From Thermosynechococcaceae cyanobacterium Okahandja (lineage in GTDB: Bacteria > Cyanobacteriota > Cyanobacteriia > Thermosynechococcales > Thermosynechococcaceae): a stretch of 64,000 bases of DNA. The notes under the pieces were generated by a model, which was not told where the DNA came from, searched no databases, and saw only the letters and a program-made list of their open reading frames with translations. The translations under genes were made by a program, and so were the position numbers. The DNA is taken from the NCBI GenBank assembly GCA_041530395.1, contig CP136945.1:1736001-1800000 (forward strand), in the 5' to 3' direction. This document shows, piece by piece, positions 1-64,000 of this stretch (its first letter is position 1; the number at the start of each line of letters is the position of its first letter).

Positions 1-105
1 GGGCAACCCGAAGGACCCAGATCATCGTTGATGGCGATCGTGCCAGCCCAAGAATCTGGTGTACTATTGAGACTAAGTAGTGCGATCGCTCCTGTGAGCG
101 CCACT

Positions 106-194
106 GGATAACACGGCGTTGCAACGGACGGAACTGAGATTTGGGAAGGGGAAGTGGAGAGCGATCGCCCCGCCGTTGAACTAAGCCGTTAGGT
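106..194 (+). other. attC-like recombination site 1
   Basis: Left end GGATAAC and right end GTTAGGT (fits GTTRRRY). The inner arms CAACGGACGG and CCGCCGTTG pair, leaving one extra A unpaired on the left arm, as in integron attC hairpins. A GCGATCGC lies in the loop region. It stands immediately before the first gene. Confidence 0.65.
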
Positions 195-212
195 GTCAAC
201 CAGGAGTAAAGC

Positions 213-536
213 ATGAGCTACAGTCAGGAACCCCAGCCTAGGAGGGAAGTACAGTACACGGTTACTGTCGATGAAGAGACAGGATCAGTCACGCTATCGT
301 CCCAATTCTCAAGGGAGGAGATTGATAATCATATTCAAGAATCTTCTCAAGAAACTGGAGATGTAGAGGAAGAAACGCAAGAGGGACTATTCCCAATCAA
401 GAAAATTTGGTGGTGTGTCACTTGCCAATCAGGTGTGAGAAGGAGCGTAAAAGCTTATACCAAGGTGGATGCGGGTTTTGGGGTATGCGGAGTTCAATCT
501 TTTGGTGTGAGCAGAGGCAAATGCCTAGGAGATTGA
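213..536 (+). CDS. hypothetical cassette protein, 107 aa
   Basis: The ATG at 213 follows a good ribosome binding site (AGGAG) and lies 19 bp after attC-like site 1, where the first gene of a cassette would be expected. The first 60 residues are acidic and rich in Glu, Ser and Thr. The C-terminal part has a WWCVTC stretch and two further cysteines, which could hint at a small metal site. I recognise no family. The reading frame is real-looking because of its start signal and position; the function is unknown. Confidence 0.5.
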   Translation: MSYSQEPQPRREVQYTVTVDEETGSVTLSSQFSREEIDNHIQESSQETGDVEEETQEGLFPIKKIWWCVTCQSGVRRSVKAYTKVDAGFGVCGVQSFGVSRGKCLGD

Positions 537-551
537 TTTGGGAAATACTTT

Positions 552-583
552 GACTACCAAGCTATTCCTATAATTTGGTAGTC
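552..583. terminator. hairpin between the first gene and the PIN gene
   Basis: GACTACCAA (552-560) and TTGGTAGTC (575-583) form a perfect 9-bp stem with a 14-base loop, 16 bp after the stop at 536. There is no T-tract, so termination is only possible; it could instead be an operator for the following toxin gene. Confidence 0.35.
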
Positions 584-645
584 TATATACAGGGCAATTC
601 ATAGGGTAGAGCTTTTGGTTTGAGGGGACGTTGCGAGTTTGTATT

Positions 646-1086
646 ATGAGGATTTATTTTGATATGTGCAGCTTGCAACGCCCGCTTGATACCAAGACGC
701 AAATTCGAGTCGCTGTTGAAGCTGAGGCTATTCTTAATGTCATCGCATTATGGGAAGCTGGACAGTTTGAGTTAGTTTCTTCACAAGCCTTAATGTTTGA
801 AGCTGAACAAATTACGCTTTCTCCAAGAAAAGCATATGTTTTAGAAGTGTTATCGAAGGCAAATTTATTTCTCCAATCAAGCAAGCAAATCGAAGAACGA
901 GCGCAAGTATTTGTCAACTCAGGCATCAAACCACTTGATGCATTGCATTTGGCTTTTTCAGTTGAGGTAGAAGCAGATTATTTCTGCACATGCGACGACA
1001 GATTTTTGAGGCGGGCTAAGGAAGTTAATACTTTGCAGACTAAAGTTGTTTCTCCTCTTGAACTGGTTACGGAGCTATCGCAATGA
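646..1086 (+). CDS. PIN-domain ribonuclease, toxin of a TA pair
   Basis: A 146-residue PIN-fold protein. Family features visible: an N-terminal acidic residue in IYFDMCSLQRP, a central helix with Glu residues, the DALHLAF helix, and the C-terminal acidic cluster FCTCDDRFLRRA. PIN toxins are Mg-dependent RNases that act on tRNA, rRNA or mRNA. I place the start at the ATG at 646 rather than an upstream codon at 631, because family members begin at the first strand. It overlaps the next gene by 4 bp (ATGA), so the two are translated together. This type is common in cyanobacteria next to a small antitoxin gene. Confidence 0.8.
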   Translation: MRIYFDMCSLQRPLDTKTQIRVAVEAEAILNVIALWEAGQFELVSSQALMFEAEQITLSPRKAYVLEVLSKANLFLQSSKQIEERAQVFVNSGIKPLDALHLAFSVEVEADYFCTCDDRFLRRAKEVNTLQTKVVSPLELVTELSQ

Positions 1087-1280
1087 GCAGCCAAACAAAG
1101 TCCCTGAACGAAATTACACAACAGGCAATCCAAGTCCTATCTAAAGAGATTGGCATTGCAAGTACAGTACGTTTTCTCAATCAGTTTTCAACTGGGTATG
1201 GCAACTATACAGAAGAACGTGAAAGTCTATTCAAAGACTTAACATTAGATGAAATTTTGAAGCGTATGCAAAACACCTAA
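1083..1280 (+). CDS. small antitoxin-like partner of the PIN protein, 65 aa
   Basis: The start ATG overlaps the PIN gene stop (ATGA at 1083), typical of a toxin-antitoxin pair. The product is 65 residues, helical and charged, and ends in TLDEILKRMQNT. The toxin-first order is unusual, since most PIN systems put the antitoxin first, but it recurs among cyanobacterial PIN pairs of this type. The stop codon TAA is part of the left end of attC-like site 2 (ACCTAAC), so this gene ends exactly at its cassette boundary. Antitoxin function is inferred from context only. Confidence 0.6.
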   Translation: MSSQTKSLNEITQQAIQVLSKEIGIASTVRFLNQFSTGYGNYTEERESLFKDLTLDEILKRMQNT

Positions 1281-1361
1281 CAATTCAAATGCAGCGGACG
1301 GTTGGGAGATCTTGTTACTGAGTTAGAGGTTGTCTGCCGCCGCTGATTTGAGCCGTTATGT
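1275..1361 (+). other. attC-like recombination site 2
   Basis: ACCTAAC matches RYYYAAC exactly; the right end is GTTATGT. The left arm TCAAATGCAGCGGACGG pairs with the right arm CCGCCGCTGATTTGA, leaving a single G and a single A unpaired, which is the classic extrahelical-base pattern of attC. The left end contains the stop codon of the antitoxin gene. Confidence 0.75.
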
Positions 1362-1542
1362 TGCCAACACCAGAGTCGTGAGTGGGCAAGGTTGTTGGTG
1401 AAGGGGCGCTGGGAGTTGTGGAGATGGGTAGGCGATTCGCTGGAAAAGTTTGCACAACATAACAAATCACTGCACCCGACCGTAGGCTAAACTGTCCTTA
1501 TCAGCCCAAGTCAATGACAGCAGGTGAGTTCAACCGTTAGCT
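1355..1542 (+). repeat. gene-less 188-bp cassette, copy 1
   Basis: Starts at the right end of attC-like site 2 (GTTATGTTGCC) and ends with its own attC-like site (1457-1542). Copies 2 (3588-3775) and 3 (6001-6180) have the same layout; copies 1 and 2 differ at only a handful of bases. There is no convincing coding frame on either strand. Confidence 0.75.
1457..1542 (+). other. attC-like recombination site 3
   Basis: Left ACATAAC, right GTTAGCT. The arm ACTGCACC pairs with GGTGAGT, with one unpaired G. An inner stem CTGTC/GACAG closes a loop of about 18 bases. It belongs to the repeated 188-bp cassette and has a different stem sequence from site 2. Confidence 0.6.
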
Positions 1543-1572
1543 GGTAATGTAGAACGACATGGGAGTTAGGAG

Positions 1573-2601
1573 ATGAGTGAGGGAAAACGCCCGAACCATG
1601 AAACTGTGGCAGAGCAGTTAGAGATTCGAGAACCATCGGGAGAGTATGCCCGCAACAAGGATATTCCGATTTTCTTTGGCCAGCCGATGGTCAAGGGCTC
1701 TTTCGCTCAAGTTGACCCCGCTCAAATCACCCCAGATACTCCAACCTTGTTCTACAGGCACCCGAACGGGGAAATCTGGATCGGAGATGCGGTTGCCTGG
1801 CTTCGCAGTCTACAAAATGAATCGGTTGACCTGATCTTTGCTGATCCACCTTACAACATTAAGAAGGCGGAGTGGGATAGCTTCGAGTCGCAAGAAGAAT
1901 ATGTTACCTGGTCGTTGCAGTGGATAGAACAGGCAGCCCGGGTCTTGAAGCCGACAGGGTCGCTCTATGTATGCGGGTTCTCCGAAAGCCTTGCAGACCT
2001 CAAACTTCCGGCGTCACGCTTCTTCAAGGGGTGCAAATGGCTGGTCTGGCACTACAAGAACAAAGCCAATCTTGGGTTCGACTGGGGACGTTCGCACGAA
2101 AGCCTTCTTCATTTCCGAAAGAGTCGCCAGTTCACTTTCAATGTGGACGACGTGCGCATTCCTTACGGGAATCATACGCTAAAGTACCCCGAACATCCGC
2201 AGGCCGAGACTAGCCAATACGGCAAAGGCCGCAGAAGCAACGACAAGCTGTGGCGGCCACATCCCAAAGGGGCCAAGCCTAAAGATGTGATCGAAATCCC
2301 CACGACATGCAATGGAATGCACGAGAAGACGCCCCATCCCACTCAGAAACCTGAAGAACTCTTGCGAAAGATCGTCCTGGCCTCATCAAATGCCGGCGAT
2401 TTGGTGATTGACCCGTTCCTTGGATCGGGAACGACTGCCGTTGTGGCTGAGCAACTTGGGCGAAAGTGGAAAGGTTGCGACATCTCCCTCGAGTACTGTC
2501 AATGGGCTGCCCGAAGAATTGAGCTGGTGGAGGATTGGCCGGTTGAAAAATGGATCCAATACGACCTTGAGAACGCTGAACGAAGGAAGTCCATTCGATG
2601 A
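1573..2601 (+). CDS. type II DNA methyltransferase (beta-class, probably N6-adenine)
   Basis: A 342-residue DNA methyltransferase transferring methyl from S-adenosylmethionine to DNA. The catalytic motif IV ADPPYN lies at about residue 93. The SAM-binding motif I DPFLGSGTT lies near residue 278, after the target-recognition region. This motif order (IV-TRD-X-I) defines the beta class, and DPPY favours adenine as target. The ATG at 1573 follows the ribosome binding site TTAGGAG. It overlaps the restriction gene by 4 bp (ATGA at 2598), so this is a complete restriction-modification pair carried in one integron-like cassette. The recognition sequence cannot be read from the protein. Confidence 0.85.
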   Translation: MSEGKRPNHETVAEQLEIREPSGEYARNKDIPIFFGQPMVKGSFAQVDPAQITPDTPTLFYRHPNGEIWIGDAVAWLRSLQNESVDLIFADPPYNIKKAEWDSFESQEEYVTWSLQWIEQAARVLKPTGSLYVCGFSESLADLKLPASRFFKGCKWLVWHYKNKANLGFDWGRSHESLLHFRKSRQFTFNVDDVRIPYGNHTLKYPEHPQAETSQYGKGRRSNDKLWRPHPKGAKPKDVIEIPTTCNGMHEKTPHPTQKPEELLRKIVLASSNAGDLVIDPFLGSGTTAVVAEQLGRKWKGCDISLEYCQWAARRIELVEDWPVEKWIQYDLENAERRKSIR

Positions 2602-3554
2602 CAGAGGCTACATTGGAAGACCTGCAAGCAAGTGTCCAGGATAGATCGGCGTTTGGCACTCTATCAGACTACTTCACCCTATGCGAGGCGTTTCTTCAAT
2701 TCGTCCAACGCACGCAGCCCACACGGATTATCTCACCTTCGCATCACAATTACATTTTCTACCAGTACGATCAAACTTATAACCACAAAATCACTCGTCC
2801 TCTAAACGTTGATCTGTTCATCGAGTTGCCCAGCGACTTCCGAACGGCATTTGACAGGTTTATCGCCTTTCTTGCCGACCTAAGGCAGTACAAGGAATCA
2901 GCCGCTGAGCGAAAGGGCAGTAAGAGCTACATTGAGTCGAAAGAAATCAATAAAGTCGTTTACACTGTGCAACAATCTATCGGCAGCGTTGGTGACTCGT
3001 TCGAGAACCCAAATCAGGCCAGAAAGCGGGTAGGACAACTCTTTGAGACGCTGGTCAAACTTATTATCCAAGAGGTGGGGTTAGAGTGCGAGCCACGCAC
3101 TATCAGCATCCCAATTCCAGGATATCCTGGTTACGAAATGTCCTACGAGTTGGATTTGGTGTTCTCTCGCAATAAGGCTATTGTAGCTGCTGAGACAAAG
3201 TTCATAGAGATGACGGAGATTGTCGGATCGGTGAAGACCACAAGCAAGGATCGGATTGACAAAGTCTTTCTCGATAAGTATCTCTTGACGAAGCTACTTG
3301 GCAGGAATGTGCCAGTAGTGGCGGTCTTCCTGCATGACGTTCAACGCGCCCGCAGAGGCGAAAGTGTTTTCGGGATTAACTCCACCTTCAAGAGCAATCA
3401 CTTCTTAGGCTACACAGTCGCATTGAATAGACTTGATGGTGTCTATTACGTTGATCCCAGGCCGGAAATGGTCGCCAACGAGCGGCTGCGGGAGCAGATA
3501 GGCGACTTTCAGAAGTTCTTGGTCGGGGATTTGTGGACGCTTTCAGGTGGGTGA
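2598..3554 (+). CDS. type II restriction endonuclease, PD-(D/E)XK fold
   Basis: A 318-residue protein translationally coupled to the methyltransferase through an ATGA overlap. A probable catalytic centre lies near residues 188-205: ELDLVF followed by AAETKF, the D ... E-X-K spacing of PD-(D/E)XK nucleases. It would cut DNA at the site protected by the partner enzyme. No frameshift is seen, so the pair is probably active. I do not recognise the specificity family. Identification rests on the motif and on the neighbouring methylase. Confidence 0.7.
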   Translation: MTEATLEDLQASVQDRSAFGTLSDYFTLCEAFLQFVQRTQPTRIISPSHHNYIFYQYDQTYNHKITRPLNVDLFIELPSDFRTAFDRFIAFLADLRQYKESAAERKGSKSYIESKEINKVVYTVQQSIGSVGDSFENPNQARKRVGQLFETLVKLIIQEVGLECEPRTISIPIPGYPGYEMSYELDLVFSRNKAIVAAETKFIEMTEIVGSVKTTSKDRIDKVFLDKYLLTKLLGRNVPVVAVFLHDVQRARRGESVFGINSTFKSNHFLGYTVALNRLDGVYYVDPRPEMVANERLREQIGDFQKFLVGDLWTLSGG

Positions 3555-3587
3555 TGGAGATTTTTGGAGGTTGCCAGCTAATTACGA

Positions 3588-3775
3588 GTTATGTTGCCAA
3601 CGCCAGAGTCGTGAGTGGGCAAGGTTGTTAGTGAAGGGGCGCTGGGAGTTGTGGAGATGGGTAGGCGATTCGCTGGAAAAATTTATACAACATAACAAAT
3701 CACTGCACCCGACCGTAGGCTAAACTGTCCTTATCAGCCCAAGTCAATGACAGCAGGTGAGTTCAACCGTTATGC
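3588..3775 (+). repeat. gene-less 188-bp cassette, copy 2
   Basis: Nearly identical to copy 1 at 1355-1542, including the GTTATGTTGCC start and the attC-like end. The attC expected just before it, after the restriction gene, is truncated: only the right end (GAGTTATG) is left, preceded by GCTAATTAC. Confidence 0.75.
3690..3775 (+). other. attC-like recombination site 4
   Basis: Second copy of the site at 1457-1542: left ACATAAC, right GTTATGC. Same CTGTC/GACAG inner stem. It ends the second gene-less cassette. The next 130 bp (3776-3905) form another gene-less interval with two GCGATCG-type octamers. Confidence 0.6.
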
Positions 3776-3905
3776 CAAACCGAAAAGTCCGTGAAGATTG
3801 CTTGTTTTCATTCGAGATTAGGCGATCGCGTCACGACTCGCTTTGTTGTTCAGTCCAGAGAGGTTAGTCGCGATCGTAGAAATTAAATTATAGTTAAGCG
3901 ATCGG

Positions 3906-3993
3906 GCATAACACACCATTGGAGCGGACAATATTGGTAGGCCTTTTGTGGGAGGGAGACGCGATCGTTTGCCGCTCAACTTAGCCGTTGGGC
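3906..3993 (+). other. attC-like recombination site 5
   Basis: Left GCATAAC; right GTTGGGC fits GTTRRRY exactly. The arm TTGGAGCGGACAA pairs with TTGCCGCTCAA, leaving one G and one A unpaired. It marks the change from AT-richer cyanobacterial-looking DNA to a GC-rich block. Confidence 0.7.
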
Positions 3994-4405
3994 AGGCTCG
4001 TCCGTGAGCGGGCGGTGCGATGCCACAGGCTGCTCGTCCCGGTTGCAGCTCGGTCACAGTGCAATGGCTGCGCTCGGCAGCGGTGGTCAGCGGCGCAGGC
4101 GTCGCAGAGACAGAGCGGAGTCGTCACGGTCAGAGCGACCCGAGAAGGCGGCGCCGGGTTGGCTTGGCAGAGCGGTCTGGATGGGCTGCGGCCTGATTGG
4201 GCAGCGGTCAACGTCTGGACAGACGCGGGGATTGTCGGCGCGGTCGAAGTACAGCAAAGCGGCGTCTGGTTTCAAGCGCGGCCGGTTGGGCAAGGGTGTC
4301 GTGTGGTTACAGCGGCCAGGCGCGGACAGGTCTTTGCGAGGCCAGGCTCGTGTTGATTGCAGAGGCCGCGCGGCGCAGTGGTCGCTTGGGCAAGCCTTAG
4401 AGCCT
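3994..4405. other. GC-rich gene-less cassette interval
   Basis: 412 bp between two attC-like ends. Base composition is visibly richer in G and C than both sides. Open frames exist on both strands because stop codons are rare in GC-rich DNA, but none has a ribosome binding site or recognisable protein. It resembles the gene-less cassettes of proteobacterial integrons. Confidence 0.45.
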
Positions 4406-4437
4406 GCCCAACAAGCGCATCCAGCCGACCGTTGGGC
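4406..4437 (+). other. collapsed attC-like site
   Basis: GCCCAAC (4406-4412) matches RYYYAAC and GTTGGGC (4431-4437) matches GTTRRRY; they are perfect complements. The left arm AAGCGCATCCAGCCGACC is present, but the matching right arm is missing, so the site has lost its core. The form is that of proteobacterial attC sites. Confidence 0.5.
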
Positions 4438-4487
4438 GGCTTGGAGGTTCTTTGCAAGACAGATCCAGCCGGAAGGAGGCACCAGCC

Positions 4488-4736
4488 ATGAATTTCATTC
4501 AGAAGACCTTAAGATCTGTCCTGCCGCAGCGATGGGCTGAATCGATAGAGGCCGACTCGCGTGCGTGGATGGTGCGCTGCCCGTGCGGGTTCGCGCAGTC
4601 CGTCTGGGACTGGGGCGGTATCCACTGGAGGGCTGCCGGTCAACCCCGAAGGTACTTGCGGTGTCCGCAGTGCGGGCAGTGGGCTTGGCACACGGTGACG
4701 CGCGCCGCGCCAGCAGATTCGTCTGCCGAGGAATAA
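4488..4736 (+). CDS. small zinc-ribbon-like protein, 82 aa
   Basis: The ATG at 4488 has a strong ribosome binding site (GGAAGGAGG). The protein begins MNFIQKTLRSVLPQRW and carries CPCGF near residue 31 and CPQCGQ near residue 62, two CxC/CxxC knuckles that probably bind one zinc ion. The segment between them (SVWDWGGIHWRAAG) looks structured. Small proteins of this type occur in proteobacterial genomes and cassettes; no function is known to me. The local base composition is unlike cyanobacterial neighbours, suggesting transfer from a proteobacterium. Confidence 0.6.
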   Translation: MNFIQKTLRSVLPQRWAESIEADSRAWMVRCPCGFAQSVWDWGGIHWRAAGQPRRYLRCPQCGQWAWHTVTRAAPADSSAEE

Positions 4737-4756
4737 CGTTTCGGGTATACCACATA

Positions 4757-4853
4757 GCCGAACCCGGCGCTGCACTTAAACCGGCGGTCATGTAGGCTTT
4801 CCGCAGCGTGTATCTCCTCGCGCCCGCCGGGCCGGTGAGCTTGGTCGTTAGCT
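4757..4853 (+). other. probable attC-like site 6
   Basis: Left GCCGAAC, right GTTAGCT. The arms AAACCGGCGG and CCGCCGGGCCGGTGAGC pair imperfectly. It is less regular than the other sites. The right end contains the stop codon of the tnpB fragment on the opposite strand. Confidence 0.4.
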
Positions 4854-5210
4854 GGCTCCGCGCTCAGTTCCTTGCACTGGCTCTTCAGCGTGATCTGTCA
4901 GCCCCAAAACGCCCAGAAGGTTGTCTGTGTCTGGAATAGCGGGTGGTTCAGATTCCAACTGGATTTGCAGGTAGAAGCGACCATCCTTGCGCTTTACCAG
5001 CACTGCTGATTTAGGGTTTTGCCCTTGCAGCAAATGCTTCTGGTAATTACCAATGTGCAGCTTGAACTTCTCTCTGCCTTTCAGCATGGTTAGGCTGACC
5101 GTCCAATCGGACTCTCTGAACGTGAAGGTGCGACTGTCGTCGGTGGCAGAGGTTGGGGCAAACCCTTTTACAGGCTTACCCTTTTGCTTAGCCGTCTTAC
5201 GATTGGCACA
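4848..5210 (-). pseudogene. fragment of an IS200/IS605-family TnpB (OrfB)
   Basis: Minus-strand translation gives a middle segment of TnpB: FTFRESDWTVSL, then FKLHIGNYQKHLLQG, then VLVKRKDGRFYLQIQ, ending at the start of the RuvC domain. Intact TnpB has GVDLG at this point. Here it reads GVLGL, so the catalytic aspartate codon is missing, and the frame stops 17 residues later inside the attC-like right end. The N-terminal helix-turn-helix part, the remaining RuvC motifs and the zinc finger are absent. It is a dead RNA-guided nuclease remnant carried in reverse orientation inside a cassette. Confidence 0.75.
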
Positions 5211-5340
5211 TACCCGTCCCCTTGCCCCCGCATGCAGGGGTTGGGGGCAGAGTGCTGGACTCCTGCTGCTTTAGTTGAAGTTGCTTATAGGCATTCATAA
5301 TCAGAGTTACTTGGAATAGGTAGCTGTAACAACAATTTGT

Positions 5341-5363
5341 AACTACAATGGATTATTGTAGTT
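5341..5363. promoter_or_regulatory. palindromic operator-like site ahead of brnT remnant
   Basis: AACTACAAT, a 5-base spacer, then ATTGTAGTT: a perfect 9-bp inverted repeat directly upstream of the toxin remnant. BrnTA operons are known to be repressed by BrnA bound at such a site; the assignment here is inferred from position. Confidence 0.45.
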
Positions 5364-5369
5364 GTCCTT

Positions 5370-5474
5370 CGGTTATGGAATTATGAATGGGATGAAGCAA
5401 AGCGCCTTGCTAATCTTCGTAAGCACGGAATAGATTTTATCGACATTCCAACCGTGTTTGAGGGTTATATCTTA
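5370..5474 (+). pseudogene. N-terminal remnant of BrnT toxin
   Basis: The frame reads YEWDEAKRLANLRKHGIDF followed by IPTVFEGYIL, the first third of a BrnT-type ribonuclease toxin. The expected start ATGGAATTA lies in another frame, pointing to a small deletion near the start. The rest of the toxin, including its catalytic residues, is gone. The sequence passes directly into the second half of brnA, so one deletion fused the two genes. Confidence 0.7.
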
Positions 5475-5482
5475 CGCCAAAA

Positions 5483-5659
5483 ATGTTTACTAAGGCGGTA
5501 GTACGCCAGGGGTTACCCGCTGCAAAAGGCAAGGCACTAGTGACACTCCGAATTGATAGCGATGTGTTGGAGTGGTTTAAGTCCCAAGGGCGGGGTTATC
5601 AAACACAGAGCAATCAATTACTACGAGCGTATATGGAAGCACAGCAAGAAGCTCGCTAA
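5483..5659 (+). CDS. BrnA antitoxin, C-terminal part, 58 aa
   Basis: An uninterrupted frame from the ATG at 5483. It contains MFTKAVVRQGL, then VTLRIDSDVLEWFKSQGRG and NQLLRAYMEA, the ribbon-helix-helix DNA-binding half of BrnA. Just upstream in the same frame LTPK continues the family sequence, so the N-terminus was removed with most of brnT. The remaining open frame could still give a DNA-binding protein. It is shorter than usual BrnA (about 90 residues). Confidence 0.6.
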   Translation: MFTKAVVRQGLPAAKGKALVTLRIDSDVLEWFKSQGRGYQTQSNQLLRAYMEAQQEAR

Positions 5660-5689
5660 TAACAAGCAGGTTGGTGTAAGGAATTGTAT

Positions 5690-5927
5690 CCAAATTTTGC
5701 TGGAAAAAGCAGCAGCATTGGGGTTTTCAATTATCATGAACCATCCATTCGTAGATGGAAAAAAACGTACAGGTTATGCTGCGATGGAGACTTTTCTTGT
5801 CCTGAATGGATTGGAAATTAACACCTCTGTAGATGAGCAGGAACGTGTTGTGTTGGAGATCGCATCAGGCAAACTAGAGCGTGAGGTATTTGTAGAATGG
5901 TTGCAGCAGAACACAACCGCTAGCTAA
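5690..5927 (+). pseudogene. N-terminally truncated Doc/Fic toxin
   Basis: The frame contains the Fic signature HPFVDGKKRTGYAA followed by METFLVLNGLEI and a normal Doc C-terminus. In Doc kinases the motif is HxFx(D/N)GNKR; here the Asn is Lys. About the first 55 residues of the family are missing: the homology begins abruptly at LLEKAAALGF after the brnA stop. The open frame continues upstream to 5553 but that part is not Doc-like. The stop (5925-5927) is inside the left end of the next attC-like site. Confidence 0.7.
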
Positions 5928-6007
5928 CAAATCGATAAAGCGGACGGTTGAGAGATCTTGACGAGGTTGCCAAAGTTGTCTGCCGCTGCTTATCTTAGTC
6001 GTTATGT
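5922..6007 (+). other. attC-like recombination site 7
   Basis: Left AGCTAAC, right GTTATGT. ATAAAGCGGACGG pairs with CTGCCGCTGCTTAT. Its right end opens gene-less cassette copy 3. The layout (cargo stop codon in the left end, 188-bp cassette next) is the same as at 1275. Confidence 0.65.
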
Positions 6008-6180
6008 TGCCAGTGCCAGGGTCGTGAGTGTGCGAGGTTGTCGGTGAAGGGGAGCTGTGGAGATGGGTAGGCGATCGGTGGGAAAGTTTGCACAACATAA
6101 AAAATCACTGCACCCGACCATATGCTAAACTGCCTCTAGAATCCCAAGTCAATGACAGCGGGTGAGTTCAATCGTTAGAT
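6001..6180 (+). repeat. gene-less cassette, copy 3 (180 bp)
   Basis: Starts GTTATGTTGCC and ends in an attC-like site (6095-6180) with right end GTTAGAT. It is more diverged than copies 1 and 2 and about 8 bp shorter. The left attC box has mutated from AAC to AAA. Confidence 0.7.
6095..6180 (+). other. attC-like site 8, left box degenerate
   Basis: Third copy of the site at 1457-1542. The right end GTTAGAT fits GTTRRRY. The left end reads ACATAAA, lacking the conserved final C, which may impair recombination. Confidence 0.5.
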
Positions 6181-6248
6181 GTCCTTGGTTAATGGATGGT
6201 GCTTGATATCTCTAGCTGCTGGCTTCCAGCATGATTGCAAGCTACAAG

Positions 6249-7574
6249 TCAACCCCAAATTGCTCCGTAGATAATTCCGGATAGCGTTGCCATTACGACC
6301 ACCAGGAACACGAACACAACGGTTTTTTTCGTGCCAATGATGCTGCGAATCACTAGCATATTCGGTAAGGATAGCGCTGGTCCTGCAAGCAATAGAGCTA
6401 AAGCGGGACCTTGCCCCATGCCATTGCCAATGAGTCCTTGCAAGATGGGGACTTCGGTAAGGGTAGCGAAGTACATGAAGGCTCCGGCGATCGCAGCAAA
6501 AAAGTTAGCGAAGATCGAATTACCACCCACCGCCCATGTAATCCATGTAGAGGGAATCAGCGCTTCTTGTCCAGGACGACCCAGTAAAGCACCCGCAATC
6601 AATACCCCAATCAACAACAGGGGCAAAATTTGTTTGGCGTAGTCCCATGACGACTCAAACCATTGTTCAGCTTCTCCTTTGCTGGTGCTGGTTAGCCAGG
6701 ATAACCCAATGACCGCAGTCGAGAACGGCACGAGGGGCTGTTGCTGAAATTGCCAGGAAAGCACGGCTGTCACCCCGACAATCAAGATCACTTTGCCTGG
6801 ATTGAGGTGATACCAGCCGATCAGAATGGCGGCCAGCGCCAGACCCAAAGCTCCTGTAATCCACCACTTCAGGGTGTAGAGGACGTACCACCCCCCCGCA
6901 GCCACATCGGGTCTAGCCCAGTTTGCAAAGACCAAAATGCCAACCAAGACGGCAAAGAAGAGGGCATTTTGCCAGAGGGGACGGGTTTCATCCTCATCTA
7001 GCAACAGGTTGTTGGCTTTAACGGAGTCTAGCGTTTCCTTGCGGAAGATAAACTGCATGGCCAGACCAATCACGATACTGAAGACAATCGCACCGATCGC
7101 CCTGGCAATGCCGAGTTTTAACCCCAGAATCCGAGCGGTGAGGATAATCGCCAGCACATTGATGGCAGGGCCAGAATAGAGAAAGGCGATCGCAGGTCCC
7201 AGTCCCGCCCCCATGCGATAGATTCCGGCAAACAGGGGCAGCACCGTGCAAGAACAGACAGCCAAAATGGTGCCTGATACAGATGCGACTCCATAGGCCA
7301 GCAGCGGATTCGCCTTGGAACCTAGGTATTTCATCACGGCATCCTGACTGATGAAAGCTGCGATCGCCCCTGCAATAAAGAAGGCAGGAATTAAGCACAA
7401 AATAACGTGTTCTTGGGCGTACCACCGCACTAGATAGAGGGCTTCCCAAAACGCATTACGCAGCCGTTCAGATTGTTGTAGTGCTTCAACAGGGAGGTAG
7501 AAACAAAGAACAAAAACCACCACGATCAAGGCAAGTGGCTTCCACTGTTCTCGCCAGAATGAACTGATTTGCAT
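6249..7574 (-). CDS. YraQ/DUF318-family permease
   Basis: A 441-residue integral membrane protein with about ten hydrophobic segments. Family marks seen: SCTVLPLFAGIYRMGAGLG (Cys in a membrane helix), SGPAINVLA in the first half and LLAGPALSLPNML in the second, the two-fold pattern of these permeases. Related proteins export metals, arsenicals or copper. It is the last gene of a three-gene minus-strand operon with a thiol-disulfide protein and a MerR regulator, which supports metal(loid) efflux. The substrate cannot be fixed from sequence. The operon runs against the polarity of the surrounding cassettes. Confidence 0.8.
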   Translation of the reverse strand: MQISSFWREQWKPLALIVVVFVLCFYLPVEALQQSERLRNAFWEALYLVRWYAQEHVILCLIPAFFIAGAIAAFISQDAVMKYLGSKANPLLAYGVASVSGTILAVCSCTVLPLFAGIYRMGAGLGPAIAFLYSGPAINVLAIILTARILGLKLGIARAIGAIVFSIVIGLAMQFIFRKETLDSVKANNLLLDEDETRPLWQNALFFAVLVGILVFANWARPDVAAGGWYVLYTLKWWITGALGLALAAILIGWYHLNPGKVILIVGVTAVLSWQFQQQPLVPFSTAVIGLSWLTSTSKGEAEQWFESSWDYAKQILPLLLIGVLIAGALLGRPGQEALIPSTWITWAVGGNSIFANFFAAIAGAFMYFATLTEVPILQGLIGNGMGQGPALALLLAGPALSLPNMLVIRSIIGTKKTVVFVFLVVVMATLSGIIYGAIWG

Positions 7575-7648
7575 TGTTTTTTCCCAAGTAAGACAGAGCC
7601 AAGAAAAGAGCCATGCCAGCCCTTTGCCCTAAATCAAAATTGTGAGGG

Positions 7649-7894
7649 TTAATCAACAGCGAGCAGCAGTTGTATTTGCTCTGGGGTGGGTACTTTCCCT
7701 TGGCTCGCTAGTTGCCCATTAATGAACAAGGCAGGGGTTTTCATTACGCCGCGCTCGGCAATTTTCATGGGGTCGGTAATGTGCAAGACCTCTGCCCCTA
7801 GGTTGAGGTCGGCGATCGCTGCTCTGGCATTAGCTTCTAGTTGCTGACATTTTTTGCAGCCTGTTCCCAATACTTCGATTGTAATCGGATTCAT
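7649..7894 (-). CDS. small thioredoxin-like protein (MTH895/TM0996 type)
   Basis: An 81-residue thioredoxin fold with redox motif CKKC near residues 14-17 and cis-Pro in MKTPALFINGQ. Proteins of this small family usually sit beside YraQ-type permeases, as here, and are thought to handle metal or thiol chemistry for the transporter. It lies 74 bp before the permease gene and after the MerR gene. The start ATG at 7894 follows GGGAGGAGC, a good ribosome binding site. Confidence 0.8.
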   Translation of the reverse strand: MNPITIEVLGTGCKKCQQLEANARAAIADLNLGAEVLHITDPMKIAERGVMKTPALFINGQLASQGKVPTPEQIQLLLAVD

Positions 7895-7936
7895 AGCAAT
7901 GCTCCTCCCAATAGTTTACGTCAGATCGCAATTGCA

Positions 7937-8350
7937 TTAATTTCCCAAAGGCTTGATTTGAGACAGATCGAGGACAACGCATTCTCGATCGGTTGTTTGT
8001 AGATTGGCGTAGCACTGGTTAACCAGCGGTGTTAGCTTATCATGAAGAGTTTGTAACTGGCGAATCGTATCCTCAATTTCACTAACTTTTTTGCTGAGAC
8101 GCTCATAAACCGCCTGACAGGTGAGCGATCGCCCATCCTTTAACGCAAGAATGTCTTTGATTTCATCTAGACTAAGCCCCAATGATTTAGCCCGTGTAAT
8201 AAAGGTAAGCCGATCCACATCTTGTTGACTGAATAGCCGGTACCCTGCTTCTGTGCGCTGCGGGGATGGAATTAACCCAATTCGCTCATAAAAGTAAAGG
8301 GTTTGTGGATTAAGGTCTAACCGACGAGAGACTTCCCCCACTTGAAACAT
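7937..8350 (-). CDS. MerR-family metal-responsive regulator
   Basis: About 137 residues. The N-terminal winged helix reads MFQVGEVSRRLDLNPQTLYF then YERIGL, followed by RTEAGYRLF, a dimerisation helix and a C-terminal tail with several cysteines (TCQAV, NQCYAN, RECVVL) that could bind a soft metal. I chose the ATG at 8350 because GGGAG lies 8 bp upstream; the frame is open to 8383. It heads the operon with the thioredoxin-like and permease genes and probably controls its own promoter (see 8382-8413). Confidence 0.85.
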   Translation of the reverse strand: MFQVGEVSRRLDLNPQTLYFYERIGLIPSPQRTEAGYRLFSQQDVDRLTFITRAKSLGLSLDEIKDILALKDGRSLTCQAVYERLSKKVSEIEDTIRQLQTLHDKLTPLVNQCYANLQTTDRECVVLDLSQIKPLGN

Positions 8351-8381
8351 TGACATCACTCCCTTACGATCTGGTAAGATC

Positions 8382-8413
8382 ATAATAAACCTTGTACCTT
8401 GATATAAGGTTAA
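8382..8413 (-). promoter_or_regulatory. MerR-type promoter and operator
   Basis: Read on the minus strand: -35 TTAACC (8408-8413), -10 TATTAT (8382-8387), separated by 20 bp. The palindrome ACCTTATATCAAGGT (8396-8410) lies in the spacer. A spacer of 19-20 bp with the dyad inside it is the hallmark of MerR promoters that need DNA untwisting for activation. Confidence 0.7.
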
Positions 8414-8448
8414 GGATTGTCAGGTAAAGATTGTTGAAGCTGTCGAGC

Positions 8449-8534
8449 ATCTAACACTGCGTTGGTGCGGACGGTACAGAGGTTATCTGTGAGAGCTCCA
8501 GCCCGTCCGCCGCCGCACAACTTCAACGTTAACC
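8449..8534 (+). other. attC-like recombination site 9
   Basis: ATCTAAC fits RYYYAAC; the right end is GTTAACC. GTTGGTGCGGACGG pairs with CCGCCGCACAAC, with G and A unpaired. It bounds the metal-resistance operon on the regulator side. Confidence 0.65.
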
Positions 8535-8764
8535 CTCAGCGTTCTGTTTCTGTCAGTTGGTCGGTGGGTAGGCGATTCGCCCCCCAATTGCAGAGGTTCA
8601 GTTCTTCGAGAACTCGGTCAACCCGAAAAGCCCCAATATCTTGCGGGTGGGCTGCAAGCGTTGAGTGGTGCTAGATTTGGGTCAGCCGTTCGAGGTTCCG
8701 AGAGGTATCGGGGGGGCGATCGCCCAGAGGTTCTGGTGCTGGGAGATGAGGGGAGATCGCCCAA
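8535..8764. other. gene-less cassette interval
   Basis: 230 bp between attC-like sites 9 and 10, starting CTCAGCGTTCTGTTTCTG. The same first 12 bases (CTCAGCGTTCTG/A) recur right after site 10. It also holds GGGTAGGCGATTCGC, shared with the 188-bp cassettes. I see no supported gene. Confidence 0.5.
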
Positions 8765-8849
8765 GGCTAACACCTCGCTGCAACGGACGGAACAGAGAGC
8801 CTGGCTGAAACCGAGAAAGAGCGATCGCCGCTTATTTTCACCGTTAGCC
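8765..8849 (+). other. attC-like recombination site 10
   Basis: Left GGCTAAC, right GTTAGCC, with CAACGGACGG in the left arm and a GCGATCGC near the right arm. The pairing is less regular than in the other sites. It is the last site of the dense cluster. Confidence 0.5.
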
Positions 8850-8864
8850 CTCAGCGTTCTAGTT

Positions 8865-8972
8865 CTAGTGGTCTATCAAAAAAGAATGACAGGTTACAGA
8901 TTCTCGAATGTCAGATAATATCGATTTCTCAGGTCATATTGACCCGTCAATCATTAATTGACTAACCACTAG
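8865..8972. mobile_element. miniature inverted-repeat element (about 108 bp)
   Basis: The ends are inverted repeats: CTAGTGGTCTATCAA at 8865 and TTGACTAACCACTAG at 8958-8972 (12 of 15 match). A TA dinucleotide at each border fits an IS630/Tc1-type MITE. No reading frame. The family assignment is from recognition of similar cyanobacterial ends. Confidence 0.5.
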
Positions 8973-9063
8973 TAACGCTAAGGGAACTTGAAGCCAACCT
9001 ATTAAATTGAAGATCAGATTTATCCTCAGATTTATTCTTGTCTATCTTGCAAAGCAGTCTGGA

Positions 9064-10203
9064 TTAAGCTGAGTTTACAGTTGAGACCACCTCCCCCGTT
9101 TGGCTGGTATCATAGCCGCCCAATGCTTCTAGTTGAGATAGCACCCGGCGATGCCCCAAAGTACTCAATAATTGTTGGACTGGGGGCTCTTCTAGATAAG
9201 ACTTGAAAACCACCAGATCGTAACGGGAGCGATGAAGGGGGATGAACCCTAAGCCAAAAGCAGCCGCAACGGACTCGGTGCTAACGCCTGTAGTGACTGC
9301 ACCGGTGGCGATCGCCTGGGCAACTTCCATGTGGCCGGGGACGATGCAATCAAACCCTTTGACAGATTGGCAGTCAATGCCAGCGGCTTGCAGCGATCGC
9401 TCCAGCAGTTGACGGCTACCCGCCCCTTTTTCACGGTTCACGATTGTCACTCCGGGTTGAATCAGATCTGCTACACCTTTGAGATTTAACGGATTGCCTG
9501 CCTGAGTTAGCAAGCCTTCTTCCCAAACCCCTAGATTGATTAAAACGGCTGGTGTGTCCTGTAGAGCAGCTTGCACAAAGGAAACATTGTGTTCTTTAGT
9601 AACGGGGTCGTATAGGTGCATTCCGGCTAAATGGACTTCGCCACGACAGAGCCGATGTAGGGCACTCATGCTGTTGTCAAACGTCCAGTGGACACGCAGA
9701 TCTGGATGCCAGCGCTCTGCTGCCCGTGCCCAGAGGGAAAGTGCCGGAGTGCAGCCTGCCAGGACGACGGTGTTATGCAGCTTACTCAGATCATCGAGTA
9801 GCTTAACTCGCACCGTGGATGAGTCAGCCGCGTAGTTTCCCTCCCCATCAGCAGGGATCATTTCTAAACGAAACGCATCGTTTCCAAGCAGTGGATGGGC
9901 AATCCAGCGTCCGCCAACTCGTGCCAAGCTCAAGCGCAGGGCTTCACCGGCGGGGGTATGTTGTGCGGGTATGGCTTCAATTTCAGTTGTATCCTGTTCC
10001 AGCCAAAACAAATCTTCGACCTGGCATCCCAATGCTTTTGCCAAACGCAGTGACACCGTAGTGGAAGGGGCATATTGTCCCGATTCTACTCCGCCGATGG
10101 TTTGGCGAGAGACCCCGGCAATCGCCGCTAACTCTTGCTGACTCATGCCCAGACGCAGCCGAATTTGCTTGAGATTGTTGCAGAGGTCATGGTCTTGCTT
10201 CAT
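9064..10203 (-). CDS. XRE-type regulator with molybdate-binding (PBP-like) domain
   Basis: 379 residues. Residues 5-65 are a Cro/C1-type helix-turn-helix (IRLRLGMSQQELAAIAGVSR). Residues 90-370 are a periplasmic-binding-protein-like domain with VLAGCTPALSLWA, LAGMHLYDP and NREKGAGSRQLLER, the pattern of PBP-like domains found in ModE-like regulators. It probably senses molybdate or tungstate and controls this operon. It is the last gene of modABC-transporter-regulator; its start overlaps the transporter gene by 17 bp. No signal peptide, so it is cytoplasmic. Confidence 0.85.
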   Translation of the reverse strand: MKQDHDLCNNLKQIRLRLGMSQQELAAIAGVSRQTIGGVESGQYAPSTTVSLRLAKALGCQVEDLFWLEQDTTEIEAIPAQHTPAGEALRLSLARVGGRWIAHPLLGNDAFRLEMIPADGEGNYAADSSTVRVKLLDDLSKLHNTVVLAGCTPALSLWARAAERWHPDLRVHWTFDNSMSALHRLCRGEVHLAGMHLYDPVTKEHNVSFVQAALQDTPAVLINLGVWEEGLLTQAGNPLNLKGVADLIQPGVTIVNREKGAGSRQLLERSLQAAGIDCQSVKGFDCIVPGHMEVAQAIATGAVTTGVSTESVAAAFGLGFIPLHRSRYDLVVFKSYLEEPPVQQLLSTLGHRRVLSQLEALGGYDTSQTGEVVSTVNSA

Positions 10204-11164
10204 GGGGGTTGTTCCTGGTTTGCTTGAGAACCTGTAACCGTTGTGAGATCACCATTAAAATCGGTAGCTCAATTAACGGTCCAATCACCAGTGCGAGGGT
10301 GATTAAAGGACGATCGGGAAAAGCAGATGCCGCGATCGCCAGCGAAAGGGGTGAGTTGCGGGCTAGCGTTGTGTAAGTTAAACAAACGCTTGTGGCATAG
10401 GATAGCCGTAACCATCGTCCTAGGGATTGCGCCACCCCAAAATTAATCAAGAAGAACAGGGCGACAGGCGGCAATAGTTGTAACAGTAAACTAGGACGCT
10501 CAAATAAGACTCGACTTTCTCCAGTAAAAATTGCAACGATTGCAATATTTAGACAGCCCATCTGTAATGCTGAAATTTTTGAACCTTGTTGCTGGAGCCA
10601 TGCTTCTCCCCACCAATGAACTGCCCACTGGCGAGACAAAAAAGCTATCAAAAACGGCACCATTAATACCCAGAGGATGCTTTCCACAAGAATCTGGGGG
10701 TTTGACTCGACTAGCGTACCAGCAAACACCAGTAAGTATATCGGTAGAAGAATAATTTGCAGAATTAGCTTGAGCGGTAGCAGCGCGATCGCCAGGGGGA
10801 CATCGCCTCCAGATAGACTGGTAAAGATCAGATACCAATCGGTGCAGGGTGTAACCATCAACATGATAAAGCCTACCCACAAATCCGGCATATTCCGCAA
10901 AAAGACAGCCCCCAATCCCCAAGCTAAAACGGGTGTCCAAAGAAAATTGATGCCGAGGCTGACCAGGGTAACTTTGGGATTACGGATAGCGCGTCCAATC
11001 TGCTGTAGGGGCATCAACAAAAAGGTGGCATAGAGCATAATCGCCAACAGCGGTACAGTGGCAACGTTGGCAATGTGTGGCAACCCTGAAACTTGAGCCA
11101 GAGTTAGCCCTAAAACGACGGATAACAGAATAAAAAGGGGCTGAAGTTTGTCGAATAGAGACAT
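10187..11164 (-). CDS. ACR3/SBF-family (arsenite or bile-acid type) transporter
   Basis: About 325 residues with ten predicted membrane segments. A polar kink TPCTDWYLIFT sits in one helix, typical of the bile-acid:sodium symporter/ACR3 superfamily, where the Cys region takes part in arsenite export. I place the start at the ATG at 11164. The gene lies between modC and the molybdate regulator and overlaps the latter, so it is probably co-transcribed with molybdate uptake genes. Whether it moves an oxyanion such as molybdate or tungstate or is an unrelated passenger is open. Confidence 0.7.
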   Translation of the reverse strand: MSLFDKLQPLFILLSVVLGLTLAQVSGLPHIANVATVPLLAIMLYATFLLMPLQQIGRAIRNPKVTLVSLGINFLWTPVLAWGLGAVFLRNMPDLWVGFIMLMVTPCTDWYLIFTSLSGGDVPLAIALLPLKLILQIILLPIYLLVFAGTLVESNPQILVESILWVLMVPFLIAFLSRQWAVHWWGEAWLQQQGSKISALQMGCLNIAIVAIFTGESRVLFERPSLLLQLLPPVALFFLINFGVAQSLGRWLRLSYATSVCLTYTTLARNSPLSLAIAASAFPDRPLITLALVIGPLIELPILMVISQRLQVLKQTRNNPHEARP

Positions 11165-11254
11165 GGTGAGTAGGTCTTCTGGTGGTTTCAGCACACAGGC
11201 AGGTGTTTTATTTTAATCCCTACATTTTTCAGATTGCGAACCTCTTTTGATCAT

Positions 11255-12322
11255 TCATTGATGAAGTAACAGCAGTCGCGATGTGTCGAGTTCTATAAAC
11301 CACGGCATTAAACGATCTTTAAGTCGTTCCCACTTTTCCTTAAACACTTCTGCTTGCAGATGGTAATCATCTCGGTGGGTTGAAGGTTCACCCAATTTGA
11401 GATAGAGGGTAACACGATGAGGGGTTTCGATCGTCCAGGCTAACCAAGCTGGAAAGGTATTGGGTTGAGTTGGGGCTTCTGGAAACGTAATGTGATGGGC
11501 ACGAATTCCGACATGGGTGTGGGATGATGAAACGGGTTCTGCGGTCTGGAGGGTACAGTTCCAATCCAGGGCATGGATCTGATCACCAGTGATCGCTTCG
11601 ATACGAGAATAGTTCTTACATCCAGTCAGTTGAGCCACGGTCAACGAACCAGGGCGATCGAAGATGGTTTGTTTGTGTCCATTAGCGGCGACTTGACCTG
11701 ACGAGAGAACAAGCAGGTTTTGACACACCCGATAGATCTCTTCCAGATTATGGCTCACGAAGAGGGTTAGCCCCTGATAATCTGATAGAGTTTCGATAAG
11801 TTGCTTTTCTAATTCACTGCGTAAGTGGCTGTCGAGGGCAGAAAAGGGTTCATCTAGAAGTAAGATATCTGGCTCAATTGCCAATGCTCTGGCAAGGGCA
11901 ACCCGCTGTTGCTGTCCACCCGACAGCTGATGGGGAAAGCGATGTTCAAATCCCGCTAACTTCACCTTTGCTAATTGCTCCCCAACCCGTCTTATTTTTT
12001 CTGCCCTAGAGCAGCCTCTCAATCCATAGGCAATATTTTGAGCCACCGTCAGGTGAGGAAAAAGGGCATAGTTTTGAAATAGAAATCCAACGCGACGATC
12101 GCGAATGGGCAGATTAATGCCTTTGCGAGAGTCATAGAGAATCCGATTGTTCAGCACAATGGTTCCACGGGTTGGGGTCTCAATTCCGGCAATACAGCGG
12201 AGGGTCATGCTTTTACCGGAACCGGAACCACCCAAAATACCGAGGGATTCCCGTTCAGCGGTGAACGACACTTCCAACCTATAGCTGGGCAGTTGTTTCT
12301 GAATATCGACGATTAGATTCAT
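11255..12322 (-). CDS. modC: molybdate ABC transporter ATP-binding protein
   Basis: 355 residues. Walker A GGSGSGKSMTL near residue 33, Q-loop FQNYALFPH, signature LSGGQQQRVALARAL, Walker B DILLLDEPFSALD and a switch histidine in LFVSHNLEE. The C-terminal third is the molybdate-binding TOBE-type region. It powers ModAB-dependent uptake of molybdate. It overlaps modB by 44 bp. In many cyanobacteria modB and modC are one fused gene; here they are separate. Confidence 0.9.
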   Translation of the reverse strand: MNLIVDIQKQLPSYRLEVSFTAERESLGILGGSGSGKSMTLRCIAGIETPTRGTIVLNNRILYDSRKGINLPIRDRRVGFLFQNYALFPHLTVAQNIAYGLRGCSRAEKIRRVGEQLAKVKLAGFEHRFPHQLSGGQQQRVALARALAIEPDILLLDEPFSALDSHLRSELEKQLIETLSDYQGLTLFVSHNLEEIYRVCQNLLVLSSGQVAANGHKQTIFDRPGSLTVAQLTGCKNYSRIEAITGDQIHALDWNCTLQTAEPVSSSHTHVGIRAHHITFPEAPTQPNTFPAWLAWTIETPHRVTLYLKLGEPSTHRDDYHLQAEVFKEKWERLKDRLMPWFIELDTSRLLLLHQ

Positions 12323-13001
12323 CGGGATTTACTGTAATTTGAGATTGAGGTTGCCTAGACTCCAGATGGCGAACCCACCACAACAGCGCAAAGGCGATCG
12401 TGGTCATCATCAGCACCATCACATTGGCTAATCCATACCGTTGCATTTGCACCGCATCGTAGATTGCCAGTGGCAAGGTTTGTGTTCGTCCGGGAATGCT
12501 GCCTGCTACCATCAGGGTGGCACCAAATTCCCCCAAACCCCTGGCAACACTCAAACCAAACCCCGCCAGAATTCCTCGATAGGCGAGCGGCAAAGTAATC
12601 TGCCAAAGCACTTCCGGTTCTTTCGATCCGAGAGTGCGGGCGGCGGCTTCCAGTTCTGGGTTGACATTGGCAATCGCGGCTCTGGTTGATTCCACCATTA
12701 AGGGCAGCGCCACAACGGTTGAGGCGATCGCCCCTGCCTGCCAAGTAAATAACAGATCGATGCCAAACCACTCCTTAATCGGGCTACCCCGACCCAATGC
12801 CAGCAGTAGAAAATAACCCACGACACTAGGGGGCAATACTAACGGTAAATTGAGCAACGTAGAAATAAAAATTTGTCCTGGAAAGTGTTTTCTCGCCAGA
12901 AAGACTCCTAAACCCAGCCCGATGACCAAAATCAAAAAACTGGCGAACAGCGTCACTTGCAGCGACAGAAGCAAGGGTTGACCAATCAGTTTCCACATCA
13001 T
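12279..13001 (-). CDS. modB: molybdate ABC transporter permease
   Basis: 240 residues with about five membrane helices and the EAA loop EAAARTLGSKEPEVLWQI, which contacts the ATPase. The PLVLPPSVVGYFLLL stretch is typical of ModB/CysT permeases. The start overlaps modA by 4 bp. It forms the membrane channel of the molybdate importer with ModA and ModC. Confidence 0.9.
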   Translation of the reverse strand: MMWKLIGQPLLLSLQVTLFASFLILVIGLGLGVFLARKHFPGQIFISTLLNLPLVLPPSVVGYFLLLALGRGSPIKEWFGIDLLFTWQAGAIASTVVALPLMVESTRAAIANVNPELEAAARTLGSKEPEVLWQITLPLAYRGILAGFGLSVARGLGEFGATLMVAGSIPGRTQTLPLAIYDAVQMQRYGLANVMVLMMTTIAFALLWWVRHLESRQPQSQITVNPDESNRRYSETTAQL

Positions 13002-13822
13002 GAAACAGGCTCCTCTCCCGGCAAGATAAAGCCATACTTCCGCATTAAAGGTCTACCCTGTTCGCCATTGATGAAAGCGGCAAACTGCTTGGCTTCCTCT
13101 GGATGGGCAGCACTTTTGGGCACTGCCAGCATTTGCTCCAGGGGCTTGTGAAGTTCGGCAGGCACCAATACCCATTTCCCTGGTTTCTCAACGCTAATCG
13201 AAAGGGCTGCGATCGCCACATCAACATTGCCTGTTTCGGCATACTGCTGGGTTTGTTTGATGTTTTCACCTAGAATGAGTTTGGGCTGAATCTCCTCCCA
13301 AATGCCTGCCGACTGAAGAGCTTCCCGTGCGGCTACACCATAGGGTGCATGATCTGGATTGGCGATCGCCACTCGCTGGATTTCGGGTTTCATCAAGTCC
13401 TTAATGTCTTGAATCTCATGAGCGCCACCTTCTCGCTGCCATAGGGTGAGCCGTCCCACGCCATACAGCGCCTTCGTGTCTGAATGAACTAGACCCTTTT
13501 GGTCTAAATCTTCCACAAATTTCTTGTTAGCGGCGGCAAACAAATCAACGGGCGCACCTCGCTCAATCTGCTGCGCCAACTGCCCCGTCGAACCCAGATT
13601 GAACGTTACCCGATGCCCAGTTTCCTGCTCCCACAGCTTGCCAATCTCAGGGAAGACATAGTTTAAGTCTGCGGCAGCGGAAACCGTGAGGGTAATGATC
13701 TCCGCTGGGGCGGTAGCAGTCTCCCCTGGACTGGACATGGATTGATTGACCCCAGCCACCCCGCAAGCCGCGAGCAACCCCACTAACGCCAACCCCCAAA
13801 GCCTCTGCCAGCTTTTCAACAT
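12998..13822 (-). CDS. modA: molybdate-binding lipoprotein
   Basis: 274 residues from the ATG at 13822. The leader LWGLALVGLLAACG gives a lipobox ending at Cys, so the protein is anchored outside the cytoplasmic membrane. Mature sequence: LTVSAAADLNYVFPEIG, FNLGSTGQLAQQI and GAPVDLFAAA, standard ModA motifs that bind the oxyanion. It is the first gene of modABC and faces an operator-rich upstream region. Confidence 0.9.
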   Translation of the reverse strand: MLKSWQRLWGLALVGLLAACGVAGVNQSMSSPGETATAPAEIITLTVSAAADLNYVFPEIGKLWEQETGHRVTFNLGSTGQLAQQIERGAPVDLFAAANKKFVEDLDQKGLVHSDTKALYGVGRLTLWQREGGAHEIQDIKDLMKPEIQRVAIANPDHAPYGVAAREALQSAGIWEEIQPKLILGENIKQTQQYAETGNVDVAIAALSISVEKPGKWVLVPAELHKPLEQMLAVPKSAAHPEEAKQFAAFINGEQGRPLMRKYGFILPGEEPVS

Positions 13823-13852
13823 TTGCTGACAACTCCATCTATTCACTCCGGC

Positions 13853-13905
13853 ACTTATGCCAGTAATATCTACAGAGTGCCAATATCCTGGCATTCAATC
13901 TGTAG
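13853..13905. promoter_or_regulatory. operator-rich region upstream of modA
   Basis: Two nested dyads: GGCA-N4-TGCC, and CTACAGA ... TGCCA-N6-TGGCA ... TCTGTAG (13870-13905). They lie 30-85 bp before the modA start and between modA and the divergent molbindin gene. A binding site for the XRE-type molybdate regulator is the natural guess. Confidence 0.5.
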
Positions 13906-14001
13906 CAGATGAACAAATTTGCAGTGGTTTACCGTTCATTGTGGAGGAGATCTGAATGCTGATCTGGATTGAGCTGTACCCAACCGAAAGGATCTAAATC
14001 T

Positions 14002-14211
14002 ATGAAAATCAGTGCGCGTAATACGCTCAAAGGTTCTGTTAAAGCCGTTAATTCTGGAACCATCAATACCGAAGTCGTGGTTGAAGTCGCTCCGGGGGTG
14101 GAGGTGGTCGCCGTCATCACCAAAGCCTCGGCTGAGAGCTTAGGGCTTGCAGAAGGTAAAGAAGTGTATGCCGTTATCAAAGCGTCCCAGGTGTTGCTGG
14201 CGACGGATTAA
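14002..14211 (+). CDS. mop: molbindin (single Mop domain)
   Basis: A 69-residue Mop domain: MKISARNTLKGSVKAVNSG then NTEVVVEVAPG, VVAVITKASAESLGL and EVYAVIKASQVLLA. Mop proteins form hexamers that bind and store molybdate in the cytoplasm. I use the ATG at 14002, where the domain begins, rather than the open frame start at 13969. It is divergent from modA and shares its regulatory region, so uptake and storage are next to each other. Confidence 0.9.
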   Translation: MKISARNTLKGSVKAVNSGTINTEVVVEVAPGVEVVAVITKASAESLGLAEGKEVYAVIKASQVLLATD

Positions 14212-14254
14212 GTCATAGGGGGATGGTGAGCAGAAGGCGATTCATCCCCCGATG

Positions 14255-14390
14255 GTAACTACTCAGCCTGCCCTCACCCCAACCCCTCTCCCAAGAGGGG
14301 AGAGGGGCTAAGACGTTGGTTCGGTTCCCCTTCTCCTAGGTTGGGAGAAGGGGCTAGGGGATGAGGGCGGATTGAAGCCTGAGTAGTTAC
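14255..14390. mobile_element. 136-bp MITE with 12-bp terminal repeats and 8-bp duplication
   Basis: Terminal inverted repeats GTAACTACTCAG (14255-14266) and CTGAGTAGTTAC (14379-14390) are perfect. The 8 bases CCCCGATG flank both sides (14247-14254, 14391-14398), a target-site duplication. The interior is a G/C-rich self-complementary run (CCCTCACCCC ... GGGGATGAGGG). It is non-coding. Confidence 0.85.
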
Positions 14391-14440
14391 CCCCGATGTA
14401 AAATTTACCAAATCATTTGTTAGCCCAACGGGATGTGAGG

Positions 14441-15610
14441 ATGTCTAAACAAAACGCTGCGGCTCTTAAGTTTGTTATTTTTCTAGGCGTTGTCAGTCTC
14501 TGCGCCGATGCCACCTATGAGGGAGCCCGCAGTATTACCGGAGCCTATCTCGGCAGCTTGGGCGCAAGTGGCGCGGTGGTTGGTCTGGTGGCTGGGTTTG
14601 GGGAATTAATCGGCTATGGATTACGGATTGCCATTGGGTTTTTGAGCGATCGCACCCGCCAGTATTGGCGCATTACTACTCTGGGCTACGCCATCAACAC
14701 CGCTGTTGTGCCCCTGCTGGCGTTCACGGGCACCTGGCCCGCCGCCGCAGGGCTGATGCTTGCCGAGCGCACCGGTAAAGCCATTCGCACCCCGCCTCGC
14801 GATGCGCTGCTGTCCCACGGGGCGATGCAGGTGGGTCGCGGTTTTGGCTTTGGTCTGCATGAAGCGATGGATCAAGTTGGGGCGGTCACGGGGCCGCTGA
14901 TGGTGGCAACCATGCTGTCGTGGCAGTTTGGCTATCGGGGCGGCTTTGCCATCCTGGTTATACCTGCCATTCTCGGCTTGGTGGTACTTTTGGCCGTTCA
15001 GCGTATCTACCCAAATCCCAGAGATTTTGAACCGGTGACCGCTGACTTAGATACAGCGGGACTGCCCCGCTTGTTCTGGTTCTATTTAGGGGCGATCGCC
15101 CTGATTGCGGCTGGCTTTGCCGACTTTCCGCTGATTGCTTTTCACCTCCAGCAAACGGAGGTTGAGTCTACTAGTCAGGTTGCGCTGCTCTATGCCCTAG
15201 CGATGGGTGTGGATGCGATCGCGGCGCTTGCCTTTGGCCGCTGGTTTGACCGGGTTGGCCTCTGGAGCCTGATCGTAGCCGTTGCGCTGTCTCTGGGTTT
15301 TGCCCCCCTGGTCTTTAGCGGCAGTTTTGCTGGGGCGATCGTTGGCATGGTGCTGTGGGGCATCGGCATGGGTGCCCAGGAGTCGATCATGAAAGCCGTT
15401 GTAGCTGGCATTGTTCCGGCTCACCGACGGGGCTCTGCCTTCGGGATTTTCAACACAGGCTATGGCTTGGCCTGGTTTGTGGGCAGTGCCTTGATGGGGG
15501 TGCTATATGACTACTCCAGAGGCGCACTCGTTCTGGTTTCCGTAGGACTTCAGTTAGCTGCTATTCCTGCTCTCATTTGGGTAAGCCGTCAGGTTCGCAG
15601 AGAGTTATAG
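14441..15610 (+). CDS. major facilitator superfamily transporter
   Basis: About 389 residues with twelve hydrophobic segments in two halves. The loop after helix 2 reads GFLSDRTRQYW, the MFS G-x-x-x-D-R motif, and GRWFDRVG repeats it in the second half. The ATG at 14441 is chosen. The stretch TGKAIRTPPRDALLS is shared by a subgroup of bacterial MFS proteins of unknown substrate. It stands alone between the MITE and attC-like site 11, in the same polarity as the cassettes. Confidence 0.8.
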   Translation: MSKQNAAALKFVIFLGVVSLCADATYEGARSITGAYLGSLGASGAVVGLVAGFGELIGYGLRIAIGFLSDRTRQYWRITTLGYAINTAVVPLLAFTGTWPAAAGLMLAERTGKAIRTPPRDALLSHGAMQVGRGFGFGLHEAMDQVGAVTGPLMVATMLSWQFGYRGGFAILVIPAILGLVVLLAVQRIYPNPRDFEPVTADLDTAGLPRLFWFYLGAIALIAAGFADFPLIAFHLQQTEVESTSQVALLYALAMGVDAIAALAFGRWFDRVGLWSLIVAVALSLGFAPLVFSGSFAGAIVGMVLWGIGMGAQESIMKAVVAGIVPAHRRGSAFGIFNTGYGLAWFVGSALMGVLYDYSRGALVLVSVGLQLAAIPALIWVSRQVRREL

Positions 15611-15623
15611 TCCTGGTGGCAAG

Positions 15624-15709
15624 GGCTAACACTTCGTTGGTGCGGGCGGTACAAAGGTTATCGGTGAGCGCTCGAGGTGATCTGCCGCCGCACAACTTTA
15701 CCGTTAGGT
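15624..15709 (+). other. attC-like recombination site 11 (isolated)
   Basis: Left GGCTAAC; right GTTAGGT fits GTTRRRY. GTTGGTGCGGGCGG pairs with CCGCCGCACAAC leaving two unpaired bases. It is 6.8 kb from the previous site and 14 bp after the MFS stop codon. The following 250 bp (to 15960) hold no recognisable gene. Confidence 0.65.
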
Positions 15710-15960
15710 TGCCTTAGCTCTTGGTGAGGACGGTAGTTGAAGGTTATCTGTCAGGAAAGACGTAGGGCAATGTTGGAAAACTTTACACAGGTAGCCATCC
15801 TAGCCTGCCGACACGGGGATCAATGGCAGCGAGGGCTTTGATTTGCATGTTTAGGGGGCAAGAAACTTTTTTTGGATGGTGGTGAACGAGAAAAGAGCCT
15901 CAATCCGTGTTATTGTTACTGTCGAGGTAGTACAAGAGTACATATTTACTATTTATAGAC

Positions 15961-16520
15961 ATGACTCAAGTAGGCTCCAAGCAATTAGGGTTGTTTCAGA
16001 AACAGAAGATAACTAAGCAATCAGAAGTCAATGTTCAACCTTATTACACTCAGGCTTATGGAGCAGCGTACTTGGGAGACAGCCTTGAGCTTATAAAAGG
16101 TCTGAAGGATTGCAGCATTAACCTAATTTTGACATCGCCTCCCTTTGCACTTACCCGAAAAAAAGAATATGGGAATGAAAGTGCAGAGACTTACGTTAAT
16201 TGGTTTCTCCCATTTGAACAGGAATTTAAGAGAGTCCTTACTGAGGATGGATCATTTGTAATTGATCTAGGTGGAGCTTACCTTCCTAGGAATCCAGTTC
16301 GTAGCATCTATCAATATGAATTACTTGTTCGACTGTGTAAGGAAGTAGATTTTTCTTGGCTCAAGATTTCTTTCACTATAATCTTGCTAGACTCCTAACC
16401 CCTGCGGAATGGGTTACTGTGAGGCGTATTCGAGTAAAAGATTCAGTTAATGTAGTATGGTGGCTATCAAAATTAGGAGCATTTGGCAAATCAGCAATTT
16501 ATAGCCGTCTAGCCAATTAG
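15961..16520 (+). pseudogene. frameshifted site-specific DNA methyltransferase
   Basis: The first frame (145 codons) begins MTQVGSKQLGLFQKQ and contains YLGDSLELIKGL and the catalytic motif TSPPFALTRKKEYGN, typical of cytosine-N4 or adenine methylases. At about 16350 the frame breaks in a T-run. The next frame continues with [15 protein letters not shown] and [13 protein letters not shown], normal family sequence, until TAG at 16518-16520. The C-terminal SAM-binding motif is missing. The gene is inactive unless the break is a sequencing error. Confidence 0.7.
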
Positions 16521-16904
16521 GAATTTATAGACTATACGAAAGGTCAGAGCCATCTTCATATAACAGCTAATGATAGCTGGGATTTAATCAGACAAGTTGT
16601 TCCAGAAGATGCCTTTGAAACCTACAAATTTGGGCAAGGACCAAATTGGAAAATGCGTACTTTGAGGAGAGCCTTACGTAAGCTTGGCTTGTCAGAGGAA
16701 ATGCTTAGTATTGGATGGCAGAGGGGGTATTACCGTTGTACGCTAGCTGAGAACTGGCAAGAGTATCTGCTAGGAGACACAAACCGAGTAATTTGGAAAA
16801 GTTTTACTGAGAGAGATTTAGTGAGTTACTGGCACGAGAGATGGGTCACTCCTAGACTTGATACTTTGCAAACTAATTTGGAATTATATCGTGACCAAGA
16901 ATAG
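16521..16904 (+). pseudogene. unidentified C-terminal gene fragment
   Basis: An open frame follows the stop of the methylase remnant and runs to the stop at 16904. It encodes about 127 residues including GPNWKMRTLRRALRKLG and WQRGYYRCTLAENW. The only ATG is at 16653, within what looks like a continuous domain, so the N-terminus has been lost. I recognise no family. It may be the end of a gene that recombined into the methylase locus. Confidence 0.4.
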
Positions 16905-16923
16905 GCTGACTTATACTTAAACT

Positions 16924-17143
16924 ATGCCCAAGTTAGAGATCATCCACAATGCAGGAAAAACGCATTGATAAAAGACGGCTGGTCGATTACAGATGACTCT
17001 TACGTCATTTAATATCGAAAAACTGTGCTGTACGCCAATCTTGGTGCTGAACGTCCGATAGCGGCTGAACGAGATGAGCAGAAGCTAGTTGTGGAAGTGA
17101 AAAGCTTTATTGGCGCATCAAAAATACAAGACTTACAGTATTT
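16924..17143 (+). pseudogene. xisH-like remnant (fdxN-element excision factor family)
   Basis: Starts MPKLEIIHNAGK and continues, after a one-base loss in an A-run, as ALIKDGWSITDDSYVI, then a TAA where Gln is expected, then YRKTVLYANLGAERPIAAERD and VVEVKSFIGAS. This is XisH, the nuclease-like partner of XisI. It then runs into unrelated sequence. With a frameshift, a nonsense codon and truncation it is dead; xisI is not present. Confidence 0.75.
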
Positions 17144-17258
17144 TTATTTATTATGGGGCACAATAACAACATTTAGCAAACCAATTTCTAAAAAGCGAAT
17201 CCTCTTCACGACTGAACTAACAATTTTCTCCCCTACGTTGTAACAGGAGGGTAACACT

Positions 17259-17732
17259 ATGACCCATATCGTTTTGTTTGGCGATTCCATCTTTGACAAC
17301 CAACCCTATGTTCCTGAAGGACAAGCGGTGATCCACCAACTGCGGACGAAGTTCCCCCCTGATAGCACTGCCACCCTGTTGGCGGTGGATGGGGCGATCG
17401 CCCGTGATATTCCCTCCCAGTTCCGCAAACACTATGCCGCCGCCCTAGAGCGCTTGTGTGCGGCTCACCTACCCCTGACGGTATGCACCATCTACCATCC
17501 CTGTTTTGAACGCCGCGAGGAACAGATCGTTGCCCAGACGGCCCTTACCTTCTGGAATGATGTCATCACTAGCGAGGCATTACAGCGAAATCTGCCAATG
17601 ATTGACCTGCGACCCATGTTCAACAGCCCGCAGGACTACGCCAACCCCATCGAGCCATCGGTGCAGGGTGGCCAGAAACTAACGGATCGGATTGTGGCTC
17701 TGGTCTTTGGTGAATCACCTGTAGAGAGTTAA
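17259..17732 (+). CDS. SGNH/GDSL hydrolase with central deletion, 157 aa
   Basis: The start has a strong ribosome binding site (AGGAGG). Block I is intact (VLFGDSIFDN, catalytic Ser), and the C-terminal half is present (YHPCFERREEQIV, MIDLRPMF with the block V Asp). Family members are about 230 residues; here residues between GAIARDIPSQ and FRKHYAAALERL are joined directly and the block III GGND region (oxyanion hole) is missing. The frame is kept. The product may fold poorly or be inactive. It lies at the border between accessory and core DNA. Confidence 0.65.
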   Translation: MTHIVLFGDSIFDNQPYVPEGQAVIHQLRTKFPPDSTATLLAVDGAIARDIPSQFRKHYAAALERLCAAHLPLTVCTIYHPCFERREEQIVAQTALTFWNDVITSEALQRNLPMIDLRPMFNSPQDYANPIEPSVQGGQKLTDRIVALVFGESPVES

Positions 17733-17748
17733 CACGGAGCAAAACCCC

Positions 17749-18351
17749 ATGCCGTCTTTACGCTATCTTGATGCCTTGGAATACGCCGCAACCCTGCACC
17801 GTGACCAAGTGCGCAAAGGTTCGACTGTCCCCTATATTTCCCACTTGGTTGCGGCCTCGATGATTGCCCTTGAGTATGGTGCCGATGAAGACCAAGCGAT
17901 CGCTGCTTTGCTCCATGACGCGGCTGAAGACCAAGGGGGGCTAGCAACGCTTGAGGCGATCCGTGCCCGCTATGGCGATCGCGTTGCCGAGATTGTCCGT
18001 GCCTGTTCCGATTCCTTGGCCAATACAGAACAGGGAGAAACTAAGCTGCCGTGGCAGACTCGCAGGCAGGCCTATCTGGAACACTTGCGAAGTGCCACTG
18101 AGGGCGATCGCGCCTTTCAGTTGGTGTCCGCCAGTGACAAGCTCCACAATCTCCTATGCATTCTGCGGGATTACCGCGCAATCGGCTCCGATCTGTGGTG
18201 TCGCTTTAATGCAGGTCGCGATGGTACCCTCTGGTATTACAGTGAACTCATTGCTGCCTTTGAAGCAAGTAACCTGATTCCTGCGGGTTTGTTAAGGCAA
18301 CTACAGCAGACCTATGCTGAGTTGCAGGCCGCAGTTGATGGCTCCCCCTAA
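17749..18351 (+). CDS. HD-domain phosphohydrolase (RelA/SpoT-hydrolase-like)
   Basis: A 200-residue HD-fold protein. Metal ligands visible: YISHLVAAS, ALLHDAAEDQGG and, later, SASDKLHNLL. This is the pattern of the ppGpp-hydrolase domain of SpoT, without synthetase, TGS or ACT parts, so it resembles the small Mesh1-like hydrolases. It would act on a nucleotide in the cytoplasm; the substrate is unknown. It begins 17 bp after the hydrolase and is followed 33 bp later by the amino-acid transporter genes. Confidence 0.8.
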   Translation: MPSLRYLDALEYAATLHRDQVRKGSTVPYISHLVAASMIALEYGADEDQAIAALLHDAAEDQGGLATLEAIRARYGDRVAEIVRACSDSLANTEQGETKLPWQTRRQAYLEHLRSATEGDRAFQLVSASDKLHNLLCILRDYRAIGSDLWCRFNAGRDGTLWYYSELIAAFEASNLIPAGLLRQLQQTYAELQAAVDGSP

Positions 18352-18383
18352 CGCTGTGGCGGCAGTCCTCCGGAGAAGTAACG

Positions 18384-19652
18384 ATGGTTGGCTATCTTAT
18401 TTCCTTAGGCATCTTTACGGCCACCTTTGCCCTCTTTAGTTTGGGCTTGAATTTGCAGTGGGGCTACACGGGCCTCATTAACTTTGGCCATGTGGGCTTC
18501 TTGGCACTGGGTTCCTACACCACCATTTTGCTGGGGATTGCCGGTGTGCCCATGGTCTTTGCGGTGCTGGCGGGGGTGGTGCTGGCAATGGGGTTAGGCT
18601 TTGTTATGGGGATTGCCACCCTGCGCTTACGGGAGGACTATCTGGCCATTGTCACCATTGGCATGGCGGAAATTGTCCGTTTGATTGCCCTCAATGAAGA
18701 TTGGCTGACCCGAGGTGGACGGGGGGTTTACGGCTTTCCGTTACCCTTGGCACAGTTTGATCCCAATCTGGCCACTAAGCTGGGGATGATCGCTATCTTT
18801 TGGGGGGTTGTTGTGGCGGCGGCGTGGCAGTGGTGGCGGTGGCTAGAGCGCCAGTACAGTCGGGGACAGTTGCTCCGCCGCTGGGTACTGCCTGCCTATG
18901 GTGGTCTGCTGGTTGCTGGTTGCATCAGTTTATGGCTCACGCTTGAGCCGCTCAGCCTAGGGCAGGGGCTAGCCCTCGTGCCCCTGTTGGGGACGCTACT
19001 AACCCTTGGCGGCGCCATTGGGCTGTTGAGTGATCAATGGCGGACAGAACCCTCTTGGCGATCGGCGCCCCTTGCTCCAGTGGCAGTGAATACCCTAGCC
19101 GCTGCTTTAGTTGCACTGGTGGTACAGGCCCTAACCCTTGGTCTGTGGGACTTTAGCTATCGCGCTGGCCTGCTGTGGTTGCTGGTATTGGTGCTGGCGC
19201 TGGTGGTTTGGCAGTTGGAACGCTGGATCCGATCGCCGTGGGGACGGGTGCTCAAGGCGATTCGCGAAGATGAGGAGGTAGCCAAAGCCCTCGGTAAAAA
19301 TGTGTTTGCCTACAAAATGCAGTCCCTGATGCTGGGGGGGGCGATCGCCGCCGTTGCCGGGTCGTTTTACGCTTGGCAACTCACGTTTGTAAACCCCGAT
19401 GCATTCGTCTCGCTAATTACGTTTCAGGCATGGACCATTGTTGTGCTTGGCGGTGCTGGCAATAACATGGGCACCCTTTTAGGCGCTACCCTGTTTTGGG
19501 CCTATACTGCCTTGACCCGATTTATTCCCCTTGATGGCGGTCGCCTTGAAGCATTGCGAATGATGCTCATTGGTGTGCTATTGATCCTCTTAATGATGTG
19601 GCGTCCGCAGGGTATTTTGGGCAAAAAGGAGGAACTCAGCCTTGGTCGATGA
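18384..19652 (+). CDS. natD: branched-chain/neutral amino-acid ABC permease (LivM/NatD type)
   Basis: 422 residues with about ten membrane helices. Opening motif LQWGYTGLINFGHVGFLALG and closing RPQGILGKKEE are typical of LivM-type permeases; the ATPase-contact loop is IREDEEVAKALGKNVF. It is longer than LivM because of an extra loop of about 100 residues in the middle. With NatA it would import neutral amino acids in the cyanobacterial Nat system. It overlaps the next gene by 11 bp. The binding protein and second permease are not in the window. Confidence 0.75.
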   Translation: MVGYLISLGIFTATFALFSLGLNLQWGYTGLINFGHVGFLALGSYTTILLGIAGVPMVFAVLAGVVLAMGLGFVMGIATLRLREDYLAIVTIGMAEIVRLIALNEDWLTRGGRGVYGFPLPLAQFDPNLATKLGMIAIFWGVVVAAAWQWWRWLERQYSRGQLLRRWVLPAYGGLLVAGCISLWLTLEPLSLGQGLALVPLLGTLLTLGGAIGLLSDQWRTEPSWRSAPLAPVAVNTLAAALVALVVQALTLGLWDFSYRAGLLWLLVLVLALVVWQLERWIRSPWGRVLKAIREDEEVAKALGKNVFAYKMQSLMLGGAIAAVAGSFYAWQLTFVNPDAFVSLITFQAWTIVVLGGAGNNMGTLLGATLFWAYTALTRFIPLDGGRLEALRMMLIGVLLILLMMWRPQGILGKKEELSLGR

Positions 19653-20457
19653 ACCATCTATTGCTGCCGCACCCAGCGGCGTGAGTCATACACTAACCGC
19701 AGACCTACTGGTAGCAACCGGACTGTGCAAGTGCTTTGGGGGTATTCACGCCGTTGATCAGGTAGAAATTTCCGTGGCGCGGCACAGCATTACCGGGCTG
19801 ATTGGCCCCAACGGTGCCGGTAAAACCACCCTCTTTAACTTGCTGTGCAATTTTATTCCCCCCGATCAAGGCCGGGTGATTTTTGACGGTGAACCGATTA
19901 GCCACTTGCCCCCCCACAAAGTAGCGCTACAGGGGTTACTGCGCACCTTTCAAGTGCCACGGGTGCTCTCCCGGCTCTCGGTGCTGGAAAATATGCTCTT
20001 GGCCGCCCCACTGCAAACCGGGGAAAAGTTTTGGAATAGCTGGCTGAAACCCCTACGCATTCGTCAGGAAGAACAAGAGTTACGGCAGCAGGCATGGCAG
20101 CTTTTAGAATCCGTGGGTCTGGCGGCCAAAGCCAACGACTATGCGGGTGCCCTCTCGGGTGGGCAGCGCAAACTCTTAGAAATGGCGCGGGTGATGATGC
20201 ACCGACCACGACTGGTTCTGCTGGATGAGCCAGCGGCGGGGGTCAACCCCACCCTCATTAATCAAATTTGTCAGTATATTGTGCAGTGGAACCAGCAGGA
20301 TGGCGTAACGTTCCTCATCATTGAGCACAATATGGATGTGATTATGTCCCTGTGCCACCATATTTGGGTACTGGCAGAGGGCAAAAACCTTGCGGATGGC
20401 CCCCCCGGGGAGATTCAAACCAACCCACAGGTGTTGGCCGCCTACTTGGGGCAGTAG
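19642..20457 (+). CDS. natA: amino-acid ABC transporter ATP-binding protein (LivG/NatA type)
   Basis: 271 residues from a TTG start at 19642 preceded by AAAGGAGG. Walker A GPNGAGKTTLFNLL, signature LSGGQRKLLEMARVM, Walker B LVLLDEPAAGVNP and switch histidine IEHNMDVIM. PAAGVNP is characteristic of LivG. It overlaps the permease gene, so both are translated together. It drives the importer on the cytoplasmic side. Confidence 0.8.
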   Translation: MVDEPSIAAAPSGVSHTLTADLLVATGLCKCFGGIHAVDQVEISVARHSITGLIGPNGAGKTTLFNLLCNFIPPDQGRVIFDGEPISHLPPHKVALQGLLRTFQVPRVLSRLSVLENMLLAAPLQTGEKFWNSWLKPLRIRQEEQELRQQAWQLLESVGLAAKANDYAGALSGGQRKLLEMARVMMHRPRLVLLDEPAAGVNPTLINQICQYIVQWNQQDGVTFLIIEHNMDVIMSLCHHIWVLAEGKNLADGPPGEIQTNPQVLAAYLGQ

Positions 20458-20544
20458 TGGCCGCTCTCGCTGCCGATGTCATGGTGGGCTTGGATTTATT
20501 CGGACTACACTAGAGTAAATAAAAATGATCCATCCCACCATCCA

Positions 20545-21546
20545 ATGATGGCCACAACCTTTGCGATTCAACGCCAAGCCCCCCAAGGCACCCCCTACTG
20601 GCAAACCTTTGTCCTAGAGATTGACCTTGGCCAAACGATTCTGGATGCCCTGAACCAGATTAAATGGTATCACGATGGCACCCTTAGCTTTCGTAAAAAT
20701 TGTCGGAATACCATTTGCGGCAGTTGCGCCATGACGATTAATGGGCGCTCTGCCTTAGCCTGCCAGCAGAGTGTGCGGGCGGAGTTGGCCAACAGCCCGA
20801 CCCCAAACCAGATTGCGATCGCCCCTTTAGGCAATTTACCGGTGCTCCGGGATCTGGTGGTAGATCTGACCCCGTTTTGGCAAAAGTTAGCCGCAGTGGA
20901 TCCTTACGTGAGTACGGCAGCGCGACAGATCCCTGAGCGGGAGTTCCTGCAATCCCCCCAAGATCGCGAAAAGTTAAAGGCAGCGGGCAATTGTATTCTC
21001 TGTGGCGCGTGTTATGGTGCCTGTAATGCCGTGGAAGTGAATCCGGAATTTGTTGGCCCCCATGCCCTTGCCAAAGCGGCGCGGTTAGTGGCAGACAGTC
21101 GCGACACCACCACCTCAGAGCGCCTAAGCCAGTACAACAGTGCCACCCATGGCGTGTGGGGCTGTACCCGCTGTTTTAACTGCAATACCGTCTGTCCGGT
21201 TGGCGTAGCTCCCCTCGACCGCATTAGTGAGATCAAGCAGGAGATTTTAGCCACAGCCCCCGTAGCGAGCCGGAATCAGGAGCGTCCGGTGCGGCACCGC
21301 CAAGTATTAGTGGAGCTAGTCAAAGAGGGGGGTTGGATTGACGAGCGCCAGTTTGGCCTACGGGTTGTGGGCAATCACTTTCGGGATGTGGCAGGGATAA
21401 CCAGTATCGTTCCTCTAGGCTGGCGCTTGGTACGGCGCGGCAAATTTCCACTACGCTTTGAAAAGTCCGCGGGCCAAGCCCAAGTGGCGGCGGTGATCCA
21501 GCGGGTGCAACGCTCAACCCCAGCATACCGCTATCCCCTAGACTAG
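20545..21546 (+). CDS. sdhB: succinate dehydrogenase / fumarate reductase iron-sulfur subunit
   Basis: About 333 residues. The N-terminal ferredoxin domain holds the [2Fe-2S] ligands in CRNTICGSCAMTINGRSALAC. The C-terminal domain has CILCGACYGAC and CTRCFNCNTVCPVG for [4Fe-4S] and [3Fe-4S] clusters. This electron-transfer subunit links succinate oxidation to plastoquinone in cyanobacteria. Starts at 20545 or 20548 are equally likely; the upstream frame from 20476 is not family-like. The tail of about 90 residues after the last cluster is longer than in enteric SdhB. It is not next to sdhA, as is usual in cyanobacteria. Confidence 0.85.
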   Translation: MMATTFAIQRQAPQGTPYWQTFVLEIDLGQTILDALNQIKWYHDGTLSFRKNCRNTICGSCAMTINGRSALACQQSVRAELANSPTPNQIAIAPLGNLPVLRDLVVDLTPFWQKLAAVDPYVSTAARQIPEREFLQSPQDREKLKAAGNCILCGACYGACNAVEVNPEFVGPHALAKAARLVADSRDTTTSERLSQYNSATHGVWGCTRCFNCNTVCPVGVAPLDRISEIKQEILATAPVASRNQERPVRHRQVLVELVKEGGWIDERQFGLRVVGNHFRDVAGITSIVPLGWRLVRRGKFPLRFEKSAGQAQVAAVIQRVQRSTPAYRYPLD

Positions 21547-21635
21547 GGGAGTGTGCGCTAGATATAGGGAATGCCAGCATGGCACGAAACTAGTGTACTG
21601 TTAACAAATTAGGCCGTTTATGCCGTGAGAAACAC

Positions 21636-22112
21636 ATGATGGATGCCCTTTGGAGTAGTGCAGCCATTGCCTACCTACACTACCTCAGCTTTATGATTGC
21701 GTTTGCTGCCTTAGTGGTTGAGCACCTGACCCTGCGCAAGGATCTAGATCTGAAGCAGGCCTGGCGCCTTGTTGTTACCGATGGCCTCTACGGCATTGCC
21801 GCGATTACGGTATTGGTGACCGGTATTTTACGGGTGCTGTACTTTGGCAAGGGCAGCGAGTACTACCTGAGCAATCCGGTGTTCCATCTGAAAGTAGGCT
21901 TATTTATCCTTGTGGGCCTCTTGTCTCTCTACCCCACCATTTCCTTCCTATTGTGGCTGAAGCCGCTGCGGCAGGGGCAAGTACCCACCCTTGAGCTACC
22001 GGCTGTGCAACGCCTCACGTGGGTCATCCGGGCAGAACTGACGTTTCTAAGTGGTATTCCCCTTTTGGCGGCGATGATGGCGCGGGGTATTGGCCTCAAC
22101 TGGCTTCATTAA
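21636..22112 (+). CDS. DUF2214-family membrane protein
   Basis: 158 residues with four hydrophobic segments. The sequence HYLSFMIAFAALVVEHLTL, then GLYGIAAITVLVTGILR and FHLKVGLFILVGLLS, is that of a conserved cyanobacterial DUF2214 protein. Conserved His residues within helices suggest haem or metal binding, which is inference. Function unknown. Confidence 0.75.
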   Translation: MMDALWSSAAIAYLHYLSFMIAFAALVVEHLTLRKDLDLKQAWRLVVTDGLYGIAAITVLVTGILRVLYFGKGSEYYLSNPVFHLKVGLFILVGLLSLYPTISFLLWLKPLRQGQVPTLELPAVQRLTWVIRAELTFLSGIPLLAAMMARGIGLNWLH

Positions 22113-22246
22113 GCTTGACGCTACTGGGCAATTAGCGGCAGCAGATATAGCTGGGATTAGCTTTTGCAATTGATTGAAGCCGCCGCTGGGGGGGGCAAGC
22201 GTGCTAAAGTGCTTCAGGAAGGTGCAACGACAAGAGTAAAAGATCT

Positions 22247-22699
22247 ATGGGTTTGCTGGCTGGCTATCAATTTGTCAAAGACCTTGAAACCGCAGGTGCC
22301 TTAGCCCTTTTTGTACCGCCAGAAGGTGGGTTTGAAGGGCGCTATCAACGCCGTTTACGCGCTAAAGGCTATACAACCCTCCATTTGAGTGCGCCGGGGC
22401 TAGGGGATCTCAGTGCCTACTTGATGCAACCCCATGGCATTCGCCCTGCCCACACGGGTAAGGAAGCCATTCGCGTCTATTTTCAGCCGCCGTTGGTGGC
22501 TTATCACCTTGAGCACTTGCCCGCCAATGCTAAGGGGTTAGTGCTGTGGCTTATTGATGGCAAAAAGCTCTCGAAGCAGGAATTTGCCTACTTGGTGCAG
22601 TTGACCCAAACCCTGCCCAACTTCAAAGTGGTGATTGAGGTGGGGGGCGATCGCGTCGTGCGCTGGGAACCCCTAACAAATTTGCTGGCCGCCGCTTAA
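22247..22699 (+). CDS. ndhN: NAD(P)H-quinone oxidoreductase subunit N
   Basis: 150 residues matching NdhN over its full length: start MGLLAGYQFVKDLETAGALA, centre RRLRAKGYTTLHLSAPGLGD, end VIEVGGDRVVRWEPL. NdhN belongs to the oxygenic-photosynthesis-specific part of the stromal arm of NDH-1, used in cyclic electron flow and respiration. It is a single-gene unit ended by a terminator at 22739. Confidence 0.9.
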   Translation: MGLLAGYQFVKDLETAGALALFVPPEGGFEGRYQRRLRAKGYTTLHLSAPGLGDLSAYLMQPHGIRPAHTGKEAIRVYFQPPLVAYHLEHLPANAKGLVLWLIDGKKLSKQEFAYLVQLTQTLPNFKVVIEVGGDRVVRWEPLTNLLAAA

Positions 22700-22738
22700 G
22701 AAGTGCTGAATTTTAGACCTAATCGAGTTGATGCAATG

Positions 22739-22765
22739 GAGGGGGCGATCGCGCCCTCTTTTTTT
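22739..22765 (+). terminator. rho-independent terminator after ndhN
   Basis: A GAGGGGGC ... GCGCCCTC stem built around GCGATCGC (one mismatch) is followed by seven T residues. It lies 40 bp after the ndhN stop. Confidence 0.8.
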
Positions 22766-22845
22766 ATTGTCCCGCTTCCCCTTGACAGCCGTGAGTAAAC
22801 CCTCAAGGATAGAGACGGGCATAGCAACGGTTTTAGGAACTTACT

Positions 22846-23109
22846 ATGACATCTAACGCTTCAGAGGCATCGAGCAAAAAAATTGCAGCGGGAATTTGCG
22901 GGATTTTACTGGGTGCCCTCGGCATTCATAAGTTTGTCCTTGGCTACTCCAGCGAAGGACTGATCATGCTGTTGGTCAGCATTCTAACCTGTGGCGTTGT
23001 CGCGCCGGTCATGGGCATCATTGGCCTCATTGAGGGCATCATTTACCTCACCAAAACTGACGAGGAGTTCTATAACACCTATATGGTTGGCAAAAAAGGC
23101 TGGTTCTAG
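22846..23109 (+). CDS. TM2-domain membrane protein, 87 aa
   Basis: Residues 12-70 form a TM2 domain: AAGICGILLGALGIHKFVLG, a short loop, then a second helix pair with GVVAPVMGIIGLIEGIIYL. TM2 proteins are small inner-membrane proteins of unknown role. Its last 25 codons are also present 1.3 kb downstream in a duplicated segment (24369-24573). Confidence 0.8.
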   Translation: MTSNASEASSKKIAAGICGILLGALGIHKFVLGYSSEGLIMLLVSILTCGVVAPVMGIIGLIEGIIYLTKTDEEFYNTYMVGKKGWF

Positions 23110-23238
23110 CCTGTACCATCGGCCTAGTAACTGGATCCACGATAGCGGCGGCGGCGCTGGCCGTCATCATCACTTTTGGGCAGGGAGCCAGTGTCGGCGA
23201 CAGTGCCAACTCCGCGCTACTGTTGCGGGCTTTAGGGG
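23034..23238. repeat. direct repeat, copy 1 (about 205 bp)
   Basis: Matches 24369-24573 at a constant offset of 1335 bp with a dozen or so differences. It covers the 3' end of the TM2 gene and the 3' end (on the minus strand) of the receiver-domain gene at 24459. Copy 1 keeps the intact TM2 gene; its receiver-gene part is a duplicate tail only. Confidence 0.85.
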
Positions 23239-23447
23239 GTTCGCCGTCTCCCTTGTCAGTGCGCCTTTTCAAGGGATTATTGATCACAACTGGCACCTTT
23301 ACCAGACATGCGATCAAGGAGGCCACCAGAGATGGCCCACCCCGGATCAACTTGATCGATGGGGAGCGGCTAGTCCAATGCTTGAAAGAGTTGGGGTTTG
23401 GTGTCAAGATCACAGTAATTAAGTCAGTGAACGTTGACACAGCTTAG
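23239..23447 (+). pseudogene. C-terminal fragment of Mrr-like restriction endonuclease
   Basis: The frame reads GLLITTGTFTRHAIKEATRD, then INLIDGERLVQCLKELGFGV and a stop at 23447. This is the end of an Mrr-type nuclease domain, where the LIDGERL strand closes the fold. The catalytic part is missing; the fragment starts immediately after direct-repeat copy 1. It entered with the foreign segment. Confidence 0.6.
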
Positions 23448-23477
23448 TTTGCAAAAATTTAATTCAATGAGGGTCAA

Positions 23478-23720
23478 ATGGTTACAACGCTTAATAAACC
23501 ATCTTCTCTAATCCATGAGATCCGACTTGAAAAAGTTGGCCACTGGAATTTATTCAAATTTAGTGAGTCTCTTCAAGGGCGAATGGAAACCCTTTTAGAA
23601 AAGAAGAAGGCTGACCAACTCGCTCCTGATGAACTTGCTGAATTAGATGCAATTGGAGAGTTAGATCGTATTTTCACCCATATCAATGCGATGCTTGCTG
23701 CGCAAGATGCCAATCAGTGA
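23478..23720 (+). CDS. small protein paired with HNH nuclease, 80 aa
   Basis: 80 residues, mostly helical, with a Leu/Lys/Glu-rich middle (LLEKKKADQLAPDELAELD). A weak GAGG lies ahead of the ATG at 23478. It overlaps the HNH gene by 14 bp. Proteins like this are frequently seen just before HNH genes in cyanobacteria, so the two probably work as a pair, perhaps inhibitor and nuclease. Function unknown. Confidence 0.65.
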   Translation: MVTTLNKPSSLIHEIRLEKVGHWNLFKFSESLQGRMETLLEKKKADQLAPDELAELDAIGELDRIFTHINAMLAAQDANQ

Positions 23721-24159
23721 TGAACTCAAGCAAGTGATTCGAGAGCGTGCCCAATATATCTGCGAGTACTGCCATTCACCGGAGCGACTGAGCGCCAGTC
23801 GATTTACCGTTGATCATGTCATTCCGAAATCTCTGGGCGGTTCTGACGAAATTGATAATCTTGCACTTGCCTGTCGTCGCTGTAATGAGAGGCGATACAA
23901 CTTTGTAGCTGGTATTGATCCAGAGACTCAGGAAATTGTTCCTATTTTTAATCCTCGTAAACAGCGGTGGGATGAGCATTTTGTTTGGCTAAGTCAAGGT
24001 CTTGTCATAGCAGGAACTACGCCCATTGGTCGTGCAACTTGCCTGCGTCTCGATTTGAATGATACCCGTTATCCAGAGAACGATTCTATTCGAGAAACGA
24101 GGCGGCTCTGGATACAAACCGGATTGCACCCTCCAGAAGGTGATCCGTGCAAAGCTTGA
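23707..24159 (+). CDS. HNH endonuclease
   Basis: 150 residues from the ATG at 23707 (PISDELKQVIRERAQ). The HNH motif is complete: CEYCH, then VDHVIPKSLGGSDEIDNL, then CRRCNERR. The two CxxC pairs bind structural zinc and the His/Asn residues form the metal-dependent nuclease site. The C-terminal half (FVWLSQGLVIAGTTPIGRAT) is typical of a group of stand-alone cyanobacterial HNH proteins, possibly defence or mobile enzymes. It lies inside the segment bounded by the 205-bp direct repeats. Confidence 0.8.
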   Translation: MPISDELKQVIRERAQYICEYCHSPERLSASRFTVDHVIPKSLGGSDEIDNLALACRRCNERRYNFVAGIDPETQEIVPIFNPRKQRWDEHFVWLSQGLVIAGTTPIGRATCLRLDLNDTRYPENDSIRETRRLWIQTGLHPPEGDPCKA

Positions 24160-24368
24160 CTAGTTTTGGTCTCTTCTGGATAGTGCCTCTGCTCCTGACT
24201 CGTTTTGCAGCAGCAACCAACTGCGTAGTGTGTCTTGAACAGTTGCAGGGAGAAGGCGACACTGCCAATGATTAGTCTTGAGCATCGGCAAATAGGCCTT
24301 AAGCGTTGCCAGAACCTCGGTTCCCAAGCGTTGTAATGACCGCCAATAAACATCAGCAAGTCGGTGAG
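24160..24368 (-). pseudogene. unidentified minus-strand gene fragment
   Basis: On the minus strand there is an open frame without start codon. It reads LADVYWRSLQRLGTEVLATL, then LKTNHWQCRLLPATVQDTL and stops near 24160. It adjoins direct-repeat copy 2. The family is not recognised. It is probably the tail of a gene carried in with the HNH segment. Confidence 0.35.
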
Positions 24369-24573
24369 GGGCATCATTTACCTCACCAAAACTGACGAGG
24401 AGTTCTATAACACCTATATGGTTGGCAAGAAAGGCTGGTTCTAACCTGTACCATCGGCCTAGTAACTGGATCCGCGATAGCGGCGGCGGCGCTGGCCGTC
24501 ATCATCACTTTTGGGCAGGGAGCCCGTGTCGGCAACAGTGCCAACACCACGGTACTGTTGTGGGCTTTGAGGG
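24369..24573. repeat. direct repeat, copy 2 (about 205 bp)
   Basis: Second copy of 23034-23238. Here the TM2 part is only a 3' remnant, while the receiver-domain gene is intact. The two copies bracket about 1.13 kb of foreign DNA, so the original order was TM2 gene then receiver gene, tail to tail. Confidence 0.85.
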
Positions 24574-25094
24574 CTACTGGGGGGAGGAGGAGCCACGGCA
24601 GGAGGATCGGCGGGCGGGGCAGGTTCTGGAGTCGTCTCCCTTGAAAGGGCACTAAGGCTGGCCATTAAAGCGTCCTGCTGAATAGGCAGGGCATCAAGCA
24701 ACTCTAAAATGCGGGTTAGGTGAGAGACCGCCGTGGCAATGAGGGTGGACTCTTGAATAGCCGGCAGCAGATCCGTTGCCCCTAGACGCAATGCCCAGCG
24801 CCGCTCGGCACTACTAATCTGGCGGTCTTGACCAGAGGTAATAACAATCGGCAAGCCCGGAAAACGGGACTGGGCAACCTGACAAAAGCGGTAGGGGTTG
24901 GTTACCGTCATCCCCAGATCTAACAGCAGTAAATTGGGTAGGGTTAACCCTGCCGTTACCATTCGATCCAACACTTCGAGGAGGTCGCAATCTAGCTCTT
25001 CCCAGATCACGGTCACGTTTTGACTGCTGAGCATACTGTGCCAAATTTCCCCCTGACGTTGAATCGCTTGCGTCATGAGTAGGGTGGGTTTCAT
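24459..25094 (-). CDS. receiver-domain protein with Pro-rich tail and YRG motifs
   Basis: 211 residues. The first 125 resemble a CheY receiver: LLLLDLGMTVTNPYRF carries the phospho-acceptor Asp and PIVITSGQDR follows. The usual Lys near GATDLLPA is absent, so it may be atypical. Then comes a Pro-rich linker and a tail with QQYRG and RRRRYRGSSY, a short motif known from DUF4278-like cyanobacterial proteins. The ATG at 25094 has GGAGG 8 bp upstream. An IS-like element ends about 7 bp before that ribosome binding site, so native promoter sequences have been displaced. Confidence 0.65.
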   Translation of the reverse strand: MKPTLLMTQAIQRQGEIWHSMLSSQNVTVIWEELDCDLLEVLDRMVTAGLTLPNLLLLDLGMTVTNPYRFCQVAQSRFPGLPIVITSGQDRQISSAERRWALRLGATDLLPAIQESTLIATAVSHLTRILELLDALPIQQDALMASLSALSRETTPEPAPPADPPAVAPPPPSSPQSPQQYRGVGTVADTGSLPKSDDDGQRRRRYRGSSY

Positions 25095-26248
25095 CAAAAA
25101 GTCCTCCGAGAAACCCCCACCTCGCGCAGCAGGTGGGGGAGGGATAAGAGCGGTGGTTGAGTGGGGTACGATGCCCCCGAAACCACCAAATTTGTACTGC
25201 GCGAAATCAAAGAAACTTTGGAAGCGGTAAATTGCCCCAACCGCTTCCAGTTGAAATCGCTGACAGAAATCTGCTTTTGAGTATCACCGCTCACCCAACC
25301 GACATAAACCCGACTCGCCATTTCAGCGCGAACAATGTCACCCTTCCGAACTCCATGCCGTGTAGTGGTGCCGCCATATTTGCGGCGTACACCCCCTTTT
25401 ACTGGAACCATTAAGTGCAACTGCCTGCGCGAAATCGGAGGTCTGCGAATTACCCTGAAAACCGATGGCGTTAGCTCAACTGAACCTGTCCACCTATGAC
25501 CGTGAGTATTGGCAGTGTAAAACGATTCGTATCGGACGAACTCAGAACACGCTAGAGCCAATCCATCAACGGCATGACTTTCAGGTGTTTGCACTGACTT
25601 ATCTTTCGACTTGGCCAACCCTAACTGCTTTCTGAGGCTAGCGGTTTCGTACCCAAACCGCGTCTCAACCGGAGCTAGTTTTGCCAACCAGCCTAACATG
25701 ACTTGTTGACCCACCATTACAGGAGAAAAGGATTTTGACCCCTCTGCCTTTACGTACTCATAGATAATCTTGCTCACTGGAAAGATTTTGCAAATCTCAC
25801 TCACGACCCTGAATTCAAGTTGTCGATTGGCTCGAATACTAGGCGGTAGTTTGTTCTGCCGACGGTTATTAAACCGTTTCTGTCTGTGGGCGCGTTTGGC
25901 GTAGGCAACCTTGCGGTTGATTCTCCTCCCGCGTCTCCCACGTCGCATCATCCGACGTTGTTCCATTCGGCCTTTGACCGTTTGGAATGGCAACACTAGG
26001 TGAGCCAAAAATAAAGTTGCCTTGGGTGATTGCACTCCAATACCGGAATACAGCTTTCCGGGGTCGATGCCCACCGCAATCGGTTGGGTTTCTTCCCCAG
26101 AAGGTTGCTGAACCAGTTGGACGTAGAACACGCCCAAATCTGACCATTTGCCCACTGCCAGCCCATCTCGAATCCAGCGTCTTGCGCGACTCGCCTTGGT
26201 GGGCATCAACGGTTTTCCGTCAGGTGATAGAACTGGAACTCGCAACAT
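25094..26248 (-). CDS. isrB: IsrB-type RuvC nuclease (RRXRR protein, IscB relative without HNH)
   Basis: 384 residues. Order of parts: PLMP motif (DGKPLMPTKASRARR, residues 10-25); RuvC-I with GIDPGK near residue 60; arginine-rich bridge helix MMRRGRRGRRINRK near 100; RuvC-II IIYEYVKAEG near 160; RuvC-III ESHAVDGLALAC near 225; then a C-terminal domain with RKGDIVRAEMASRVYVGWVSG. No HNH domain lies between RuvC-II and III, which separates IsrB from IscB. All RuvC acidic residues and the RuvC-III His are present. IsrB proteins are RNA-guided DNA nickases. The last 20 codons read through the element end into host DNA. Confidence 0.8.
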   Translation of the reverse strand: MLRVPVLSPDGKPLMPTKASRARRWIRDGLAVGKWSDLGVFYVQLVQQPSGEETQPIAVGIDPGKLYSGIGVQSPKATLFLAHLVLPFQTVKGRMEQRRMMRRGRRGRRINRKVAYAKRAHRQKRFNNRRQNKLPPSIRANRQLEFRVVSEICKIFPVSKIIYEYVKAEGSKSFSPVMVGQQVMLGWLAKLAPVETRFGYETASLRKQLGLAKSKDKSVQTPESHAVDGLALACSEFVRYESFYTANTHGHRWTGSVELTPSVFRVIRRPPISRRQLHLMVPVKGGVRRKYGGTTTRHGVRKGDIVRAEMASRVYVGWVSGDTQKQISVSDFNWKRLGQFTASKVSLISRSTNLVVSGASYPTQPPLLSLPHLLREVGVSRRTF

Positions 26249-26460
26249 GTGATAAACCTCTTTCGAGTTTGAGTCTCTTCGTCCACCGAATCAAACATGT
26301 CTTGGCTTTCCCAACGCCTCTAACCAGGAGGCTTGCAGATAATCCGATCTAGAGAAGCAACCGGAAGTGCGTAGCATGATTCGGCTCAATGGACTATTCA
26401 AGGTTTCAGTGGGTCTGGCTCCCCACTCTCCCACCTCGCGTTAGCAGGTGGGAATTCTTG
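25112..26460 (-). mobile_element. IS200/IS605-like element carrying isrB, no transposase
   Basis: Both ends carry the same hairpin: CCCCCACCTCGCGCAGCAGG at 25114 and CCCACCTCGCGTTAGCAGG at 26430, with arms CCCACCT/AGGTGGG. This matches the subterminal hairpins of IS200/IS605 elements. No TnpA (Y1) transposase is present, so movement would depend on one in trans. Exact borders are uncertain by a few bases because no target duplication is made by this family. Confidence 0.7.
26249..26460 (-). ncRNA. candidate omega RNA region upstream of isrB
   Basis: The 212 bp between the isrB start and the element end are non-coding. IscB and IsrB proteins use a guide RNA made from this position, with the guide copied from DNA just outside the element end (here beyond 26460) and the scaffold inside. 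The terminal hairpin at 26429-26453 and the spacing agree; transcription is not shown by sequence alone. Confidence 0.45.
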
Positions 26461-26596
26461 AAGGGCTTAAAATCCTTCAAATTTTTGCTGCAAAGGATAC
26501 AGAAACCATCTATAAGTTAATCTCTTGTTTAACATACTTTAACAACAATGCCAGCTTTAGAGACGCTCAGATGTTCATAGGGAACACTCTGACCCT

Positions 26597-27505
26597 TTAG
26601 GGGACGGGAACCGTATTCAGTAACTCGGCCACAAAGGCCAAGTTAGAGCGGCCAGCGGTGGTAATGAGGCGATGGCCAAGGACGTGGGGTGCAAGCCGTT
26701 TCACATCATCGGGCACCACATAATCGCGATCGCTCAGGAAGGCTAGGGCTTGGGCGGTGCGTTGGAGCATGACGGTGCCGCGGGGGCTAACGCCAAGGGT
26801 GATGCGATCGCTCTCGCGGGTACTGCGGACAAGGCTGAGGATGTACTTTTGCACCACCGGTTCCACGTGTACCTGTAGCACCTGTTGTCGCAACTGCTCG
26901 ATGTCACTGAGACTCAAACAAGGGCTAAGCTGTTTCAGGTCTAGCCCCCCCTGTAGCCGCTGTAGCATTTGCAGTTCTTCGTCTTCGCTGGGGTATCCTA
27001 AGCTGAGGCAGAGGGCAAAGCGATCAAGCTGCGCCTCGGGCAGCGGAAAGGTGCCTTGATACTCCACCGGGTTTTGGGTAGCAATCACAAAAAAGGGCTG
27101 GGGCAGGGCATAGGTTACGCCATCAATGGTGACTTGGTACTCTTCCATGACCTCCAGCAGGGCGGACTGGGTGCGTGGTGTAGCGCGATTAATTTCGTCC
27201 GCCAGCAGAATGTTACAAAAGACCGGCCCTGGCCGGAACTCAAATTCAGCGGTTTTGGGGTTCCAAATATTCGTGCCCGATAAATCTGTTGGCAGCAGAT
27301 CGGGGGTGGCTTGAATGCGCTGAAAGGAACCGCCAAGGGAGCGGGCTAAGGCTTTGGCCAAGAGGGTTTTACCCACTCCGGGCACATCTTCTAGCAGCAC
27401 GTGGCCACCAGCTAATAGACCCACCAGCACCAGTTCGAGGGCTGTTTCTTTGCCCACGATCACTTGACCAAGGTTACTCACCAATCGCTGTAGGGGATCA
27501 CGCAT
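26597..27505 (-). CDS. MoxR-family AAA+ ATPase
   Basis: 302 residues from the ATG at 27505. Walker A EDVPGVGKTLLAKALA, Walker B ILLADEINRATPRTQ, sensor 1 VIATQNPVEYQGTFPLPEAQ and the arginine finger region LDRFAL are all present. MoxR ATPases are chaperones that mature protein complexes, often with DUF58 and VWA proteins; a DUF58 gene occurs at 54167, not adjacent. It overlaps ribF by 8 bp and is co-transcribed with it. Confidence 0.85.
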   Translation of the reverse strand: MRDPLQRLVSNLGQVIVGKETALELVLVGLLAGGHVLLEDVPGVGKTLLAKALARSLGGSFQRIQATPDLLPTDLSGTNIWNPKTAEFEFRPGPVFCNILLADEINRATPRTQSALLEVMEEYQVTIDGVTYALPQPFFVIATQNPVEYQGTFPLPEAQLDRFALCLSLGYPSEDEELQMLQRLQGGLDLKQLSPCLSLSDIEQLRQQVLQVHVEPVVQKYILSLVRSTRESDRITLGVSPRGTVMLQRTAQALAFLSDRDYVVPDDVKRLAPHVLGHRLITTAGRSNLAFVAELLNTVPVP

Positions 27506-28403
27506 AGGATTCAACTCGCTGGAGTAGGGTGGCAGCGGTGAGGCAGTCGCTGGCAATTTGGGCTTGCAGATCTGCGAGGGCTGAAAACTGCATCTCAGGG
27601 CGAATAAAGGCTTCAAGGTGCAGGGTTAATTCTTGGTTGTAAAGGTTGCCGTGCCAATCGAGCAGATGCACCTCGGTCGTGACCCGACGGCCAGCAACGG
27701 TGGGGCGCACACCAATATTGACTACGCCTAATTGGGGGCTGCTCAAGGCAGCGGCAGTCACCCGGCAGGCATAGACCCCATGGCGGGGCAGCAGTTTATC
27801 GGCTGGCAAGGCCAAATTGGCGGTCGGAAACCCCAATTGCCGCCCGAGTTGTTGACCAGAGACGACTGTTCCAGTCAAGGCGTAGGGTCGCCCCAAGAGG
27901 GCGCGGGCAAGGTCAACGTCTCCTGTGGCCAAGGCGGCACGAATGGCAGAACTACTGACGCGATCGCTCCCGTGACAGTGGGGAGGCACAATATGCACCG
28001 GAATGCCAAAGGCGGCACAGAGGGTGCGTAAATCCTCCGCCGTGCCGGAGCGCCCGCGGCCAAAGCCAAAGTTAAACCCCACGCTGAGAACTGTGGCTTG
28101 CAGTTGTTGCACCAAAATCTGCTCGATAAATTCTAAGGGGGAAAGCTGGGCCAATTCCTGGGTAAAGGGCAGCACAATCACCTGTTCAATGCCGTACTGG
28201 CTAAGCAGGGTGCGTTTTTCCGCCGCGGGGGTCAGCAGCAGCCGTTCCTCGCCGGTAAAAAAGGCTTGGGGATGAGGCGAAAAGGTAATGACGGAGCGGT
28301 AACAGTTGGCGGGTGCTGCCTCAACTAGGGTCCGGATGACGTGTTGATGCCCCCGATGGACACCATCAAAATTGCCGAGGGCGATCGCGGTAGGGGTTTG
28401 CAA
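27498..28403 (-). CDS. ribF: bifunctional riboflavin kinase / FAD synthetase
   Basis: 301 residues. The N-terminal nucleotidyltransferase has ALGNFDGVHRGHQHVI, FSPHPQAFF, NFGFGRGRSG and SSSAIRAAL. The C-terminal flavokinase has LGFPTANLALPADKLLP, GVYACRV and GVRPTV. It makes FMN from riboflavin and then FAD. First gene of the ribF-moxR pair. Confidence 0.9.
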   Translation of the reverse strand: MQTPTAIALGNFDGVHRGHQHVIRTLVEAAPANCYRSVITFSPHPQAFFTGEERLLLTPAAEKRTLLSQYGIEQVIVLPFTQELAQLSPLEFIEQILVQQLQATVLSVGFNFGFGRGRSGTAEDLRTLCAAFGIPVHIVPPHCHGSDRVSSSAIRAALATGDVDLARALLGRPYALTGTVVSGQQLGRQLGFPTANLALPADKLLPRHGVYACRVTAAALSSPQLGVVNIGVRPTVAGRRVTTEVHLLDWHGNLYNQELTLHLEAFIRPEMQFSALADLQAQIASDCLTAATLLQRVESYA

Positions 28404-28572
28404 GGGTCAACAGCAGAGTAGATAACACAGGAAACATTCTGACACATTTGCCCAGATTGCGGCAGCTTCGGGGCGGCTCATTATTTTTCTTTTATTGTTA
28501 CCACAGAAAAAATTCTCTTGAATCCTCAGAAAAGCGTGTGCTACAGTAAGCAAAAATTTATTTAAATTTGCC

Positions 28573-28690
28573 TAATCTGAAGCATCACAGCTCAGAGCGG
28601 AGGATCCAATGAAAAGGGGCGAATTCTCACCGGAGAAAGGATACCACTGAATCCTAGCCCGTCAGCTAACTTCGTCGGCATTCAGTTGGA
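28573..28690 (+). promoter_or_regulatory. c-di-AMP riboswitch (ydaO/yuaA type)
   Basis: Conserved parts in order: GCGGAGGATCCAAT, GGGGCGAATTCTC, and the signature CCCGTCAGCTAACTTCG close to the 3' end. Closing stem ATCTGAA / TTCAGTT. It lies about 90 bp ahead of an ion-transporter gene, the usual target class. Binding of c-di-AMP normally turns such genes off. Confidence 0.8.
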
Positions 28691-28782
28691 GACTGGCTGT
28701 TGTCTATCACTGGTCAGTGTTCTATGTTTCGGTTTCGCTGCGTTGACCGGAGTCCCTACCCCACAATTTTTTAGGACCTTAG

Positions 28783-30132
28783 ATGCTCATCCAATACTGG
28801 CAGCCCCTTGTGGCAGGTCTGATCTTTCTCGGTGTGATTGTCCTGATCATGACCGAGTGGATCAACATCACGATTGCAGCCTTTCTCGGCGCTATTCTCC
28901 TCGTTTTTCTGAATATCATGACCCTTGCTGAGGCCATTAGCTACATTGGCCGCAGTCACGGCACCCTTGCCCTCTTTTTTGGCGTGATGGTGCTTGTGCG
29001 AGCGTTTGAACCAACAAAGATTTTCGACTATATTGCCACTCAAATGGTCATTTTGGCACGGGGACAAGGGAAGCGATTACTTTTGGGCATTGTTGCCCTT
29101 ACCGTCCCCATCTGTGCCGTGTTGCCAAATGCGACGACCGTCATGCTGCTGGCACCCCTATTGCCCCCCATGGCTGCGGAGGTGGGGGTAGATTTTGTAC
29201 CCCTGATTATTTTGATGGTCATTGTCTCTAACAGTGCAGGCTTGCTAACCCTAGTGGGGGATCCAGCCACCTACATTGTCGGGGATGCTATCAACCTGAG
29301 TTTTGCCGATTATCTGCTGCGCCTGAGTCTGGCCGGGGTGTTAGCGATTTCCGTCATTGTCTTTTGCCTGCCGATCTTGTTTCGACGGATTTGGCGCAAA
29401 GAACTCAAAAGCCTTGATCACTTGCCCCATCCTCAAATTAACCATCCCCGCACCTTGGCCGTTGGCTCCGTCATTATCCTGTTTGTGCTTGTGTTCTTCG
29501 TTATTGGGGATGGCACCCTAGTGAAAGTCTCGCCGCCTGCTGTCGCCTTGATGGGAGCAGCCTTGGCGCTGCTCCTTGCCCACCAAAGCAAAATTGATAC
29601 CGTCACCCACATTTTGCGAGATGTGGACTGGGGCACCCTGATTTTTTTTATGAGCGTCTTTGTGCTGATTGGCGGTCTCGAAAAAACCGGGATCATTGGC
29701 CAGCTTTCGCAACTCCTAGCCGTTGCCGTCGGCAAGCATATCTTTGTTGGCTCTCTGTTGCTGTTGTTTGCAATCGGTATTCTCTCCAGTGTTATCCCCA
29801 ACATTCCCTTGGTCGTGGCAATGGTGCCATTACTCAAAAAGTACGTTATCCAAGTTGGCCTAGCCGGTAGCGAAATTCTTCACCCCGGCTATGGGGGCGA
29901 TATTCCCGCTACAGTTCTGCCGTTGTTTTATGCCATGATGCTGGGTGCCACGTTAGGGGGAAATGCCACCCTAGTGGGTGCCTCGGCTAATATTGTGGGG
30001 GCAGGCGTTGCCGAACTCCATGGTCGGCAAATCAGCTTTAAGACATTTTTGCGCTATGGCGTTCCGATTACAGCGCTGCAACTAGGGGTCGCGGCTCTGT
30101 TTCTTACCCTGCGATTTTTAATTTGGCGCTAA
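28783..30132 (+). CDS. SLC13/ArsB/NhaD-type ion transporter
   Basis: 449 residues with eleven to twelve membrane segments. Helix-hairpin signatures VLPNATTVMLLAP, SNSAGLLTLVGDPATYIVG and the matching repeat IPNIPLVVAMVPLL with GATLGGNATLVGASANIV are those of the ion-transporter superfamily (ArsB, CitM, NhaD). GDPAT and GGNATLVG are ion-site loops. Substrate could be Na+/H+, an anion or a dicarboxylate. Control by a c-di-AMP riboswitch suggests a role in ionic or osmotic balance. Its end overlaps the convergent gene by 15 bp. Confidence 0.8.
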   Translation: MLIQYWQPLVAGLIFLGVIVLIMTEWINITIAAFLGAILLVFLNIMTLAEAISYIGRSHGTLALFFGVMVLVRAFEPTKIFDYIATQMVILARGQGKRLLLGIVALTVPICAVLPNATTVMLLAPLLPPMAAEVGVDFVPLIILMVIVSNSAGLLTLVGDPATYIVGDAINLSFADYLLRLSLAGVLAISVIVFCLPILFRRIWRKELKSLDHLPHPQINHPRTLAVGSVIILFVLVFFVIGDGTLVKVSPPAVALMGAALALLLAHQSKIDTVTHILRDVDWGTLIFFMSVFVLIGGLEKTGIIGQLSQLLAVAVGKHIFVGSLLLLFAIGILSSVIPNIPLVVAMVPLLKKYVIQVGLAGSEILHPGYGGDIPATVLPLFYAMMLGATLGGNATLVGASANIVGAGVAELHGRQISFKTFLRYGVPITALQLGVAALFLTLRFLIWR

Positions 30133-30909
30133 AATTAATTCCCATTCTTCCAGCAGGCTATCAATACTGGTATCGGGATTGGTCGCCGGGGGAGAGGGCG
30201 GCAGGTTAGCCTCTAATTGTTCCTTACTGTCGGGAAAGAACTCCTCAGGGGTGGCTGGGGTCAGGTAAATATCGCGCACATCGCTCGGGAGGCGATCGGC
30301 CAGCATTTCAAACCCTTGTTCAAGGTGCTGCTGTAGGCTTTCGAGGGTCTCGCTTTCTCCCTGAACCTCGAGGTAGGCGCGCACCCGCTCCAAACTCCAA
30401 TGAAAGGTTTGGGTAGTCACCAGCACTAAGCGGGTTAGGGCTGGCAGGTAGGCAAGGCTCGCCTCCAGATAGCACCAGAGGGGCGGCGGCGCGTCCTTCA
30501 GGCTATAGGTAATATGCTCAATCCCGGGTAGATTCTCTTGAACCAGCGTGGCCGTGCGGTTCACAATCCAGTTGCGCAGCGACGTTGCCTCCTCATCCCC
30601 TGCGCGGATCCCCTCAGGGGTAAATTCCACAAGGTCAAGGCTAAAAAAAAGACCGTGCCACGTTTTGGCAAAGAGATAGTCAACCTGCACCGCAGATTTG
30701 CCATGGTGCTGCAGGACGCTATAGACCAAGGGAGCGTAGCGACAGTACAGGGCAATAAAGTAACAGCCGCGATCGCGCTCATCCTGAAACGCCTTGATCA
30801 GATCTGCATCGGACCATGCTAACAGAGGCTGAATCAGGGGATGTTGCCGCTCCGCCATCATCGGAAAGGAAAGTACCTTGGTCATGTCCTTCGCTACTGA
30901 ACTAGACAC
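30118..30909 (-). CDS. sigma-70-like protein, divergent (cyanobacterial)
   Basis: 263 residues. The first 110 resemble sigma region 2 of ECF-type factors: LIKAFQDERDRGCYFIALY, RYAPLVYSVLQHH and RNWIVNRTATLVQ. The middle part, with PALTRLVLVTTQTFHWSLER, could correspond to region 4. The tail is acidic and Pro-rich (NLPPSPPATNPDTSID). I do not recognise a named factor. It may be a group-3-like sigma factor or a protein derived from one. Confidence 0.5.
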   Translation of the reverse strand: MSSSVAKDMTKVLSFPMMAERQHPLIQPLLAWSDADLIKAFQDERDRGCYFIALYCRYAPLVYSVLQHHGKSAVQVDYLFAKTWHGLFFSLDLVEFTPEGIRAGDEEATSLRNWIVNRTATLVQENLPGIEHITYSLKDAPPPLWCYLEASLAYLPALTRLVLVTTQTFHWSLERVRAYLEVQGESETLESLQQHLEQGFEMLADRLPSDVRDIYLTPATPEEFFPDSKEQLEANLPPSPPATNPDTSIDSLLEEWELILAPN

Positions 30910-30971
30910 GTACCCCTACGCAGCTCAGGAGACGTTTATGCAGCCTTTGCCAAAATGCCACTACAGAGCCA

Positions 30972-33569
30972 CTACAGGCTGCTTTTGGCCTCCTTCATCG
31001 GTCGGAAGGCAGGGCGACAGGCATCTAGGGAAACCGGCACGGGTTGCACCTGCCAAATGTCTTTGCAGTATTCCGCAATGGTGCGATCGCTAGAGAACTT
31101 GCCCATCCGCGCCACATTCAAAATAGACATTTGAGTCCAGCGGGCTTTATCACGGAAGGCCTGAGCGGCACGCTGCTGACAATCCACATAGGACTGATAG
31201 TCCGCCAAAAGCATGTACGGGTCGTCATTGAGTAACGAACTAACAATCGGCTCAAACAATCCCGGCTCGCGAGGCGTAAAGTAGTCAGAAATGAGGCTGT
31301 CAATCACCTTTTTCAACATCGGGTTGCTGTGGTAATAATCGCGCGGATTGTAGCCCTCCGCCTTCAAACTCATCACCTCCTGCGCCGTCAAGCCAAAGAG
31401 GAAAAAGTTCTCTGCCCCCACCTCTTGGCGAATCTCGACATTGGCACCATCGAGGGTACCAATGGTCAGCGCCCCGTTTAGGGCAAACTTCATATTACCC
31501 GTGCCCGAAGCTTCCTTGCCGGCGGTGGAAATTTGCTCTGAGAGATCCGCTGCCGGATAGGCAATTTCCCCCAAAGAGACGGAATAGTTGTTGAGAAACA
31601 CCACCTTGAGGCGACCATTGACATCGCTGTCATGGTTCACCATTTCACCGACCGCGTTGATTAGCTTAATCATCATTTTGGCCATGAAATAGCCGGGAGC
31701 CGCCTTGCCACCAAAGATAAACGTGCGCGGCTGCATATCCATACTGGGATTGGCCTTAATTTGCTCGTACAGGGTGATGATGTGCAACACGGCAAGGTGC
31801 TGCCGTTTGTACTCGTGGATGCGCTTAATTTGAATGTCAAATAGGGAGTAGGGATCCACCTCAATTTGATTGTTGCGCCAAATGTACTCCGCTAAGCGCT
31901 CCTTGTTGGCCTGTTTAATCTCTTGCCACTTGGCCTGAAATGCCGGATCAGCCGCATAGGGCTCAAGACCGCGCAATTCGTCTAAGTGAGTAATCCAGCG
32001 ATCGCTGTTGAGGGTGTCGGTAATTAGGCTAGCCAAGCGCGGGTTACTCAGGAGCAGCCAACGGCGGGGAGTAATACCATTGGTCTTGTTCTGGAACTTC
32101 TGGGGATACATTTCATAAAAATCCCGCATCAATTCCTGTTTAATGAGCTCCGTGTGCAGTTCGGCCACGCCGTTAACCGTATGGCTACCGACACAGGCCA
32201 AGTGAGCCATGCGCACCTGCTTAGGGTGTCCCTCTTCAATGAGTGACATACGGGCCAACCGCGCCGTATTGCCCGGATAGCGCTGCCGAATCTCGTTTAG
32301 GAAGCGGTAGTTAATTTCATAAATAATTTCAAGGTGCCGCGGCAGCAGCCGACCAAACAGATCAACCGACCAACGTTCGAGGGCTTCAGCCAAGAGCGTA
32401 TGGTTGGTGTAGGCAAAGGTGCGCTGGGTAATGTCCCACGCTTTTTCCCAAGTCAGTTGGTACTCATCAATGAGCAGGCGCATCAGTTCGGCCACGCCAA
32501 TGGCGGGATGGGTATCGTTAAGCTGAATGGCCACCTTGTCGGGAAAAGCATCAAAGCTGGTGTGCTTGCGCAGGTAAAGGCGAATAATATCCTGCAACGA
32601 GCAGGAGACAAAAAAGTACTGCTGCCGCAGCCGCAGTTCCTTGCCCTGAGGCGTGTTGTCGTTGGGGTAAAGAACCTTGGAAATATTTTCGCTAAAGGTC
32701 TTGTCGGAAACGGCTTGAGTATAGTCCCCGGCATTAAAGACCTGCAAGTTGAAATCTTGGGCCGCACGGGCACTCCAGAGCCGCAGGGTATTGACGTTAT
32801 TTTTGCCGTAGCCGGAAATGGGGGTGTCGTAGGGGGTACCGAGAACCGTGGTTCCGGCAATCCAGCGGACGCGGTAGTGGCCTTGGGGGTCGGTGTAGGC
32901 TTCGGTGTGGCCACCAAACTTAACTTCTACGTTGTAGTCGGGGCGGGCAATTTCCCATGGGTTACCAAAGCGCAGCCAGTTATCGGGGACTTCGTGCTGC
33001 CAGCCGTTGGTAATCACCTGCTCAAAAATGCCGTACTCGTAGCGAATGCCGTAGCCCACCGCCGGAATTTCAAGGGTGGCTAGGGAGTCTAAAAAACAGG
33101 CGGCAAGGCGACCTAAGCCCCCATTGCCAAGGCCGGGTTCCGGTTCCCGCTCCATGAGTTCCCCCAAGTCAAGGCCAAACTCGGCCATGGCCTGCTTGGT
33201 TTGCTCGTAAAGACCGACGTTAATCAGGTTATTGAGGAGCAGTCGCCCAATTAAAAACTCTGCCGACAGGTAATAAACCACTTTGGCATCCTGCTCAAAG
33301 TAGGTTTGGGCGGTTTTAATGCGGCGGTGTAGCAGGCGATCGCGCACCGTGTAAGCCAGTGCCATGAAGTAATCGTAGGGAGTCGCAAACGTGGCATCCT
33401 TGCCCTGAATGTAGTGCAGATTATCCACAAAGGCTCGCTTTAGGGTTTGCACCGTCATACCCGTGCGATCGCTCTCGATAAAGAGATCACAATGCTCAGC
33501 GGCAGCCGTGGACACAGACTGATGAACAGGGTTAGAGGCGTGACCGTTGGAATTGGAGGAATTACTCAT
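30972..33569 (-). CDS. glgP: glycogen phosphorylase
   Basis: 865 residues, normal length. Family motifs: EPGLGNGGLGRLAACFLDSL, NDTHPAIGVAELMR and the PLP-lysine region EASGTGNMKFALNGALTIGT. The enzyme releases glucose-1-phosphate from glycogen stored during the day. The N-terminal 25 residues are a Ser/Asn-rich extension. It is a single-gene unit; the 145 bp upstream to hemL are AT-rich and likely hold its promoter. Confidence 0.95.
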   Translation of the reverse strand: MSNSSNSNGHASNPVHQSVSTAAAEHCDLFIESDRTGMTVQTLKRAFVDNLHYIQGKDATFATPYDYFMALAYTVRDRLLHRRIKTAQTYFEQDAKVVYYLSAEFLIGRLLLNNLINVGLYEQTKQAMAEFGLDLGELMEREPEPGLGNGGLGRLAACFLDSLATLEIPAVGYGIRYEYGIFEQVITNGWQHEVPDNWLRFGNPWEIARPDYNVEVKFGGHTEAYTDPQGHYRVRWIAGTTVLGTPYDTPISGYGKNNVNTLRLWSARAAQDFNLQVFNAGDYTQAVSDKTFSENISKVLYPNDNTPQGKELRLRQQYFFVSCSLQDIIRLYLRKHTSFDAFPDKVAIQLNDTHPAIGVAELMRLLIDEYQLTWEKAWDITQRTFAYTNHTLLAEALERWSVDLFGRLLPRHLEIIYEINYRFLNEIRQRYPGNTARLARMSLIEEGHPKQVRMAHLACVGSHTVNGVAELHTELIKQELMRDFYEMYPQKFQNKTNGITPRRWLLLSNPRLASLITDTLNSDRWITHLDELRGLEPYAADPAFQAKWQEIKQANKERLAEYIWRNNQIEVDPYSLFDIQIKRIHEYKRQHLAVLHIITLYEQIKANPSMDMQPRTFIFGGKAAPGYFMAKMMIKLINAVGEMVNHDSDVNGRLKVVFLNNYSVSLGEIAYPAADLSEQISTAGKEASGTGNMKFALNGALTIGTLDGANVEIRQEVGAENFFLFGLTAQEVMSLKAEGYNPRDYYHSNPMLKKVIDSLISDYFTPREPGLFEPIVSSLLNDDPYMLLADYQSYVDCQQRAAQAFRDKARWTQMSILNVARMGKFSSDRTIAEYCKDIWQVQPVPVSLDACRPAFRPMKEAKSSL

Positions 33570-33714
33570 GCAAACACTGGCTCTAAAGGAATCGGAAATA
33601 ACTTAACTTAAGGTTAATACAGATTCGCTAAATGTACATTAGATTACCAGTACGCAAATTTTAATAATCAATTTACCTTCCGTTGCATGGTGATTCTGTT
33701 GTCTAGAACCCATA

Positions 33715-35019
33715 TCAAAGTTGACTGAGAACCGTGCGGGCGGCGGCAATTGTCCGGTCAATATCGGCCTCCGTATGAGCAAGGGAGGTAAAGCCCGCTT
33801 CAAACTGCGATGGCGCAAGGTAAATGCCCTGCTCCAGCATCCCGCGATGAAAGGCGGCAAATTTTTGCAAGTCGGCAGCTTTCGCCTGCTCGTAGTTGGT
33901 TACCGGCCCAGCGGTGAAAAAGAGGCCAAACATGCCACTAATGTGACCACCGCAGACGGGATGACCAAACTCTTGGGCGGCACTGAGGAGGCCATTGATG
34001 AGTTTGCCCGTAAGCTGATCAAGCTGGGCGTAGGTGCCCGGACGACTCAGCAATTCAAGGGTTTTAATGCCAGCGGTCATGGCCAAGGGGTTCCCCGACA
34101 GGGTTCCCGCTTGATACACAGGGCCTGCGGGTGCCACCATTTTCATGATCTCGGCTCGACCCCCGTAGGCACCCACCGGCAGCCCCCCGCCAATCACCTT
34201 GCCTAGGGTAGTGAGGTCGGGGGTGACCCCGAATTTTTCTTGGGCACCACCGTAGGCAATCCGGAACCCGGTCATCACCTCATCAAAGACCAGTAGGGCA
34301 CCATACTGCTGGGTGAGTTCCCGCAACCCCTCTAAAAAGCCAGCATCAGGGGGAATAAACCCGGCATTGCCCACGACGGGTTCTAAAATAACCCCGGCAA
34401 TCTCGTCTGGGTACGCTTGGAACAGGCGACTGACGGCTTCTAGGTCATTATACGGGGCAGTAAGGGTCGCGGCAGTGGTGGCTTTAGGCACCCCCGGGGA
34501 GTCCGGCAGGCCAAGGGTGGCCACCCCTGAACCGGCTTTCACCAAAAACATATCCGCGTGGCCGTGGTAGCAGCCTTCAAACTTAATGACTTTTTCCCGC
34601 TGGGTGTAGGCGCGCATGAGGCGCAGCACCGCCATACAGGCTTCTGTGCCCGAGTTCACAAAGCGCACCATTTCAACGCTGGGAACCGCCGCGATCACCA
34701 TTTCGGCCAAAATATTTTCCAAGACACAGGGAGCGCCAAAGCTGGTGCCTTTTTCAAGGGCACGGTGGAGTGCCTCAATCACGTCAGGGTGGGCATGGCC
34801 GACAATAGCAGGCCCCCAAGAGCCGACGTAGTCAATGTACTGGTTGCCATCCACATCCCAGATGTGGGCACCTTTGACGTGATCAAAGACAATGGGCTGA
34901 CCGCCAACGGATTTGAAGGCGCGCACGGGCGAACTCACCCCGCCGGGCATGAGTTTCTGGGCAGCAGCAAAAATTTCCTGTGATTTGGTGGTTTGCAAAG
35001 CAGTGGTGGTCAACGTCAA
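33715..35019 (-). CDS. hemL: glutamate-1-semialdehyde 2,1-aminomutase
   Basis: 434 residues. PLP-binding Lys in [18 protein letters not shown], and [50 protein letters not shown] are diagnostic for HemL. It makes 5-aminolevulinate, the precursor of haem, chlorophyll and bilins. It is a single gene facing away from the DUF3119 gene. Confidence 0.95.
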
Positions 35020-35140
35020 CTCCCTTCAAGCATTGGGCTGCTCGACTTATTATAAGCAATCGCCTGTCCCCTGCTCTAGGCGGAATTCCGTTGCATTTGT
35101 TTACAATTAACCCATAGCCGTTCTGCTGGAGGGAGAGGTG

Positions 35141-35542
35141 ATGCCGACAACCACAATCGCCACCGTACGCTTAGCGCCGTCCTTTGGGGTACCGGTGGCA
35201 GTATTGATCCTGAGCCTGCCGCTGTGGTATGTGCAGTGGTGGCTGGGGCTGCCTATCTCCCTCTTTGCCCTCTTTTTGGCACTGCAGGCGGCAACCCTAC
35301 GGCTGGAATTTACGGCCACTGCCCTTGACATCTATCGCGGCAGCCAGCAAATTCGCCACTTTCCCTATCAGCAGTGGCAGCACTGGGAGGTCTTTTGGCC
35401 GCGCTTACCGATTCTGTTTTATTTTCGTGAGGTCAAGAGTATTCATTTCTTACCGATTCTGTTTGATGGCAAAACTTTAGTACAATGCCTGCAAGAACGC
35501 TGCCCACGTACGGCTTTTATTCCCACGGCTCGCAATGACTGA
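35141..35542 (+). CDS. DUF3119-family protein
   Basis: 133 residues. Two hydrophobic segments at the N-terminus (VAVLILSLPLWYVQWWLGL and ISLFALFLALQAATL), then a soluble PH-like part: LDIYRGSQQIRHFPYQQW, PILFYFREVKSIHFLPILFD. It matches the cyanobacterial/plastid DUF3119 family of unknown function. The ATG at 35141 follows GGAGGGAG. It overlaps the DUF3086 gene by 8 bp, and both are followed closely by plsY and the SbcC-like gene. Confidence 0.75.
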   Translation: MPTTTIATVRLAPSFGVPVAVLILSLPLWYVQWWLGLPISLFALFLALQAATLRLEFTATALDIYRGSQQIRHFPYQQWQHWEVFWPRLPILFYFREVKSIHFLPILFDGKTLVQCLQERCPRTAFIPTARND

Positions 35543-36503
35543 TGATTCCACGTCAATTCCCAAGACAACGACGGCTGCGCCGGACACGGCTGAAGCAGCC
35601 TTAGCGGATCTGACGGCACGGCGGGATGCCCTCAACGCAGAAATTGCTAGCCTTGAGGCGGCATTTCATCGCCTTGCCCACACCCATTTACAGGAGCTAG
35701 AAGAAAAGCACCAGGCGCTACAACTGAGTATTGAGCAGTTAGAGCGACGCAAGGAGCGAATTGAACAGGAACTGCGCCAAAATTTTGTGGGTGCATCCCA
35801 AGAACTGGCAATTCGGGTGCAGGGCTTCAAGGAATTTCTGGTCAACAGTATGCAGGAGTTGGCGGCAACGGTGGAGGAAATGGATCTGCTGCCTAAGGCG
35901 GCACCGGAACCCCCAGCGCCAGTGGCTGAGCCCAGTCCACCACCGAAGCTGGTCTTGGATGAAGGGTTTCAGGAGGAGGCCAGTCGAATTAAGGATCTAC
36001 TGGAGCAGTACCGCACCCATCCCAATTACTATGGCCCACCGTGGCAGTTGCGGCGCACGTTTGAGCCGCTGCATGCGGAGCGGGTGGAAAGTTGGTTTTT
36101 TGATCTGGGGGGGCGGGGGGCGCTACGCTCCCTGCCAAGTCGCCTCCAGAATATCCTTGTGGCCTCGGCCATTATTTCAATTCTGCGGGATTTTTACGGT
36201 GACCTGTTGCGGGTGTTGGTCCTAGCCGATTCACCGGAGCGCTTAGGGGACTGGCGGCGCGGCCTACAGGATTGCTTGGGCATCAACCGCCAAGATTTTG
36301 GTCCTGAGCAGGGGGTGGCCCTCTTTGAGTCGGCGGATGCGCTGGCGTTCCGCGCCGATCGCCTCGAGCAGGAGGACTACCTGCCCCTAATTTTAATTGA
36401 TGACTCCCTGGAGCAGGTGAGTTTATCCCTGCTGCAATACCCACTCCTGCTGGGTTTTGCCCCTGAACCCCAATTGCGGCGCAGCAATGAATTTTTTGAA
36501 TAG
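35535..36503 (+). CDS. DUF3086-family protein with coiled coil
   Basis: 322 residues. Residues 20-110 are a long coiled coil (LTARRDALNAEIASLEAAFH and following). A Pro-rich linker near 125-140 leads to a conserved C-terminal domain with YRTHPNYYGPPWQLRRTFE and RVESWFFDLGGRGALRSLPS. This is DUF3086, restricted to cyanobacteria. Function unknown. The arrangement suggests a cytoplasmic scaffold. Confidence 0.75.
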   Translation: MTDDSTSIPKTTTAAPDTAEAALADLTARRDALNAEIASLEAAFHRLAHTHLQELEEKHQALQLSIEQLERRKERIEQELRQNFVGASQELAIRVQGFKEFLVNSMQELAATVEEMDLLPKAAPEPPAPVAEPSPPPKLVLDEGFQEEASRIKDLLEQYRTHPNYYGPPWQLRRTFEPLHAERVESWFFDLGGRGALRSLPSRLQNILVASAIISILRDFYGDLLRVLVLADSPERLGDWRRGLQDCLGINRQDFGPEQGVALFESADALAFRADRLEQEDYLPLILIDDSLEQVSLSLLQYPLLLGFAPEPQLRRSNEFFE

Positions 36504-36512
36504 GAGGCATCG

Positions 36513-37145
36513 GTGACCACTGCTGTCATTCTTGGGTGCATGGCCTTGGTCAGCTACCTGCTCGGCTCGATTCCCACCGGCTATTGGCTGGCTCGATCGC
36601 TACGGGGCATTGATATTCGCGAGCATGGCTCTGGCTCCACTGGGGCTACGAATGTGTTGCGGGTGGTGGGTAAAGGGCCGGGGCTGTTGACGTTTGTGGT
36701 GGATGTCCTGAAGGGCACAGGGGCGGTGCTGATGGGCCGCTGGTTGTTTGGCCAGCCCTGGAGTGGGGTGCCAGCGGCTTGGGCGGACTACTGCCTGTTG
36801 GCGATCGCCCTGATTGCGGTGATCGGCCACAGTAAACCCATTTGGCTGGGATGGCGGGGGGGCAAATCCGTGGCCACCAGTTTGGGGGTGCTGTTGGCGC
36901 TCAATTGGCCGACGGCTCTAGCCAGCTTTGGCGTGTTTCTTGTGGTCTTGGCCTTCAGCCGTATTGTCTCCCTTGGCTCGATTATTGCTGCTTTATCGCT
37001 GCCGGTATGGTTTTGGGTGTTTACCGGCTCGCTGCCGTTTGTGGGTTTTAGCCTCTTGGCCAGTGCCTTTGTCATCTGGCGGCATCAGAGTAATATCCAA
37101 CGCCTGCTCTCAGGAACGGAACCACGGTTGGGGGCATCCTCCTAG
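36513..37145 (+). CDS. plsY: glycerol-3-phosphate acyltransferase PlsY
   Basis: 210 residues from a GTG start (36513). Five membrane segments with the three cytosolic motifs: SYLLGSIPTGYWLAR, GSGSTGATNVLR and GHSKPIWLGWRGGKSVATSLG. It transfers acyl from acyl-phosphate to glycerol-3-phosphate, the first step of phospholipid synthesis. It starts 9 bp after the DUF3086 gene. Confidence 0.95.
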   Translation: MTTAVILGCMALVSYLLGSIPTGYWLARSLRGIDIREHGSGSTGATNVLRVVGKGPGLLTFVVDVLKGTGAVLMGRWLFGQPWSGVPAAWADYCLLAIALIAVIGHSKPIWLGWRGGKSVATSLGVLLALNWPTALASFGVFLVVLAFSRIVSLGSIIAALSLPVWFWVFTGSLPFVGFSLLASAFVIWRHQSNIQRLLSGTEPRLGASS

Positions 37146-37154
37146 GGGGTCAGC

Positions 37155-39914
37155 GTGTACATTCAACGGCTGACGCTGAGGAATTTTAAGACCCATCGCG
37201 ATCGCAGCGTGGACTTTTTGCCTGGGGTTAATGTGATTTGTGGCGAGAATGGTGCGGGCAAAACAAGTCTATTAGAAGCCATTGCCTGGGTGCTGTTTGA
37301 TGCCACCTCCGGTTATGGGGCTGGCTTTAACAAGGTCATTATTCGCAAGGGCGCTACCGAAGCGGAGGCCACCGTCCAGTTTATTTCGGCGGTGGATGGG
37401 CGCTCGTACCTTGTCAAACGCAGTACCCGCCGCGGCTACAGTATCTTTGATCCCCAATTACAGGCGGTGCTCCTCTCGGATCGCGCAGAGGTTCAGCAAT
37501 GGCTTAAGGAGCATTTGGGGGTCAGTCGTTCCTTATCGCTTAAGGATCTGTTTGAGCAGGTGATTGGCATCCCCCAAGGGATGATGACGGCTGATTTTCT
37601 CAACTCCCCTGCCCAGCGCCGTGCCATTTTTGAACCGATTTTGCAGGTGAACGACTACCGCCAAGCCTACGAGGCGGCCTTGGCCTTAGTCCAGTACTCC
37701 CAAGCCCGTTTACAGGCTCTACGGGAAACCATTGCCCGCCACGAGCAGGAACTGGCACAGCGGCAGGACTACGCCGCTAAGGCCACGGCACTGGCGGCTG
37801 AACTTGCCCAAGACTACCAAGCGCGGGATCGGTTGGCGCAAGCCCTGCAGGAGCTAGCCCAGGAGCGGGACAGCCTCGCCGCCGCCGCCGCCACCCTAGA
37901 CCGCTTGCGTCAGGAACGGCAACAGGTGGAACGGCAACTGGAGCAACAGGCCCAACTGCGGCGCGATCGCCAACGGCAACTGGCGGCAGCCCAACTCAGT
38001 CAAACCCGCTGCCAAGAGCACCAAGACACCTACGATCGCTATCGCCACCAGCAACAGGTCCTGCACACCCTTGAGCAAGAGCTACGGCAGCGCATCCCTC
38101 TAGAGCAGCGGCTTCGCCAGCTAGAGGAGGCTCAGCAGCAAACCGCAACTCAACTGGCCCGACTGGAGGCGGAACGCCAGGCGATCGCCACCATTGATGC
38201 CCAACTGGCGGCGCTGGCTCCCCAAATTGCTACAGCAGAACGCCTTGAGGCCGAACTGGCCGCTAGCCAAGCGCAACTGCGGCAGGCCGAACAGGCCGCC
38301 CAAGACCTTGCCCATCTCGAACAGCAGCAGCAGCGTGCCCACGCACGCCTTGCCGAACTCGAACAGCAACTGGCCACCCTTGAGGCGCAACGCCCCCTTG
38401 CGGCCACCTTAACGGCCAAACAGCAGGAGCGGGATCGGCTCCAAGCCCAGTTCAACCACGCCACCGCCGCCCGTGCCTTTGCGGCAACCCTTGCTCCCCT
38501 TGTTAACCGCGCCACCGCCCAAGCAACGAGCACTGAGACCCTCACTCGCCAAGCCCTAGAAGCCCTGACGGCGGCCCGCGACCTTGCCCTGCTCACCCCC
38601 ACTGTGGACTTGGGGTTACAGGCCTTGCAACAGTTGAGCGCCAACCATCAGGAATTGCTCGCGCACCTACAGGAGCTCCTCTATAGCCTTGAGGCAGATT
38701 CACCGGAACATCTGCTTCCGCTGCTAGAGCGCCTTGATGCAGAAATTGCCGCCGCCACCAGTGCCGAGCGCGCCCTCCAGCAATGGCCTCCCTTAGCCGC
38801 TGAAAAAGCACGCCTAGAGGCACATTTGGCCGACCTTGGCGATCGCCAGCAGCAGCTTGCCCCCCTTGGCCACCAGTTAGCAGCCCTACAACGGCAATGC
38901 ACTGACCTTGCGGCAGATTTAGAGGCACTAGGCCACCCCCGCGCCCAGCAACGGATACTGATCGAGCAACAGCAGGCGGCACCAAAGCTTGAAACAGCGA
39001 TCCAACAACTACAACAGCAGCACACTCAACGTCAACAGGAGCTTGCCCCCCTCTACGAGCAACGCCAGCACTATCAAACCCTTGAGCAGCAGCGACAAGC
39101 CCTCAGCCATGAACTAGCCGCCTTAGAGTACGGCTACCAAACCTACCTTCAGCACCAGCAGCAGGCCAGCCAAATAGGGGCTTATCAGGCGGCTCTGGAA
39201 GAGGCAGACACCACCTACGCAGCCCTACAGGCCACTCGTACCGCCTTAGAGCAGGAGTATCAAATACAGTTGCAGCGGGTTGATAGCGAACGGCTGAAGG
39301 AGGTCAGCGATCGCTACGCGCACCTACAGCAGCAGTACCAGAGCCTGCTGGGGGCAATTCCCGAAAAGGAAAAACAATACCAGAGTTATACCGCGCTCCT
39401 ACAGCACCTTGACACCGTTGCCCAAGAGCTAGAGCGCACGCAGCAGCACCTGAGCCGCTCTCAACAGCGTCATCACTTTATTGAAACGGCGCGCGAGATT
39501 TATCGCCAAAGCGGCCCGCGGGTGAGTGAAGCGTACTTACACCGCATTTCCCACACAGCGGATCGCCTCTTTCGTGAGCTGCTCAACCGCCCGGATGTGG
39601 CGCTGCGGTGGCTGCCCGACTACGATATCCAAGTGAATGAAGGGGGGTACTGGCGCAGCTTTAGAAGCTTATCTGGCGGTGAGCAGATGTGTGCCGCCCT
39701 TGCGGTGCGCCTTGCCCTACTGCGAATTTTAGCGGCAACCGATATTGCCTTTTTTGACGAACCCACCACCAACATGGATCAAGAACGGCGGCAACAACTG
39801 GCCGAAAGCCTTGCCAACCTCAAAAGTTTCCGGCAGCTATTTGTCATTAGTCACGATGAAACCTTTGCCGCCCTCACAGAACATACCATCCACCTAGAGC
39901 GAGACACCGCCTAG
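37155..39914 (+). CDS. SbcC/Rad50-like SMC-type ATPase without zinc hook
   Basis: 919 residues from GTG at 37155. Walker A GENGAGKTSLLEAI (residues 33-46), then about 600 residues of coiled coil very rich in Gln, Ala, Leu and Glu, then signature FRSLSGGEQMCAALAVRLAL and Walker B DIAFFDEPTTNMD. SbcC/Rad50 proteins process DNA ends with the SbcD/Mre11 nuclease. The CxxC zinc hook that normally sits in the middle of the coil is not present. No sbcD is adjacent. It follows plsY by 9 bp. Confidence 0.8.
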   Translation: MYIQRLTLRNFKTHRDRSVDFLPGVNVICGENGAGKTSLLEAIAWVLFDATSGYGAGFNKVIIRKGATEAEATVQFISAVDGRSYLVKRSTRRGYSIFDPQLQAVLLSDRAEVQQWLKEHLGVSRSLSLKDLFEQVIGIPQGMMTADFLNSPAQRRAIFEPILQVNDYRQAYEAALALVQYSQARLQALRETIARHEQELAQRQDYAAKATALAAELAQDYQARDRLAQALQELAQERDSLAAAAATLDRLRQERQQVERQLEQQAQLRRDRQRQLAAAQLSQTRCQEHQDTYDRYRHQQQVLHTLEQELRQRIPLEQRLRQLEEAQQQTATQLARLEAERQAIATIDAQLAALAPQIATAERLEAELAASQAQLRQAEQAAQDLAHLEQQQQRAHARLAELEQQLATLEAQRPLAATLTAKQQERDRLQAQFNHATAARAFAATLAPLVNRATAQATSTETLTRQALEALTAARDLALLTPTVDLGLQALQQLSANHQELLAHLQELLYSLEADSPEHLLPLLERLDAEIAAATSAERALQQWPPLAAEKARLEAHLADLGDRQQQLAPLGHQLAALQRQCTDLAADLEALGHPRAQQRILIEQQQAAPKLETAIQQLQQQHTQRQQELAPLYEQRQHYQTLEQQRQALSHELAALEYGYQTYLQHQQQASQIGAYQAALEEADTTYAALQATRTALEQEYQIQLQRVDSERLKEVSDRYAHLQQQYQSLLGAIPEKEKQYQSYTALLQHLDTVAQELERTQQHLSRSQQRHHFIETAREIYRQSGPRVSEAYLHRISHTADRLFRELLNRPDVALRWLPDYDIQVNEGGYWRSFRSLSGGEQMCAALAVRLALLRILAATDIAFFDEPTTNMDQERRQQLAESLANLKSFRQLFVISHDETFAALTEHTIHLERDTA

Positions 39915-40048
39915 GCATACGCCGTATGCAGCGCCCACCAAATCAGTGCCGCAATAAACCCCAGAATAAGAACTGCCGATGCCGCAATCATCAGCGGGCT
40001 ATCTGCGCCTTCAAACTTCATAATGCCGCGATTAAAGTCTGTAGCCAT
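39911..40048 (-). CDS. small single-span membrane protein, 45 aa
   Basis: Translation begins MATDFNRGIMKFEGADSP, followed by one hydrophobic helix (LMIAASAVLILGFIAALIWW). It ends ALHTAYA. GGAGTG lies 8 bp ahead of the ATG. The pattern (short soluble N-terminus, one helix) is that of a conserved cyanobacterial thylakoid-type small protein. It reminds me of the photosystem II-associated Psb35 (Ssl2148) family, but I am not certain. Its stop overlaps the stop of the convergent SbcC-like gene. Confidence 0.7.
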   Translation of the reverse strand: MATDFNRGIMKFEGADSPLMIAASAVLILGFIAALIWWALHTAYA

Positions 40049-40223
40049 AGGAAGACACTCCAAGCACGGTTTTATCCAGATCAATTGTAGGCAGCTTTTT
40101 TCCGGTTCGGTGGTAGCTGTTGCAACCTGTTACGATTTTTCAGGCTCATGACGCTTCCCGTCCGGCAGTGGCCTCTTCGATCCCCAGACTCAAATCTTAA
40201 GATTTGTCAATGGTTCATTTGCT

Positions 40224-40239
40224 TGTGATCTATATCACA
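40224..40239. promoter_or_regulatory. CRP-type binding site
   Basis: TGTGATCTATATCACA, a perfect TGTGA-N6-TCACA palindrome, the site of cyanobacterial cAMP receptor protein (SyCRP1). It lies 176 bp from both divergent genes. A second smaller dyad GTGAGATCAC follows at about 40250. Confidence 0.75.
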
Positions 40240-40415
40240 GCGAGTCGGCGTGAGATCACGCAAAGGTAAAGGTAGATGGATAGCCTAGGCCACTTTTACA
40301 AGTGTCAGTGTTTTTGGGGTTGATGACCGGCAGCGCCTTGGAAGGCTCGTAAAGGTTCGAAGGTAGCGTTTTGTCCTTGGCCGCGGCTGTTGTGGATTAA
40401 CGGGGGATAGATCAA

Positions 40416-41150
40416 ATGCACAGCTTGGCACAAGAGCGCCACGTTTTAATTTTGAATTTGGTGGGCGGGCGACGCGCGATTGCCCTTGAGGCCGCCGCCT
40501 ACTCCTTAGGACGCGATGAGAGCAACGCCATTGTCCTCGACTTTGAGACGGTATCGCGGCAGCACGCCATCTTGTTGCGGGTGCCAGTCCCCGGTACCAC
40601 CAACTACCGCTATCGCCTTGTGGATGGTAACGCCAATGGCAAACCCAGCACCAATGGCACCTTTGTCAATGGCAAACGCATTTCCAGCCATGAGTTGCAC
40701 CACGGCGATGTCATTCTCTTTGGTCGTAAAGCCAAAGCCTCTTACATGATGGTCTCTATGGCCGACACCGAGTTTAGCCAGTACCTGCAATCCATTGACT
40801 TCCAAAGCATTAAATCGGATCTGCGCGGTGCCAAGGAAACCTTGGTGGGCATGGAACTGAGTGGCGAGTTACGCCGTCCCCCGAGTCGGGAGTTGGTCGG
40901 AGCCGCCAAAACCGCTCTCGGTGCAGACCCCGAACCCGCCAAGCCCATCGCCAAAGACACACTGGCCAGTGAGGCGGGCGCAGACTCCGGCCAAGCCAAT
41001 AAGGCAACGGTGCACGAACCCTCGCACCACCCGGCCTTGGGGTGGATGATCGGCCTCGGGGCGATCGCCATCGTGGTGGCCGCTATTTTTGCCGGTGCCT
41101 ACCTGCGTCCTTCTGACCCGCCACCAGCACCCCCTACCCAAGCCTCATAG
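40416..41150 (+). CDS. FHA-domain protein with C-terminal membrane anchor
   Basis: 244 residues. Residues 25-110 are a forkhead-associated domain: YSLGRDESNAIVLDF, TVSRQHAIL, STNGTFVNGKRI and LHHGDVILFG, which bind phosphothreonine. A linker follows (residues 120-205), then one membrane helix (ALGWMIGLGAIAIVVAAIF) and a Pro-rich end. It probably recruits a phosphorylated partner to the membrane. It may be under CRP control because of the site at 40224. Confidence 0.8.
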   Translation: MHSLAQERHVLILNLVGGRRAIALEAAAYSLGRDESNAIVLDFETVSRQHAILLRVPVPGTTNYRYRLVDGNANGKPSTNGTFVNGKRISSHELHHGDVILFGRKAKASYMMVSMADTEFSQYLQSIDFQSIKSDLRGAKETLVGMELSGELRRPPSRELVGAAKTALGADPEPAKPIAKDTLASEAGADSGQANKATVHEPSHHPALGWMIGLGAIAIVVAAIFAGAYLRPSDPPPAPPTQAS

Positions 41151-41367
41151 GGCACTATAGATTATAGATTAAGTATTTCTGAGCTTTCCGCTACAGATGA
41201 ATTGATAGTTTAGGTGGCTGACAAGGAAGGTGTTGTGCCGCTAAAATAGTGGTTGGCAAGCAATCTGTCTAAAACGACAATGACTGTATAGCAACCCCCT
41301 ATTTATAAACAGTCAATCGTAGCCATTAGACTCGTTGTGTCAACGGCCAGTTTTTAGGAGAACACGA

Positions 41368-41694
41368 ATGACAAAGCGTGATCATAGCAAAGTGTATAGC
41401 GTCACCTTGGTCAACGAAGCGAAGGGTCTGAACAAAACCATTCGCGTTCATGCCGATGAATACATCCTCGATGCGGCTGAAGCTCAGGGGATCCCGTTGC
41501 CCTACTCCTGTCGCGCAGGTGCCTGTGTCAACTGTGCTGGGCGTATCCTCAAGGGTACCCTCGACCAATCGGATCACTCGTTTCTCAAAGAGAAAGAGCT
41601 ACAAGCGGGCTTTGCGCTCCTGTGTGCGGCCTACCCCACCTCCGACTGCGTCATTTCAACACATGAAGAAGATAATTTACTCAACTTAACCTAG
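41368..41694 (+). CDS. plant-type [2Fe-2S] ferredoxin
   Basis: 108 residues from the ATG at 41368 (AGGAG 7 bp upstream). The cluster ligands are in [12 protein letters not shown] plus a later Cys in ALLCAAYP. It is a soluble electron carrier accepting electrons from photosystem I. The N-terminus [20 protein letters not shown] is longer than in PetF1 and is typical of a minor ferredoxin type; HEEDNL near the C-terminus supports this. Single gene with its own 200-bp upstream region. Confidence 0.85.
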
Positions 41695-42012
41695 CTTAAT
41701 TTTTCTTTATTTACTTGCCCTGTTAGCGGCAAGTATCGGCAAAAGAAACCACTCATTTCTTGAAACGTTGCAACCCATTAACTTTTCTAAACTTTTCTTT
41801 CGTAATCACGGCCTCACCACTTAATATAATCAACACATCATTATTCTTAAGAACACAGCCAAGTGATTGACTCAGGCAACGCCTTCGGTTAGGGCTTGGC
41901 ACGGGTTGTTGTCCCTTGGTACAGCAGCAGGAGTAATGATAGTACACGCGGGCTGGTAACCATCGCAGCAGTACGCCTGAGTCGATGGCAAGACAGCAGT
42001 TTGGAGGTCGAT

Positions 42013-43248
42013 ATGATGACATCGGAGCGGGGGTTGAGTAATAGCCCAGAGCAGCCGTTTGTGGATGCGGTGCAGCCGGAGCGGCTCTTGCAGCAACTGG
42101 CCACCTCAGGGGGAACGGGGTGCTTTAAGCTGACGGCGCAGCAGCAGCACTGGTTTTTGTATCTCCACCAAGGGGCACTCATTTACGCGACCCATACGGT
42201 TGATCCGGGCGATCGCTTCGAGCGACACCTGCGGCGCTTAAGTCAGCAGGTACCGGCGTTAGATCGGGAGTTGCGTGCCCACGTCCGGCAGCAGTGGGAG
42301 CTTGCCAATACCTCCACCCCTATTTATGAGTACGAAAGTGTGCGCTGGCTCCTCACGGAGGGCATCATTAACGCTGAGCAGTTTCGGGAATTGATCGAGG
42401 GGCTAATTGTTGAGGTTCTCGAGTCCTTCCTGCACCTGAATAGAGGCCAGCACCAGTTGGTACCCTATTTGGATGTGCCCATTGTGACCCGTTTTGAGGT
42501 TGGGCGCTTGGTGGCCGCCTGCAAAGCCCATATTCGCCAGTGGTTGAGTTTGGGGCACAAAATTACCTCACCCTTTCAGCGTCCCTACTTCTTTAGTGGC
42601 GTACAGAGCACTTTAAGCCCAGAGCAAGAGCAACGGCTTGGCTCAATGCTGCGGGGGTTTAGCTTCCGCCACTTGGCCGTGCTGATGAATCAAAATGAAA
42701 TTTCCCTTGTCCGCAGTTTGCTGCCCCTGATTGACAAGGGCGCGGTTGTGGTGCGGGAGCCGCAGCGCCCCTTTGATGTGCTGCCTGCCTTTGATGCCAG
42801 TCTATTACAGGAACTGGTGGTGCCCGAGGAGACGGAGGCTCAAGAACTCACCAGTGGCTTTTTTAGCACCCAAGCCCCCAATCGCACCTTCACGATTCTG
42901 TGCATTGACGATAGCCCCACCATGCTCAACGAAATTAAGCGGTTTTTGGCGGACGATGCCTTTCAAGTCATTGCCCTGAGCGATTCGGTAAAGGCTCTTA
43001 TGGAAGTGATGCGCCTCAACCCTGATCTCATTTTGCTGGACGTGGGGATGCCCAACATTGATGGCTATAAGTTTTGTAAGGTGATTCGCAATCATGAGCA
43101 CTTTAAGACCCTCCCCATTATTATGGTGACCGGGAATACGGGGTTAATTGATCGGGCAAAGGCACGTCTTGTGGGTGCCACAGACTACATGACCAAGCCC
43201 TTTACCCAAACGGAGCTACTGAAAATGGTGTTTCAGTACCTGACGTAG
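42013..43248 (+). CDS. pixG: PatA-type response regulator (phototaxis)
   Basis: 411 residues from the ATG at 42013, which has GGAGG 5 bp upstream; the frame is open to 41896. The N-terminal DUF4388/PATAN region (QLATSGGTGCFKLT ... FLYLHQGALIYATH) precedes an alpha-helical middle. The C-terminal receiver has CIDDSPTMLNEI, LILLDVGMPNIDGY (phospho-Asp), MVTGNT and MTKPFTQ. First gene of pixGHIJL. It is expected to relay light signals from the PixL kinase to the type IV pilus motor. Confidence 0.85.
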   Translation: MMTSERGLSNSPEQPFVDAVQPERLLQQLATSGGTGCFKLTAQQQHWFLYLHQGALIYATHTVDPGDRFERHLRRLSQQVPALDRELRAHVRQQWELANTSTPIYEYESVRWLLTEGIINAEQFRELIEGLIVEVLESFLHLNRGQHQLVPYLDVPIVTRFEVGRLVAACKAHIRQWLSLGHKITSPFQRPYFFSGVQSTLSPEQEQRLGSMLRGFSFRHLAVLMNQNEISLVRSLLPLIDKGAVVVREPQRPFDVLPAFDASLLQELVVPEETEAQELTSGFFSTQAPNRTFTILCIDDSPTMLNEIKRFLADDAFQVIALSDSVKALMEVMRLNPDLILLDVGMPNIDGYKFCKVIRNHEHFKTLPIIMVTGNTGLIDRAKARLVGATDYMTKPFTQTELLKMVFQYLT

Positions 43249-43325
43249 TCTTCCCTAGTGAGGGGTGACCCGACCACTGTATATTGACATTAATTGATGG
43301 TTTTTATTGATGTTTGGGAGGCGGC

Positions 43326-43688
43326 ATGCGGACGGTTCTAGTTGTGGAAGATACTCCTTCAGAAATGGCTCTCATTGCGTCTTTTTTGAAGGACAGCGGC
43401 TATACCGTTATTTCAGCAACGGATGCGAAGGAGGCTCTAGAAAAAATCACCCAGCATAAGCCGGATGTGGTGGTGACCGATGTGGTGATGCCGGGGATGA
43501 GCGGCTTTGAACTTTGCCGGAGTCTCAAGAAAAATCCTGAAACTGAAAAATTACCCATTATTGTCTGCACCTCAAAAAATCAAGAGTTGGATCGCCTCTG
43601 GGCCATGAAGCAGGGGGCTGATGCCTACGTCACCAAGCCCTTTAATCGGGACGATCTGTTGCGGGCACTGAAGTCGGTGGTGGTTTAG
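43326..43688 (+). CDS. pixH: CheY-like response regulator
   Basis: 120 residues, a receiver domain only: MRTVLVVEDTPSEMALIAS, VVTDVVMPGMSGFELC (phospho-Asp), IVCTSKNQE and YVTKPFNRD. Start at the ATG at 43326 behind GGGAGG. Second gene of the phototaxis cluster, CheY-like output partner. Confidence 0.9.
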   Translation: MRTVLVVEDTPSEMALIASFLKDSGYTVISATDAKEALEKITQHKPDVVVTDVVMPGMSGFELCRSLKKNPETEKLPIIVCTSKNQELDRLWAMKQGADAYVTKPFNRDDLLRALKSVVV

Positions 43689-43690
43689 CC

Positions 43691-44200
43691 ATGGCTCAGG
43701 TAGTGGCCGATCGCGATGGTCTGGGGGGGCGAGATCGCCAGCAGGGGGATGCGTATCTGCGGCTCATGGTCCGCGATCGCCTGACCGCTTTGGTGCCGGT
43801 CACCGAGGCACAGCAGGTAATGGTGGTGGCTCCACGGCAACTCACGGTGATGCCCAACCTGCCCTCGTTGGTCATGGGGCTGCTCAACTACCGTAACCGC
43901 GTGGTTTGGGTTATTGATCTGGGTCAGTTGTTGGGGCTAGAGCCGCTCAGTAGCGATTGCCCCTACTATACCGTAGCGCTCCTCCAGGCGGCAGAAAAAC
44001 GCCTCGGCATTGCTGTGAGTGACGTGCGCGGTATTTTGCGCCTAGGGGCAGATAGCCTTCAGTCGCCTGTGGGTACCGTAAGTGCCGCCTTGGTGCCCTA
44101 CCTCAAGGGTTGCTGCCTAGTCAACGCAGAGATGCTCCTTGTTTTGGATGCCCACGCGATCGCCACCGCCCCCCTCTGGTCTGCAAAACAACAACCATAG
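43691..44200 (+). CDS. pixI: CheW-like coupling protein
   Basis: 169 residues, a single CheW domain: LMVRDRLTALVPVTEAQQVM, TVMPNLPSLVMGLLNYRNRV and VIDLGQLLGLEPL. It couples the receptor PixJ to the kinase PixL. It begins 2 bp after pixH. Confidence 0.85.
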   Translation: MAQVVADRDGLGGRDRQQGDAYLRLMVRDRLTALVPVTEAQQVMVVAPRQLTVMPNLPSLVMGLLNYRNRVVWVIDLGQLLGLEPLSSDCPYYTVALLQAAEKRLGIAVSDVRGILRLGADSLQSPVGTVSAALVPYLKGCCLVNAEMLLVLDAHAIATAPLWSAKQQP

Positions 44201-44251
44201 TTCCTGTTGGTATCGGATAGGTGACCTCTCTGCCGTTAGGATGTGTGAACC

Positions 44252-47035
44252 ATGACCACAACAAAACCGCCTGTAGATCTGCCTGAACTGCCCCCCTCGG
44301 TTCTGAACTACCAATTGCCGCCGCTGCAAGAGGAGGCCAAACCACCGCAGCCCCCCCAGCCACAGCCACCCCGCAAACCAACAGGGTGGGGACTGCGGCC
44401 CAAGCTAATTACTGCCGCCGTAGCCTTGGCCACGTTGCCCATGGTGGGAGCCGGGTTCACCGCCAATGAAGTGGCGCGGCAGGAACTGAGTAAGCAGGTG
44501 TTGCAGTTGCAGCAACAGGAAGCCAGCAGTGCGGCTCTACAGCTTGAAGGTTTCTTACGCGATCGCCGCGGTGATGTACGAATCCTCGCCTCACTCCTTA
44601 ACGCCCGCTATAGCAGCGAACGGCAACAGCTACAGGCCCTCCTCGACCAGTTTTTAGATGCCTATCCCGCCTACGACAGTGCCGGGATTATTGCCAACGA
44701 TGGCCGCGGGACGGTGGTGGTACAGTCCTCTGGCGGCAATCGCTTAGCCAATAACATTTTGCAGGAGCAGGAATACTTTAAGCTAGCGGTTCAAACCCGG
44801 GGATCGGTGGTCACCGTTGAGCCGACCCTTTCTCTGCCGGATCGCCCCATCGGCATGTTTGTGGTGGCACCGCTGATCAATCCCCAGACCAACCAAGTCC
44901 TTGCGGTGGTGCGGTTACGGGTGCCCCAAGCGAGTGTGAGTCAGTTTTTGCGCGCCTACAGCCAAGGGGAGGACCACGCCTTTTATTTGGTCGAGCCAAG
45001 CGGTACCATCTTTGTCTCCTCGCTGCCGAAATTGCAAGGTCAGCCCTTAGACAAGATATTTCCCAAGCTGGCGCAGCAGAAAGGGACAGCCGCCGCTGGT
45101 GCCCTGAGTGAAACCCGCCAGTCCGACGGCCAAGCGCAAATGCTCGGCTACACTAGTGTCTCCCAGCCCTTTTCCGCCATTATCCTCAGTACAGAGCGAG
45201 CCTACGCCCTCAAGCCCCTGCAAAATTTAACTTGGGCGCTCCTGTCGGGCATGGCTGTCACGGCGCTGGTGGCCACGGCAATTGCCGTCTATCTGAGCAA
45301 CCGCGGCCTCAAACCCCTACTCCAAGCCATTCAGGCCGTCAAAAAAATCGGCCAAGGGGAACTAGATACCCGCATTCCCGTACAGGGGGAAGACGAGCTA
45401 GCCACCCTCAGTGACACAATCAACAAAATGGCCAGCCAACTGCAAACCTCTCTGGAAGACGCTCAGGCAGCAGCCAGCCGCGCCCAGCAATTGCGCGACA
45501 GCGTTGTGAACCTCACGCAGCAGCAGGATCGGCAGCAGATTTTAGACAATCTCACCCAAGAAGGACGGCAATTACTCGGGTGCGATCGGGTCATTGTTTA
45601 CGAATTTGACGCGCACTACGTCGGTAAAGTGGTGGCTGAATCCGTGGCCGCGGGCTGGCCCAAAGCCCTGAATCAGGTGATTGATGATCCCTGCTTCCGT
45701 CAAAACTGGGTCAATGCCTACGTCAATGGTCGGGTGCAGGCCACCGCCGATATTTTCAATGCCAACCTGAGTGAGTGCCACCTGCAGCAGTTGGCCCCCT
45801 TGAAGGTGCGCGCCAATTTAGTGGTACCCGTTTTGGTCGAGAAAAAATTGCTGGCCCTGCTCATTGCCCACCAATGCGGCGAGCCACGTCAATGGCAGCC
45901 AGCGGAAATTGATGCCTTCTTGCAACTGGCAACGCAAGCGGGGTTGGTTCTAGAGCGGACAAAATTCCTTGAGCAGACCACGGCAGCGCAACAGGAGGCG
46001 GAACGCTTAGCGCGGGAGCAGCAGGAGCGCACCGAGCGGATTCAAATGCAGTTGATTAACCTCCTGAGTGAAGTAGAGGCGGCCTCCCAAGGGGATTTGA
46101 CCGTACGGGCGGACATCACCGCGGATGAAATTGGCACGGTTGCTGACATCTTTAACTCGCTCATTGAGAGTCTGCGGGATGTGGTGGTACAGGTGAAGGC
46201 CACCACCGCCAAGGTGAACAACGAGTTGGCAGAGGATGAAACGGCCATGAAACAGTTGGCGGACGAGTCCTTGCGCCAAGCCAAAAAAGTGAAACGGATG
46301 CTGGATGCGGTGGAGCAAATGTCCACCTCGATTCAGTCGGTGGCCGACAGCGCCAACCAAGCGGCGGAGGTGGCGCGGCAAGCCTCAGAGCGTGCCCTCA
46401 GCAGTGGCGAAACCATGGATGAAACGGTGCAGAGTATTTTGCACCTGCGGGAAACCGTGGCCGAGACGGCCAAGAAAGTGAAGCGGCTGGGGGAATCCTC
46501 GCAACAGATTTCTAAGGTGATCTCGCTGATTAACCAAATTGCGCTGCAAACGAACCTATTGGCCATTAATGCCAGTATTGAGGCGGCACGGGCCGGCGAA
46601 GAAGGCCGTGGCTTTGCGGTGGTGGCCGAAGAGGTGGGTGAACTGGCGGCGCGATCGGCGGCAGCCACCCGTGAAATTGAGCAAATTGTGGACACCATTC
46701 AGCAGGAAACCAACGAAGTGGTACAGGCTATGGAAACCGGTACCGCCCAAGTGGTGGAAGGTACCCGCCTTGTGGAAGTGAGCAAGGCGAGTCTCGAGCA
46801 GATTGTCCAAGTGTCGCAGCAGATTGACGAGTTGGTGCAATCTATTTCTCAGGCTACCGTTTCCCAGTCCCGTATCTCTAATACCGTCAATGTCTTGATG
46901 CAGGACATTGCCAAGGTGTCGGAGGGAATGTCTGCCACCTCGAAGGACATTTCGGAATCCCTGCAAGATACCGTGAGTCTGGCGCAGGAGCTACAAACCT
47001 CGGTGAACATCTTCAAAGTCAGCCCTGAGGTGTAG
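44252..47035 (+). CDS. pixJ: methyl-accepting phototaxis receptor with DXCF cyanobacteriochrome GAF domain
   Basis: 927 residues. A Pro-rich cytoplasmic start (residues 1-45), membrane helix near 50-68, extracytoplasmic dCache-like sensor to about 320, second helix, HAMP ([16 protein letters not shown]), then a GAF domain (about 420-570) with DDPCF at Cys481 and SECHLQQ at Cys509. The 28-residue spacing equals that of the two bilin-attaching cysteines of TePixJ. The C-terminal MCP signalling domain ([20 protein letters not shown]) is complete. It is expected to bind phycoviolobilin and switch between blue and green states. Confidence 0.9.
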
Positions 47036-47037
47036 CC

Positions 47038-49917
47038 ATGCCGGAACTCGGCCCTGATGAGGCGGTGCGCCTACAGTTTCTGGACGAAGCTCAGGACTAC
47101 CTGCAAACGATTGAGGCAGGGGTCTTAGACCTGAGTGGTAACCCCAATAGTGCCGTGATCGATGGGGTGCTGCGGGCGGCTCACTCGATTAAGGGGGGCG
47201 CAGCAATGATGGGCTTTGCCGTTCTCAGTGACTTGGCGCATCGCCTTGAGGATTTTTTCAAGGTGCTGCGATCGCGCCCCTGCGACGATGCCGAGACTCA
47301 GCACCTGCTGCTGCGGGCGGTGGATCAACTGCAAGCGGTGATTACCCTGAACCGCCAAGGGATAGAACCAAATGCCGGGTGGCTGCACAGCCAAGCAGAC
47401 CCCATCTTTAATGAACTGCACGAGCGGCTAGGGGACCCACAGGCAGAGGATGAACTGTCGCTGTTGAGCGGCGATGATGGCCATGCCATGCGGGTGGTTC
47501 TCTTTGAGTCGGAGGTGGAAGCCTGCCTGCAACGCCTAGAAGCAGTGATTGAGGATCCAGAGCAGCCCTGCCTCAAGGAAGAGCTCGCGATCGCCAGCCA
47601 AGAGTTAGAGGGCTTGGGGCACATGCTAGAGCTACCCCAGTTTGCCCAGTTCTGCGCCTCCGTGAGCGATTACTTAGCGCAACCTGACTGTGATATTCGG
47701 AACACTGCCCCCAACATTATCCAGCAGTGGCGACGCTGCCAAGCCCTTGTGCTGACAGGCCAACTCGAGGCGCTGCCAACCGCACTGGTGCTAGACCCGT
47801 CCCAAGATACAGAAGATCAAACGGTCGTTGATCTGGGCCTAGAGGATCTCGACCAAGAGCTTGGGGTTGAGGACTTTGCCAGCGCCGATGTCAGCAGCTT
47901 TTCCTTGGACGCTTTTGGCTCCTTTGAAGAGCCGTTGCAGGAGTCCCCCGCCCCACAAGCCACTGCGGTTGCCAGCCCTACCGCCAGAAACGGCCAAGAC
48001 CCATCGGTTCCGAAAGACCTTAAAGACACGAAAGATATTAAAGACATTAAAGATGCTAGGGAAATGACCGTGCGGGTGGCGGGACACCACCTTGACCTCC
48101 TCAGTGACTTGCTGGGGGAGTTGCTGATTGAGTGCAATGGCCTCGACCTCCAGCGGACACGCCTGCACAGCCTCCTCGATACCCTCAAGCAAAAGGTGCG
48201 CCTCCTAGAGCAGGCTAACTTTCGTCTGCGCACTGAGTATGATCGCGTTAGCGGGACGGAGTCCCTTCGCGTTAGCGGGACGGAGTCCTTTCGGCTGAGT
48301 CCCCACAGCCAGCACGGGTTTGACAGTCTCGAATTCGATCGCTACACCGATGTGCACCTGCTCTCGCAGGAGGTGATGGAGACGATTGTGCAAATTCAGG
48401 AAATTACCAGTGATCTTGACCTCAGCCTTGAGGATACAGAGCGTACAAGCCGTGACCTGAATCGCACGGCAAAGCAACTGCAAGTGCGTTTTACCCAAGT
48501 ACGGATGCGCCCCTTTGCGGATTTGGCAGACCGCTATCCCCGCGTGATTCGGGAACTTTGTCGCGAGCATGGTAAAACCGTCAATCTGGTGATTGAAGGC
48601 CGTCACATTCTCATTGACCGCACCGTACTGAGTGTACTGGCCGATCCGCTGATGCACCTTGTCCGCAATGCGTTTGACCACGGGATTGAACCGCCATCGG
48701 AGCGGCAGGCGCTGGGTAAACCCCCTAGTGGCACTATTTTGCTCAAGGCGGCCTACCGGGGTAACCAAACCGTCATTACCGTCGCCGATGATGGTCGCGG
48801 CCTCAACCCCGAGAAAATTCGGCAAACCGCCAGTCGTCTGGGCGTACCCGCAGGCTGGCTGGCTACCGCTAGCGATCGCGACCTCTTGGAACTCATTTTT
48901 GAACCCGGCTTTTCCACCGCGCCTCAAGTGTCCAGTTTATCGGGGCGGGGGGTTGGCATGGACGTGGTGCGCACCAACCTTAAGCAAATTCGCGGTGATA
49001 TTCACATCAACAGTACCCCAACCCAAGAGACAACCTTCACGATTACGATTCCCTACACCCTATCGGTGGTTCGGGTACTGCTGGTGGAGGCCGCCAATAT
49101 GTTACTGGCGGTGCCGACGGAGGCGGTGGCGGAAATGGTATTAGCGGAACGCTATCCGCCCGTTGAAACCTTTGGCCACCCGCTCATTGACTGGGAGGGC
49201 TATATGGTGCCCCTTGTGGCGCTGGAGCACTACTTTCAGTTTTCTCGCCCCCATCGTGCCATTGAAGCGGAAGGCACCCCGATTATTAATCAACCGGCGC
49301 TGATGATTCTGGCTCAAGGGGATGCGGCGCTTGCCCTGAAGGTAGATCGCTACTGGGGCGAGCAGGAGGTTACCATCCGCCAAGTGGATAGTGACTTACC
49401 CTTACCCCACGGTTTCAGCGGCTGCACGATTTTGGGTAACGGTCGTATTGTGCCCTTACTAGATGCGATGGCGCTGTTAGATGAGGTGGAGGTGGGGCGC
49501 GATCGCCCCTTGGCTGCCGCTGAAGCGTTACCCCTCTCCAGTCAAGAGACCATTTTGGTGGTCGATGACTCCGTCAATGTGCGGCGGTTTCTGGCTAATA
49601 CGCTGGAAAAAGCAGGTTACCACGTTGAGCAGGCCAAGGATGGCCAAGAGGCAATCGATAAATTAGAGGCGGGTTTGCAGGTCAATGCCGTGGTCTGTGA
49701 TATTGAAATGCCCCGCCTCGACGGCTTTGGTGTCCTCGCCCAGATCAAACGCATTCCCCACTGTCAAGCGGTGCCCGTGACTATCCTCACCTCCCGCACC
49801 GGCCAAAAACACCGCCAGTTAGCGCAGCACCTCGGAGCCGCCGCCTACTTTAGTAAACCCTTCCGCGAGACCGAACTCCTTGAAACCCTTGCTCAGTTAA
49901 TCCACCATGGTTCTTAA
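47038..49917 (+). CDS. pixL: CheA-type hybrid histidine kinase with C-terminal receiver
   Basis: 959 residues. The HPt domain has the phosphorylated His in RAAHSIKGGAAMMG (about residue 50). Dimerisation helices near 350-480, HATPase with LVRNAFDHGIEPP, VADDGRGL and LSGRGVGMDVVRTN, a CheW-like domain, and a final receiver (ETILVVDDSVNVRR, VVCDIEMPRLDGFG). It phosphorylates PixG and PixH. A KD-rich low-complexity run (KDLKDTKDIKDIKDAR) precedes the kinase core, and a 24-bp tandem repeat lies in frame at 48244-48291. Confidence 0.9.
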   Translation: MPELGPDEAVRLQFLDEAQDYLQTIEAGVLDLSGNPNSAVIDGVLRAAHSIKGGAAMMGFAVLSDLAHRLEDFFKVLRSRPCDDAETQHLLLRAVDQLQAVITLNRQGIEPNAGWLHSQADPIFNELHERLGDPQAEDELSLLSGDDGHAMRVVLFESEVEACLQRLEAVIEDPEQPCLKEELAIASQELEGLGHMLELPQFAQFCASVSDYLAQPDCDIRNTAPNIIQQWRRCQALVLTGQLEALPTALVLDPSQDTEDQTVVDLGLEDLDQELGVEDFASADVSSFSLDAFGSFEEPLQESPAPQATAVASPTARNGQDPSVPKDLKDTKDIKDIKDAREMTVRVAGHHLDLLSDLLGELLIECNGLDLQRTRLHSLLDTLKQKVRLLEQANFRLRTEYDRVSGTESLRVSGTESFRLSPHSQHGFDSLEFDRYTDVHLLSQEVMETIVQIQEITSDLDLSLEDTERTSRDLNRTAKQLQVRFTQVRMRPFADLADRYPRVIRELCREHGKTVNLVIEGRHILIDRTVLSVLADPLMHLVRNAFDHGIEPPSERQALGKPPSGTILLKAAYRGNQTVITVADDGRGLNPEKIRQTASRLGVPAGWLATASDRDLLELIFEPGFSTAPQVSSLSGRGVGMDVVRTNLKQIRGDIHINSTPTQETTFTITIPYTLSVVRVLLVEAANMLLAVPTEAVAEMVLAERYPPVETFGHPLIDWEGYMVPLVALEHYFQFSRPHRAIEAEGTPIINQPALMILAQGDAALALKVDRYWGEQEVTIRQVDSDLPLPHGFSGCTILGNGRIVPLLDAMALLDEVEVGRDRPLAAAEALPLSSQETILVVDDSVNVRRFLANTLEKAGYHVEQAKDGQEAIDKLEAGLQVNAVVCDIEMPRLDGFGVLAQIKRIPHCQAVPVTILTSRTGQKHRQLAQHLGAAAYFSKPFRETELLETLAQLIHHGS
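48244..48291 (+). repeat. 24-bp tandem repeat, two copies, inside pixL
   Basis: Two units of CGCGTTAGCGGGACGGAGTC plus CYTT, 23 of 24 positions equal. Each contains the dyad GGGAC-N3-GTCCC. In protein it gives RVSGTESL RVSGTESF. It looks like a short palindromic repeat accepted in a flexible loop. Confidence 0.8.
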
Positions 49918-50416
49918 AGCCCGCCGCCGTCAGCGCCAGCAACCCATTGTGATGGATCAGTTCTTGACCTTTTTTGTGCGTCAGGAACAGTTTGCTGTGC
50001 CCATGGATCAAGCCAATCGCGTCATTCCGCTCCCCCCCATTTATGGCGATCGCTCCGGTCGGGGTGTAGGACTCGTCACCCATGGCGATCGCGAAATTTT
50101 AGTCATTGACTTGGGTCGCTGCCTCTTTGCTGAACCACTCTCTGCCGCCGAGACCGAAAAACTCAAATTTCTGTTAATTTTGCAGCCCGACCGCGATGGC
50201 GAGTGGCTCGGCTTTCCGTTAATGGAGCCACCCGTGATTGAGCGTATTCCCCGCGAACACATTCACCCCATTCCCAAAAATTATCTGCACTGGGGCAACA
50301 TTCACCACGTCAGTGCCCTGATGGTCAGTAGCAGTAACGATCCCAATTTGCCCCCGATTTTTATTGTGGATGTGCCACGGGTGCTGGCCTCGCTCCAGAC
50401 CCTCCAAACCCCTTGA
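49907..50416 (+). CDS. CheW-like protein, last gene of phototaxis cluster
   Basis: 169 residues, overlapping pixL by 11 bp. CheW-type features: FFVRQEQFAVPMDQANRVIP, GLVTHGDREILVIDLGRCLF, FPLMEPPVIERIPREH. An alternative start is the ATG at 49952. It may be a second adaptor that tunes PixL, or link it to another receptor. The basic start (KARRRQRQQ) is not typical of CheW. Confidence 0.7.
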   Translation: MVLKARRRQRQQPIVMDQFLTFFVRQEQFAVPMDQANRVIPLPPIYGDRSGRGVGLVTHGDREILVIDLGRCLFAEPLSAAETEKLKFLLILQPDRDGEWLGFPLMEPPVIERIPREHIHPIPKNYLHWGNIHHVSALMVSSSNDPNLPPIFIVDVPRVLASLQTLQTP

Positions 50417-50430
50417 GGGTATGCCTCAAG
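50412..50430. terminator. hairpin shared by two convergent genes
   Basis: CTTGAGG-N5-CCTCAAG contains the stop codons of the cheW-like gene (TGA, 50414-50416) and of rfbD on the other strand (50426-50428). There is no T-run, so it is a weak candidate bidirectional terminator. Confidence 0.35.
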
Positions 50431-51307
50431 CAAGGCAATCGGCGGGGTTCAACTGTTCGAGAACCGAGGCTAACACCTGCTCCCAAGGGGGTAACGGTGC
50501 CCCTAACACCGCCGTGAGTTTCTCGCAGTTCAGGGTGGAAAAGGCCGGGCGCTTGGCCGGTGTGGGATAGTCGCTGCTGGGAATGGCTTCTAGGGTTGCG
50601 GTAGGGTAGCCCCGAGCCTCTAGATGATCAAAAATTTTGCGGGCAAAACCATACCAACTGGTGCTCCCTTGGGGCGTAAGGTGATACAGTCCTGTCACTC
50701 CCTGCTGAATCAGTTGATAGGTGGTGTGGGCAATGAAGCCAGCAGCCGTAGGCGTGCCGATTTGATCCGCCACAACCCTCACCAATGGTCGGGTTTGGGC
50801 AAGGCGTACCATGGTTCGCAAGAAATTTTTGCCGCGGACATCATACACCCAACTGGTACGCAACATCAGGTAATTGGCATTGACTTGGGCGATCGCCTGC
50901 TCCCCGCGCCACTTGCTGTAACCGTAGGCGTTAATGGGGGCCGTGGCATCCGTTTCGCGGTAGGGTACCGCCTGCTGGCCGTCAAAGACGTAGTCTGTTG
51001 AATAGTGCACCAGTAGGCCACCCAAGTCGGCCATTGTTTCCGCCAAGACCTTCACCGCGGTGGCATTAATCCGCTCCGCTTGGGCTGGCTCCTCCTCCGC
51101 TTGATCAACGGCGGTGTAGGCCGCTGCATTGATCAGCACATCCGGACAATAATGGCGCAATACGGGGGCGATCGCGTCTAGATTCGCCATGTCTAAGGTA
51201 ACCTCTGTGCCTTGGCGAGCGACGGGAATGACAGTGACCTGCGGCGGCGCTTGCCGCACCAACTGCCAGCCCACCTGCCCCATGGCACCCAAAATCAGGA
51301 TCCGCAT
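50426..51307 (-). CDS. rfbD: dTDP-4-dehydrorhamnose reductase
   Basis: 293 residues. NAD(P)-binding start MRILILGAMGQVGWQLV, then NAAAYTAVDQAEEEP, VHYSTDYVFDGQ and YGYSKWRGEQA (YxxxK catalytic pair). It performs the last step of dTDP-L-rhamnose synthesis. I prefer the ATG at 51307 over the GTG at 51310. Last gene of rfbB-rfbA-rfbC-rfbD. Confidence 0.9.
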   Translation of the reverse strand: MRILILGAMGQVGWQLVRQAPPQVTVIPVARQGTEVTLDMANLDAIAPVLRHYCPDVLINAAAYTAVDQAEEEPAQAERINATAVKVLAETMADLGGLLVHYSTDYVFDGQQAVPYRETDATAPINAYGYSKWRGEQAIAQVNANYLMLRTSWVYDVRGKNFLRTMVRLAQTRPLVRVVADQIGTPTAAGFIAHTTYQLIQQGVTGLYHLTPQGSTSWYGFARKIFDHLEARGYPTATLEAIPSSDYPTPAKRPAFSTLNCEKLTAVLGAPLPPWEQVLASVLEQLNPADCLA

Positions 51308-51315
51308 CACACCCC

Positions 51316-51864
51316 CTAGGAAAAAAGGGGAACAGCGGCAAAGGGCTTGCCCTGCTGATCCTTGGCAGAGAGCAAGGGGGCAGCGCTCAGGGGCCAGTCA
51401 ATGGCAACGGTGGGATCATTCCACAGCAGCGTATATTCATCCCCCGGGTTGTAATAATCTGTGGCCTTGTAGAGCACCTGAGCCGTGGGGGACTTCACCC
51501 AAAAGCCGTGGGCGAACCCTGGCGGAATCCACAGTTGTTGGTGAGTTTGGGCATTGAGCCACACCCCCACCCACTGACCACAGGTTGAGGAAGACTGCCG
51601 CAGATCCACAGCCACATCAAAAATCTCACCTTCAATGACCCGAATGAGCTTCCCTTGGGGCTGCTGGTGCTGGTAGTGCAACCCCCGCAAGACCCCCTGC
51701 TGCGAGCCGGAGTGATTATCTTGGACAAAGGTCACCTCTAAGCCGGTGGCCACCATAAACGCCCGCTGATTAAAACTTTCCAAGAAAAATCCCCGCTGAT
51801 CCCGAAAGATCTGCGGCTCTAACAATAACACGTCGGGAATCGTTAGGGGCTGTACCTTAAGCAT
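51316..51864 (-). CDS. rfbC: dTDP-4-dehydrorhamnose 3,5-epimerase
   Basis: 182 residues, cupin fold: EPQIFRDQRGFFLESFNQ, FVQDNHSGSQQGVLRGLHYQ, IPPGFAHGFWV and ATDYYNPGDEYTLLWNDP. It epimerises C3 and C5 of the dTDP-4-keto sugar. Start at the ATG at 51864, overlapping rfbA by 8 bp. Confidence 0.92.
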   Translation of the reverse strand: MLKVQPLTIPDVLLLEPQIFRDQRGFFLESFNQRAFMVATGLEVTFVQDNHSGSQQGVLRGLHYQHQQPQGKLIRVIEGEIFDVAVDLRQSSSTCGQWVGVWLNAQTHQQLWIPPGFAHGFWVKSPTAQVLYKATDYYNPGDEYTLLWNDPTVAIDWPLSAAPLLSAKDQQGKPFAAVPLFS

Positions 51865-52744
51865 AAGACCCCCCTGTGGCCTCGGCCCACACCTGTAGCA
51901 GGTATTGGCCATAGCTACTCTTGCGCAGAGGTTGCGCCAATGCGTAAAGCTGCTCCGCCGTAATATATCCTTGCATGAGGGCAATTTCCTCTAAACAGGC
52001 AATTTTAACCCCTTGGCGCTCTTCCAAGGTACGAATAAAGCTGCTGGCCTGCTGTAACAGGTCGTGGGTACCTGTATCGAGCCACGCATAGCCCCGCCCC
52101 AACAACTCTACCTTGAGTTCCCCCTGTTGCAAGTACAAGCGATTCAAGTCAGTAATTTCTAGTTCCCCACGGGCAGAGGGTTGCAGTTGTGCCGCCAGAT
52201 CACAAACGCGCCCATCGTAGAAATAGATGCCCGGAACCGCATAGTTAGACTTGGGCACGGCCGGTTTTTCGGTAATATCTAAGACGTTGCCGCTCCCATC
52301 AAATTCAATGACCCCGTACTGCTCGGGATGGGCAACGCGATAGCCAAAAATCAAGGCACCGTGGGTCAGTTGCGCCGCGCGCTGTAATTTGTCTGAAAGA
52401 TCATGGCCGTAGAGGAGGTTATCCCCAAGGGTGAGGCACACCGGAGCCCCCCGGAGAAAGTCCCGCCCGAGTAAAAAGGCTTCGGCCAAGCCATTGGGTT
52501 GGGGTTGCACACAATAGCTGAGGGATAGACCCCACTGCTCACCGGTGCCGAGGAGTTTTTCAAAGAGGTAGAGGTGTTCCGGGGTGGAAATAATCAGAAT
52601 GTCACGGATCCCCGCCAGCATCAAAATGGAGAGGGGGTAGTAAATCATCGGCTTGTCGTAGATGGGCATCAGTTGCTTACTAACGACTTGGGTGAGGGGA
52701 TACAGCCGCGTCCCCGAGCCGCCCGCCAAAATAATCCCTTTCAC
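51857..52744 (-). CDS. rfbA: glucose-1-phosphate thymidylyltransferase
   Basis: 295 residues from a GTG start at 52744 that overlaps the rfbB stop by one base. Begins [19 protein letters not shown], then SKQLMPIYDKPMIYYPLS, LGDNLLYGHDL and AWLDTGTHDLLQQAS. It makes dTDP-glucose, the first step of rhamnose synthesis. The longer open frame upstream belongs to rfbB sequence. Confidence 0.93.
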   Translation of the reverse strand: MKGIILAGGSGTRLYPLTQVVSKQLMPIYDKPMIYYPLSILMLAGIRDILIISTPEHLYLFEKLLGTGEQWGLSLSYCVQPQPNGLAEAFLLGRDFLRGAPVCLTLGDNLLYGHDLSDKLQRAAQLTHGALIFGYRVAHPEQYGVIEFDGSGNVLDITEKPAVPKSNYAVPGIYFYDGRVCDLAAQLQPSARGELEITDLNRLYLQQGELKVELLGRGYAWLDTGTHDLLQQASSFIRTLEERQGVKIACLEEIALMQGYITAEQLYALAQPLRKSSYGQYLLQVWAEATGGSYA

Positions 52745-53820
52745 TAGGATGCCCTCAAAACACTGCCGTAGTTCGTGGCCAGCCATGCCCTGTAGTCTGC
52801 CGTGCGAACCGCCTGTACCCAGTCTTGGTGGGTGAGGTACCACTCCACGGTTTTGGCGAGGCCGCTGCTAAAGGTTTCCTGCGGCTGCCAACCCAGTTCC
52901 CGCTGAATTTTACTGGCATCAATGGCATAGCGGCGGTCATGGCCGGGGCGATCGCTGACAAACGTAATTAAGCTGTGGTAGCTAAACTGGGCTTGAGGAA
53001 CCCGCTGTTGCAGCAAGTCACAGAGGGTTTGCACCACCTCAAGGTTTGTTTTTTCGCAATTCCCACCAATATTGTAGGTTTCCCCCAGTTGCCCCCTTTG
53101 CCATACCGTGTAAACAGCACGGCAGTGATCTTCAACGTAGAGCCAATCCCGCACGTTCTGACCATCGCCATAGATCGGCAGGGGCTGCTCGGCTAAGGCT
53201 TGGCAAAGCATGAGGGGGATGAGTTTTTCCGGAAACTGGTAGGGGCCGTAGTTATTCGAGCAGTTGGTGGTCAGTGTGGGTAGGCCATAGGTGTGGTGGT
53301 AGGCCCGGACAAGATGATCAGAGGCCGCCTTAGACGCAGCGTAGGGACTGTTGGGGGCATAGGGTGTATCTTCGCGAAAGGGCGGATCGGTCGGGTTCAG
53401 GCTGCCATAGACCTCATCGGTGGAAATGTGAACAAAGCGGAAGCGCTCTTGCGCCTGACTCGGTAGCTGTTGCCAGTAAGCTTTGACTTCCTCAAGCAGG
53501 TTAGCCGTGCCGACAACATTGGTTTGAATAAAATCTTGGGGGCTGTTGATGGAGCGATCCACATGGCTCTCGGCGGCAAAATGGATCACTGCATCCGGTT
53601 GAAAGGTCTGCAACAGGTCGGCTACGAGGGGGCGATCGCCCACATCCCCCTGAACAAATTGGTAGTTGGGGTACTGCTGTAGCATGGCCAGTGTGCCCGG
53701 ATGGCAAGCATAGTTCATCTTATCGAGGTTCAGTACTGCTCCCCACCCTTCTGTCAGTGCGAGGCGAACAAAATTGGCACCAATAAACCCACCACCACCG
53801 GTGACAAGAAACTTGATCAT
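52744..53820 (-). CDS. rfbB: dTDP-glucose 4,6-dehydratase
   Basis: 358 residues from the ATG at 53820 (GGAGG 7 bp upstream). [19 protein letters not shown] binds [44 protein letters not shown] (YxxxK) and [15 protein letters not shown] are diagnostic. First gene of the dTDP-rhamnose operon, which supplies rhamnose for O-antigen, S-layer glycan or exopolysaccharide. Confidence 0.95.
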
Positions 53821-53879
53821 CAACACCTCCGTGAACCCCCGCTCAGCCGAAACGGGAAAGATACCATAGCCGCCTAAGG

Positions 53880-54121
53880 GCTACTAAGTACAAATACAAA
53901 CAAGTACAAGTCAAGTACAAATACACTACCAAGATTCGTCGCCGTGCCCCAAGTGTAGCCGCTGCACCGGCACGATTCTTACAGTAGAGCTTCGCTCCGC
54001 CTTTGGCGTAGGGATACCAGGGGTCACTGAGAAGCCCGCGCTCTACCTAGCCCCCGCGTGCGGGGGGCTACGGGGGGGTTGGGGGGCGTCAGCATGAGCG
54101 GCGGGAGGATGTCACTTGTAC
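53880..54121 (+). mobile_element. relic of an IS200/IS605 element (right end / omega-RNA scaffold)
   Basis: The gene-free 340 bp upstream of rfbB hold CACTGAGAAGCCCGCGCTC, a C/G hairpin (CCCCCGCGTGCGGGGG) and GGCGGGAGGATGTCAC. In cyanobacterial tnpB elements this order marks the right end and the guide-RNA scaffold. There is no tnpB. On the other side lie four AAGTACAA/CAAGTACAA-type repeats (53884-53930). It is probably a deletion derivative. Confidence 0.5.
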
Positions 54122-54166
54122 TGTGGCATTTGTTGTATGGTCGCAAGGACAGGAGTGAGTAGCCTA

Positions 54167-55321
54167 TCAAGGAAGGTTGCCTAGGCTGGTTTGCAGTTGC
54201 AGCGCAAGGGAGCGATCGCAATCAATACAGAGAATGCCTGACTGGCGCGATGGGGGTTGAATACGCCACAGGAGGGTGACGCTACCCGGCGGCAATTGAT
54301 CTGGCGCGGGGCAAGTTGCCGTTAACCAAAGCAGCGGTTCAATGGGGTAGTTGGGAATCTCAGGTCGCGGTTGGATCTCTGCCAAGGTGCGCAGCACCGC
54401 TGTTTTACCGCGCACAATGCCTGTGGCAGCACTCCAGAACTGCACGGGAATTTGCTGCTGCTGACTATAGACGTAAAGGCTGGCAGCGGCAATCACCGCC
54501 TGTTCAAAATCATCATCCTGCCAGTGGGGGCGGGTATCAAGGGCAATGGTGATGGCATTCCCCCCACTGAAGGTGTCAAACTCCCGCACCCGCAGTTCGC
54601 CATAGCGGGCACTGGTGCGCCAATGCACCAAGCGGAGGGGATCACCCCAGCGGTAGGGGCGTAGAGAGCGGGTAATCCCCTCTTGGGCAATGTGGAGATG
54701 GTGCTGGCGATCGCGCCAGTCTTGGGATAACTCCTGTCCCAGTTGATCAAGTAAGGGACAGCGTTGCAACGGTAGCACTTGCGGATAGACCACCAGTTGG
54801 GTGGGCACCGACATCTGCCGCTGGCACCAAAATAACCCCAGAGGTGAGGCCGTTCGCACCGATACCTGCTGCCAAGTGTAAACGCCGCGGCGTTGGGGGG
54901 TTAGTTCGTACTGCCAGCAATAGGTATCGCGGGGCAAAATTTCGGCAATGGCCTGCTGGGGATGCTCCCCTTGGATGGGTGACCAGAGAGCGCGGGGCAG
55001 CCGATCCCATACCTGAAGGCCACTGCGCAGGCTACTGGTTGCATTGGTTACCAAGAGGGATAGCCGCAGGCGATCGCCCGCATACACCGGTTCCACTGCC
55101 CCCCGTTCCAACACTAACCCCCGCAGGTGTCGGGGCGGTAACACCGCAGCTACCACCAGCAGCCCCAAGATCAGCCCCGTAATCACGTACAGCCAGCCCG
55201 CCATGGAGTTGACCGCTGCCGCAAATAAGAACATATTCAGCCCCAACAAGAGCAGTCCCGCATAGGCCGGTGTGACCCAGCGGCGCTCTAAAAATTGATT
55301 CAGGCGACGCAGCCAAGGCAT
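54167..55321 (-). CDS. DUF58-domain membrane protein
   Basis: 384 residues from the ATG at 55321. Two N-terminal membrane helices (AGLLLLGLNMFLFAAAVNS and WLYVITGLILGLLVVAAVL), then a beta-rich domain and the DUF58 core RSLRPYRWGDPLRLVHWRTS. DUF58 proteins usually work with MoxR ATPases; the moxR in this window is 27 kb away. It follows the thioredoxin gene by 17 bp in the same direction. Confidence 0.85.
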   Translation of the reverse strand: MPWLRRLNQFLERRWVTPAYAGLLLLGLNMFLFAAAVNSMAGWLYVITGLILGLLVVAAVLPPRHLRGLVLERGAVEPVYAGDRLRLSLLVTNATSSLRSGLQVWDRLPRALWSPIQGEHPQQAIAEILPRDTYCWQYELTPQRRGVYTWQQVSVRTASPLGLFWCQRQMSVPTQLVVYPQVLPLQRCPLLDQLGQELSQDWRDRQHHLHIAQEGITRSLRPYRWGDPLRLVHWRTSARYGELRVREFDTFSGGNAITIALDTRPHWQDDDFEQAVIAAASLYVYSQQQQIPVQFWSAATGIVRGKTAVLRTLAEIQPRPEIPNYPIEPLLWLTATCPAPDQLPPGSVTLLWRIQPPSRQSGILCIDCDRSLALQLQTSLGNLP

Positions 55322-55338
55322 TGCCGTCCCCTTGCCGC

Positions 55339-55707
55339 TTAGGAGCGGGACTCTGCGGCCAACAGGGATGGAAATGAGCGGCACAGCACCTGCTGTAGGG
55401 CTTGCCGGAAATCCCCCTTCACCAGTGCCGGATCAAACCGCTGCACTAGCTCTCCCCGCTCAAAAAACAGGAGTGTGGGCAAGCTGGTGAGCTGAAAATG
55501 ACGACTCAGGGCAAAATGCTCATCGGCATTGATTCTCAGAATTTGCAGTCGCTGCGGCAACGACTGCTCCAGTTGATCCAACAGGGGATCAATCAAGCGA
55601 CACAATCCACACCACGGTGCCCAAAAATGCACAATCACCGGCACCGAGGCACTGCGCACCTGGCGATGAAAGCTTTCAATACTAAAGGTGGCCTGAATAG
55701 GGTTCAC
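55339..55707 (-). CDS. thioredoxin-family protein
   Basis: 122 residues from a GTG start at 55707. Redox motif in VHFWAPWCGLCRLIDPLL (CGLC instead of CGPC), then INADEHFALSRHFQLTSLPTLL with the cis-Pro. CGLC suggests a redox potential slightly different from that of TrxA. No signal peptide, so it is cytoplasmic. It forms a likely operon with the DUF58 gene. Confidence 0.8.
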   Translation of the reverse strand: MNPIQATFSIESFHRQVRSASVPVIVHFWAPWCGLCRLIDPLLDQLEQSLPQRLQILRINADEHFALSRHFQLTSLPTLLFFERGELVQRFDPALVKGDFRQALQQVLCRSFPSLLAAESRS

Positions 55708-55843
55708 GTTATTATCTCGGCTTGTCTTGGGATCATGGTAGCAGTCAGCGGCAGTTTTGCAGCAACCTCCCCACGGGATCGTTAGGGTCGCCCGCTGGCG
55801 TAGGATCAAGATCGTTGGCGTGCTGGATTATAGTGAATCAACC

Positions 55844-56668
55844 ATGACCCCCTCTCCCCCCTCTAAACCCACCTTCTGGCAAACCCTCCAGCCTATCCTT
55901 CTGCGAGAGGCCATCGTGTTGTTAGAGGGGATCACCCCTCTCCTCAGCCAAGCGGCCAGCCAACTCAAGACCACGGCCACTCGCCAGCAGATCCCCTCCG
56001 AGCAGTTAGCCCCCGAACACTCGTGGCTTGGGCGACTCACCCCATGGTTACAGCGTTGTGCTACCCTCTGGTGGCAGGCTATGGGGTGGCTGCAACAGCG
56101 CTTGCCCGCTAATCTGAGGGATCGCACCAACCGCAGCACCCTGTCAGCGATCGCTTTGGCGACGCTACTCCTCTTGCTGTGGCTCAATCCGCTAAGTTGG
56201 TTTCAGCCGCCGCAGCGCCCTAGCCGTCCACGGCCACAAGCCACCAGTAGCATCTTAGTTCAGCCGCGCCCCTCGCCAGTGGCGACACCCCAACCCACAT
56301 CCATAACACCGACACCCATCACCACGCCACCGCCATCACCCGTACCCACGCCAACGGTGCCCATGTTCCCGACCAGCGATACCGCCACGGTTCGGCAGCA
56401 ACTGTTGGCCACCTGCGATCGCTACAGCAATGCCCTTGATCCCACCCTCACCCTCAATCCCAGCGAACAGCGTCTGGAATTAATGCTGGCTCGGGGCTGG
56501 TACGATCTCAGTCCGGCAACCCAAGATCAATTGGCGCAGACCCTCTGGCAGCAGGCCCACGATCTCGGCTATCGCACGGTGGTGATTACGGACACCCAAG
56601 GTGAGCTGTTGGTGCGCGACCCCATTGTTGGCGAGAACGCCATTGTGGTGCGCCGCAAGCTACCCTAG
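55844..56668 (+). CDS. hypothetical membrane-anchored protein with Pro-rich linker
   Basis: 274 residues from the ATG at 55844. About residues 105-125 form one membrane helix ([18 protein letters not shown]). A Pro/Thr/Ser-rich linker follows (residues 130-180), then a C-terminal domain of about 90 residues with [18 protein letters not shown] and [20 protein letters not shown]. The ending looks globular and extracytoplasmic. No family recognised beyond being cyanobacterial. It ends 43 bp before recA. Confidence 0.6.
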
Positions 56669-56711
56669 AAACTACAGATTGTCGCTTGTCCCTCATCCCT
56701 TGGATAGCCCC

Positions 56712-57767
56712 ATGATGGATACTAGCCTTTCCCCCGAAAAGCGCAAAGCCCTTGATCTTGCGCTTTCCCAAATTGAGCGCAGTTTTGGCAAGGGCAGCAT
56801 TATGCGCCTTGGCGATGCCACCCGCATGAGGGTGGAAACCACCTCCACAGGGGCACTGACCCTTGACTTAGCCTTGGGGGGGGGCTTACCTAAAGGGCGA
56901 GTGATTGAAATCTATGGCCCAGAAAGCTCCGGTAAAACCACCCTTGCCCTGCACGCCGTCGCAGAAGTGCAAAAATCCGGTGGCGTGGCTGCCTTTGTCG
57001 ATGCTGAACACGCCCTCGACCCCACCTACGCTGCCGCCCTTGGGGTTGACATTGAAAACCTGTTGGTGGCACAGCCGGATACGGGCGAAGCGGCCCTAGA
57101 AATTGTTGATCAACTGGTGCGCTCCACGGCCGTTGATGTGGTGGTAGTGGACTCGGTGGCGGCTCTTGTCCCCCGTGCTGAAATTGAAGGGGATATGGGT
57201 GATAGTCATGTGGGCTTGCAGGCGCGCTTAATGAGCCAAGCGCTGCGCAAAATTACCGGTAATATTGGCAAAACCGGCTGTACGGTGATCTTTTTGAACC
57301 AACTGCGGCAAAAAATTGGCGTTACCTACGGTAACCCCGAAACAACCACCGGCGGGACAGCTCTCAAGTTTTATGCCTCCGTGCGCCTAGACATCCGCCG
57401 CATTCAAACCCTGAAAAAGGGCACCGAGGAATTTGGCATCCGTGCCAAAGTGAAGGTGGCCAAAAATAAAGTTGCGCCGCCGTTCCGCGTTGCCGAATTT
57501 GACATTATCTTTGGCAAGGGCATTTCTAATCTCGGTTGTATTTTAGATATGGCGGAAGAGACCGGCATTATTACCCGTAAAGGGGCATGGTACTCCTACA
57601 ACGGCGAAAATCTTGCCCAAGGTCGTGACAACACCATCAAATACATGGAAGAGAATCCCGCCTTTGCCCAAGAGGTGGATCAACGGGTGCGGCAAAAACT
57701 AGAGCAGGGAGTGGCGGTATCTGCCAATACGGTTGTTCATCCGCACGAGGAGGTGGTGGAGGAGTAG
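56712..57767 (+). CDS. recA: RecA recombinase
   Basis: 351 residues from the ATG at 56712 (a second ATG at 56715). Walker [16 protein letters not shown], Walker [13 protein letters not shown], the L2 loop [21 protein letters not shown]. It catalyses strand exchange and LexA cleavage. Its 3' end overlaps the convergent GNAT gene by 31 bp. Confidence 0.97.
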
Positions 57768-58273
57768 CAGCGATCGCCCGTGAGGGGCTGGCTCAACAGG
57801 AGCTTTTCTTCTCCCCAGACGGTGGTGCTTTGCCCGAGAACCACAAAGCCACAGCGCTGGTACAACTGCCGGGCGGCAGTATTTTTCGCCAATACGTGCA
57901 GGTAGAGGGAAGTGTAGTTCGAGGTGGCCACACTCTTGGCCACGGTGCGCAGCAATTGTTGGCCAATGCCTTGACGGCGGTAGTCTGGATGCACCGCCAA
58001 GTTGGAGAGGTAGGGCTGGGGTGTGCCGTTAATCTGGCGTAGGTCTAGCTCAACACTGCCAACACACAGGGGCACCGCTGTGGTGGTTATGGCCAGCCAG
58101 CAGCGATGATACGGGCTACAACTGCGCCAGCGATCGCGCAGATCCTGCTCGATGCCCAGTTGAACAATACGCCGCCAAAGGGCTTGCCAGCCATTGCCCG
58201 GATGGAAGCTCAGGGCAACCAGCAGCGCCACACTCGGTATATCTGCCGGGTTGGCCAACCGAATCTCTACCAT
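57737..58273 (-). CDS. GNAT-family N-acetyltransferase
   Basis: 178 residues from the ATG at 58273. Acetyl-CoA site [20 protein letters not shown] and C-terminal [19 protein letters not shown] are classic. The substrate is unknown; the layout resembles RimI-like or cyanobacterial GNAT proteins. It starts next to the TPR gene (2 bp apart), so both may be one unit. Confidence 0.8.
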
Positions 58274-58275
58274 AT

Positions 58276-59151
58276 TCAAGGTTGAGGCAGGGCAGATTGT
58301 TCGGGCTGCAACTGGCTCAGGAGTGACTGCAAGGGGGGTTTGGCCAAGAGGGTTTGGGTATCGGCCACGAGGCGATCGCCCCACAAATTCTCCCGCTGAA
58401 ACTCAACTGTGCCGTAGCGACTATCGAGACGTAGGGCTTCCTCCGCCAGCTTGAGTGCCGCCGCTTCATTCCCCAACCGTAGCAGTGCCGTGGCCAAGGC
58501 CAGCTTCGGTTCACTGGCTTTGGGGTCAATCTCGGCTGCCTGCTCCCAATTCCGTGCCGCCTGCCGAATATTACCCTGTTCGTAAAGGATAAGACCAATA
58601 TTGGTGTAGGCCGGCCAAAAGCGTTTGTCGTTGCGCAACGAACGGCGATACTGGGCAATGGCGCGATCCGGTTGCCCCAACTTCAGGTAGGCATTCCCTA
58701 AATTAAACCACTCTTCCGTGGCATCGGGCTTGAGGGCTAATCCTTGCTCAATCACCCGCGCCGAGGCGGCGTAGTGCCCTTGGCGAAAATGGGCTGACCC
58801 CAAATTAAAATAGGCACCCGGATTTTTATCGTTGAGTTTAATCGAGCGCTCAAGCGCCCCTATGGCCTGTTGGGGTTCATCAACCGTGAGGTAAAGCCCC
58901 CCCAGTAACGCCCAAATTTCGTGGGATTGGGGGGCTAACTGTACCGCCAATTGGGCACGAACCAGTGCCTCTTGAAACTGCTGAAACTGGGCCAACTGCA
59001 GCGCCTCTTGCGCCACAATGAAGCCATTTTGCTCCATCTCTTGGGCGTTCAGTTCAAGGGTACGGGGCAACACCACCTGTGCCGTCGCCGCACCGCCGCA
59101 AAGGAAGAGCACACTGAGACCAAGGGCAAGACGAGCAAACGTTATGGACAC
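58276..59151 (-). CDS. secreted TPR-repeat protein
   Basis: 291 residues from a GTG at 59151. Signal peptide ITFARLALGLSVLFLCGGAATA, then about six tetratricopeptide repeats between residues 45 and 235, for example NPGAYFNLGSAHFRQGHYAA and EEWFNLGNAYLKLGQPDRAI. TPR arrays bind protein partners, here in the periplasm or lumen. The partner is unknown. Confidence 0.8.
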   Translation of the reverse strand: MSITFARLALGLSVLFLCGGAATAQVVLPRTLELNAQEMEQNGFIVAQEALQLAQFQQFQEALVRAQLAVQLAPQSHEIWALLGGLYLTVDEPQQAIGALERSIKLNDKNPGAYFNLGSAHFRQGHYAASARVIEQGLALKPDATEEWFNLGNAYLKLGQPDRAIAQYRRSLRNDKRFWPAYTNIGLILYEQGNIRQAARNWEQAAEIDPKASEPKLALATALLRLGNEAAALKLAEEALRLDSRYGTVEFQRENLWGDRLVADTQTLLAKPPLQSLLSQLQPEQSALPQP

Positions 59152-59201
59152 GGCAGACCTTCTTGGGGGGTACGTCTCTTTAGTGTGCCACAGGCAACCC
59201 C

Positions 59202-59840
59202 TCAATTGAAGGTTTCCTTGAGTACCGTGCGAGCCGCCAGATGATTGCGCGTGGTCGTTAAAATTTCTGCTTCCCGCCGCAGGCGATCGTAGGTGGACTG
59301 TAACTCCAGCAAACTCTGCTGTTCCTGAGCTACACCCCGAAAATTACTGGCAATCCAGTAGGACAACTCTAGGGCAGTGGTCGGCACATCCGGCGGTAAC
59401 TCAATGGCCTGATCCGTCAGCTTGGCCGAAAGCCGCACCACATCCTCCAGTAGTTGACGCACTTCTAGGGCAAGGGGGCGCAGATCAAGACTGGTGGGTT
59501 CGTCGTCTATCCACTCCACCAACCCGACACGATAGGGTTTTTCCCGCTTGTAATCTAAGATGCGAAAGCGTTGCTGCCCCAACGAATCAATGAGCATACG
59601 GTCGTCGGGCAAGCGCTCGTAGCGACGCACTTCGGCACAGCAGCCCACGGTGGCAGGGCGACCCGTTTGGGGGTTCCACATTACAATCCCAAAGCGGCGA
59701 TCGCCCTCGAGGATGGTGTTCATCATAATTCGATAGCGAAATTCAAAGATGTGGAGGGGTAGGGGTCGCCCCGGAAAGAGGACCACATCCGGCAGTGGGA
59801 AGATGGGCAATTCGCGAACAGCAATGGACGAAAAGGCCAT
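59202..59840 (-). CDS. LON N-terminal (substrate-binding) domain protein
   Basis: 212 residues: ELPIFPLPDVVLFPGRPLPL, HIFEFRYRIMMN, FGIVMWNPQTG and QQRFRILD belong to the N-terminal domain of Lon protease. No ATPase or protease domain follows, so it is a stand-alone adaptor as in many cyanobacteria and plastids. Confidence 0.85.
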   Translation of the reverse strand: MAFSSIAVRELPIFPLPDVVLFPGRPLPLHIFEFRYRIMMNTILEGDRRFGIVMWNPQTGRPATVGCCAEVRRYERLPDDRMLIDSLGQQRFRILDYKREKPYRVGLVEWIDDEPTSLDLRPLALEVRQLLEDVVRLSAKLTDQAIELPPDVPTTALELSYWIASNFRGVAQEQQSLLELQSTYDRLRREAEILTTTRNHLAARTVLKETFN

Positions 59841-59898
59841 GGTGACAGTGAACAGATGTCAGTGCCTCTATCGTACCCTACTTTTAGGGGTCAGAGGA

Positions 59899-59982
59899 TG
59901 CGGAACCGGGGACTTGAACCCCGAAGTCCTTGCGGACACTAGAACCTGAATCTAGCGCGTCTACCAATTCCGCCAGTTCCGC
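59899..59982 (-). tRNA. tRNA-Leu (CAG anticodon)
   Basis: 84 nt class II tRNA. Acceptor GCGGAAC/GTTCCGC, discriminator A, D-arm with GGTAGACGCGC, anticodon stem CTAGA/TCTAG with loop TTCAGGT (anticodon CAG), long variable arm GTCCGCAAGGAC and T-loop GGTTCAAGTCC. CCA is not encoded. Confidence 0.95.
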
Positions 59983-60042
59983 AGGCGTATCACAGTGGTC
60001 AGCGATCTTTCATCATCTTTGATAGGGGGGGTATCTGTCAAC

Positions 60043-60501
60043 CTATTTTTGCGAACTTTGTTGCGAATTTTGTTGCGAATCACCGCGAAAGGTTATGAAA
60101 AAGGTTTGACCATCAAGCTGACCGTTGGCCGTGAGGCTAAGAATACTTTGATTGGCACCATAGCGAACATTGACAATACCACTAGCATCTGCCATGCCCG
60201 AGCTACGCAGGTTAATATCCAGTCGGTAAGCATCTTTCTGAGCGAGAGTACCACCAAAGGATATCAAGCGGCCATCGGCTAAGCGCACGGACATATCCAC
60301 CTCATCTTGGGCATCCATGACAATGCTAATAAACGTTACACCAGTGTTAGAACGCCCGGCCAAACCAAAAACCCCTGTACCGTTCTGGGCATAGAAAGTG
60401 GTGATTGGGGTGGTCATGGCCTCCTGCGGCGGTGGCAGACTGGCGATCGCGCCGCTGGCCAATCCTAAGGCAGCACTAAGAATCAATCCGGTGTATTGCA
60501 T
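60043..60501 (-). CDS. exported hypothetical protein, 152 aa
   Basis: Signal peptide MQYTGLILSAALGLASGAIA, then a soluble domain with NGTGVFGLAGRSNTGVTFIS, MSVRLADGRLISFGGTLAQ and LSLTANGQLDGQTFFITF, mostly beta strands. The end is Gln/Ser-rich. No family recognised. Single gene downstream of maf. Confidence 0.65.
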   Translation of the reverse strand: MQYTGLILSAALGLASGAIASLPPPQEAMTTPITTFYAQNGTGVFGLAGRSNTGVTFISIVMDAQDEVDMSVRLADGRLISFGGTLAQKDAYRLDINLRSSGMADASGIVNVRYGANQSILSLTANGQLDGQTFFITFRGDSQQNSQQSSQK

Positions 60502-60560
60502 GGGGAAAAAATGCCGTAACGCTCCAAGAGCAAAGACGCTGGCTATCTCGCAAAAGTTAC

Positions 60561-61169
60561 CTAGGATTGCAAGTCCGCTAGGGAATACCCCAAGCTGTGG
60601 AGCATCCGCCGCAGCAGCGGCAGGCTCAAACCAATTACATTACTGGGGGTGCCGACAATTTTTTCGACAAACGCGCCACCACGGCCATCTAGGGCAAAAC
60701 AGCCAGCACAGACGAGGGGTTCCCCCGAGGCAACGTAGTCGGCAATTTCCGCATCACTGACGGCGGCAAACACCACCTCTGTTGACTCCACCTCAACACA
60801 GGTTTGCCCCTTAGCCACATCCACTAGGGCATGGCCGGTTAAGAGGTGGCCGGTTTGTCCCCGCATTTGCTGCCAGCGGGCGATCGCCATGGCCGCCGAA
60901 GCAGGTTTACCATAGACCTCCCCCTTAAGAACCAAGACGGAATCACACCCCAGAACCAGTGCTGGCGGTGGATAGGCTTGAGCCACAATCTCTGCTTTGG
61001 CTCGAGCTAACAGGCGTACCAGTTCCATGGGCGTTGTTGCCTGAATCACCGATTCATCAAAGTGACTAGGCTGGACAATTGGGTCGATACCGATCTGCTG
61101 CAGCAGTTGGCGGCGGGCAGGGGAGGCAGAGGCCAGCACAAAGGGCAGCATTGCTGTTGAATTTGGCAT
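60561..61169 (-). CDS. maf: Maf-family nucleotide pyrophosphatase
   Basis: 202 residues. Motifs: [46 protein letters not shown] and [23 protein letters not shown]. Maf enzymes hydrolyse modified or non-canonical nucleoside triphosphates. The start may be at 61169 or the ATG at 61151. Confidence 0.9.
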
Positions 61170-61346
61170 TTTGCATTCTCTAGGTTACGCTAGCCTAGGG
61201 GGAAAGTGCCTGTCAAGTTGGGCTGTCGGCGCTGCTCCAGACCATCGGGCACAAAGACTCATGCGGTGGGGTTGCTCGCGCCGTATGGGTAGTATTAATG
61301 TTGGCAGGATCTTGAGGTAACGCAAGGAGTTTGTACAGAATTGCCT

Positions 61347-61907
61347 ATGCTAAAGCTCTACGGTGGCCCCAGAACCCGCGCGGCAATTGTGCGCTGGTAT
61401 TTAGAGGAACTGAACCTCCCCTACGAATTTGTGCTGCTGGATCTGCAAGCGGGGGAGCACCGTCAGCCTGCTTTTTTAGAACTCAACCCCATGGGCAAAG
61501 TGCCGGTTATTGTTGATGGTGATCTGGTGCTGTGGGAGTCGGGCGCTATTTTGCTCTATTTAGCCCAACAGCACGGCCAACTGCCCGCCGATGCCGCGCA
61601 GGCAGCCAAGGTTTATCAGTGGGTGCTGTTTGCCAACTCAACCCTCTCGCAAGTCATGTTTCCGCCCGAAACTCGCGATCGCCAACTTCCTCCGTTGCTC
61701 ACCGGTCTAGACACGGCGCTCCAGAACAAGGATTACATTTTAGGGGCTGAGTTTTCAGTGGCCGATGTGGCGTTGGGATCCGTCTTGGCCTATCTGCAAA
61801 TGCTCTTTGACGTAGAGTTGAGTCCCTATCCAGCAGTTGCTAGCTATACGGAGCGGTTACGTGCTCGTCCTGCCTTTCAGAAGGGATTACTGGGGGTTGG
61901 TGCATGA
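61347..61907 (+). CDS. glutathione S-transferase family protein
   Basis: 186 residues: N-terminal thioredoxin-like domain LKLYGGPRTRAAIVRWYLEE with NPMGKVPVIVDGD and WESGAILLYLA (cis-Pro and glutathione-site ESxAI), C-terminal helices with FSVADVALGSVLAYL. A TTG at 61341 is a possible start because AAGGAG lies 11 bp before it. It overlaps the DUF3531 gene by 4 bp. Confidence 0.85.
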   Translation: MLKLYGGPRTRAAIVRWYLEELNLPYEFVLLDLQAGEHRQPAFLELNPMGKVPVIVDGDLVLWESGAILLYLAQQHGQLPADAAQAAKVYQWVLFANSTLSQVMFPPETRDRQLPPLLTGLDTALQNKDYILGAEFSVADVALGSVLAYLQMLFDVELSPYPAVASYTERLRARPAFQKGLLGVGA

Positions 61908-62362
61908 ATGTGATCTTTCGGGAAATTGATCCGTTTGATCTGTGGATTTGGGTGGAGCTTGTGGATCCCCCCACCACCATTGAGCAGCAATACCTCGAAG
62001 AAGTGTTTAATTCGTGGTTTTTCTTGGGCAAATTGGGCGGCTTTAATGCCGAGAACCTGCAAGTACAGGAGACAGGCTTAGACTTAAGCCACCTAGAGTA
62101 CGATACGGCTCAAGCGGATAGCTCTCTGATGGCGGTCATGCACAATATGGGAGAGTTTGAGTACAACGGCAACTGGGCGCGCTGTTGGTTTGATTTGGGT
62201 ACCAGTGATGCCCTTGCCTTGGATGTACTCATCAATGCCCTCACTCAGTTTAGTGAGGATTACGTTCCGATCGCCAACCTTGTGATTGGCGGTGACCATC
62301 CTGAGTGGCCGATCGCCACCAGTGAGCAGCGGGAGGTGATTCAGCAGTCGGCGTGGAACTAG
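61904..62362 (+). CDS. DUF3531-family protein
   Basis: 152 residues: REIDPFDLWIWVELVDPPTT, FNSWFFLGKLGGFNAENLQ and SDALALDVLINALTQFSED are typical of the cyanobacterial and plastid DUF3531 family. Acidic (many Asp and Glu). Unknown function. It overlaps rsmB by 10 bp. Confidence 0.8.
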   Translation: MNVIFREIDPFDLWIWVELVDPPTTIEQQYLEEVFNSWFFLGKLGGFNAENLQVQETGLDLSHLEYDTAQADSSLMAVMHNMGEFEYNGNWARCWFDLGTSDALALDVLINALTQFSEDYVPIANLVIGGDHPEWPIATSEQREVIQQSAWN

Positions 62363-63702
62363 CGGCGCGGCAAGCGGCGTTCAAGGCTCTCACAGCCATT
62401 AGTCAGGGTGCCTATGCCGATGGGGCTCTAGAAAAGGTACTGGCCACCGCTGACCTCCAACGGAGCGATCGCGCCCTTGTGACCGAGTTGGTCTATGGCA
62501 CGGTACGGCGGCAGCGCACCCTCGACACACTGATTACCGGATTTTGTCGCCACACGCCACCACTGCCTCTGCGGTTAATTTTGCGGCTAGGACTCTATCA
62601 ACTGCGGTATCTGGATCAGGTACCCGCCCATGCGGCGGTAGATACCAGTGTCCGTCTGGCCAAAGCGGTGGGCTTGGCGGGGCTGGCCGCCCTAGTGAAT
62701 GGGGTACTGCGGCGCTATGCTCGGGCAATAGAGGATCCGCTGATACCCCTAATTGCGGCACTCCCCCCTGTGGCACAACTGGGTTGTTCCTTTAGTTTTC
62801 CCGATGAACTGATTGAGCGTTGGCTAGAGCAACTGAGCCTTGAGGAGTGCCAAGCCCTCTGTGCTTGGCTTAACCGGCCACCGCGGCTGGATCTACGGGT
62901 CAATCCACTGCGCAGCGATCGCCCCCACTTAATCCAAGCCTTTGCAGCCGCGGGCTATGACCTGACCCCCATCCCTCACTTACCCCAAGGGCTGACCCTC
63001 GATCACTGTGGCGTGCCCATGGGGGCGTTGCCCCACTACGCCGATGGCTATTGGTCGGTGCAGGATCGGGCGGCGCAGTGGGTGGCTCATTTGCTCGACC
63101 CCCAACCGAATGAAGTGGTGATTGATGCCTGTGCGGCTCCGGGGGGTAAAACCACCCATATTGCCGAGCTAATGCACAATCAAGGGCGGGTCATGGCCTG
63201 CGATCGCACCCTCGGTCGCCTGCGTAAACTGCGCCAGAATCGCGATCGTCTGGGCTTAAGCTGTATTGAAATCTACACCCTCGATAGCGCCACCGCCCAA
63301 GACTTCAACAGTGTAGGCGATCGCGTCCTTTTGGATGTGCCCTGTTCCGGTACCGGCACGCTGCACCGCCATGCGGATGCCCGCTGGCAACCCGTTGCGA
63401 AACGACTAGAGACACTCATTCCCCTACAAGCCCAACTGCTGACCAATGTCTCTCGCTGGGTTAAGCCCAATGGCGTTCTCGTGTATGCCACCTGTAGCCT
63501 AGAGCCAGCAGAAAACGAGGGGCAGATTCAGCACTTCCTACGCCACCATCCGGAATGGTGCATCGACCCACCCCATCCTACATCGCCCCTTGCCCAATGG
63601 GCAGCTCCCCAAGGTTGGATAACGGTGTGGCCGCAGCGTCATGACATGGATGGCTTTTTTATGGTGCGGTTGCGGCGGCGCGATAGCCAAGGATCAGCGT
63701 AA
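62353..63702 (+). CDS. rsmB: 16S rRNA m5C967 methyltransferase
   Basis: 449 residues from a GTG at 62353. The N-terminal NusB-like RNA-binding domain is followed by the Rossmann methylase: VIDACAAPGGKTTHIAELM, LLDVPCSGTGTLHRHADARW (catalytic Cys in DVPCSG) and VYATCSLEPAENE (second Cys). It methylates C967 of 16S rRNA (E. coli numbering). Last gene of GST-DUF3531-rsmB. Confidence 0.93.
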   Translation: MELAARQAAFKALTAISQGAYADGALEKVLATADLQRSDRALVTELVYGTVRRQRTLDTLITGFCRHTPPLPLRLILRLGLYQLRYLDQVPAHAAVDTSVRLAKAVGLAGLAALVNGVLRRYARAIEDPLIPLIAALPPVAQLGCSFSFPDELIERWLEQLSLEECQALCAWLNRPPRLDLRVNPLRSDRPHLIQAFAAAGYDLTPIPHLPQGLTLDHCGVPMGALPHYADGYWSVQDRAAQWVAHLLDPQPNEVVIDACAAPGGKTTHIAELMHNQGRVMACDRTLGRLRKLRQNRDRLGLSCIEIYTLDSATAQDFNSVGDRVLLDVPCSGTGTLHRHADARWQPVAKRLETLIPLQAQLLTNVSRWVKPNGVLVYATCSLEPAENEGQIQHFLRHHPEWCIDPPHPTSPLAQWAAPQGWITVWPQRHDMDGFFMVRLRRRDSQGSA

Positions 63703-64000
63703 CCACGAGTAACATCCCCACCCCCATGACACCCGCAATCGGGTTGCCACTAATGCCCGTCACCCACTCCGGCATTACCCCCGTATAGCTCACTAAGTCC
63801 CCCACCTTCACCCCAAAATAGGCCCAGACCAGCCCCCCATGGAACCCCATGGGAAACCCCAAGCGACGGCCAAAGACCCATTTCCCCAAGCCCAGCGTGA
63901 GACCCAGAACCACTAAGCCAAAAAAGCGCGGCCAAGTGGCGCGGATCACCTCCGGTGGGTGCAGGTAGTGCAGCACCGCAAAAATGATCCCATTGAGACC
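63659..64000 (-). CDS. CPBP-type intramembrane protease, C-terminal part (truncated by window)
   Basis: The minus-strand frame is open to the window edge, so the N-terminus lies outside. The part seen has GIIFAVLHYLHPP and GFHGGLVWAYFGV, the His-containing motifs 2 and 3 of the CPBP (CAAX/bacteriocin-processing) metalloprotease family, and a last membrane helix (GVMGVGMLLVVTLILGY). It overlaps the rsmB 3' end by 44 bp. Confidence 0.75.
   Translation of the reverse strand, partial: GLNGIIFAVLHYLHPPEVIRATWPRFFGLVVLGLTLGLGKWVFGRRLGFPMGFHGGLVWAYFGVKVGDLVSYTGVMPEWVTGISGNPIAGVMGVGMLLVVTLILGYRAAATAP

Follow-up and report, generated by a model that had tools for sequence, protein, structure and literature searches.

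IscB, and through it Cas9, is regarded as probably descended from IsrB. IsrB homologues have been shown to nick the non-target strand under RNA guidance, and the TAMs known for IsrB include ATGA and TTGA (PMC9581776). DtIsrB from Desulfovirgula thermocuniculi (8dmb; PMC9581776) has a PLMP-RuvC-BH-RuvC-RuvC-TI layout without HNH, RxGQ residues that read an NTGA TAM, and an omega RNA with pseudoknots just upstream of the gene, and the cyanobacterial element described here resembles it in each of these respects. CwIsrB from Crocosphaera watsonii (PMC9581776) belongs to the same cyanobacterial clade as our protein. HEARO/IscB systems (RF02033; PMC9755519) likewise place the guide 5'-terminally in an RNA that is encoded ahead of the nuclease, and rarely have an adjacent TnpA, but differ from our element in their HNH domain. 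TnpB of IS200/IS605 is also a transposon-encoded RNA-guided nuclease that has been proposed to hold its element in place, although its guide lies on the 3' side of the element, its RNA is unrelated and its target motif is a different one.

The stretch analysed here (the window) comprises 64,000 nucleotides of the genome of Thermosynechococcaceae cyanobacterium Okahandja and contains an element with a full-length isrB gene (Table 1). A first-pass annotation of this DNA had recognised the gene as isrB, and on its sequence the 384-aa protein is indeed an added member of the IsrB family: Pfam RRXRR matches it in a profile search (E 6.5e-49), and its best solved match is DtIsrB (8dmb; E 9e-54, residues 2-355). 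All expected parts are found, namely PLMP (residues 13-17), RuvC-I with GIDPG (D62), an arginine stretch in the bridge helix, RuvC-II (E164), RuvC-III with HAVD (H225, D228) and a C-terminal TAM domain with R336/Q339, which align with R323/Q326 of DtIsrB. The active-site residues D62, E164, H225 and D228, which the annotation had described as kept, are, like R336/Q339, invariant or nearly so in an alignment of 15 homologues. Its claim that there is no HNH insertion also holds, as inspection of the ORF revealed no HNH motif and a spacing of only ~60 residues between RuvC-II and RuvC-III; the NCBIfam IscB profile, scoring below its cut-off, covers only the N-terminal half (residues 6-169), as expected for a protein without HNH. 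An AlphaFold model (mean pLDDT 53 on 15 sequences) was too poor for a fold search. Unlike in DtIsrB, the tail of the 384-aa protein is read from the right end of the element, which encodes the final ~28 residues, and a host base completes the stop codon. By homology to DtIsrB and CwIsrB only, the protein is predicted to nick the non-target strand in an RNA-guided manner.

Table 1. Features of the IsrB element and its host junction (positions in the window)
Feature	Position	Strand	Details and basis
Whole IsrB element, 1368 bp	25095..26462	(-)	four own-genome copies and the empty site in G001
Left-end hairpin	26430..26452	(-)	seen in the sequence; kept across copies
Right-end hairpin	25114..25139	(-)	seen in the sequence; kept across copies
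isrB ORF	25094-26248	(-)	384 aa, open, full length
Omega RNA scaffold (putative)	26249..26461	(-)	covariation in relatives
Host-derived guide (putative), 20 nt, ATTTGAAGGATTTTAAGCCC	26463..26482	(-)	upstream host flank, different in every copy
GGAGG, Shine-Dalgarno-like, in the right end	25103..25107	(-)	8 nt upstream of the host ATG
ATGA, TAM and host-gene start codon, overlapping the isrB stop TGA (25096-25094)	25091..25094	(-)	junction and empty site
Host gene, 211 aa	24459..25094	(-)	weak receiver-domain similarity (NCBIfam, 6.6e-5)

The ends of the element were determined by comparison of copies. Four copies in the same genome share the sequence from TTCAAGAA(T/C)TCCC to ...CTCGGAGG..TTTTT(G/C)G, followed by ATGAA only, and their flanks beyond this motif are unrelated. 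In the window, the element joins the host at ...AAGCCC on one side and at ATGAAACCC on the other, and a sister species (G001) possesses the corresponding empty site, in which AAGGATTTTGAGATC is directly continued by ATGAAACCC, as opposed to AAGGATTTTAAGCCC, element and ATGAAACCC in the occupied site. Together, the four copies and this empty site place the borders at 25095-26462 without target duplication, so that the annotated span of 25094-26460 captured the element with slightly shifted borders; the matched end hairpins of the annotation were located, and the ends are common to all four copies. A second and cleaner case is the cphA (cyanophycin synthetase) site of another cyanobacterial genus, empty in two species (G106, G364) and occupied in two others (G104, G319), where the empty and occupied sites have identical bases up to ...CATCAGCTATATC|ATGAAAATTC, with the junction preceding ATG. 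For two further copies of the own genome no empty site was recovered, the relatives being too diverged at the DNA level, and sites at the DAHP-synthase and fabF genes were dropped as clean empty-site proof, their left ends being truncated or unclear.

The distribution of the element is patchy: IsrB is present in two of the 11 genomes of the genus and absent from nine of the ten other than our own. Copies in Arthrospira sp. PCC 9108 (L038, L051), a distant cyanobacterium, are 85% identical to that of the window, and this identity, together with the absence from nine of ten congeneric genomes, makes horizontal transfer likely.

The annotation had further proposed an omega RNA upstream of the gene, with a guide copied from flanking host DNA. 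The ~213 nt between the left end and isrB (~300 nt in DtIsrB; PMC9581776) are alignable across 30 cyanobacterial loci and fold into eight helices with 43 pairs, 95.5% of the cells being paired. Two-sided changes occur in 303 cells compared to 85 expected from shuffling, and pairing falls to 46-47% if the partners are slid by one base. The fold includes a pairing of TCAAG at the 5' end with CTTGA further 3' and, in addition, a 5-bp pseudoknot; the tested IsrB RNAs also contain pseudoknots (PMC9581776). This covariation in relatives shows that a conserved structured RNA lies upstream of isrB. A further difference from HEARO/IscB is that the Rfam HEARO model (RF02033) matches neither the window region (E up to 5) nor any of 20 loci at gathering score, and it was therefore discarded as direct support for the omega RNA. 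From the sequence of the 5' flank, which differs from copy to copy at junctions fixed by the empty sites, we infer that the RNA is transcribed with this flank as its guide, its assumed length of 20 nt being that of the heteroduplex in DtIsrB (PMC9581776).

A point absent from the first-pass annotation is the position of the element directly 5' of the start codon of a host gene. The TAM in place is thus an ATGA at a gene start, a point of difference from DtIsrB. The host gene occurs in nine of the 11 genomes of the genus and has no Pfam match. Among 76 non-redundant junctions, assigned partly by pattern and partly by hand, 66 are ATGA, five TTGA, four ATGG and one GTGA; HEARO has been described as followed by ATGA/GTGA. 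An ORF of at least 90 codons opens at 36 of the 66 ATGA junctions (55%), compared to 179 of 1091 ATGA motifs that lie in no gene body, taken from five host genomes (16%; 10-23% per genome), which corresponds to an odds ratio of 6.1; within the window this background is 24/105. Some of these junction ORFs are true gene starts, as profile matches begin at ORF residues 1-13 in IlvH (acetolactate synthase small subunit), CphA, MetH, DapB, CobO (cobalamin adenosyltransferase), DAHP synthase, FabF and a MtnX-like phosphatase. At the remaining 30 ATGA junctions a long ORF begins within 100 nt downstream in only six cases, which locates the excess at offset zero. The survey relied on a simple gene caller, hand-assisted junctions and related elements, and survivorship may account for part of the excess. 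A C. watsonii locus (L041) with an IsrB 65-66% identical to ours, which may not be the tested CwIsrB itself, differs in its diverged ends and RNA stem lengths but also precedes an ATGA, which opens an ORF of 179 codons. No description of start-codon docking was found in the open-access literature, a search whose reach does not include the original HEARO, ISC and OMEGA papers.

The junction motif is tied to recognition by the protein. The residue aligned to Q326 of DtIsrB is glutamine in all 67 readable cases whose motif ends in A (ATGA, TTGA or GTGA) and arginine in all four ATGG cases, a correspondence that the Q326R switch of DtIsrB, which admits TTGG/ATGG (PMC9581776), would predict. The ATGG junctions probably form one clade and thus represent few independent events.

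The junction may also bear on how the host gene is translated. In 11 of the 76 junctions the isrB stop and the start of the host gene overlap, as TGATG in the window clade (five loci) and elsewhere with the TGA of the host ATGA as stop (six loci). The Shine-Dalgarno-like motif is present in the window clade, but overall in only 29/76 junctions, and is no richer at docked sites (13/40 vs 12/30); a general supply of ribosome sites by the right end is thus ruled out, and GGAGG is retained as a trait of the clade only. A scan of 24900-26800 on both strands, weak in itself, yielded no sigma-70-like promoter.

Several other features lie near the element. Some 1 kb past the 3' end of the HNH-less isrB there is a stand-alone HNH endonuclease ORF (23686-24159, plus strand). 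Among NCBIfam models it scores best, though below cut-off (47 bits), with the HNH part of IscB, and it is probably an ordinary HNH gene. This ORF is bracketed by a 205-nt direct repeat (23034-23238 and 24369-24573; 95% identical) in which a small TM2-like gene ends. A c-di-AMP riboswitch (Rfam RF00379, 77.8 bits; 28559-28695, plus strand) precedes an ORF at 28783 that encodes a membrane transporter of 449 aa.

The designation of the element as IS605-like stands for its hairpin ends and its mode of insertion, on the 3' side of a short constant motif and without target duplication, which are IS200/IS605 traits, but not for a transposase. No TnpA is encoded inside the element, the own genome yielded none whose ends match, and tblastn with two TnpA query sequences detected none near isrB loci. 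The TnpA/TnpB elements delimited in the own genome insert after TTAAC and were ruled out as mobiliser. At five other sites of this genome (G000 C1:27645, 374167, 1006229, 1613318 and 2343901; L012-L015 and L017) there are elements whose end hairpins closely resemble the left end of IsrB (CCAACCTGCTAACGCGAGGTTGG), the joint being TTGAAC or TTCAAG, unlike that of IsrB; at least one of them (L014) codes, as judged by eye, for a TnpB-like protein. The likeness of the hairpins hints at a shared transposase.

We regard it as probable that the locus is a single-protein IsrB element with an omega RNA, mobilised in trans and placed immediately before an ATGA start codon. An IS200/IS605-type TnpA would mobilise it, and the omega RNA would carry the host 5' flank as guide. 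Because the guide consists of DNA that flanks the element on its 5' side, no internal promoter can include it, by logic rather than by measurement. Landing between a 5' UTR and its start codon would provide a correctly oriented promoter upstream, from which guide, omega RNA, isrB and host gene would be transcribed as one message, and the stop/start overlap and, in the window clade, the right-end GGAGG would maintain translation of the host gene. After excision, IsrB would nick the re-joined empty site (flank plus ATGA), and the nick would favour repair from a copy still holding the element, which would thus be restored, as published OMEGA work suggests.

Alternatively, this could be an ordinary IsrB whose TnpA targets TCAT/ATGA, the start-codon pattern representing the survivors after insertions into gene bodies were lost, with no adaptive docking. 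Although ATGA and TTGA were already known as TAMs (PMC9581776) and ~45% of the ATGA junctions lie away from start codons, we consider this unlikely: the null with gene bodies excluded gives 10-23% instead of 55%, and splitting the ribosome site from the start of dapB, fabF or metH would be expected to do no less harm than an insertion elsewhere between genes.

Decay is a similarly doubtful reading, in which a once mobile element can no longer move because its genome has no cognate TnpA any more. It would agree with the missing matching TnpA, with a frameshift in the C-terminal part of two of the four own copies and with a 57-bp sequence at C1:2167031 (L011) in which the left end is fused to the right end, just ahead of the start codon of a gene for a TPR protein; this remnant retains GGAGG 7 nt upstream of that codon, which aligns with the start of the G001 homologue. 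The window copy, however, is undiminished in length and intact in active-site residues, RNA fold and ends, suggesting that it was active recently or is under selection. That IsrB and its omega RNA have been co-opted to control the downstream gene is very improbable, in spite of the tight linkage and the stop/start overlap, since each copy has a different host gene, the RuvC residues are kept and only 2/11 genomes of the genus carry the element.

Beyond the mobile IsrB element itself, we give about even chances to the wider proposal that cyanobacterial IsrBs are start-codon-docking elements, in which the TAM or target ATG(A/G) serves as start codon. The former 5' UTR would then be transcribed from the host promoter as guide, in one RNA with the omega RNA and isrB, while translation of the host gene would continue thanks to stop/start overlap and ribosome sites borne by the element's end. 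Sequence alone has yielded natural guide/TAM pairs by the dozen and the correspondence of TAM and reading residue. If true, the proposal would explain how a guide is expressed by an element whose guide sits outside its own DNA. Recurrent landing at start codons would, moreover, account naturally for the NTGA TAM and would show a gentle strategy of insertion ahead of housekeeping genes.
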